Source: a virus
DNA length: 30,219 bases
Reading direction: 5' to 3' (one strand)
Virus record (IMG/VR): IMGVR_UViG_3300023174_000489
Location: 1 to 30,219 of that record
Below the pieces are notes generated by a model. It was not told the origin of the DNA. It saw only the letters and a program-made list of their open reading frames with translations, and ran no database searches. Shown here one piece after another: positions 1 to 30,219 of the stretch. The position numbers and the translations under genes are program-made. Within the stretch, counting starts at the first letter, position 1. The number at the start of each line of letters is the position of its first letter.

Positions 1-3000
1 GATGCAGCAGTCACAGTACCTGTTACACTAGCACTTGATCCGGTTATGACTCCGCCCACCGTAGACGCGGCTGTAACTGTGCCACTAGCACTGACTGAGG
101 TGCCAAACACATTGCCATTGAAATTGCTTGCATTGACGTTGGCACCTACTGTGAGTACGTTTGATGCTTTGTTGAATGTGAATCCAGATACTGCGTTGGC
201 TACTCCTCCATCGTTGAACAACACTTGAGTGTTGGCGCCAGGTGATGTGACTGAACCTTGTATGTTACCAATCAACCAAGCAGCTGTGACATTGCCTGTG
301 GCACTGACATTGCCGCTGGTTAAAATATTTCCACCAGTTACGTTACCGCTCAGCGATGCAGATGTACCAGTTATCACACCACCCACTGTACTAGCGGCAG
401 TGGCAGTACCTGTGACACTAACACTTGATCCGGTAATAACACCGCCCACAGTTGAGGCAGCTGTTTGACTGCCAGTTACGCTTGTTGATGTACCAGTGAT
501 TACTCCACCAGCAACACTGGCGGCTGTTACCCCGCCTGTGACACTTGCACTTGATCCAGTGATAACACCACCTACAGTGCTTGCCGCTGTGACTGTGCCA
601 CTGGTGCTGATAGCACCTGTGCTTAAAACGTTGCCACCTGTGATGTTGCCAGTAGCACTTACTGTGCCACCTGTAGCCAAGTTTCCACCAGTGATGGTTC
701 CAGTGGCACTTGCTATGCCACCTGTTAATAAATTACCACCTGATACATTGGCTGCTGAACTTATGTTGCCTGTGGCACTTACAATGCCACCTGTGAGAAG
801 GTTACCGGCTGTGGTGTTGCCAGTGACACTTGTGCTTGAACCAGTTATAACACCGCCCACTGTACTAGCCGCAGTGGCTGTACCTGTGACGCTGACACTC
901 GATCCAGTGATCACACCACCCACTGTGCTGGCTGCTGTTTGTGTGCCTGTAACACTAGAACTTGATCCAGTGATTACGCCACCAACCGTGCTGGCAGCTG
1001 TGGCTGTGCCTGTGACGCTGACACTCGATCCCGTGATAACTCCACCTACTGTGCTGGCTGCTGTTTGAGTGCCAGTTACGCTTGTTGATGTGCCAGTGAT
1101 TACTCCACCTGCCACTGAAGCGGCTGTGACACCACCTGATACAGAAGTTGATGTGCCTGTAATTACGCCACCTGCCACTGAAGCGGCTGTGACGCCACCT
1201 GTGACACTTGCACTTGAGCCAGTTATAACACCACCCACTGTGCTGGCCGCTGTTACTGCGCCTGTTAGGCTTAAACTTGTACCTGTGGCAGCACCAATGT
1301 TGGGTGTGGTTAGGTTTGCACCGGCCTTGACCGAGATATTACCAGAACCATCAAAGGCCGTGGTGTTGTTGTCAACTTTGGCACTGAATGTTTGACCAAC
1401 CAGGCTCAAACCAGCTGCGGTGTTGGCTGAATAAATCTGTGCTTGGCTGAACTGGGCAAATGTGATATTGCTGGTGCCAAACGTGATGGTTCCTTGTGGG
1501 GCATCAACCACATAGGCGCTGCCCAAGTTAACGTTACCGCCCTGTACAAAAAAGTAGTCGTTGATACTGAGCTGTTCTGCGCTGTTAGGACCGTATTCGT
1601 CAGCGTCCGAGGCACGTGTGATCACTGTTGCGTTTGACCACACATATATACCATTTTGTACAGCATTGGCCTGATCTTTGACCAAGATCCTTGTGCCCAC
1701 GGTCTGTACGTTGGCTGTGTCGATGAGGTTGAACGAGCCAGTTGTGGTTAACGTAGCACCAACGCCATTGGCAACACCGTTGGGTTGTGCGTAGGTAACG
1801 GTACCGCCTGTGGCAGTGGCCAAGGTAGTAGTGGTAGCCACCTGCACCGCTGGGTGGAAGGTAAGAGCTGTGGAAGCCAGGAGATCAACATAGTATTTGC
1901 TGGCCACGTCTGCGTTTTGTTGTGGGGTTAGTTGCACTCCGTTGATGTAGGTATTGTTAAGAACAATGTTGCCTGACGTGGTATCAAGATTTATGTTGCC
2001 AGAACCAGCTTTGATTGTTACCGCAGTTGCATTATAAAGTTGTGCCGCATTGACATTGGGACCAGTGATATTGCCTGTGGTACTGACGGTTGAACCTGTA
2101 ATCACGCCACCAACGGTTGAGGCAGCAGTTTGTGTGCCAGTAACACTTGTAGAGCTACCTGTGATCACACCACCCACTGTGCTGGCTGCTGTTTGTGTGC
2201 CAGTGACACTTGTGCTTGAACCAGTTATAACACCGCCCACTGTACTAGCCGCAGTGGCTGTGCCAGTTACGCTGACACTCGATCCAGTGATCACACCACC
2301 CACTGTTGAGGCAGCCGTAGCAATACCGCTGGTGGTTACATTCCCAGCAGTTACGTTGCCACTCAGGCTGGCGCTGGTGCCAGTAATAACACCACCCACT
2401 GTACTAGCGGCAGTGGCAGTACCTGTGACACTGACACTCGATCCTGTGATCACACCACCAACTGTACTAGCGGCAGTTTGTGTACCGGTTACACTTGAAC
2501 TTGAGCCTGTGATAACACCGCCCACTGTACTTGCGGCAGTTTGTGTACCGGTTACACTAGAGCTTGAGCCTGTGATAACACCGCCCACTGTACTTGCGGC
2601 AGTTTGTGTACCGGTTACACTAGAGCTTGAGCCTGTGATAACACCACCTACGGTACTGGCCGCTGTGACTGTACCGCTGGCACTGACCGAGGTGCCAAAC
2701 ACATTGCCATTGAAATTGGCGGCGTTGACGTTGCCACCCACAGTGACCAAATTTGATGTTTTGTTGAATGTGAATCCGCCGGTGGCATTGGCTGTGCCGT
2801 TGTCGTTGAATATGACCTCGGTGTTGGCACCAGGTGATGAGATTGAACCTTGGATATTACCAATCAACCAAGAGGCACTTACGTTACCGCTGGCAGTTAC
2901 GTTGCCAGAAACACTGACACTCGATCCTGTGATAACACCACCCACTGTGCTTGCGGCAGTTTGAGTGCCAGTTACAGAAGTAGAAGTTCCAGTGATCACT

Positions 3001-3929
3001 CCACCCACTGTAGACGCGGCTGTTTGTGTGCCCGTTACCGATGTTGATGTGCCGGTGATAACTCCACCAACGGTTGAGGCGGCAGTGGCAGTACCTGTGA
3101 CACTAACACTTGATCCGGTGATAACACCACCCACTGTGCTTGCGGCAGTTTGAGTGCCAGTTACAGAAGTAGAAGTTCCAGTGATTACTCCGCCAGCAAC
3201 ACTGGCGGCTGTTACTCCACCTGTGACACTTGCACTTGAGCCAGTTATAACACCACCCACAGTGCTGGCCGCTGTGACCGTACCGGTTACACTGACATTG
3301 GTGCCTGTGTGATTGGTTGCTTGTACGTTGCCAAATGTGGCATTGCCAGTTCCGCTAACAGTACCGCCAGTGGCTATGTTGCCACCTGTGATGGTGCCTG
3401 TGGCTGAAATCAAGCCCGGTGTGAGCAGATTGCCACTAGTGACGTTGCCCGTGAAATTGACGGCGCCAATGATGTTGCCAACCAGGCTGGTTGTGCCTTC
3501 AACTATGGCATTGCCTGTGTGCAGATTGGCATAAGAACTAATGGTAAATGTGGTGTTGGAAACTGTGGTGGTGCTGAGTGCGGTTACGAATTCTTTTTGG
3601 CTTTCTTTCCAGGCCAACACCGCAGAGTTTTGGCTTCCGCGCAGACCAATGGTACCAATGTCCAGTGTGGGTGCGCCCGAGGTTTGTCCATCGGCCAAGG
3701 TGATCAAAGGATCCAGGATCAAGGTATTGACTGTGTCTACCGCAGTGGTAGTTCCGTTGACTGTCAAGTTACCCGAAATAGTAAGATCAGAACCATAGGT
3801 CAAATTGTTGGCGATCTTGGTAGAAGTGATCGAATAGTTCTGCAGTTTGGCCGCAGCATTGACACCTACCAGAGTATTACCTGCAATAGAGTCTGTGATC
3901 TGATTGTTATTAATTCGTGTGACTGGCAT
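1..3929 (-). CDS. Giant repeat-rich tail-fibre protein (partial, C-terminus beyond window)
   Basis: The frame is open on the minus strand from ATG 3929 to the left edge (at least 1309 codons), with Shine-Dalgarno GGAG upstream (GGAGATAAAAATG). The N-terminus (MPVTRINNNQITDSIAG) leads into a fibre-type head with LTVNG and an ITLADG segment. Then come about 27 copies of a 21-residue repeat of the form GGVITGxSxSVTGxxTAAST (63 bp each), suggesting a beta-solenoid or fibrous shaft. Around residue 677 is an ASKYYVD motif. Near residue 750 is an RILVKDQ...NGIYVW segment, as in many phage tail-fibre proteins. Two copies of a longer module contain FNDxGxANAxxGFTFNK. The role is inferred as a virion adhesin or long fibre. 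Plus-strand open frames here are shadows of the repeat. The family is clear in type, but the exact T4 counterpart cannot be assigned. Confidence 0.85.
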   Translation of the reverse strand, partial: MPVTRINNNQITDSIAGNTLVGVNAAAKLQNYSITSTKIANNLTYGSDLTISGNLTVNGTTTAVDTVNTLILDPLITLADGQTSGAPTLDIGTIGLRGSQNSAVLAWKESQKEFVTALSTTTVSNTTFTISSYANLHTGNAIVEGTTSLVGNIIGAVNFTGNVTSGNLLTPGLISATGTITGGNIATGGTVSGTGNATFGNVQATNHTGTNVSVTGTVTAASTVGGVITGSSASVTGGVTAASVAGGVITGTSTSVTGTQTAASTVGGVITGSSVSVTGTATAASTVGGVITGTSTSVTGTQTAASTVGGVITGTSTSVTGTQTAASTVGGVITGSSVSVSGNVTASGNVSASWLIGNIQGSISSPGANTEVIFNDNGTANATGGFTFNKTSNLVTVGGNVNAANFNGNVFGTSVSASGTVTAASTVGGVITGSSSSVTGTQTAASTVGGVITGSSSSVTGTQTAASTVGGVITGSSSSVTGTQTAASTVGGVITGSSVSVTGTATAASTVGGVITGTSASLSGNVTAGNVTTSGIATAASTVGGVITGSSVSVTGTATAASTVGGVITGSSTSVTGTQTAASTVGGVITGSSTSVTGTQTAASTVGGVITGSTVSTTGNITGPNVNAAQLYNATAVTIKAGSGNINLDTTSGNIVLNNTYINGVQLTPQQNADVASKYYVDLLASTALTFHPAVQVATTTTLATATGGTVTYAQPNGVANGVGATLTTTGSFNLIDTANVQTVGTRILVKDQANAVQNGIYVWSNATVITRASDADEYGPNSAEQLSINDYFFVQGGNVNLGSAYVVDAPQGTITFGTSNITFAQFSQAQIYSANTAAGLSLVGQTFSAKVDNNTTAFDGSGNISVKAGANLTTPNIGAATGTSLSLTGAVTAASTVGGVITGSSASVTGGVTAASVAGGVITGTSTSVSGGVTAASVAGGVITGTSTSVTGTQTAASTVGGVITGSSVSVTGTATAASTVGGVITGSSSSVTGTQTAASTVGGVITGSSVSVTGTATAASTVGGVITGSSTSVTGNTTAGNLLTGGIVSATGNISSAANVSGGNLLTGGIASATGTITGGNLATGGTVSATGNITGGNVLSTGAISTSGTVTAASTVGGVITGSSASVTGGVTAASVAGGVITGTSTSVTGSQTAASTVGGVITGSSVSVTGTATAASTVGGVITGTSASLSGNVTGGNILTSGNVSATGNVTAAWLIGNIQGSVTSPGANTQVLFNDGGVANAVSGFTFNKASNVLTVGANVNASNFNGNVFGTSVSASGTVTAASTVGGVITGSSASVTGTVTAA
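77..317 (-). repeat. Fibre cassette, copy A of a duplicated ~240-bp module
   Basis: This segment aligns at high identity with 2668-2908. Both copies share gaggtgccaaacacattgcc, and the encoded protein shares LIGNIQGS, SPGxNTxVxFND, GFTFNK and NFNGNVFGTS. It lies inside the giant fibre gene and is flanked on both sides by the 63-bp repeats. Confidence 0.8.
2668..2908 (-). repeat. Fibre cassette, copy B of a duplicated ~240-bp module
   Basis: This is the partner of the copy at 77-317, about 2.6 kb apart in the same reading frame and orientation. The shared modules (LIGNIQGS ... FNDNGTANATGGFTFNK ... NFNGNVFGTS) show an internal duplication within the fibre gene. Related FND modules also occur in the genes at 4175-5455 and 6206-6808. 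Confidence 0.8.
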
Positions 3930-3960
3930 TTTTATCTCCGGTTGCCATTTTGTACCACCA

Positions 3961-3980
3961 TTGATGACCATGGTCATCAA
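3961..3980. promoter_or_regulatory. Perfect 20-bp palindrome in the fibre-gene leader
   Basis: The sequence ttgatgaccatggtcatcaa is identical to its own reverse complement. It lies 32 bp upstream of ATG 3929, between the late promoter box at 4021-4028 and the gene. It could be a dimer-protein operator or an mRNA hairpin; the function is unknown. Confidence 0.6.
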
Positions 3981-3995
3981 TTCTAAATTGTTAGT

Positions 3996-4011
3996 CCGTG
4001 AAAATCCACGG
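3996..4011 (-). promoter_or_regulatory. Leader hairpin upstream of the giant fibre gene
   Basis: CCGTG-aaaatc-CACGG gives a 5-bp stem with a 6-nt loop. It lies just downstream of the GATAAATA box and close to the expected start of the transcript. There is no T-tract, so it is unlikely to be a terminator; 5' mRNA protection is possible. Confidence 0.35.
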
Positions 4012-4020
4012 GCTATGACT

Positions 4021-4028
4021 TATTTATC
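4021..4028 (-). promoter_or_regulatory. Late promoter box GATAAATA (giant fibre gene)
   Basis: The minus-strand GATAAATA matches the T4-like late consensus NATAAATA and lies 92 bp upstream of ATG 3929. Transcription would start about 6 nt downstream, giving a leader of about 85 nt that contains the hairpin and palindrome. Confidence 0.55.
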
Positions 4029-4131
4029 AGGGCCCGGATATTTTGGATATTACAACACTGATTTGGAAGATATTCGCTCTGGAGCGACGGTGTTGCTAAT
4101 CAGACAGCAGTGGTCTATTGGAAGGATATTG

Positions 4132-4139
4132 TATTTATA
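4132..4139 (-). promoter_or_regulatory. Late promoter box TATAAATA (giant fibre gene, upstream)
   Basis: This is an exact T4 late consensus on the minus strand, just after the stop codon of the upstream fibre gene (4175) and about 200 bp before ATG 3929. The 245-nt stretch 3930-4174 holds this box, a second box, a hairpin and a palindrome, and no gene. Confidence 0.6.
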
Positions 4140-4174
4140 CAGCTTTGGAAAATATAGAAATCAGCCCAGAATTT

Positions 4175-5455
4175 TTACAGGAATCTAATGTCTATGACAT
4201 CGCTGGGTGCTGGTGCTTCAGTAAACACCAAATTGACGCTGGGATTTGGACTCATGTTGTAGCTCTGGCCCGGAATTTGTGTGATACCGTTGAGCATGAT
4301 CAAGGCAGCTGCTGTGGTAGTTGAACGATCCAAGGTAAAAGTCGTGGTTGATCCATCGCCGTAGATTATTTGATTGGTCACTCCGCCCACCACTGTGTCC
4401 CACTCGGAGCCATCATAAACTTCAAGTCTACCCAGGGTAGAATTAAATCTCACGGTGCCCGTGGTTGCTGGACTTGGACGCTGGGCAGTGTTGCCCACTG
4501 GAACAGCTAGGCCTGTTGTTGTGTTGACGTAAACTATGCCTGTGCCTGTGGGCTGTAGCACCACATTGCCAATGGTAGAATCTGTGGTTATGGTAGTGTT
4601 GGCTAGGCGCAGATTGGCCAAACTTGCTGTGACAGCCTGTATGTCGCCGTTTGAGCGTAAATTTCCGCCGGTGACATTGCCGGTGGCCGTGATTAGTCCG
4701 CCTGTGGCTATATTACCACTAGTGATGTTACCGGTGGCACTGACGGCGTTGGCTGTGACCACATTGGCACCGGTGATGTTGCCACCGGTTAAGATTATAT
4801 CGCCGCCTGAGCCCGAGGTAACAACATTGCCAGCAGTGATGTTTCCTGTGACTGTGACAGCGTTGCTGGTCTTGTCAAATGTGAATCCAGCACTGGCATT
4901 GGCTGTGCCTGCGTCATTGAATATGACCTCGGTGTTGGCACCCGGTGAACTGATATTGCCTGAAATGTTACCAACAAAATTAGCGGCATAAACATTGCCG
5001 GCTGTGCTGACGTTGCCAGCCGTGACGTTGCCAGTGGCAGAAATCACGCCCGTGGTCAGTATGTTACCCCCACTCACATTGCCAGCAACATTGAGATTGG
5101 CTATGTTGGCTGTGGCATTCACTGTGAGTAAATTGCCCGCTGTGTCGAAAGTCAAATTGGCACTGGCACCAAAATTGTTGTTGTCGTTGAATTGGATCTG
5201 TGTGTTTGATCCTGCAGGTTGTTGCAGGTCCCAGGGCACTCCGTTGGCATACAGCAGGTTATCGGTGAGCAGATTTCCTGTGGCTATGTTACCAGCAGTG
5301 CTGAGATTTCCAAGAATCACATTGCCAACCACTTCAAGCCTGGCAGTGGGCGAATTGGTACCGATTCCCACATTGGCATTGGCAATAGCGATATCTATGC
5401 CATCTCGTTCAAGAACGCTTGATAGTATTTGCCCTTTTACGTAGTTGACTGCCAT
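4175..5455 (-). CDS. Tail-fibre-like virion protein, 426 aa
   Basis: It starts at ATG 5455 with AAGGA upstream. The N-terminus carries NVGIGTNSPTARLEVVGNV, a motif common in phage fibres. Two FND modules follow (NTQIQFNDNNNFGASANLTF and NTEVIFNDAGTANASAGFTF), separated by many TATGN(V/I)TxGN turns suggesting a beta-repeat shaft. A further segment (AQRPSPATTGTVRFNSTLGRLEVYDGSEW) precedes a C-terminal domain beginning IIYGDGSTTTFTLD. The last two modules recur in the 132-aa neighbour, so the fibre module was built by domain shuffling. It probably sits on the virion as a fibre or fibre-tip protein. The receptor is unknown. Confidence 0.8.
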   Translation of the reverse strand: MAVNYVKGQILSSVLERDGIDIAIANANVGIGTNSPTARLEVVGNVILGNLSTAGNIATGNLLTDNLLYANGVPWDLQQPAGSNTQIQFNDNNNFGASANLTFDTAGNLLTVNATANIANLNVAGNVSGGNILTTGVISATGNVTAGNVSTAGNVYAANFVGNISGNISSPGANTEVIFNDAGTANASAGFTFDKTSNAVTVTGNITAGNVVTSGSGGDIILTGGNITGANVVTANAVSATGNITSGNIATGGLITATGNVTGGNLRSNGDIQAVTASLANLRLANTTITTDSTIGNVVLQPTGTGIVYVNTTTGLAVPVGNTAQRPSPATTGTVRFNSTLGRLEVYDGSEWDTVVGGVTNQIIYGDGSTTTFTLDRSTTTAAALIMLNGITQIPGQSYNMSPNPSVNLVFTEAPAPSDVIDIRFL

Positions 5456-5483
5456 GGATTATCCTTGTATAGGATATTTAGCG

Positions 5484-5882
5484 TTAATTGTCTGTGTGGA
5501 TTATGTTGATGGGCACTGTGTTGGGCGGTGCCGAAGTAAATGTGATATCAAATCCACCGTCCACAGTGTAGGCCGTGGTGGGTTCTTGATAGATTGATCC
5601 AACAAACACTATGATTTGCTCTGCACTGCTTTCGGCTTCGCTCATGTTAAACACTGTGGTAGATCCATCACCAGTGAAACTGTCAACGTTGTAGCTGATG
5701 CTACCACCAGCACTGAGACTGCTCCATACAGAACCATTGTAAAATTCTACTAGACCCGATGTGGTATTGTAGCGGATCATGCCAAATGTGGGATATTCGG
5801 GTCTTGTGGCTGCTGACCCTGTAGGCAAGACTACTCCGGTGCTGCCAGACTGTAACCGTCGATTTTTAACATAGTATCCCAT
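5484..5882 (-). CDS. Small virion/fibre protein with GDGSTT domain, 132 aa
   Basis: The protein is a compact two-module form of the C-terminus of the next gene. It has GSAATRPEYPTFGMIRYNTT, then VEFYNGSVW, then a FTGDGSTTVFNMS domain ending in ITFTSAPP. These modules are widespread in tail-fibre and tail-tip proteins of aquatic myophages. ATG 5882 overlaps the stop of the upstream gene by one base (TAATG), so translation is probably coupled. There is no signal peptide or membrane segment. A structural role is likely; the exact position in the virion is unknown. Confidence 0.7.
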   Translation of the reverse strand: MGYYVKNRRLQSGSTGVVLPTGSAATRPEYPTFGMIRYNTTSGLVEFYNGSVWSSLSAGGSISYNVDSFTGDGSTTVFNMSEAESSAEQIIVFVGSIYQEPTTAYTVDGGFDITFTSAPPNTVPINIIHTDN

Positions 5883-6196
5883 TAGATTGTGGTATAGCTG
5901 ACCACTGCATTGAGATTACCTGTGGAATTGGCCACAGCTTGTATGCTGTCGTTGTTGGACAACAGCAGTTTTTCACCAGCAGCATAGATTTGATAGGTGT
6001 CAAATCCAGTGAGTTCTACGTTGGTCAAGATCAAATTTTGCGCATTGGCAGTGTTGCCAGCTGGTACTGCATGCACATTGGCAGAGACTGTGTTGGCTGT
6101 GTAGTTGTTTAGAGTCAGCCAAGTGATAGCTGTGTTGCCACCGCTTACATAAATGTTGCCCACTGTGTTGCCTATGTTTGATGTTGCTATTGACAT
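5882..6196 (-). CDS. Small probable virion protein, 104 aa
   Basis: It starts at ATG 6196 with AAGGAAC upstream. The sequence is rich in N, T, A and V with alternating hydrophobic residues (NIYVSGGNTAITWLTLNNY, then DTYQIYAAGEKLLLSNNDSI), consistent with a small beta-sandwich. No enzyme motif is visible. It sits between two fibre-type genes in the same orientation and is coupled to the downstream 132-aa gene by a one-base overlap. It resembles small structural proteins seen beside fibre genes in T4-like aquatic phages; a role in fibre or tail decoration is inferred. Confidence 0.65.
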   Translation of the reverse strand: MSIATSNIGNTVGNIYVSGGNTAITWLTLNNYTANTVSANVHAVPAGNTANAQNLILTNVELTGFDTYQIYAAGEKLLLSNNDSIQAVANSTGNLNAVVSYTTI

Positions 6197-6205
6197 GTCT
6201 GTTCC

Positions 6206-6808
6206 TTAAAATATGATTGCAAATACTATGGCCTTGCTCTTGCTGACCAATTCGTCATTAGCACTTGCGCTGGTAAAATACAGGCCAGTGCCGCCGGCAC
6301 CAACCACATTACTATACAGTGCCACAGCATTGGCCACATTGGCCGGTGTCGCACGATTACCAAATATCTGGTGCCCTAGCAGAGTTAGTTTGTTGGTGCT
6401 GTAGTCAAAGGTTAAATTTGCGCTGGCTCCAAATGCGCCGCTTTGATTGAACTGTATTTGCGTGTCGGATCCTGCCACTGTGCCTGCACCGCCTGCGGAC
6501 AAGTTTGCATAAGCAGCTATAGGAACACCGTTGGCATATACGCTACTGCTGATCTGCCAGGCATTGGCACTCACATCAAATCGCAAACCCGCATAGGCTG
6601 TGTTGGCCACCTTGGTAGCTATCAGGCCCATGTCGTTGACTGTGCCGGTGTTGTTGGCAGCAACAATTATGAATGCATCATTGACTGCAATTTCGCTGAC
6701 ATAGGTCACGTTACCAGAGATGTCCAAATTGCCATCAATGTAGATGGTGCCTTGTCCGCTGTCAACTGTGATATACCAATTGTCGCTGATATTTTTGTAG
6801 CTAGCCAT
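6206..6808 (-). CDS. Fibre-type virion protein, 200 aa
   Basis: It starts at ATG 6808 with AAGGATC upstream and a CATAAATA box at 6825-6832. Residues 1-90 contain IYIDGNLDISGNVTYV, then AFIIVAANN and YAGLRFDVSANAWQIS. These parallel the N-terminal part of the giant fibre (LTISGNLTVNG ... ITLADG ... W). A DTQIQFNQSGAFGASANLTF module follows, equivalent to the FND modules of the two larger fibre genes. The ATG shares one base with the preceding stop codon. It is probably a short fibre or connector sharing an ancestral head domain with its neighbours. Confidence 0.7.
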   Translation of the reverse strand: MASYKNISDNWYITVDSGQGTIYIDGNLDISGNVTYVSEIAVNDAFIIVAANNTGTVNDMGLIATKVANTAYAGLRFDVSANAWQISSSVYANGVPIAAYANLSAGGAGTVAGSDTQIQFNQSGAFGASANLTFDYSTNKLTLLGHQIFGNRATPANVANAVALYSNVVGAGGTGLYFTSASANDELVSKSKAIVFAIIF

Positions 6809-7395
6809 TAAAGATCCTTTTTGTTATTTATGCGGTCCAAGAAGGTGTGCAAGTCAAGGTGTGAAAGATTATTTATAGTGGCAAAATCTTTGACCGTGGC
6901 AGTTGTTGGGCTTTGTATCCGCACAAACTGCACTTGCCTGTGATCATGCATGATTTTTGTCAATTGTTTCATCCAATTTCCAGTGAACGTGGGCGGAGCA
7001 TGGGAGGGTTTATAAAACTCTGTGCCGGCATACAAGTTGTTGATGGTGTTGTTGGCAGTGGGGCCCATGTCAAAACCCAGCAAAAATATGCGACGGTGTC
7101 CGTCCTTGGCAGCTATTCCCACGGCCAAGGGTCCACTGCTGTATCCAAAATAGTCCTCGGGCACGGCCCGAGCGCCCAGTCCTTCTATGGGTTTGCGAGT
7201 ATGGAATCTGTGATTTAAACTGTAGCCTGAGTTTTGTATGTGTTCGGCTATGGGGCGATCTGTGGCAATCAAAACATCAGGAGTAAACTCTCTATACAAG
7301 GCATTGCATCCATAGATTTTTCCATAGGCTTTTAGCGTTTCCAAGTCTATGTCTTTGCGGCCGGTGCCGTTGCCAAGTACGAATGCTGTGGTCAT
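6808..7395 (-). CDS. Putative GT42/DUF115-like nucleotide-sugar or nucleotide-binding protein, 195 aa
   Basis: The N-terminus reads TAFVLGNGTGRKDIDLETLK, then YGCNALYR and PDVLIATD. Later comes GPLAVGIAAKDGHRRIFLLG followed by FDMG. This GNGxSxxxID ... CN..Y ... A..A...G...I.L.G.D pattern is that of the GT42 sialyltransferase and DUF115/MptE-like Rossmann proteins. The activity may be glycosyl transfer, but this rests on motif resemblance and no catalytic residue can be assigned with confidence. The start ATG 7395 follows a terminator hairpin whose 3' arm supplies the ribosome site. It lies between virion genes, so virion or host glycan modification is a reasonable guess. Confidence 0.55.
   Translation of the reverse strand: MTTAFVLGNGTGRKDIDLETLKAYGKIYGCNALYREFTPDVLIATDRPIAEHIQNSGYSLNHRFHTRKPIEGLGARAVPEDYFGYSSGPLAVGIAAKDGHRRIFLLGFDMGPTANNTINNLYAGTEFYKPSHAPPTFTGNWMKQLTKIMHDHRQVQFVRIQSPTTATVKDFATINNLSHLDLHTFLDRINNKKDL
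6825..6832 (-). promoter_or_regulatory. Late promoter box CATAAATA
   Basis: This minus-strand match to NATAAATA lies 16 bp before ATG 6808, leaving a leader of about 10 nt that still includes the AAGGATC ribosome site. It would drive the 6808-to-4175 fibre genes. Confidence 0.5.
6870..6877 (-). promoter_or_regulatory. Late promoter box TATAAATA inside upstream gene
   Basis: This exact late consensus on the minus strand lies inside the 3' end of the 195-aa gene, 61 bp before ATG 6808. With the box at 6825 it forms a tandem pair. Confidence 0.5.
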
Positions 7396-7397
7396 AA

Positions 7398-7427
7398 AAA
7401 ATCCCCACTGTACTTAGTGGGGATTTT
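7398..7427 (-). terminator. Strong hairpin terminator overlapping the next gene's ribosome site
   Basis: A 12-bp perfect stem (AAAATCCCCACT / AGTGGGGATTTT) has a 6-nt loop. On the minus strand it is followed by a T-run, so it fits a rho-independent terminator for the virion gene ending at 7444. The T-run leads directly into ATG 7395, and GGGGA in the stem is the only Shine-Dalgarno candidate for that gene. Confidence 0.75.
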
Positions 7428-7443
7428 GTTGGCAACAACAGGA

Positions 7444-8280
7444 TTATGATGTCCAGTCGTTGAGTTGCGCCATGCTGAGGGTGCCGTTGCTGTTTTGGTT
7501 GGTACCAGCCCAGGTCGCTGTTTCTGCGCCCGATTTGGCAAACTGTTCGCCATCCACAAAGAAGTTGGCAGCATACTCAATGTCGTCAACCACTTGATCA
7601 GCATTCCAGACGTCTCCAGTGTCGGCATTTCCGCCGGTGGCGCCACCAAAGAAGTCTTGCACAAACTTGTTGGTCAGCTTGCTGACTCTTGTGCCTGTGC
7701 TGTCGCCTACTGTGATTACGATGTTCATATTACCAGCACTGGGTGTGGCTTGATTTTTGAGCACGCACTGACCAACCAAGAAACAGTTACCGTTGCCCGA
7801 GTTGGAACCGTTGGCAGTAGCTGTGAAGATAGTGCCCACACCATAGCCGGCAGGTGCTCCAAACAGACTCCAGTTTGTGCTACCCACTGTGTTGATGTAG
7901 TAGCTGGCACCAGCTACAATGCTTTCATCTTGCACGGTTGTGCCTGAGCTCATGACCAAGAACTTGTGTGAGCCTTTTTGGCGCAGGATTACGCCTGTGG
8001 TTGAACCTTGACCCGAGCCGCTGGGCAAGGCGATGTTGACTGTGACCTTGACCACCGGATAGGTTGTGCTCACAGCACCGCCACGATTACCACCTACTAC
8101 GCCAGTGAAGGGCAAGGGTGTGGTTTGAGGTTGTGGTAATACCACCGTGGCTGTTTCCATTGATGTTGGAGCAGCAAATGGAGGATAAGCCTGATCTATT
8201 GCTACAGCCTGAGCTGTGGGGCCTGTGGTAAAAATACCAGACATGGCGCTATATTTTTGAATTTTGAGAGGACGTCCCAT
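7444..8280 (-). CDS. Virion structural protein (MGRPL family), 278 aa
   Basis: The frame opens at 8307, but I choose ATG 8280 because TAAGGAG lies just before it. The product then begins MGRPLKIQKYSAMSG. Low-complexity Gly/Thr/Ala stretches surround modules such as GVILRQKGSHKFLVM and ASYYINTVGSTNWSLFGAP. Near the C-terminus there is a charged segment (DTGDVWNADQVVDDIEYAAN). The MGRPL-type start is seen in structural proteins of aquatic T4-like phages. There is no enzyme motif. A late box lies 92 bp upstream and a strong terminator follows, so it is a single-gene transcription unit. Confidence 0.7.
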   Translation of the reverse strand: MGRPLKIQKYSAMSGIFTTGPTAQAVAIDQAYPPFAAPTSMETATVVLPQPQTTPLPFTGVVGGNRGGAVSTTYPVVKVTVNIALPSGSGQGSTTGVILRQKGSHKFLVMSSGTTVQDESIVAGASYYINTVGSTNWSLFGAPAGYGVGTIFTATANGSNSGNGNCFLVGQCVLKNQATPSAGNMNIVITVGDSTGTRVSKLTNKFVQDFFGGATGGNADTGDVWNADQVVDDIEYAANFFVDGEQFAKSGAETATWAGTNQNSNGTLSMAQLNDWTS

Positions 8281-8326
8281 TTTTGTTTTCTCCTTAAAGA
8301 AGCCCAATGTGGGTTCTAGCCACTAC

Positions 8327-8366
8327 GCGGTGGGGTTAATCACCGCATAAAACGCAGGATTGCGTT
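8327..8366 (-). promoter_or_regulatory. Two hairpins in the mRNA leader of the MGRPL virion gene
   Basis: AACGC-aggatt-GCGTT (8351-8366) and GCGGTG-gggttaat-CACCGC (8327-8346, where the 6-nt arms flank an 8-nt loop) lie directly downstream of the CATAAATA box. The first would form the very 5' end of the transcript, a position where hairpins can protect mRNA. Confidence 0.4.
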
Positions 8367-8372
8367 GACAAG

Positions 8373-8380
8373 TATTTATG
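8373..8380 (-). promoter_or_regulatory. Late promoter box CATAAATA
   Basis: This minus-strand NATAAATA match lies about 92 bp upstream of ATG 8280 in the divergent region shared with the plus-strand glycosyltransferase gene. Confidence 0.55.
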
Positions 8381-8412
8381 GTCCGACAAATATTTTGGGC
8401 AGTTGAGCGCAA

Positions 8413-8420
8413 ATTAAATA
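8413..8420 (+). promoter_or_regulatory. TAAATA box (ATTAAATA) 5 nt before a start codon
   Basis: ATTAAATA is followed by GAACC and ATG 8426, with no Shine-Dalgarno. The spacing matches that at 13815 and 17758. It is a weaker match to the late consensus (second A replaced by T). Confidence 0.4.
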
Positions 8421-8425
8421 GAACC

Positions 8426-9571
8426 ATGCACACAGAAGAACTCATAGCCCTGGGCAATCAGGCCCGAGAAGACAACGATCCTGAAACTGCCTTGCAATAC
8501 TATGCACAGGCCTTGACGCAAGATCGCAATTCGGCCAGTGCATTCAACAACTATGGCAATGTGCTACGCGAGTGCGGTGATCCCCAAGGTGGTATACCAT
8601 TCTTGCTGAGAAGCATAACCCTGGCGCCCGAACACCCTACCGCTAGATTCAATCTGGCAGTGGCGTTGTTGTTGAGTGGAGACTACGCCCAAGGATTCAA
8701 GGCCTACGAAAGCCGCTGGAACTACGAACACCTAGCTGGCACTTTGCCCAATTGGCCACAGCCCAGGTGGACTGGACAAGACCTACAAGGCAAAACAGTT
8801 TACATCATGGGTGAGCAAGGTCATGGTGACAACATACAGTTTGTGAGATTTGTAGGTGATGTGGCGGATCGTGGCGCCAAAGTTGTATTGGCAGTGAATC
8901 AAAGTTTGAGACCTTTGTTCCAGGGGCCCAGCATACCTCACATCGTGTGCGACGGCGAGGCCTTGCCTGAGTTTGACTACTGGATACCTATAATGAGCAT
9001 ACCCGGAGTTATAGGCACAACTCTAGAAAACCTAGCGCAGGTGCAGTATTATTTGACAGCAGATAAAACTCTGGAACGGCAATGGCAACAACGCCTGGGT
9101 CCAAAAAAACGACTGCGTGTGGGATTTTGTTGGTCGGGTCGACGTGACACCTGGATCAACCGTCACAAAGGCATGCCTTTTGATACCATGTTGACATTGA
9201 TAAAAAAGAATCCAAACTACGAATGGGTCAACCTACAGTGCGATTGTACCAACGAGGAAGAGGCAGCCTTGGTAGCCGCCGGAGTCACGGCTTATCCAAA
9301 TAGCATACAGAGCTTTGCTGATTCTGCTGCCTTGATCATGCACATGGATGTAGTGCTCAGCGTAGACACTGCTGTGGCTCACTTAGCCGGTGCATTGGGT
9401 CGACCTGTGTGGGTCATGCTGAGTCATTTTGCATTGGATTGGCGCTGGCTGTTGAATCGTGATGACAGTCCATGGTATACCACAGCTCGGCTGTTTCGTC
9501 AACCCGCTATGGGCGACTGGCACTCAGTCACAGAAAAAATACACAAGTTTCTTAGTTGGTATAAAATTTAA
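8426..9571 (+). CDS. TPR-glycosyltransferase (GT9/GT41-like), 381 aa
   Basis: The frame is open from ATG 8378, but 8426 (MHTEELIALGNQARE) starts exactly at the first TPR helix. Residues about 3-104 form three TPR units (ALQYYAQAL, AFNNYGNVLRECGD, ARFNLAVALLLSGDY). From about residue 115 comes a GT-B-type domain with GEQGHGDNIQFVRFV, RLRVGFCWSGR and the nucleotide-sugar site SVDTAVAHLAGALGRPVW, then a WYTTARLFRQ segment. TPR proteins with this tail are common in bacteria and aquatic phages. The likely role is sugar transfer to a virion or host target; donor and acceptor are unknown. It is the only plus-strand gene within the 1-17.8 kb minus-strand block and ends in a terminator. Confidence 0.85.
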   Translation: MHTEELIALGNQAREDNDPETALQYYAQALTQDRNSASAFNNYGNVLRECGDPQGGIPFLLRSITLAPEHPTARFNLAVALLLSGDYAQGFKAYESRWNYEHLAGTLPNWPQPRWTGQDLQGKTVYIMGEQGHGDNIQFVRFVGDVADRGAKVVLAVNQSLRPLFQGPSIPHIVCDGEALPEFDYWIPIMSIPGVIGTTLENLAQVQYYLTADKTLERQWQQRLGPKKRLRVGFCWSGRRDTWINRHKGMPFDTMLTLIKKNPNYEWVNLQCDCTNEEEAALVAAGVTAYPNSIQSFADSAALIMHMDVVLSVDTAVAHLAGALGRPVWVMLSHFALDWRWLLNRDDSPWYTTARLFRQPAMGDWHSVTEKIHKFLSWYKI

Positions 9572-9577
9572 GCCAAC

Positions 9578-9600
9578 AAAAAAGCACCTTGCGGTGCTTT
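9578..9600. terminator. Bidirectional rho-independent terminator
   Basis: AAAGCACC-TTGC-GGTGCTTT gives an 8-bp stem with a 4-nt loop. On the minus strand it is followed by TTTTTT, suiting the end of the major capsid gene. On the plus strand it ends the glycosyltransferase gene, though with a weaker T-tract. Confidence 0.75.
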
Positions 9601-9641
9601 CTTGCCTTCCCATCCCTGGGTAGTTTTTGTTTCTTCTCTGA

Positions 9642-10838
9642 TTAGGAGAATGACAAGTTTTGAACTGCGATCTCGCCAACATAGTCAGCTGCGTTACCAA
9701 AGCTGGATGCTGTGTTGGTCAACTCAACGAAGCCATAACGTGTCATGAATGATACGACTGGTTCAAATGTTGATGGATCAAGAACAACACCGCTGCTCAT
9801 TAAAGGAATATATGGGCAATAGAACGCGGCAGCATCTGCCTCGCTTGTGCCTTTATAACCTACCAACACAGAAGCTGTGTCAGAAGCGTAGCTGTTTACA
9901 AACACACGCATTGCACCGTTCAATGTACCAACAAACTTGGTGTTTGTAGGTGCTTCAAATGTGCCTTCTGTTGTGCGAGCAAAAGCTGATGTTGTTGCGG
10001 ATTGCAACACTGTCAAACTTGCTGGAGATACTACAGCCCAGTTACCAGCGCCACGACGTGTACGCTGAGCGATCAAGTTAGCAACGCGGTTGATCAACAC
10101 TGCCAAAGCGGCATGCTCATCACCAACGAATGTTGCTGTACCAGATACTGTTGCTTGGTTGTATGTATACTCTGTAGCAGCCAATGTGCTCAAGGATAAT
10201 AAAATCTCTTGATCGATCTCAGCTGTGATCTCTTGTGCAAGAGCAGCCATGATTTCAGCTTCTACATCGATACCGTGCATGGCTTGTGCATCTTGAGCAG
10301 ATTCAAATGTCCAACGAGCTTGTAACTTGCGTGTCTTAGCTTCAACAGCTTGTTTTAAGATTTGTACGGAAATTTGCTTACCGCCTGTGCCTTCCATGGT
10401 CGCTGTGTTGTTACCTGTGTAACCTGTGGCTGTTCCAGTAGCCTGTGGTACAGTGGAGTAAGCTGTAGCGATTGTGAATGGGCTCAAAGCTTCAGAACCA
10501 GCTGCAACGCTTGTGGCGGCTGCGGATTGGTCATTCAAGCTCTGTGCATAGCGAACACGTAATGTGTGGATTTGACCAACAGGACCTGTCATTGGTTGAA
10601 CACCAACTAACTCGTTAGCGATAACGGTTGGCATAACACGACGGATCACTGGCAGAATCACACGGTTTAATGTAGCGATGTTGCCAGATACTGTGGAACC
10701 AGAAGAAGCGTTCTCACGCAAGTACTTCTTGGTATTTTCAAGGATTACGCTCATGGAAGTACGCTTGGAGCCAGATAAACCCTCCAAGAGTGCGTCTTTA
10801 GTTTCGTCCCAACGACCTTCTAATAATTCTTGTGACAT
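9642..10838 (-). CDS. 23: Major capsid protein gp23
   Basis: It starts at ATG 10838 with AAGGAGA upstream and is the last gene of the capsid block. The N-terminal region before about residue 50 would be the gp21-cleaved propeptide. The body has the gp23 pattern (VIANELVGVQPMTGPVGQI, then LRVRYAQ, then VEAKTRKLQARWTFESAQD and AEIMAALAQEITAEIDQEIL). Near the end YIPLMSSGVVLDPSTFEPV and TRYGFVEL match the conserved C-terminal part. At 398 aa it is shorter than T4 gp23 (521 aa), as in many aquatic T4-like phages. It forms the hexameric shell of the head. A terminator follows directly. Confidence 0.95.
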   Translation of the reverse strand: MSQELLEGRWDETKDALLEGLSGSKRTSMSVILENTKKYLRENASSGSTVSGNIATLNRVILPVIRRVMPTVIANELVGVQPMTGPVGQIHTLRVRYAQSLNDQSAAATSVAAGSEALSPFTIATAYSTVPQATGTATGYTGNNTATMEGTGGKQISVQILKQAVEAKTRKLQARWTFESAQDAQAMHGIDVEAEIMAALAQEITAEIDQEILLSLSTLAATEYTYNQATVSGTATFVGDEHAALAVLINRVANLIAQRTRRGAGNWAVVSPASLTVLQSATTSAFARTTEGTFEAPTNTKFVGTLNGAMRVFVNSYASDTASVLVGYKGTSEADAAAFYCPYIPLMSSGVVLDPSTFEPVVSFMTRYGFVELTNTASSFGNAADYVGEIAVQNLSFS

Positions 10839-10866
10839 TTAAGTCTCCTTATAATTATGTCTTGGA

Positions 10867-11964
10867 TTACAGCCCTGCCAAACGCTTTAGATCGATCACG
10901 TTGGATTGTTCTTCCACCTGATCTGCATCTGGACTGCGGGCAGATTTATCGCCAGTTGCTACGCTTACAGATTCTGTGATCACTTTACGGGCTTTCACAG
11001 TGCCTTCAGCGAGGACAGCTGGTAGATACTTTTCAAAAGCATTGGACAAACGTGTTGTCTGTACGCTTTCGAGCAAGTTCTTCATGATTTCGCGCTTCTC
11101 TTCATTGAGAGGTGCGAGCAATTCTTCCATGGCGTTTGCACGCTGATTGGATTCCTTGATCATGCGGATCTCGCGTTCTTTTGATTCAACGAGAACTTTT
11201 GCTTTCTCGGTGAACTTGACGGCTTCAGCCAACTTGGCATCCTTGGTTGCGATGATATCGTGCAACTTGCGTACTTCAGCTTTCTCATTGAGATGAGTTG
11301 CGCCAAATTCTGCGGCGTATGCTTCAAAGATTCTGCGACCAAAATTGTTCTCGCGAGCAACTTGGATGTCTTCTTTGAGTTGGTTGAGTTCAGCCTTGAG
11401 ATGTGTGCTAACAGCCGTGGACATTTTCTGGGCGGATTCTGTGACGAATTTAGCCTTGAGTTGTTCCAACTTGGCGCGAGCTTCTGCCACCAGACGCACT
11501 TTTGTCTCTACGACATCACGTTTGTCTTCGGCAAATTCTTGAATCTCGCGTGCAAGAGCATGAACAACGAACTTTTCTAATTTTTCAATTCCTTCGTTGT
11601 GTGTCTTGCGATCTTTGCGCAGTTCGCCAATTTCTTCAGCCAGTTTGGTGATCATGAAGTTGTTGAACTTAGTAGCATCTTCTTTGATCCGGGCTTGGAA
11701 CTTGACGCGGTCTTCGGCCAGTGCTTGCTTTTCAGCAGCCACTGCTTGAAGTTCTGCGGCTAGACCTTCTGTTACCATACGATCCAGGGCTTCTACCATC
11801 ACTTGTTTGTCGTGCTCGTAGCGTTGCGCAAACTCTTCGCGGAGTTCTGCACGTACTTGTTCGCGAGCTTCATTTAACTTGGTTTCCCAAGCCTCAGTAA
11901 TTTCTTGCTGAGCTTCTTCGCTTAACAGTTCGCTATCTAGTAACGGTTTAATAGCATCTTGCAT
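10867..11964 (-). CDS. 22: Prohead scaffold protein gp22
   Basis: It starts at ATG 11964 with AGGAGA, which overlaps the stop codon region of gene 21. The protein is long, charged and almost wholly alpha-helical (repeated E/K/A heptads such as ALAREIQEFAEDKRDVVE and LVAEARAKLEQLKAKF), as expected for a coiled-coil scaffolding core. The end (SPDADQVEEQSNVIDLKRLAGL) matches the usual C-terminal tail of gp22. Position between the gp21 protease and gp23 is diagnostic. It would assemble inside the prohead and be degraded by gp21 during maturation. Its 365 aa is longer than T4 gp22 (269 aa). Confidence 0.9.
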   Translation of the reverse strand: MQDAIKPLLDSELLSEEAQQEITEAWETKLNEAREQVRAELREEFAQRYEHDKQVMVEALDRMVTEGLAAELQAVAAEKQALAEDRVKFQARIKEDATKFNNFMITKLAEEIGELRKDRKTHNEGIEKLEKFVVHALAREIQEFAEDKRDVVETKVRLVAEARAKLEQLKAKFVTESAQKMSTAVSTHLKAELNQLKEDIQVARENNFGRRIFEAYAAEFGATHLNEKAEVRKLHDIIATKDAKLAEAVKFTEKAKVLVESKEREIRMIKESNQRANAMEELLAPLNEEKREIMKNLLESVQTTRLSNAFEKYLPAVLAEGTVKARKVITESVSVATGDKSARSPDADQVEEQSNVIDLKRLAGL

Positions 11965-11975
11965 GCTTATTTCTC

Positions 11976-12614
11976 CTAGATTTTGAGACCACGTATCAAG
12001 CGCATTACTTCGCTTTTTACGTATCTCTGTGCTTTGCCGCTCTTGGCTGGGTCCTTGAACATTTCCAACAGTCTAGCTCCGCCGGCATGATTTAACAGGC
12101 CTTCGTAGATTGCTGTGGGATATGCATTGGGGGCGCTGGGCTGAGCGACCACATCTACAGTGACAATTTCAAAGTCACTGACATGTCCGTTGGCGTCGTT
12201 GACGTTGCCGCTGCCACGACTGCTAACACCTAATTTCACACCGCTTGTGAGCATGGTTTTGACCAGCTCGCCCATGGGTGTGGGTAATATCTTTAATTTT
12301 CCATAACCTGCAGGGCCATCCATCCACATTTTTTCAATCATGTGACTCACACGATCCAGGTTGATCTTCAAGTCTTCTGGGTGGTCTACTTCACCCAAGA
12401 CTGAATGACCAGTGGTGATCTGTTCGTTGATGGTGTCTACTGCCTTGGCTATTTCGTTGACAGGATATACTCGTTCGTTGGCGTTGCGAACACCGCCCTC
12501 AATGCAGATGCCTTTGAGGTACAGGTTCTTGCCAGATCCATCTGCGGCTTCCTCAGACAAGATTTCTGCTCTTGCCTGAGTGAAGCTTAGATGTTCTCTT
12601 AGATAGCGAGCCAT
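11976..12614 (-). CDS. 21: Prohead core protease gp21
   Basis: The product has the gp21 serine protease signature blocks: GICIEGGVRNANERVYP, then GHSVLGEVDHPED (conserved histidine region), and GVKLGVSSRGSGNV (serine region), followed by DFEIVTVDVVAQPSAPNA. Its 212 aa matches T4 gp21. It cleaves head proteins and the scaffold at prohead maturation. ATG 12614 lies 9 nt after the upstream stop. Only a weak ribosome site is visible, so translational coupling is likely. Position between the acidic core protein and gp22 matches T4 order. Confidence 0.95.
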   Translation of the reverse strand: MARYLREHLSFTQARAEILSEEAADGSGKNLYLKGICIEGGVRNANERVYPVNEIAKAVDTINEQITTGHSVLGEVDHPEDLKINLDRVSHMIEKMWMDGPAGYGKLKILPTPMGELVKTMLTSGVKLGVSSRGSGNVNDANGHVSDFEIVTVDVVAQPSAPNAYPTAIYEGLLNHAGGARLLEMFKDPAKSGKAQRYVKSEVMRLIRGLKI

Positions 12615-12623
12615 ATCTAACTG

Positions 12624-13493
12624 TTAAGCCTTGGGAAATGGAGTTTTTGTGTTTACACCAGTGGCTTGTGCAAGGTGTGGCTTGGTAGCTGGTGTCATTT
12701 TCTTGTCACCAGTAGCAGGCGTATTTTGCACTTTGCCGATCAACTCACCAGCTTTGGGAGCTGGGCGACCTTCGGCTGTGTCACCAGTCATTTTTACAGG
12801 ACTGGCTACAGCACCTTTGGCGCCACTGTTGTTGGCATTGGTGCTTTTGGTGTTTGTTCCGGCTGGTTCAGAAGTCACAGGAGCAGGAGCTTTGGCCAGG
12901 TTAATAGCTTCCATCATGCCCATTTCAATTTCTTCTGAATCAGACTCTTCCTCTTCTTCGCCGTCCATGTCAAAATCGGCTGTTTCTGTGTCGTCCATTT
13001 CTAAGTCGTCACCGCCCATTTTGTCACCAACTGCGTCGCCGCCTTCGTCGCCCATAAGGGATTCAAATTCAGCCATGAGTTCGTCTAATTTGTCTTCTAG
13101 ATCAACCACGCGATCTTCAAGATCTTCGTCGCCTTCGCCTTCTTGCATTTCCATGCCTTGTTCTTCAGCGTCAATGTCGTTCATGAGTTCTTCTTCGTCG
13201 GCCATCGTGGACTCTTCCATCTCTTCGTCTTCTTCTTCGTCCATGCGCTCTTTACGATCTTTTTTGTCGTCGTACTCGATGTCTTTGGTGACTTTTTCGC
13301 CGGCTTTTTCAGCTTTTTCGTCTTCGTCATCAGTGGACTCGGCTTCTTCTAACGCTTCCTCTTCTTCTTCAGTCATGAGGTTTTCGTAGATTTCGCGTGA
13401 CTTTTCTACCACGATATCGTGGAAAAGTTCTTTGGCTTTCGCCTCTTCGTCGTTGATCACGTATTCGATCAACTGTTCAAATTTCGATGTCAT
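12624..13493 (-). CDS. Acidic prohead-core protein (gp68/gp67-position)
   Basis: It starts at ATG 13493 with AAGGAG. The N-terminus (KFEQLIEYVINDEEAKAKEL, then FHDIVVEKSREIYENL) is the conserved head of the prohead-core proteins of aquatic T4-like phages. Residues about 40-200 are dominated by Glu and Asp (long EEEEE and DDED runs, with LEDRVVDLEDKLDELMAEF as a short coiled coil). The C-terminal third is Ala/Pro/Thr/Lys-rich (KPHLAQATGVNTKTPFPKA). It sits exactly where T4 has the 67/68 core genes, just before gene 21. It likely forms part of the internal scaffold. At 289 aa it is larger than T4 gp67 (80) or gp68 (141). Confidence 0.75.
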   Translation of the reverse strand: MTSKFEQLIEYVINDEEAKAKELFHDIVVEKSREIYENLMTEEEEEALEEAESTDDEDEKAEKAGEKVTKDIEYDDKKDRKERMDEEEDEEMEESTMADEEELMNDIDAEEQGMEMQEGEGDEDLEDRVVDLEDKLDELMAEFESLMGDEGGDAVGDKMGGDDLEMDDTETADFDMDGEEEEESDSEEIEMGMMEAINLAKAPAPVTSEPAGTNTKSTNANNSGAKGAVASPVKMTGDTAEGRPAPKAGELIGKVQNTPATGDKKMTPATKPHLAQATGVNTKTPFPKA

Positions 13494-13520
13494 ATTATCT
13501 CCTTCGTAGGTTATGGCTCG

Positions 13521-13542
13521 TGATAATATTTACATATTATCA
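13521..13542 (-). promoter_or_regulatory. Inverted repeat around a TGTAAATA box
   Basis: TGATAATAT-TTAC-ATATTATCA is a perfect 9-bp inverted repeat. The minus-strand TGTAAATA (13527-13534) lies in it, 34 bp upstream of ATG 13493. It is an imperfect late-box match, possibly a regulated promoter or a hairpin. Confidence 0.4.
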
Positions 13543-13593
13543 GAAATATTGGTGTATTTGAGGTGGAAAACTGGAGGTTTTATGACTGCAATA

Positions 13594-13815
13594 TTACAAT
13601 GCAGGTGCCGCAGGCGGCGGTGCATACTGCTTTTTGATTTGCTTGAGTTTTTCTTTGTATTCAAAACTTCTTACATCGTTCATTTGACGTAGTTTGTTCA
13701 ACTGTTTCAAAGTCAAGCGTGTCTTGCGCAGATCGCCCAGCCTGGGTTGGCTGTTGTCCTGACTGACATCTTGATAGGCTTCAGGGCTGCGCTCGTAGAT
13801 TTCGTTGAGTATCAT
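13594..13815 (-). CDS. Small head-module protein, gp67 position, 73 aa
   Basis: The protein is short, charged and helical (RLGDLRKTRLTLKQLNKLRQ, then SFEYKEKLKQIKKQY) with a Pro/Ala tail (APPPAAPAL). It lies between gp20 and the acidic core protein, where T4 has gene 67, but the sequence is basic rather than acidic, so direct homology is not shown. ATG 13815 lies 5 nt after a perfect TATAAATA box, and no Shine-Dalgarno is present. This suggests a leaderless transcript. Function is inferred as part of head assembly. Confidence 0.65.
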   Translation of the reverse strand: MILNEIYERSPEAYQDVSQDNSQPRLGDLRKTRLTLKQLNKLRQMNDVRSFEYKEKLKQIKKQYAPPPAAPAL

Positions 13816-13820
13816 GTGAG

Positions 13821-13828
13821 TATTTATA
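13821..13828 (-). promoter_or_regulatory. Late promoter box TATAAATA, 5 nt before ATG
   Basis: This is an exact late consensus on the minus strand, placed inside the stop region of gene 20 and followed by CTCAC and ATG 13815. A start about 6 nt downstream would fall at or next to the A of the ATG. Confidence 0.6.
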
Positions 13829-15662
13829 CGCCAGGTATGCCAGCAGGTGCCGGTGTACCAGCTGTGCCAGCGGTTCCGGGTGCTGTGGTAGGTGCTCCCG
13901 GTACTCCACCTTGTGCTATTCCAGCCTCGGCGCCTAGTTCAGCACCAGCCAGTTCTTGTCCTGCGGCTATGTCGCTTTCTAGACCTGCAGGCGTGATGCC
14001 TATGGCCCGCAGATCTTGCCCTTGCGTGGTGGTCATTTCAGGTTCGTCGCGCTCTTCCTTCCACATCTGTTCGTTTTCCAAGATTTCTTCGTCGGACAGG
14101 CCTAGATAGCGTTTCATCATAAAACGTTTGCTGAGATACGGCAAAGGTTCCAGGCTGGTAAATGCCTGTATGCGGCTGGTGTCTAATTCGGCCTGACGAT
14201 AGCTGGCAAAATTCTGTGGTTCACACAAGTTGATGCTGAACAGACCTGCATCAATGTTGAAACCTCTCCAACGCAGGAACATCTTGAATTCGTCGTCCAG
14301 TTTCTGCATGATCAAGCCTTGCAGACGCTCGCAATATTGGTTGAAGCGATATTCTTGTATGAGTGCAGTACCTACTCGACCATCGTTCATGGCTCGATCT
14401 GAGTCGTCGGGGCCAGTGGGCAAGTAACTGCTGGGCACACGCAGGCCTCGGGCCATTTTGTTGTTAAAGTATTTTAAATCGTCAATTTCGCCCAGATTGG
14501 CGCCGCCGGGCAGTGTAGTCACATCCGAACCTTTGCTGTCTGCACTGACCGGAAAGAAATAGTCTTCGTTGATACTGAGAGGATTGTAGCTGGCATCCAT
14601 CATGTTGGCTCCGCCACCGGTGTTGGTAGGAATACGACGCTGATGCATTTCGTTTTTGACACGTTCCACAAACTGCATGGCCATGTGGCTGGGCATGTTG
14701 CCCACGTCGATCTTGAATATCCTGCGTTCTGGAGCACGTTGAACCCGATAGATCAGCACAGAATCTTCCAACAATTCCTTTTGCTTGAATACCTTGAATA
14801 TGTTTTCCAAGATACTTTGTCCAAATGGCCAGAAAAAGTCAAGTCCTTCGTTCAAGCTGAGATGTACCACATGTCTAGCATCAATACAGGTTTCGTTCAT
14901 GGCCTGTGTGAATCTGCTGTTGCCTGTTCCGCCTCCAGCACCGCCATAGCCACCACCATTGGGTGCTGTGTAGTTGTTTTGTCCGGCTACGCCTGTAGCA
15001 CGGCTTACATAGTAGTCCGACGTGGTCTTTTGTGCCACGCTCATGTTTTGAAAATTGGGGTTGATATCTCTGATGATGTACTGCTCAGGTCGCTTGCCCT
15101 CGCTTTCATTCACAATAACTCTGGCTACCTTGACCATGTCTACCCACATCATTTCAAAGGTTTCTGGGTCACGCACAAACACCTGATCGCCATACTTGAT
15201 AGTGTTACGGAACAGTTTGAATATGCGCTGATCCAGCTTGTTGAGCTTGGTCCACTGTTGCAGTTGTTTCTTAATGATGTCAACTTCGTGATCGGTGGGT
15301 TTGTCGTTGAACTGTATTTCAAATGGAGTCTTGTTGTCTTGATTGACCTGTGTTGAAAATTCTGCTATGATGTCCAAACAGGCATTGACTTCCGAATCGC
15401 AGTCCATGTTTTCATACTGATTGTAGCGTTCAATACGATTAGGATGTCCGCTGTAGACTTCGGGCAAGCGTGACGCATAGTTGCGGAACGCAAAATCATT
15501 GGGTGTGCCTGTGCCATCAGCATAGCCCACTCCAGTTTGTCTGGGATAATTTGGAAGTCCAAATTGATTTTGTCCAGAGATCGGACTGAGTTGGCCGCCG
15601 GTGTTGGCAACCTTGAAATACTTTTTCCACCCAGGTTTACGGGTATTTTGATTATCAGCCAT
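13824..15662 (-). CDS. 20: Portal vertex protein gp20
   Basis: The sequence shows the gp20 core: RIERYNQYENMDCDSEVNAC and LDIIAEF near the N-terminus, QRAPERRIFKIDVGNMPSHM, YNPLSINEDYFFPVSADSKG, and GLRVPSSYLPTGPDDSDRA. These are among the most conserved segments of T4-like phage portals. It forms the ring through which DNA is packaged and to which the neck attaches. At 612 aa it is longer than T4 gp20 (524), partly because of a Gly/Ala/Pro/Thr-rich tail (AGTAGTPAPAGIPGV). ATG 15662 has no Shine-Dalgarno but a TAAATA box 7 nt upstream. A glycine-rich insert (NGGGYGGAGGGTGNS) lies near residue 240. Confidence 0.95.
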   Translation of the reverse strand: MADNQNTRKPGWKKYFKVANTGGQLSPISGQNQFGLPNYPRQTGVGYADGTGTPNDFAFRNYASRLPEVYSGHPNRIERYNQYENMDCDSEVNACLDIIAEFSTQVNQDNKTPFEIQFNDKPTDHEVDIIKKQLQQWTKLNKLDQRIFKLFRNTIKYGDQVFVRDPETFEMMWVDMVKVARVIVNESEGKRPEQYIIRDINPNFQNMSVAQKTTSDYYVSRATGVAGQNNYTAPNGGGYGGAGGGTGNSRFTQAMNETCIDARHVVHLSLNEGLDFFWPFGQSILENIFKVFKQKELLEDSVLIYRVQRAPERRIFKIDVGNMPSHMAMQFVERVKNEMHQRRIPTNTGGGANMMDASYNPLSINEDYFFPVSADSKGSDVTTLPGGANLGEIDDLKYFNNKMARGLRVPSSYLPTGPDDSDRAMNDGRVGTALIQEYRFNQYCERLQGLIMQKLDDEFKMFLRWRGFNIDAGLFSINLCEPQNFASYRQAELDTSRIQAFTSLEPLPYLSKRFMMKRYLGLSDEEILENEQMWKEERDEPEMTTTQGQDLRAIGITPAGLESDIAAGQELAGAELGAEAGIAQGGVPGAPTTAPGTAGTAGTPAPAGIPGV

Positions 15663-15669
15663 GGTAGTA

Positions 15670-15677
15670 TATTTACC
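15670..15677 (-). promoter_or_regulatory. TAAATA box (GGTAAATA) 7 nt before gp20 ATG
   Basis: The minus strand reads GGTAAATA then TACTACC and ATG. It deviates from NATAAATA at one position. It lies in the 20-bp gap before gene 20, where no ribosome site is visible. Confidence 0.45.
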
Positions 15678-15682
15678 GTGAC

Positions 15683-17758
15683 CTAGGTACTATACTGCAT
15701 TATTTTTGTTGACACACTGAGTTGATTCTTCAAGACCGATACCATTTCATCCAGTTTGTCTAGTTGAGCTTGCATTATATAGCTGTCTGACATGCCAGCT
15801 GCTGCTTGCTGTGCTGTGGTATTCAGTGGCACCACTGCCTCGGTTCCGTGCATGGTCAGATTGGGTTTATAACCACTCATTGGTCCTGACAATATGGCGC
15901 CCTGGGCGGCACTCACTTCTGCATGTATATGATCTCCGGTGGCTATGGAACCATTGGGATTGACCTGACCTTTTTGTTCATACTGTGCAAAGCTCACACC
16001 GGCCATGCTCTTGATCATGCCCAAAACGCTTTCATACTTGGTAGGATCATTTAGCACTATGTCTAGTGCCCGGCCTGCTTTGTGTTTAGAGTTGGCATCA
16101 CGACCTGTGTCATTTAGCCCGCTAAAATATTTTAAATCTCCGCCCAACTTGTCTTGAATCGTGTAGGCCAGAGCCACTAAGGCTTCTGAGGAGCCGCCGC
16201 CTGCTACTGATTCTGCGCTTTTGAGTTTGAGTCCGGACGTGTCTGTTCCTCGCCCAGCTGGTGCTGCTGTGCCGGCTGTGGGCACTTCCATTCCGGCCAT
16301 GCTGCCACCAGCATCAGTGCCGGCACCACCAGCTGTGGTGGCTTGTGCGGCAGCTGTGGCTGCTTGAGCTTTCTTTCTGCTGGGCAAGAAACTGGTGAGA
16401 TATTCCACGCTTTCAGTCAGCATTTGCATGGCCTTGGTAGCTGGATTCACGCCCAGATTCACAAAGCTCTGTAGATTTTGTGCTGTCCTGATCTGGCTGT
16501 CACGCATCTGACCTTGAGATTTGGTGGCACTGTCAAATCCTGCGCCGGCCTTGTCTACATCATTGGTTATGTTTTCTAATTCTTTTGCAAACGGATCTAT
16601 GCCTTTGTTGCCCAACATCATCAGGCTTCTGGTAGAAAGTCCAATCTGTCCTCCTACCTGTGCCACTTCTTTGGTGATATTAATCATTGGCCTCGAAGAG
16701 TCGCTAAGAAGTTGCATGGCTTCTGCAGCCGTCATTCCAGCGGCCAGGGATTCCTTATTGATTCTTGCTGATTGTCCTTGTGTGCTGAGCAACAAGTCTG
16801 TGGTGCCGGTTATAGCTCCACTAACATTAGAAGCTATCTCCAATGCAGCTTTTTTATCAACAGCATACAATTGATTGAAGAGCTTCATTGCTTCTTTTTG
16901 TGCATCCACGGGCAAGTCCATGAGCGAGGCATAGAACGCATCAATGTTCAAGGCTTCTTCTCGCTGTGCTTCCATTTCCTCGCGAGTCTGTCCAGTCAAG
17001 CGAGTAAGGATCTCCATCTCTCTTATGTAGGCTTGGCTGCCCTTGATCAGATCCTGTGTGCTGCGTCCACGCAGTTGCCCCAGTGCACCTTCTTGTTTGT
17101 AGAAACCAGCCATGCCATTGTTGATGTCATCAACAGTCATACCCAAATTAAAGAAATACTTCCTGATGTCAGCGGTCTGGAGACCAGCACCAATGTCCAT
17201 GAACTGTTTGGCGCCTTCCACTGCACTGGAAGAAAACAAACCAATGTTCTTGCTGTTGTTGGCCAACAAGGTGCCAAGGTTGCCTAGCTGATCTACGGTG
17301 TAGCCCATCTTGACCGCAGATTCAAACACCTGGGTCATGGCTTCGGCACCTATGGTGCCAGATCTACTGATCTTTTGATAGCTTTCGTATAGTAGGTCGC
17401 TTTGTTTGTTGGCCGCACCCACAAACATGGCCACGGCCTTGGTAAACAAGCCAACAGCAACGCCGGCTGGACCAAATTTCATGGCATAGGCAGCTACAGC
17501 ATTGGCACCGGAGTCTAAGGAATCGTTGAATACCGCAGCACCTTGCTTGCCGGCATACATGTCTTTGCCCAGAGCTTTGAAACTGGTGCCCAATTGGGCC
17601 ATGCTGGCCCGGAGATTGGCGGTGTAGCCCTTGACACCGGCCTGGGCATCTTTCTGGGCTTCGGCATAGTCTTTGGCCGAAATATAGCCAGCCTCAAAGT
17701 TCTCCTTCATGGCCCGGAGATACTTTTCAAATTCTTCTGGGGAGGTGAATTCTGCCAT
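15683..17758 (-). CDS. Tape-measure-like tail protein with peptidase-like domain, 691 aa
   Basis: The N-terminal part is helical and charged. A hydrophobic, Gly-rich segment at residues about 95-116 (FGPAGVAVGLFTKAVAMFVG) resembles tape-measure transmembrane stretches. Residues about 120-460 are long helices. Near 460-530 there is an Ala/Thr/Gly linker. Around 545-612 a SKHKAGRALDIV block and GDHIHAEV resemble the metal-binding HxxxxxxD ... HxH arrangement of M15/LAS-type peptidases. Then comes HGTEAVVPL, a motif typical of tape-measure C-termini. It probably spans the tail tube and may cut cell wall during DNA entry. A TAAATA box lies 5 nt before ATG 17758. Confidence 0.7.
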   Translation of the reverse strand: MAEFTSPEEFEKYLRAMKENFEAGYISAKDYAEAQKDAQAGVKGYTANLRASMAQLGTSFKALGKDMYAGKQGAAVFNDSLDSGANAVAAYAMKFGPAGVAVGLFTKAVAMFVGAANKQSDLLYESYQKISRSGTIGAEAMTQVFESAVKMGYTVDQLGNLGTLLANNSKNIGLFSSSAVEGAKQFMDIGAGLQTADIRKYFFNLGMTVDDINNGMAGFYKQEGALGQLRGRSTQDLIKGSQAYIREMEILTRLTGQTREEMEAQREEALNIDAFYASLMDLPVDAQKEAMKLFNQLYAVDKKAALEIASNVSGAITGTTDLLLSTQGQSARINKESLAAGMTAAEAMQLLSDSSRPMINITKEVAQVGGQIGLSTRSLMMLGNKGIDPFAKELENITNDVDKAGAGFDSATKSQGQMRDSQIRTAQNLQSFVNLGVNPATKAMQMLTESVEYLTSFLPSRKKAQAATAAAQATTAGGAGTDAGGSMAGMEVPTAGTAAPAGRGTDTSGLKLKSAESVAGGGSSEALVALAYTIQDKLGGDLKYFSGLNDTGRDANSKHKAGRALDIVLNDPTKYESVLGMIKSMAGVSFAQYEQKGQVNPNGSIATGDHIHAEVSAAQGAILSGPMSGYKPNLTMHGTEAVVPLNTTAQQAAAGMSDSYIMQAQLDKLDEMVSVLKNQLSVSTKIMQYST

Positions 17759-17763
17759 AATTA

Positions 17764-17771
17764 TATTTATC
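17764..17771 (-). promoter_or_regulatory. Late promoter box GATAAATA, 5 nt before ATG 17758
   Basis: GATAAATA then TAATT and ATG on the minus strand, without a Shine-Dalgarno. It sits in the 23-bp gap between divergent genes. The same bases provide the plus-strand GAGG ribosome site of the gp26-like gene. Confidence 0.55.
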
Positions 17772-17781
17772 GAGGATTTTT

Positions 17782-18621
17782 ATGACGCCAAACAACCCCT
17801 TAAAGCAGTATTTTAGACAGCCCAGCATCTACATCAGATTGCCCAGCAACGGAGAACATTATCCGCCAGGCACGTTGGACATGCCGCCTAACCGTGAGAT
17901 TCCGGTGTTGCCCATGACTGCCGTGGACGAAATCACCTATCGCACCCCTGACGCCCTGTTCAATGGTTCTGCCATGGTTGGTGTGATCCAAAGTTGCATA
18001 CCCAGCATAAAGAATGCCTGGGCCATACCCAGCATGGATGTGGACACCATCCTGGTGGGCATACGAGTGGCCAGCTACGGACACAGCATGGATCTGACCA
18101 GCCAGTGCCCTAAATGCAAGCACGAGCATGATATCAGTGTAGACTTGCGCATGGTTCTGGACAACTTGAAAACTCCTGACTATGCCCAAAGCATACGGCA
18201 CGGCGACCTGGAATTTTTCTTCCGTCCCATGACTTACCAAAATCTCAATGACAACAATCAAATGCAATTTGAACAACAAAAATTGATGAGCTTGTTGCCC
18301 GACAGTGATCTTCCCGAAGCAGAAAAAATTGCCAGTATCACTGACGCTTTGAAAAAGATCACATCAATAACCATCGACGCCTTGTGTCAAAGCATAGGCG
18401 CGGTAAAAACACCACAAGCCTTGGTCACTGAGCCAGAATTCATAAGAGAACTCATGCAAAACTGCGATCGCAAGGTGTTCAACAGTGTGCGTGATCATAT
18501 CATAGCTTTAAAAACAGCTGCCGAGCTGCAGGCTTTGAAAATGACCTGCCCTGAATGCAAGAACAACTACGAGCAAGGCATGACCTTGGACATGACAAGT
18601 TTTTTCGAAGCCGCCTCCTAG
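17782..18621 (+). CDS. 26: Baseplate hub protein, gp26-like
   Basis: It starts at ATG 17782 with GAGG 10 nt upstream. The N-terminal block (IYIRLPSNGEHYPPGTLDMP, then EIPVLPMTAVDEITYRTPDA) and SCIPSIKNAWAIPSMDVD are characteristic of the T4-type baseplate hub family that includes gp26. Two CxxC pairs, CPKCKHEH (about residue 109) and CPECKNNY (about residue 255), could bind zinc. It would act in assembly of the central baseplate hub. At 279 aa it is longer than T4 gp26 (208 aa). It opens a plus-strand operon that diverges from the tape-measure-like gene. Confident as a family member; the exact T4 number is inferred. Confidence 0.8.
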   Translation: MTPNNPLKQYFRQPSIYIRLPSNGEHYPPGTLDMPPNREIPVLPMTAVDEITYRTPDALFNGSAMVGVIQSCIPSIKNAWAIPSMDVDTILVGIRVASYGHSMDLTSQCPKCKHEHDISVDLRMVLDNLKTPDYAQSIRHGDLEFFFRPMTYQNLNDNNQMQFEQQKLMSLLPDSDLPEAEKIASITDALKKITSITIDALCQSIGAVKTPQALVTEPEFIRELMQNCDRKVFNSVRDHIIALKTAAELQALKMTCPECKNNYEQGMTLDMTSFFEAAS

Positions 18622-18647
18622 TCCTGGATTCTGACCAAATTTCCAAG

Positions 18648-18836
18648 ATGCTGGATGACATGGACAAAGAAGCAGACAACATCCGGCGGGAGGCACTGAA
18701 AATGAGCTGGTACATGCGTGGCGGACTGACCTATGAACAGGCCATGAGTCTCAGTGCCACCGAACGTGAAATAATCAGCGGCCTGATCAAAGAGAATCTT
18801 GAGACCACTAAAAAGTCAGGCCTCCCTTTCTTTTAA
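18648..18836 (+). CDS. Small baseplate-associated protein, about 62 aa
   Basis: The conserved-looking core is ADNIRREALKMSWYMRGGL, then TYEQAMSLSATEREIISGLI, ending TTKKSGLPFF. This kind of small protein follows the gp26-like gene in many aquatic T4-like phages and is sometimes linked to gp51, a hub assembly factor. I cannot confirm that link. The frame opens upstream at 18555, inside the gp26-like gene. I chose ATG 18648 because it follows the upstream stop and leads into the charged helix; ATG 18660 is an alternative. No good ribosome site is seen for any candidate, so translation may be coupled to the gp26-like gene. Confidence 0.6.
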   Translation: MLDDMDKEADNIRREALKMSWYMRGGLTYEQAMSLSATEREIISGLIKENLETTKKSGLPFF

Positions 18837-18839
18837 AAA

Positions 18840-19343
18840 ATGTTAAATTTAGAAACTGTCACCTACGACATAGAACGCTGGATCGCAAACTTTGTAGAAG
18901 TTCCGCACCAGGCTCTGGGTGGCTGGGCCCCGTGTCCCTATGCTAGAAAAGCAAGATTAGATCGTGACTTTGAAGTCAGGTTGGGCGTGAACCCGTATTT
19001 TGATTTGAAAGTTGTTGCCCAGACTGGCATTGCCAAAAGCGTGGTGATTTTTGTTTATGAATCAACAGCTTACAGCTACGAGCACTTCCACGCTCACATC
19101 AACTCAGCCAATCAAGAATTTTTGTTGTCGCAAGATTTGTTGGCCCTGGAGGACCACCCAGACGCACCTGAAATAGTCAACGGAGTGAGCATGAATCAGG
19201 GCACCTATGCCCTGGCCTTGGTGCAGTGTCTCAGTGACCTGGATCAAAAAGCACGACTCATGGCAAGCAAAGGATTTTACAAGACCTGGCCTGAAGAATA
19301 CTTAACTGACCTGTTTCGACACCGACGGGATCCCAGGTCATGA
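18840..19343 (+). CDS. Conserved-looking unknown protein, 167 aa
   Basis: The function is not recognised. The N-terminus has WIANFVEVPHQALGGWAPCP then YARKARL, a dense Trp/Pro/Cys block that looks like a conserved site. The middle (SVVIFVYESTAYSYEHFHAH) has a run of aromatics and histidines. It starts 3 nt after the previous stop and its own stop overlaps the next ATG in ATGA, so it belongs to the baseplate-led plus-strand operon. There is no membrane segment or signal peptide. A small enzyme or binding protein is possible. Confidence 0.65.
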   Translation: MLNLETVTYDIERWIANFVEVPHQALGGWAPCPYARKARLDRDFEVRLGVNPYFDLKVVAQTGIAKSVVIFVYESTAYSYEHFHAHINSANQEFLLSQDLLALEDHPDAPEIVNGVSMNQGTYALALVQCLSDLDQKARLMASKGFYKTWPEEYLTDLFRHRRDPRS

Positions 19344-19774
19344 CCTACCAATTTGCCAGAATAGATTTGACCAAGACCACATACCAGCCTTTGGTAAGTT
19401 GGGAATATCTTCGTGAACCCAATATCCCTGTGTTGCAAGACATATATCGTACTTACTGTATCTACAAGCACTTTGCCAGTGTCATGCCTTTGTTTGACAG
19501 TCAATTTACCGATGCCATGACTGATGTGATTGGATATAGAGAACAGGGTCAGCTAGTGGCTTTTAGTTTGATGAAACGCTACGATGATAAAAATGTATTA
19601 GCCAGTCAGTTTGCGTGGACCTATCACAATCCACGCACACGATTGGGCATAGAAAGTTTGAAGACCGAATGTGCAATTTACAGAGATCGCGGTTTTGAAT
19701 ACTTGTACTTGGATCAAGCACACTTGTACAAACAAGGCCTTGAAGGCTTTGAACTACTAGGACCTATACAATAA
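19340..19774 (+). CDS. Putative GNAT-fold protein, 144 aa
   Basis: Central and C-terminal parts read DVIGYREQGQLVAFSLMKRY, then FAWTYHNPRTRLGIESLKTE, then IYRDRGFEYLYLDQ. This fits the strand-helix-strand end of an acyl- or aminoacyl-transferase GNAT fold, where a flexible basic turn precedes the helix. It is a pattern-level call; no acceptor is known. ATG 19340 overlaps the upstream stop by 4 nt and the stop shares one base with the next ATG (TAATG), so the three genes 18840-20109 are translationally coupled. Confidence 0.55.
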   Translation: MTYQFARIDLTKTTYQPLVSWEYLREPNIPVLQDIYRTYCIYKHFASVMPLFDSQFTDAMTDVIGYREQGQLVAFSLMKRYDDKNVLASQFAWTYHNPRTRLGIESLKTECAIYRDRGFEYLYLDQAHLYKQGLEGFELLGPIQ

Positions 19775-20109
19775 TGGCAGACTTATACACAATTTGGGCA
19801 AACAAGGAAGGCGATATTTCAGACCTAGACTGGGTCACAGGCATGAAGAGTTTCTTTGATCATTTGATCAGCGAAGGCAAGATGGAATCATATAGAATTA
19901 CCCGATGCAAGATGGGATTCCGTAGCATTGCAGACATGCCCGAATGGATGATCCTGATGGAGTTCAAAGATATGGGCCAAATGGATTCGGCATTCCGAAG
20001 AGTTGCACCACTTGAAGGTGAGCTCGAAGTCAAACACAAAAGTTTCAATCAGTTTGTGGCAGGCGATATCCAGCACGCACTTTTCAGAGACTGGCCTGAT
20101 CAGTTCTAA
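19774..20109 (+). CDS. Conserved-looking small protein, possible alpha/beta-barrel fold, 111 aa
   Basis: The sequence begins LYTIWANKEGDISDLDWVTG and contains ESYRITRCKMGFRS, then PEWMILMEFKDMGQMDSAFR. A strand-helix-strand arrangement with MDSAFRRVA resembles small ferredoxin-like (dimeric alpha/beta barrel) proteins, including uncharacterised alphaproteobacterial ones with the same YTIW...YRITR pattern. This is inferred from memory of the pattern. It is the last gene of the plus-strand operon, and no obvious terminator follows. The role in the phage is unknown. Confidence 0.6.
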   Translation: MADLYTIWANKEGDISDLDWVTGMKSFFDHLISEGKMESYRITRCKMGFRSIADMPEWMILMEFKDMGQMDSAFRRVAPLEGELEVKHKSFNQFVAGDIQHALFRDWPDQF

Positions 20110-20511
20110 CTGTTCGAGATCTCTGACGAGATCTATTGATTCACTTCGTTCATCAATGATTGCTTTTCCGTATTATCCAGATCTTGTGGTCACAATTCAC
20201 CCGTTACCGGGTGAAAAGAGCCGCATTATCCGAGTCGGAGCAGTCACTTCATTCTGATGAGATTGTCTTTCGACGCGGAGGCGGTTGACCGGTACCCCCT
20301 ACTCAAGCTTCACATATCAACGGAACCCTAGTGACCCGAGAAGAACCAAGTCCTATAAGCATGAGTTGTGTCTTTTTCACAGAGCTCAAACCATTTGTTG
20401 CCTTAAGTTAGCATTTGCCTTTGACACCCAAGAATCTGGACCGGGTATTTCACCGTTCCTCAATGGGGGTAGGTAGTCCTACCGCAGAGTCATATTGTTG
20501 CCTGTCTAAGT
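20110..20511. other. 402-nt stretch without a convincing gene, rich in hairpins
   Basis: It lies between convergent genes. It contains direct repeats CGAGATCT (20115-20122, 20127-20134), which also form an AGATCT hairpin, and an ATTGAT/ATCAAT stem (20135-20157). It also holds a perfect 8-bp stem with a TTAC loop (20196-20215), GTC-TTTC-GAC (20265-20274, a GAAA loop on the minus strand), and GGTAGG-TAGT-CCTACC (20468-20483). TTGTTGCCT occurs twice, exactly 100 bp apart (20395 and 20495). Short open frames here lack ribosome sites and protein-like composition. A structured RNA or a relic of an inserted element is possible. No tRNA or tmRNA could be fitted. Confidence 0.4.
20196..20215. ncRNA. 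Perfect 8-bp hairpin with 4-nt loop (candidate RNA element)
   Basis: TTCACCCG-TTAC-CGGGTGAA is the strongest stem in the 20110-20511 interval. No T-tract follows on either strand, so it is not a standard terminator. It might be part of a larger RNA fold. Confidence 0.3.
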
Positions 20512-20940
20512 TTAAATTTTGTTTTTTATGTGACTACCATGTATACGGCAAACTATCTGTCCGTTGTAGTAGTCGTCTGACTCTAATACTCTATGATTAA
20601 ATTGTTCTCTAGCCTCTATGTAACTACAAGTTGCTTTTGAATTGCAATAAAATAATATTTCTCTTGTGAAGTTGTCTGAGCCCAGCTCTGCAATGTCTTT
20701 GTTGAGTTGATCGTTGCTTCCATAGTATAGTTGCCAGTCTGAATCTATTTTGCTTTTTATTTTTTTACGTTTCTTTTTGCCATTTTTGAGTTTTACTGTT
20801 TTGTATGTTGTTTTGCTGAATTTTGCTAGTTTTTTTCCAATATACTTTCTACCGGTGAGCTTGTTTGTGATTATATAAACAAAGCCCACACAGTCTTCGG
20901 GCAAGGTTTCAATTGTTTTGTTTTCGTACAGCCATACCAT
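20512..20940 (-). CDS. GIY-YIG nuclease (Seg/homing-type), 142 aa
   Basis: Residues 19-37 read GFVYIITNKLTGRKYIGKK, the GIY-YIG signature with its following arginine. A lysine-rich loop (KLKNGKKKRKKIKSKI) follows, then WQLYYGSND and YIEAREQF, the latter supplying the expected catalytic glutamate. Such proteins in T4-like phages are free-standing homing or Seg-type endonucleases that cut DNA and spread by gap repair. It ends the long minus-strand operon, 3 nt after the upstream stop, and borders the hairpin-rich non-coding stretch. No separate DNA-binding domain is seen. AT-rich base use sets it apart from the core genes. Confidence 0.85.
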   Translation of the reverse strand: MVWLYENKTIETLPEDCVGFVYIITNKLTGRKYIGKKLAKFSKTTYKTVKLKNGKKKRKKIKSKIDSDWQLYYGSNDQLNKDIAELGSDNFTREILFYCNSKATCSYIEAREQFNHRVLESDDYYNGQIVCRIHGSHIKNKI

Positions 20941-20943
20941 GGA

Positions 20944-21837
20944 CTATTGTTTATCATTATAAATTGCCGCCAGAGATTTTTTGAACCATAGATCTGCCAT
21001 GGCTAGGGTATCGATTGGTTCATTTGGAACAGGAATTTGATTGCGCCTGCACCAGGATCTAAGCAAAATTTTGTCATAATAATCGAGATTTATATCGGCG
21101 GTGTTGTATTGCAAAGGCGCAAAAGTATTATGACCCAGGGCTTGTTTTAGCTGATCACATATAGACCATTGATTTTTGAATAATTTTTTTTGTTTTTGCA
21201 TCCATTGATCCAAAACAGGTTGGCATAGCGTAGTGTCCAAATCAATTTGTTTAAGAATGGCAATATCTCCGATCAAAAGTTTTTCCAATGATATGTTTAT
21301 GTCCCACTCTGGTAACGCACTCGTCGGAATGTTTGACCCAAATACCAACTGATCTTTAAAAATTACCGTTCCTAAATGTCCTTTTTTGTCTAAATATTGG
21401 TGCACTTTAGAATTATAATTTTTCATTACTTCTGGGTCATCTAGGGCTATTTTGGTACACCAGTTATTGAGCACACAATAAAACATACTTTCAGAATAAG
21501 TAATACCTACTACAATACTACCGGAAAGATTATTTTTAAGCCACCGGGCCTGATCAGCAGAGTGCGTGGGCAAAATCAGAGTTTGAAACGCCTGTAAATT
21601 TGGCCATGTGTGCAATAATTCTAAATCATCGTTGCTCCAGGATCTCCAAAGCCATTGCCCTGGGGTGTGAGAAAAATTATCTTTGAACCAGGGGTTAATG
21701 CAAGGTTGCGTTCGGCCGGCTTTGGTTAGATTAAATTTTTCAACCACTGTCTTAAATTTAGGATCCGTACCCAACAGTCTTTGAACAGTGTCTCCACCGC
21801 TGCCGGGTTGCCAGCAAAGTATGATCACATTATTCAT
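20944..21837 (-). CDS. Unknown cargo protein with N-terminal P-loop-like GSGGDT, 297 aa
   Basis: I start at ATG 21837 (MNNVIILCWQPGSGGDTVQR), which overlaps the upstream stop by 8 nt; a TTG 27 nt upstream also opens the frame. A hydrophobic strand followed by QPGSGGDTVQRLL resembles a phosphate-binding loop of the kinase or sulfotransferase type but does not fit the strict Walker A. Trp-rich stretches follow (GQWLWRSW, LKNQWSICDQL). The C-terminus (YYDKILLRSWCRRNQIPVPN) is helical. The function is not assigned. It is AT-rich and sits among other accessory genes behind gp46. Confidence 0.6.
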   Translation of the reverse strand: MNNVIILCWQPGSGGDTVQRLLGTDPKFKTVVEKFNLTKAGRTQPCINPWFKDNFSHTPGQWLWRSWSNDDLELLHTWPNLQAFQTLILPTHSADQARWLKNNLSGSIVVGITYSESMFYCVLNNWCTKIALDDPEVMKNYNSKVHQYLDKKGHLGTVIFKDQLVFGSNIPTSALPEWDINISLEKLLIGDIAILKQIDLDTTLCQPVLDQWMQKQKKLFKNQWSICDQLKQALGHNTFAPLQYNTADINLDYYDKILLRSWCRRNQIPVPNEPIDTLAMADLWFKKSLAAIYNDKQ

Positions 21838-22327
21838 ATTGTAAATACAACCAGATATCTCCAAATGATAATCTTGCTTTTTCTAACATAACTTTTATTT
21901 TGGTTAGTTTGAATTTTTTGTGTTTCCAGTTGCCAAATGCCGATTCCACGGTAGAGTTGACTCGATCATATGGTAGATATCTATGATTACAGGTGCAAAA
22001 CATTTTGCCGTCGGACTTCAAATGTTTGTCGGCAATTGAATTTATTAACTCATAAAGTTTGTCAGGATCAAGATATTTGAATTCAAAATTGTTAATCATT
22101 ACGATATTGTCATACCGTCCTTGAGGCTCAAGGTCTAAATTTTCCACTAGTCCTATAAAAATTTCACCCAAACATCCTAACATCAAAGTTCTTCCTGGCT
22201 TGAGATCTTTGATTACCATGGCATCTTCTAATAACAAAATTTTTTCTGTGCATCGACGATTGTGTTTCATTACTGCCCACCTATCAAAATAGTGAGATTT
22301 CAATTTCCTACAAAGAATTTTGTTCAT
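21830..22327 (-). CDS. Putative SAM-dependent methyltransferase-like protein, 165 aa
   Basis: GRTLMLGCLGEIFIGLVENL resembles motif I of class I methyltransferases, although the usual GxGxG is degenerate (GCLGE). GRYDNIVMINNFEFKYLDPD then HLKSDGKMFCTCNHRY matches the motif IV and post-IV region (strand, helix, LKxxG, strand). The N-terminal 45 residues are basic. ATG 22327 overlaps the previous stop (ATGA). It may methylate a sugar or another small target, but it could be inactive. It lies among AT-rich cargo genes. Confidence 0.5.
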   Translation of the reverse strand: MNKILCRKLKSHYFDRWAVMKHNRRCTEKILLLEDAMVIKDLKPGRTLMLGCLGEIFIGLVENLDLEPQGRYDNIVMINNFEFKYLDPDKLYELINSIADKHLKSDGKMFCTCNHRYLPYDRVNSTVESAFGNWKHKKFKLTKIKVMLEKARLSFGDIWLYLQYE

Positions 22328-22791
22328 GTTTTTTTTGCTACCAATGCAGTGACTGGATATTCAAAATTCCCCAACTGCCCGCGATCATCTTCTCTAAAAA
22401 TTTTGTCAATGATCGTCCAATCTGGTAGTTGACTTTCAACAAAATTTAACAAATTCAAATCCCAATTTGGGCCAGCGAACGTCGTGTCGTTGGTGTAATT
22501 TTTGTATATAAAAAATTTATTGATCGCGATCCATAGGTAATTTTTGCTGTGTTTGCTAACATCAGCCACAGTCTTTGCTAGATAATCTAAGGACCAGTGA
22601 TTTTGATTTATAGTCAATACGTGCATTTCGTGGAGTAATAGATTGTCGGCGTTAGTAACATAAACTACGTCATCAATGGCATGCAACCTTATAAAGTTGT
22701 CTATGCGTTGTTGTTGCGGCAGTTCACCATTAAGTTTCCACACATCTTTGCAAGGAATCCAAGGCACATTTACTTTAACCGAAAACTTCAT
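22324..22791 (-). CDS. Unknown protein, 155 aa
   Basis: The protein is not recognised. It begins MKFSVKVNVPWIPCKDVWKL and contains HAIDDVVYVTNADNLLLHEM and SKNYLWIAINKFFIYKNY. It ends FEYPVTALVAKKT. It is AT-rich with no membrane segment. Stop and start overlaps of 4 nt on both sides (ATGA) show that it is a translated member of the gp46 operon. The alternating hydrophobic strands suggest an alpha/beta domain, and pairing with the following methyltransferase-like gene is possible. Confidence 0.65.
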   Translation of the reverse strand: MKFSVKVNVPWIPCKDVWKLNGELPQQQRIDNFIRLHAIDDVVYVTNADNLLLHEMHVLTINQNHWSLDYLAKTVADVSKHSKNYLWIAINKFFIYKNYTNDTTFAGPNWDLNLLNFVESQLPDWTIIDKIFREDDRGQLGNFEYPVTALVAKKT

Positions 22792-24551
22792 GCCATGTCA
22801 ACATCAGTGTTATATGAGGTAAAGCCACCTTCCTTGACCACTCGGAGTATGTTCTCAACACGTCCGGCTAGTTCGTCTCTGTGACTGACCAACCAGATTG
22901 ATTTGTGTCGTTCGCGGCTCATGTGTTTGAGCAAGGCCAGGCTGTTTTCTACACCCTGTGTGTCCAGGCCCGAATCAATCATTTCATCTATGAACAGCAC
23001 ATTGATAGGTTGATACAGGCTTTCAAACACATCGCGGAAGGCCCAGCTCATGCTCAGAATCAACCTATTGCGTTCACCACGACTCAAATTGTCAAAGTCC
23101 AACTCACGGCCTAACTCTTCAATCGAAACTGTGAGATCATTCTGGAACACCACAGTGTGTGGCAGGCCAATCCTGTCCAAATAGTGCGTGAGTCGGGCAT
23201 TCAAATAGCTTAGATTCTGTTCTATGATTTTTTTGCGTATGAAACTATCTTTGCTGGTCAACAGTTTGAGCAAGAAATCTTGATGTTCTTGCAATCTAGT
23301 CAGCTCATTGAGAGTATCATAGCTGACCACTTGCAAGGCCTGTCCTGCCATTTCATCAATCTGCTCGCCGTAAGGATCAGTTTCGCCATGTTTGTTTTCC
23401 AACTGTGTTTGCAGTGCGGCCAGGCTAGATCTATGATGGATAGCATCTTCCTCCTTGTCATAGAACATGGCCGGTGGCTTGCCTAGCGTGCCCAAGGCGG
23501 TGTGGGCAGTCTCAAGTTCTGATAAGAGCTGTGTATGTTCCGAGCACGCCGTTCGCGCTCCCACCAGATCTTTCTGCTTACTTTCCAATACTTGTTGGTG
23601 CTTATTGTCGTGGAATGCTTGACCGCATGTATGGCAGGTATGGCTTTCAAGTGTCGCAATCTCCTTGACAAGCTTCTCAATGCTTTTTGTCTCGCGGTCC
23701 TTATCAAGCTTCGTGCGGGAGATCTGTCCAGCCAAGTCATTAAGGTCCTTGCGCTTCTGGTCCCATATCTTGTGCGCCTTGTGGGCCTCGATCTCGGCTT
23801 CAATGTCAATCTTCTTGAGTTCCTCGAGCGCCGTTTGTAATTTTGTAATCTCTTCTTCATGTTTGGTCACCCATAATGTTTGTCTACGTCGCAAGGCTTC
23901 AATCTGTTCTTCTATGCGTTTGTTGGCCTCCTGTACAGCACGTATACGGAATTCTTCCTGTTGTATGGCCTCTTTGGTCTGTCTATTGTGTTCTTTGATA
24001 CGATCGGCACGCTCGCTCAGCAAGGTTATGCCCAAGAGTTGTTCAATGATGGTGCGTTGATCGTTGGCCTTGAGACTCAAAAACGGCTCTGTGTAGGTGT
24101 TCAAGGCCAAGATGTGTTTGAACATGTCATGGCTAAGACCCAATGTATGTTCAATGGCATCCTGGGTTTCTCGGCTGTCGCCCTGTGCTTCATCGGTGAT
24201 GGCCTGCTCTTGGTTGTTGACATAGAATCTCAGCACATTGGGCTTGCGACCACGTTCTATACGATATTCTTTGCCACTTACACTGAAGTCCAGGCTGACC
24301 AACATGTTCTTGCCATTGGTCTTGTTGACCAAGTTGTCTTTGCGTATGTTTGAAAGAGCTTGGCCATACAGGCTGTAGCTGAGTGCATTGATTATGGTGG
24401 TCTTGCCTGTGCCGTTACGGCTACCGTCTCCGCCCAAGTCTAAATTTTCACCCAATACAAGTGTTAAGTCCTTGCGATCAAAATCAATTCCCTGTGTAGC
24501 ATTGCCTACACTCATGAAATTTTTTACGGTAAGATTTTTAATTTGTATCAT
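22788..24551 (-). CDS. 46: Recombination nuclease subunit gp46 (Rad50/SbcC-like ATPase)
   Basis: Walker A is at residues 46-52 (NGTGKTT, within an extended GENLDLGGDGSRNGTGKTT loop). Long coiled-coil arms flank a zinc hook CHTCGQ near residue 305. The ABC signature LSRGERNRL lies near 489 and Walker B VLFIDEMID near 517. A D-loop SGLDTQG and switch histidine WLVSHRDE follow. Length 587 is close to T4 gp46 (560 aa). With gp47 it resects DNA ends for recombination-dependent replication. ATG 24551 lies within the 3' end of the preceding SGNH-like gene (14-nt overlap). Confidence 0.97.
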   Translation of the reverse strand: MIQIKNLTVKNFMSVGNATQGIDFDRKDLTLVLGENLDLGGDGSRNGTGKTTIINALSYSLYGQALSNIRKDNLVNKTNGKNMLVSLDFSVSGKEYRIERGRKPNVLRFYVNNQEQAITDEAQGDSRETQDAIEHTLGLSHDMFKHILALNTYTEPFLSLKANDQRTIIEQLLGITLLSERADRIKEHNRQTKEAIQQEEFRIRAVQEANKRIEEQIEALRRRQTLWVTKHEEEITKLQTALEELKKIDIEAEIEAHKAHKIWDQKRKDLNDLAGQISRTKLDKDRETKSIEKLVKEIATLESHTCHTCGQAFHDNKHQQVLESKQKDLVGARTACSEHTQLLSELETAHTALGTLGKPPAMFYDKEEDAIHHRSSLAALQTQLENKHGETDPYGEQIDEMAGQALQVVSYDTLNELTRLQEHQDFLLKLLTSKDSFIRKKIIEQNLSYLNARLTHYLDRIGLPHTVVFQNDLTVSIEELGRELDFDNLSRGERNRLILSMSWAFRDVFESLYQPINVLFIDEMIDSGLDTQGVENSLALLKHMSRERHKSIWLVSHRDELAGRVENILRVVKEGGFTSYNTDVDMA

Positions 24552-25233
24552 CTGTTGATAAGTTTAACATAGTTGAGTAATGATCGCAAGCGGTTTTAAT
24601 AATTGTCGGATCAGAAATATGATAAAACGGTCTTGTAATAGTTGCATCATAGTGGTCCCAAAGATTGTATGTTGCTTCACGATCTTTGTAACCAAAATTC
24701 CAAATCTTAGAATCTGTAAAATTTTTGTGCTCAAACCCACCTCTGGACCAGATCCAATTTTTAACTTTGCTAGAATTTATTAGCTCAAGGGTGCTACAAA
24801 TAAAAAGATAATTTTTTTCAACCTCGGTGTCAATGTTGATAAAATTTTTAAAAAAAGTTTTAATTAAGTTTGCCTGTGATTGATCCAAATACAAAGTATT
24901 TTCTGGAGTCAACCACGACGTGCATATCATTTGCCGGTCTTGATCCGGAAATGAACGATTCCAGTAGTTTTTGTACCCAGGAAATTTTTCTGCCGAGTGA
25001 TTGATCACAAATTCGTTACGAACAGAACTGGTAGCATGATATATGAGATATTCGCAGTTGTTTTTTAAGGCTTCTTTTACTTGTAGATATATTTGAAAAT
25101 TACTAGCACCCGGACTGGCCAAATTAATTACATCAAGAGTATCATGAGTCTTTTGGAATTGTGTCGCCCAGCCGCCCGGGTATTCGATATCGATTGAACA
25201 AAAACTGTCTCCGCAAATATACAAAGTTTTCAT
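24538..25233 (-). CDS. SGNH-hydrolase-like cargo protein, 231 aa
   Basis: The N-terminus MKTLYICGDSFCSIDIEYPG contains the GDS block I of SGNH/GDSL hydrolases (Ser10). NLASPGASN (37-45) fits block II. A late D-P (208-209) and His218 in CDHYS could supply the acid and base. The product is AT-rich, soluble and without a signal peptide. It lies between the glycosyltransferase-like gene and gp46, overlapping both (4 nt and 14 nt). A role in removing or adding acyl groups on surface sugars is a guess. A second, unrelated-looking SGNH-like protein is encoded at 27439-28350. Confidence 0.7.
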   Translation of the reverse strand: MKTLYICGDSFCSIDIEYPGGWATQFQKTHDTLDVINLASPGASNFQIYLQVKEALKNNCEYLIYHATSSVRNEFVINHSAEKFPGYKNYWNRSFPDQDRQMICTSWLTPENTLYLDQSQANLIKTFFKNFINIDTEVEKNYLFICSTLELINSSKVKNWIWSRGGFEHKNFTDSKIWNFGYKDREATYNLWDHYDATITRPFYHISDPTIIKTACDHYSTMLNLSTDDTN

Positions 25234-26375
25234 GATAACATATTTTTTAATTTACCCAATTCATTTGCTTGAAAAGTGAACAGATGATTGAAATTGTGTT
25301 CGACAATGGGTTGCATCTGTGTTGCTAAATTTTTCCAGTCCTGATGAGCCAAATATTTTAAATTGTCTATGATTATTTTACTTCTTTCGTAGCAAGACTC
25401 TTTGTTATCATAGCTTTCGTCCCAAAAACTATCAAATGTTTTGAATCCACAATCTTTCAAAAAATTCAAATTATTTTTTGGACCTAAAATCATAAAAGGC
25501 ATGTGGTTGACCAGGGCCTTCCATGTTTTTTCAGTCACAAATGGATATGGATAATTGCCCACAGTTTCAGTCACGATGTAGACCAGCGATTGTTGCAAAA
25601 AACTAGCACAAAAATCTATGTTAGAGGAGTTAGTCATATCTCCTTCAATCTCTTTAGATTTAATAGGAATAGATAATTGCGTTGAATACTCTACATGTAG
25701 TAGTTTTGATGCTTTGCATGAAGATAAATTTTCATTGATTCTAGTAAACGGTTCTGTTTTTCTAAAGTGTATTTTAGAATTTTTTATTGATTTGGTATTT
25801 TTTAAATCAGAGTACCAGGGTGGGCTACAATTAGTATGATATGATATCATTCCTTTATCAATTAAATTGCTTTGATACAACAATGCTATAAATGTTTTCC
25901 GGTGAAATCGTTCTGATCCGTTTAGACAACTATACAAAAAAGATTTTTTTGTAGATTTTATTGTTGTTTTGTTCAACTTTGATATATCTGGGTAGGTATA
26001 CCATAGTGCAAAATTAATAATTTTAGGGCATGATAGATTTTTAATTTCGCAACAATGAAAAATTTCTTCTTCTATGCCAGGAAAATTTGTTATCATGACA
26101 ATATGATCGGTACTGAGATTCAATTCAGATATGATTTCAAACAAATTATATATGGTGTTGCCCGGGCCAGAAAGAGATGGATAATAATCAATGTCATGTA
26201 ATGTAATTAAAAGGCGCTCGTGCGGGGTGAAAACTTTATCTTTGTATTGGTGCAGATTGTCATATAAATTATTCAAATCGTAATCAGTTCGTGCTAATAC
26301 AATCACATCAACCACAGATAGATTGCTAGGAAAGTTTTCAGCGATTGTGGAGGAAGAAAAATGTAGGTCTTTCAT
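25230..26375 (-). CDS. Glycosyltransferase-like protein, 381 aa
   Basis: The middle contains SFLYSCLNGSERFHRKTFIA, and the C-terminal third contains VTETVGNYPYPFVTEKTWKA then LVNHMPFMILGPKNNLNFLK then GFKTFDSFWDESYD. The VTET...FVTEKTWKxL...PFxxxG...L...GFxTF...YD pattern is that of phage and bacterial glycosyltransferases of the GT10/exostosin-like kind. The N-terminal part (NLYDNLHQYKDKVFTPHERL) is unassigned. It is AT-rich and is inserted between gp47 and gp46. No good ribosome site is seen. Sugar donor and acceptor are unknown. Confidence 0.65.
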   Translation of the reverse strand: MKDLHFSSSTIAENFPSNLSVVDVIVLARTDYDLNNLYDNLHQYKDKVFTPHERLLITLHDIDYYPSLSGPGNTIYNLFEIISELNLSTDHIVMITNFPGIEEEIFHCCEIKNLSCPKIINFALWYTYPDISKLNKTTIKSTKKSFLYSCLNGSERFHRKTFIALLYQSNLIDKGMISYHTNCSPPWYSDLKNTKSIKNSKIHFRKTEPFTRINENLSSCKASKLLHVEYSTQLSIPIKSKEIEGDMTNSSNIDFCASFLQQSLVYIVTETVGNYPYPFVTEKTWKALVNHMPFMILGPKNNLNFLKDCGFKTFDSFWDESYDNKESCYERSKIIIDNLKYLAHQDWKNLATQMQPIVEHNFNHLFTFQANELGKLKNMLS

Positions 26376-26429
26376 AACAGTAGACTTTATGTTGATTGAG
26401 AGTCTTATTTTGACTCAGGTGGTTTATGA

Positions 26430-27446
26430 TTATATGGATTGATATATTTTTAATAATAATTTGGGATCATAAAACTCACTTTCAATGTTGGTCAGCTGAT
26501 CGGTAACAATTTGATCTACACTTTCAAACTTGACTTCTCCTGGAGCCATGTCGGCATCTACGGCGGTGCTCTTTACTGGGATCAAAGCCATCTCTCTTAG
26601 ATTGTAATCCTTGACAAAGGTATCTTTGATAAAATTGGCTTCCTCATAACTAATATCAATATCTAATTCTACACGCACATGCATATTTGGTGATAACAAC
26701 GTTGGAGCATGATCAATAACTTGACTGAGCTTCAAAACCTTGTAAAGAGGTTGGCCGGACCAGGAATGATATTGTGGAACACCTCCCCATTCCAAGATCA
26801 TCATGCCACGCTGGTCATCACCGGCATCGGCATAATTGTGTGGGAAGCAGTTGCCAATGTAATGCACATTTTTCTTTTGTTGACGCAAATGAAAGTGTCC
26901 AGAAAACACACGTTCAAAGTTACCAAAGTGATCTACCTGTATGTCGCCGTGATCGGGCATTTCTACCATGGCGTTCATCTTGAAGTGCGGCAACTCAAAA
27001 TGTCCAAACATATACTGACCCTTGAGTTTTGGTATGCGTCGGTGATCATCTCCTACCAGCCATGGAGCAATCACCACATCACCATCCTCAAACCAATCGT
27101 TTACGATCTGAATGTTGGGTATGTGTCTGGCCCATTCGGTACTATAGATATCACGCTTGTCGCGATAATATAAATCGTGATTGCCAGGAATAAAGTAAAA
27201 GCGGTCAAAGGCCGCTGATAGTTTTTCTAGACTACGCAGGCTGTACTGCAAGGTCTGCATGTTGATAGCAGCACGCTGGTGGCTCCAGTCGCCCAGAAAC
27301 ATGCCAGTTTCACAACCGTTGGCCTTGGCCGTCTTTATAAACCAATCAATGAAATCACTACAGTCTTGATTGTGGACCAGGCTGTTTGACTTCAAGCCAA
27401 AGTGGATATCGGTACAGACTGCTACTTTGCGAAACAAATTAGACAT
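26430..27446 (-). CDS. 47: Recombination nuclease subunit gp47 (Mre11/SbcD-like)
   Basis: The metallophosphoesterase motifs are in order: D13-x-H15 (CTDIHFG), GD at 52-53, GNHD at 88-91, GHF at 148-150 and GHFH at 183-186. Length 338 matches T4 gp47 (339 aa). It forms the nuclease of the gp46/gp47 complex and supplies 3' single-stranded ends for strand invasion in phage recombination-dependent replication. The ATG overlaps the upstream SGNH-like gene by 8 nt. A 54-nt gap after it separates it from the inserted cargo. Composition is less AT-rich than its neighbours. Confidence 0.97.
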   Translation of the reverse strand: MSNLFRKVAVCTDIHFGLKSNSLVHNQDCSDFIDWFIKTAKANGCETGMFLGDWSHQRAAINMQTLQYSLRSLEKLSAAFDRFYFIPGNHDLYYRDKRDIYSTEWARHIPNIQIVNDWFEDGDVVIAPWLVGDDHRRIPKLKGQYMFGHFELPHFKMNAMVEMPDHGDIQVDHFGNFERVFSGHFHLRQQKKNVHYIGNCFPHNYADAGDDQRGMMILEWGGVPQYHSWSGQPLYKVLKLSQVIDHAPTLLSPNMHVRVELDIDISYEEANFIKDTFVKDYNLREMALIPVKSTAVDADMAPGEVKFESVDQIVTDQLTNIESEFYDPKLLLKIYQSI

Positions 27447-28350
27447 AATTTAATTTTTTAAAATGATACAATAGGTGATCGGCCAGCTTCTCGTGAGACT
27501 TTGGACCAAAATGCAAAGAATCGTTGCCAAGATCTTGATTGATATCTGGAATATAGCAATATTCTTTGTATTTTGTATATTCGGTCATGAGCTTGTAATA
27601 CAGCACATCCTTGACATCCAACGAGGTCAAAACAAATTTGGCTTTTTTGCTTCGGAGATATCGAACACCAAGATTCAATAGGTAGCAGTGTTTGTAAAAT
27701 ATTTGTAAGTCGTCATAAAACAGAACTGCAAATTTATTATCACAATTATTTAAAATTTTGTCTTCTGGGTCATTATCGAAAGATCTGGCAAGTCTGATTC
27801 TGTAAGGTGTAGTAATTTGCCAGATCACTAAATCTTGTGGTTGTACATCAGCATTAACCAAATGACCTAGACTCCAATCAAGACTTGATCCCGGCTCGGT
27901 TACACTTTGCAAAGACCGATGCAATGTGCGAGACAAAATATTACTGTAACGTAGATCAGTCTGATCTAGACCCGTACCATGGCTGTGACTGCAACCAAAT
28001 ACCCAGAGGTTTTTTTGTTTTTTTGATGATACTTTGATCAGATCGCGATCTACAAAATTTAATTCGGGTTCCGTGACAAAATTAGTAACCAAATGAAAAT
28101 GACTAAGAAAGTTTAGCATTGACTTGGTTTCCATGTAAATGTCTGATTGCTTGTCAAATCCGTCTGATAAGAAATTAATTTTTTTGAATTGATCAGCAAT
28201 TGAAATTATTTCTCGACTAGATAGATCCCCGAGAGAAGTATGATATTCAGATTCTGTCAGAGTGTTTTGTACGTTATCTAATAATTTAGATTTGGAATTA
28301 ATCTCATTGAAATCAACAGAAGGATTAAAAATATGTAGAATGTCGGGCAT
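27439..28350 (-). CDS. SGNH-like protein with GCSHS motif, 303 aa
   Basis: After a charged N-terminal 110 residues comes NLWVFGCSHSHGTGLD (Ser121 as the likely nucleophile in a GCSHS variant of GDS). GSSLDWSLGHL and DLVIWQITTPYR fit blocks II and III. Near the end DSLHFGPKSHEKLADHL gives the D277-x-x-H280 dyad. These are the hallmarks of the SGNH fold in phage-encoded proteins. The gene is AT-rich and lies between the gp55-like and gp47 genes, overlapping gp47 by 8 nt. It may act on sugar acyl groups; substrates are unknown. It lacks a signal peptide. Confidence 0.75.
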   Translation of the reverse strand: MPDILHIFNPSVDFNEINSKSKLLDNVQNTLTESEYHTSLGDLSSREIISIADQFKKINFLSDGFDKQSDIYMETKSMLNFLSHFHLVTNFVTEPELNFVDRDLIKVSSKKQKNLWVFGCSHSHGTGLDQTDLRYSNILSRTLHRSLQSVTEPGSSLDWSLGHLVNADVQPQDLVIWQITTPYRIRLARSFDNDPEDKILNNCDNKFAVLFYDDLQIFYKHCYLLNLGVRYLRSKKAKFVLTSLDVKDVLYYKLMTEYTKYKEYCYIPDINQDLGNDSLHFGPKSHEKLADHLLYHFKKLNYV

Positions 28351-28361
28351 GCACTATTATA

Positions 28362-29264
28362 CTATTCTTCTGTGACGATTACAACCTCACTGGCTATCAT
28401 GTTTGGATTCTTTTTACCAGCATTTTGTCGGGTCCAGGACGGATTGAGTCCAGCCTGCTCCAGCATGTCATCTCTGATGTTTTGATTTTTCTTTTCTAGA
28501 TTCAAGATGCGGGTGAAACTATTTGTAATGGCTGCAGTGTAGTAGGCAAACGGATTTTGCGATTTTGATTCGTCAAACTGCAGGCCAATCTGGCTGAGTT
28601 GTAGCAAGGCTTGTCCTCGCATTTCTTCGTTGTAGGTATATCCACGCCAGTTTGATCTTGTGGCATAGCGTTCACACAGCTTGATAAACATGGTGGCCAA
28701 AGTGCGAGTCATGGTGCCGTGATCTTTTGAAAACTCACCCTGGTCCAAGTCTCCGCGCCAGTGACTTTTGCCCACGATGTATGGAGTCTTGCTTTCATCT
28801 ATGCGATAGTGATAAAACGGCGGAAAGTTCAGGCGAACATGTTTTTCGTCCAGTACAGGAACCTCCAGCAGTTCAGCCAAAGGGTCGTCCTCATCCAACA
28901 CGTCCAACTCAAATATGTCTTCGATTTTCTTTTTCTTTTGTTGACTCTTGGGCACTTTTTTGGGTGCCATGGGTATGTGTTCCCAGCAGGTAATACGGAA
29001 TACCAGATCTGTGTTGGGGATTTTTTTGGGGTCTATGACCTGCCCAGTTTCGCGCTTGATGCGATCGGCACGGTTTCTGCGTGCTTCGGCCGTGGTCCTT
29101 TGATTGATTTTTTCCACTGTGGGTAGTATTATATCGTACTGGTGATCTTGCACAGGATCACGAAAGACACAGTAGGTATTTTTGCTTAGATGTATCTGCT
29201 TTAAGATGTCTCTGTTGTTGAGATAGTTGGTTTTTGCTGGGGTCCTTGTGGGCGTGGTTGACAC
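28362..29264 (-). CDS. 55: Late-transcription sigma factor gp55-like, 300 aa
   Basis: It starts at GTG 29264 with AGGAG 7 nt upstream. The N-terminus (KTNYLNNRDILKQIHLSKNT) and the C-terminal part (TLATMFIKLCERYATRSNWR, then GYTYNEEMRGQALLQLSQIG, then FDESKSQNPFAYYTAAITNS) match the gp55 plan (YxNNKELLxxI ... FxGYT...EM...G...F...K..NP.AY...). The central region is a long insertion with lysines and acidics (KSQQKKKKIEDIF) that T4 gp55 (185 aa) lacks. It would bind host RNA polymerase at NATAAATA late promoters. A late-type box lies just upstream of its own start. Confidence 0.88.
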   Translation of the reverse strand: MSTTPTRTPAKTNYLNNRDILKQIHLSKNTYCVFRDPVQDHQYDIILPTVEKINQRTTAEARRNRADRIKRETGQVIDPKKIPNTDLVFRITCWEHIPMAPKKVPKSQQKKKKIEDIFELDVLDEDDPLAELLEVPVLDEKHVRLNFPPFYHYRIDESKTPYIVGKSHWRGDLDQGEFSKDHGTMTRTLATMFIKLCERYATRSNWRGYTYNEEMRGQALLQLSQIGLQFDESKSQNPFAYYTAAITNSFTRILNLEKKNQNIRDDMLEQAGLNPSWTRQNAGKKNPNMIASEVVIVTEE

Positions 29265-29283
29265 TAAAATTCTCCTGAGATAT

Positions 29284-29291
29284 TATTTATT
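29284..29291 (-). promoter_or_regulatory. Late promoter box AATAAATA upstream of the gp55-like gene
   Basis: This minus-strand NATAAATA match lies 19 bp before GTG 29264, leaving a short leader with AGGAG. It suggests that the sigma factor transcribes its own operon late in infection. Confidence 0.55.
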
Positions 29292-29346
29292 GTAGCACAA
29301 AATGCCAGGTTGTCAACCTTTCTTTAACTGAGCCTATTTTGTTTTG

Positions 29347-29354
29347 GTTAAATA
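29347..29354 (+). promoter_or_regulatory. TAAATA box (GTTAAATA) 4 nt before ATG 29359
   Basis: GTTAAATA is followed by TAAG and ATG on the plus strand, with no Shine-Dalgarno. This repeats the pattern at 8413 and 13821. It deviates from NATAAATA at one base. Confidence 0.4.
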
Positions 29355-29358
29355 TAAG

Positions 29359-29739
29359 ATGCTGAATACAAACACACAACTAACTCTAGATCCTGTCACA
29401 AACAGTTTGGCACCCGTTGAAATGCCGGCCCGCACAACTTTGGCAGATATGGCTAAAATTAGACATATACACAGCGACGGCGTGTATATAAAGGCCTATC
29501 GAGTACCGGCTGGATTAAAAATTTATTCTAAGCGATTCCCCAATGATCATGTGACCATATTAGGGCAAGGCAGTGTAGTAGTAGAAAACGGCGACAAAAA
29601 ATTAAAATTTTTAGCTCCAGCACATTTTGTGTTTGAGGCAATGACACGTTACACCATCCACACGCTGGAAGATTCCGTATGGTATTGTGTTCACGCAACA
29701 ACCGAAACAGATCCAGCTACATTAGCTGAAATGTATTAA
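29359..29739 (+). CDS. Cupin-fold small protein, 126 aa
   Basis: The frame opens at TTG 29344, but ATG 29359 (MLNTNTQLTLDPVTNSLAPV) is the better start, 4 nt after a TAAATA box. The core GVYIKAYRVPAGLKIYSKRF, then HVTILGQGSVVVENGDKK and PAHFVFEAMTRYTIHTLEDS, is a single cupin barrel. Histidine 69 (HVTILGQG) and a later histidine (YTIHTLED) might bind a metal. Single-domain cupins occur in many aquatic T4-like phages with no known role. It diverges from the gp55-like gene and precedes a large probable virion gene. Confidence 0.75.
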   Translation: MLNTNTQLTLDPVTNSLAPVEMPARTTLADMAKIRHIHSDGVYIKAYRVPAGLKIYSKRFPNDHVTILGQGSVVVENGDKKLKFLAPAHFVFEAMTRYTIHTLEDSVWYCVHATTETDPATLAEMY

Positions 29740-29757
29740 GCATAACAAGGATAGAGC

Positions 29758-30219
29758 ATGGGTGTTGAAGATTTTGCCGGCGCTACAGACAGTCTCGGAG
29801 ATTTAGCTACACAAGCCTTTGATGTAGCGTCAGAGACATTGTCAGACGGTTTTGAATTTTTGTCTGACGGGTTTAATGAACTGCAAGAACAGGTAGGGAG
29901 TTTTGCTGGCGACGCCGAGTGGTTTAATGCCAACAGTTTTGGTGACATATTTGACATTGGAGAACTTACGCCTCTGGGTGACCTGGGCGGTGCAGGATTC
30001 CCAAGCCCGTTTGATTCAGTCACAAACTTTTTTGGTGATCTCCGAGACAGTGTTCTAGGACCAGAATTACTGGCCGGACCTGGATCGGGTACCTTTGGCA
30101 TAAGCAACCTGATCAGTGGTGTGCCTGGGGTCAGTGCTATCACATCCAATTTACCTTCAGCAATTACTCAACAGATCACCGGCACCGCGATCAAGACCGC
30201 AACAAATCTGGTCAGCAGT
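29758..30219 (+). CDS. Probable virion protein (partial, C-terminus beyond window)
   Basis: The frame is open from ATG 29758 to the window end (154 codons), with AAGGA 9 nt upstream. The product begins MGVEDFAGATDSLGDLATQA and is rich in Gly, Asp, Phe and Ser, with amphipathic FDVASETLSDGFEFLSDGF and Pro/Gly-rich GPELLAGPGSG. There is no enzyme motif and no signal peptide. The composition resembles long structural or tail-associated proteins of aquatic phages. The antisense 137-aa frame at 29736-30149 is a shadow. Function is unknown. Confidence 0.65.
   Translation, partial: MGVEDFAGATDSLGDLATQAFDVASETLSDGFEFLSDGFNELQEQVGSFAGDAEWFNANSFGDIFDIGELTPLGDLGGAGFPSPFDSVTNFFGDLRDSVLGPELLAGPGSGTFGISNLISGVPGVSAITSNLPSAITQQITGTAIKTATNLVSS

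Follow-up and report, generated by a model that had tools for sequence, protein, structure and literature searches.

The window, i.e., the whole 30,219-base virus record analysed here, comes from a large uncultured aquatic virus infecting bacteria and is, judging from its genes, a fragment of a T4-like jumbo phage. Its major capsid protein showed 60-66% identity to those of jumbo phages (e.g., PA5oct and GAP32), and genes encoding a portal protein and an SbcC/gp46-like recombination protein were also present. The fibre-like gene lies in an open reading frame spanning 3-3980 on the minus strand (Table 1), with its likely start at the ATG at 3929-3927, just downstream of a GGAG motif at 3939-3936; the corresponding N-terminal start, MPVTRINNNQ, is kept in relatives. 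Within the same fibre cassette, the gene at 6808-7395 matched phrog_30607 and, weakly, an alpha-2,3-sialyltransferase PHROG, and its synteny near fibre genes is kept in many relatives.

Table 1. Features of the fibre-like gene and its neighbour, in window coordinates.
Feature	Coordinates	Strand	Remarks
Fibre-like gene	3..3929	-	1309 codons; 3' end lost at window end
N-terminal domain, conserved, about 224 aa	3258..3929	-	57-90% aa identity to relatives' fibres
Repeat block 1, units 1-6	2880..3257	-	Unit map and unit alignment
Spacer module (SSPGANTEVIFND...)	2649..2879	-	Recurs at 57-320 and in sibling gene; DNA match to 4869-5019, 76%
Repeat block 2, units 7-11	2334..2648	-	Includes the sole near-identical neighbours, units 7-9
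Repeat block 3, units 12-15	2049..2300	-	Unit map and unit alignment
Internal domain (INGVQLTPQQNADVASKYYVD ... RILVKDQANAVQNGIYVW)	1236..2048	-	Common to annotated phage fibre proteins
Repeat block 4, units 16-22	795..1235	-	Unit map and unit alignment
Sister 17-aa (51-bp) repeat run and linker	573..794	-	Tandem Repeats Finder period 51 at 634-740
Repeat block 5, units 23-26	321..572	-	Unit map and unit alignment
Spacer module, second copy	57..320	-	Aligns with 2662-2777 (116 bp, about 85% DNA identity)
Repeat block 6 start, unit 27, truncated	3..56	-	Unit map
Sibling structural gene, upstream	4175..5455	-	Carries same SGN-type modules

The original prediction of about 27 copies of a 63-bp unit in the fibre gene was borne out by a count of exactly 27 GGVITG units, which is a lower limit because the gene is truncated by the window end. 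The repeat unit (R21, 21 aa) reads GGVITGSSVSVTGTATAASTV; most of its 21 positions were fixed among full units, with variation mainly at positions 7, 9, 14, 15, 20, and 21. The units keep a 63-bp spacing within six blocks of 6, 5, 4, 7, 4, and 1 or more, and inserts of 77, 11, 271, 74, and 88 aa split these blocks, so the array is not one continuous run. The array reached a score of up to 395 in Tandem Repeats Finder, and 30 codon shuffles of the gene yielded zero tandem arrays. Given that the longest exact repeat in the gene is shorter than 100 bp, collapse or inflation of the array by assembly is possible but unlikely.

It had also been proposed that some neighbouring units differ by only a few bases, and this holds for units 7-8-9 (1 and 4 differences) but for none of the remaining neighbours. 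Near-identity of neighbours is accordingly not the rule, as adjacent full units differed at a mean of 17.9 of 63 nucleotides compared with 19.1 for all pairs, the differences between units being chiefly synonymous. The near-identical partners identified in the unit alignment were mostly non-adjacent (units 1/23, 2/5, 12/21, 10/21, and 10/25), and DNA tracts of 92-140 bp with 93-97% identity join blocks or neighbours within the gene. Among the R21 units of this gene, pS was 0.61, versus the 0.71-0.73 expected from random codons, and pN was 0.17. Because synonymous sites are near saturation and the amino acids almost fixed, the array is old and under purifying selection. A single copy number everywhere with neutral divergence, which had been named as the pattern that would speak against the original prediction, was not what emerged: copy counts vary among relatives, and divergence departs strongly from neutrality, with pN/pS about 0.28.

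Near-identical copies are confined to single genes. Of 325 units from 35 contigs, 41% had their nearest unit within their own contig, compared with 14% in permutations (maximum 19%). Pairs with four or fewer differences accounted for 44 of 1738 same-gene pairs (2.5%), for 28 of 39181 pairs between contigs (0.07%, mostly from one related pair), and for 0 of 697 pairs between sibling genes on one contig. This same-gene excess, together with the near-identical units found in separate blocks, supports the gene conversion suggested earlier, or block copying, within one gene. Since 20 of the 44 near-identical within-gene pairs were adjacent, tandem duplication matters across the family, though it is rare in the window gene.

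Relatives of the fibre gene and of the capsid were gathered by IMG/VR scans. A degenerate pattern of the R21 unit junction matched 73 stretches of viral contigs, a further pattern added more contigs, and the junction pattern had no match in 84,980 prokaryote genomes (bacterial and archaeal). Complete relatives consist of the N-domain, a repeat shaft, the internal fibre domain (kept in 14 relatives), and a C-terminal domain. The R21 counts in 12 complete genes were 24, 24, 17, 17, 8, 5, 4, 4, 2, 1, 1, and 0, and the second repeat (R17, 17 aa) was abundant in several R21-poor genes, with 2 R21 and 21 R17 units in L009 and 1 R21 and 23 R17 units in L044; the inverse trend between the two counts was not significant in the complete genes (rho -0.28). 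Block sizes also differed between fibres with about 86% DNA identity in the N-domain, being 8,5,5,4,2 versus 4,5,6,2 in one group and 10,11,3 versus 10,5,2 versus 5,6+ in a second. The largest arrays found occur in L174 (239-10014), where two successive fibre genes of 1485 and 1780 aa carry 25 and 33 R21 units, respectively, and a 32-aa spacing variant is frequent. Conservation drops sharply at about position 9570 of the window. On the capsid side, DNA identity to L004 and L009 was 91-94% from 9574 to 12.4-13.8 kb, and on the fibre side little DNA was alignable to them, as if the fibre cassette beyond this boundary had been exchanged or were evolving much faster. The capsid proteins of these two relatives are 98-99% identical to that of the window, and their fibre N-domains near 60%.

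Expansion and contraction of the array, likewise part of the original prediction, are supported both by the layout and copy number of relatives and by near-identical contigs that differ by whole units. These whole-unit differences come from contigs of related phages rather than from the window phage, for whose own fibre no near-identical contig was present among the IMG/VR loci fetched (the closest contigs may escape the search), and every copy count derives from metagenome assemblies. Three in-frame differences of 63, 189, and 51 bp were found. L240 and L259 have one extra 63-bp unit relative to L237, L248, and L256, mid contig in most of them and flanked by kilobases of DNA at about 98-99.9% pairwise identity. 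L007 is without 189 bp (three units) of L005, the junction lying in an 18-bp identity (GTGATCACTGGATCAAGT) less than 100 bp from a contig end; 21 of the 36 mismatches between these two contigs fall within the first 81 bases, marking the three-unit deletion, and beyond the array 15 sites separate the two over about 8.1 kb. L022 has 51 bp more than L027, corresponding to one R17 unit. An assembly artefact is possible for the 63-bp case because of its identical copies and for the 189-bp case because of the contig end; diverged copies are joined in the 51-bp case and at the 189-bp junction, and simple assembly collapse is therefore disfavoured. Recombination between short identities inside the gene would explain both the junctions and the intragenic bias, and for the one-unit difference replication slippage would serve as well. 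Several other near-identical contig pairs were compared and showed unchanged copy number, and turnover is thus not fast. Other length differences were observed as well: L080 (about 14128) and L081, otherwise identical over 12.7 kb, differ by 69 bp in frame in a collagen-like GAQGSTGAT repeat, and L168 (3477) and L212, otherwise identical over 2.9 kb, are set apart by a gap of 2 bp within a structural gene, which may reflect a frameshift or an error of assembly.

On this evidence, the product of the gene is probably a long tail fibre belonging to a T4-like jumbo phage, with an R21/R17 shaft whose units turn over in frame by intragenic recombination, and the array is best read as a new repeat family for an already familiar type of fibre shaft, in which copy number turns over slowly within the gene. 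The conserved N-terminal domain would anchor the fibre, and the shaft, composed of R21 (21 aa, 63 bp) and R17 (17 aa, 51 bp) units, spacer modules, and the internal domain, would join it to a C-terminal domain that is conserved in relatives and would lie beyond the window truncation. Intragenic recombination would duplicate or delete one to a few units in frame and copy sequence between blocks, and the window itself encodes the SbcC/gp46-like recombination protein. Purifying selection meanwhile holds the amino acids of the units nearly fixed, with synonymous sites drifting toward saturation.

It is unlikely that the array is instead old and frozen, with relatives differing by horizontal exchange of fibre genes or modules and near-identical contigs by assembly artefact. 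Such an array would be consistent with synonymous divergence that is near saturation and equal within and between contigs, and the identity values of the capsid genes and the fibre N-domains given above fit cassette exchange; however, near-identical units occur in excess within single genes, and diverged copies meet at the 51-bp and 189-bp junctions, the 18-bp identity, where measured, being shorter than usual assembly k-mers. No difference separates L176, L201, and L204 over 20-24 units, but this is weak evidence of stability because the three may be re-assemblies of one sample.

A standing copy-number polymorphism has a similarly low probability. Here, several unit numbers would coexist in populations, recombination between the short identities of otherwise synonymously diverged units would yield the unit-number variants, and the diverged codons would keep the rate at which shaft length changes low and tunable. 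An adaptive length switch, in which units lengthen the shaft and fibre reach is adjusted by selection, is somewhat more doubtful still. Every difference found was in frame and of whole units, and a precedent has been published in a virophage, where repeat loss accompanied host range (PMC7242381); against this, the R21 count was uncorrelated with protein length in the 12 complete relatives (Spearman 0.17, P = 0.6), and it is the R17 count that tracks length (rho 0.77). The earlier proposal that the copy number of the 63-bp unit sets fibre length consequently finds no support in these genes, and any effect of slow intragenic turnover on reach or adsorption would be conjectural.

As to the protein itself, tail fibre is the best reading because the internal domain and the C-domain match annotated tail-fibre or virion proteins. 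The internal domain (query residues 661-886) gave tblastn matches in phages annotated as tail fiber, the C-domain of one relative matched phrog_22593 and phrog_19602 (tail fiber protein), and C-domains of relatives matched PA5oct-group virion proteins. The R21 array of the window protein matched 0 families in Pfam-A and PHROGs, the Pfam search of this protein and its relatives returned no fibre family, and no BACON domain was detected by Pfam search in the window protein; the Gly-X-Y collagen pattern is absent from the R21 unit. The C-terminal domain of relatives may resemble the Peptidase_G2 or intramolecular chaperone C-terminus; in L004, L005, and L010 it had no Pfam match at E <= 1. PDB sequence searches returned no convincing relative, the weak depolymerase match (E 0.004) being confined to the junction into the internal domain, and one match to the FapA beta-solenoid in a relative was sub-threshold. 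The shaft may be beta-rich, perhaps a beta-solenoid or triple beta-helix. In the AlphaFold model of the array and internal domain, each 21-aa unit has about three short strands at very low confidence (mean pLDDT 44), and Foldseek with this model gave no match at E <= 0.001. The AlphaFold models of the array and of a relative's C-terminal region (pLDDT 45) were too weak for use. A head or whisker fibre is improbable, since most annotated matches are to tail fibres, even though one weak internal-domain match is annotated as head decoration, a sibling gene has its match in a virion structural family that is classed with head and packaging, and the capsid gene is a few kb away.

Fibre shafts built of repeats are known from T4 gp34 and gp37, which the R21 fibre probably resembles in its length, its terminal domains, and a shaft that is repetitive and rich in beta structure, but to which it has no sequence match, its own fold being predicted at low confidence. 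For variation in repeat number of phage fibres, the only close cases in the literature found were papers on BACON arrays and on a virophage. In crAss-like phages, BACON arrays are reported to have grown by internal duplication, with the array of crAssphage stable at eight (PMC6949934). These arrays are, like R21, tail-associated tandem repeats subject to internal duplication and seen by comparison of metagenomic viral contigs; however, the BACON unit is a folded domain that has a Pfam model and relatives in bacteria, whereas R21 comprises 21 aa and matched no model searched, and stability is reported for the array of crAssphage, whereas unit differences occur between near-identical contigs here. 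In Guarani virophage, a deletion in ORF8 removed collagen-like repeats (PMC7242381), so that, as with R21, whole units of a short in-frame repeat are lost within a virus population, but the virophage repeat is collagen-like and linked to host range, and R21 is without Gly-X-Y and is not known to affect host range.

The R21 family has no match among the library models searched, and only in viral contigs was its junction pattern found. Repeat shafts of viral fibres are known, but whole-unit polymorphism within a phage species is little documented in the literature found. In the present family, whole-unit differences can be read in public contigs, with two unit types per shaft and strong amino-acid constraint, and fibre-length variation within a phage population, along with its importance, is a question now open to long-read testing.
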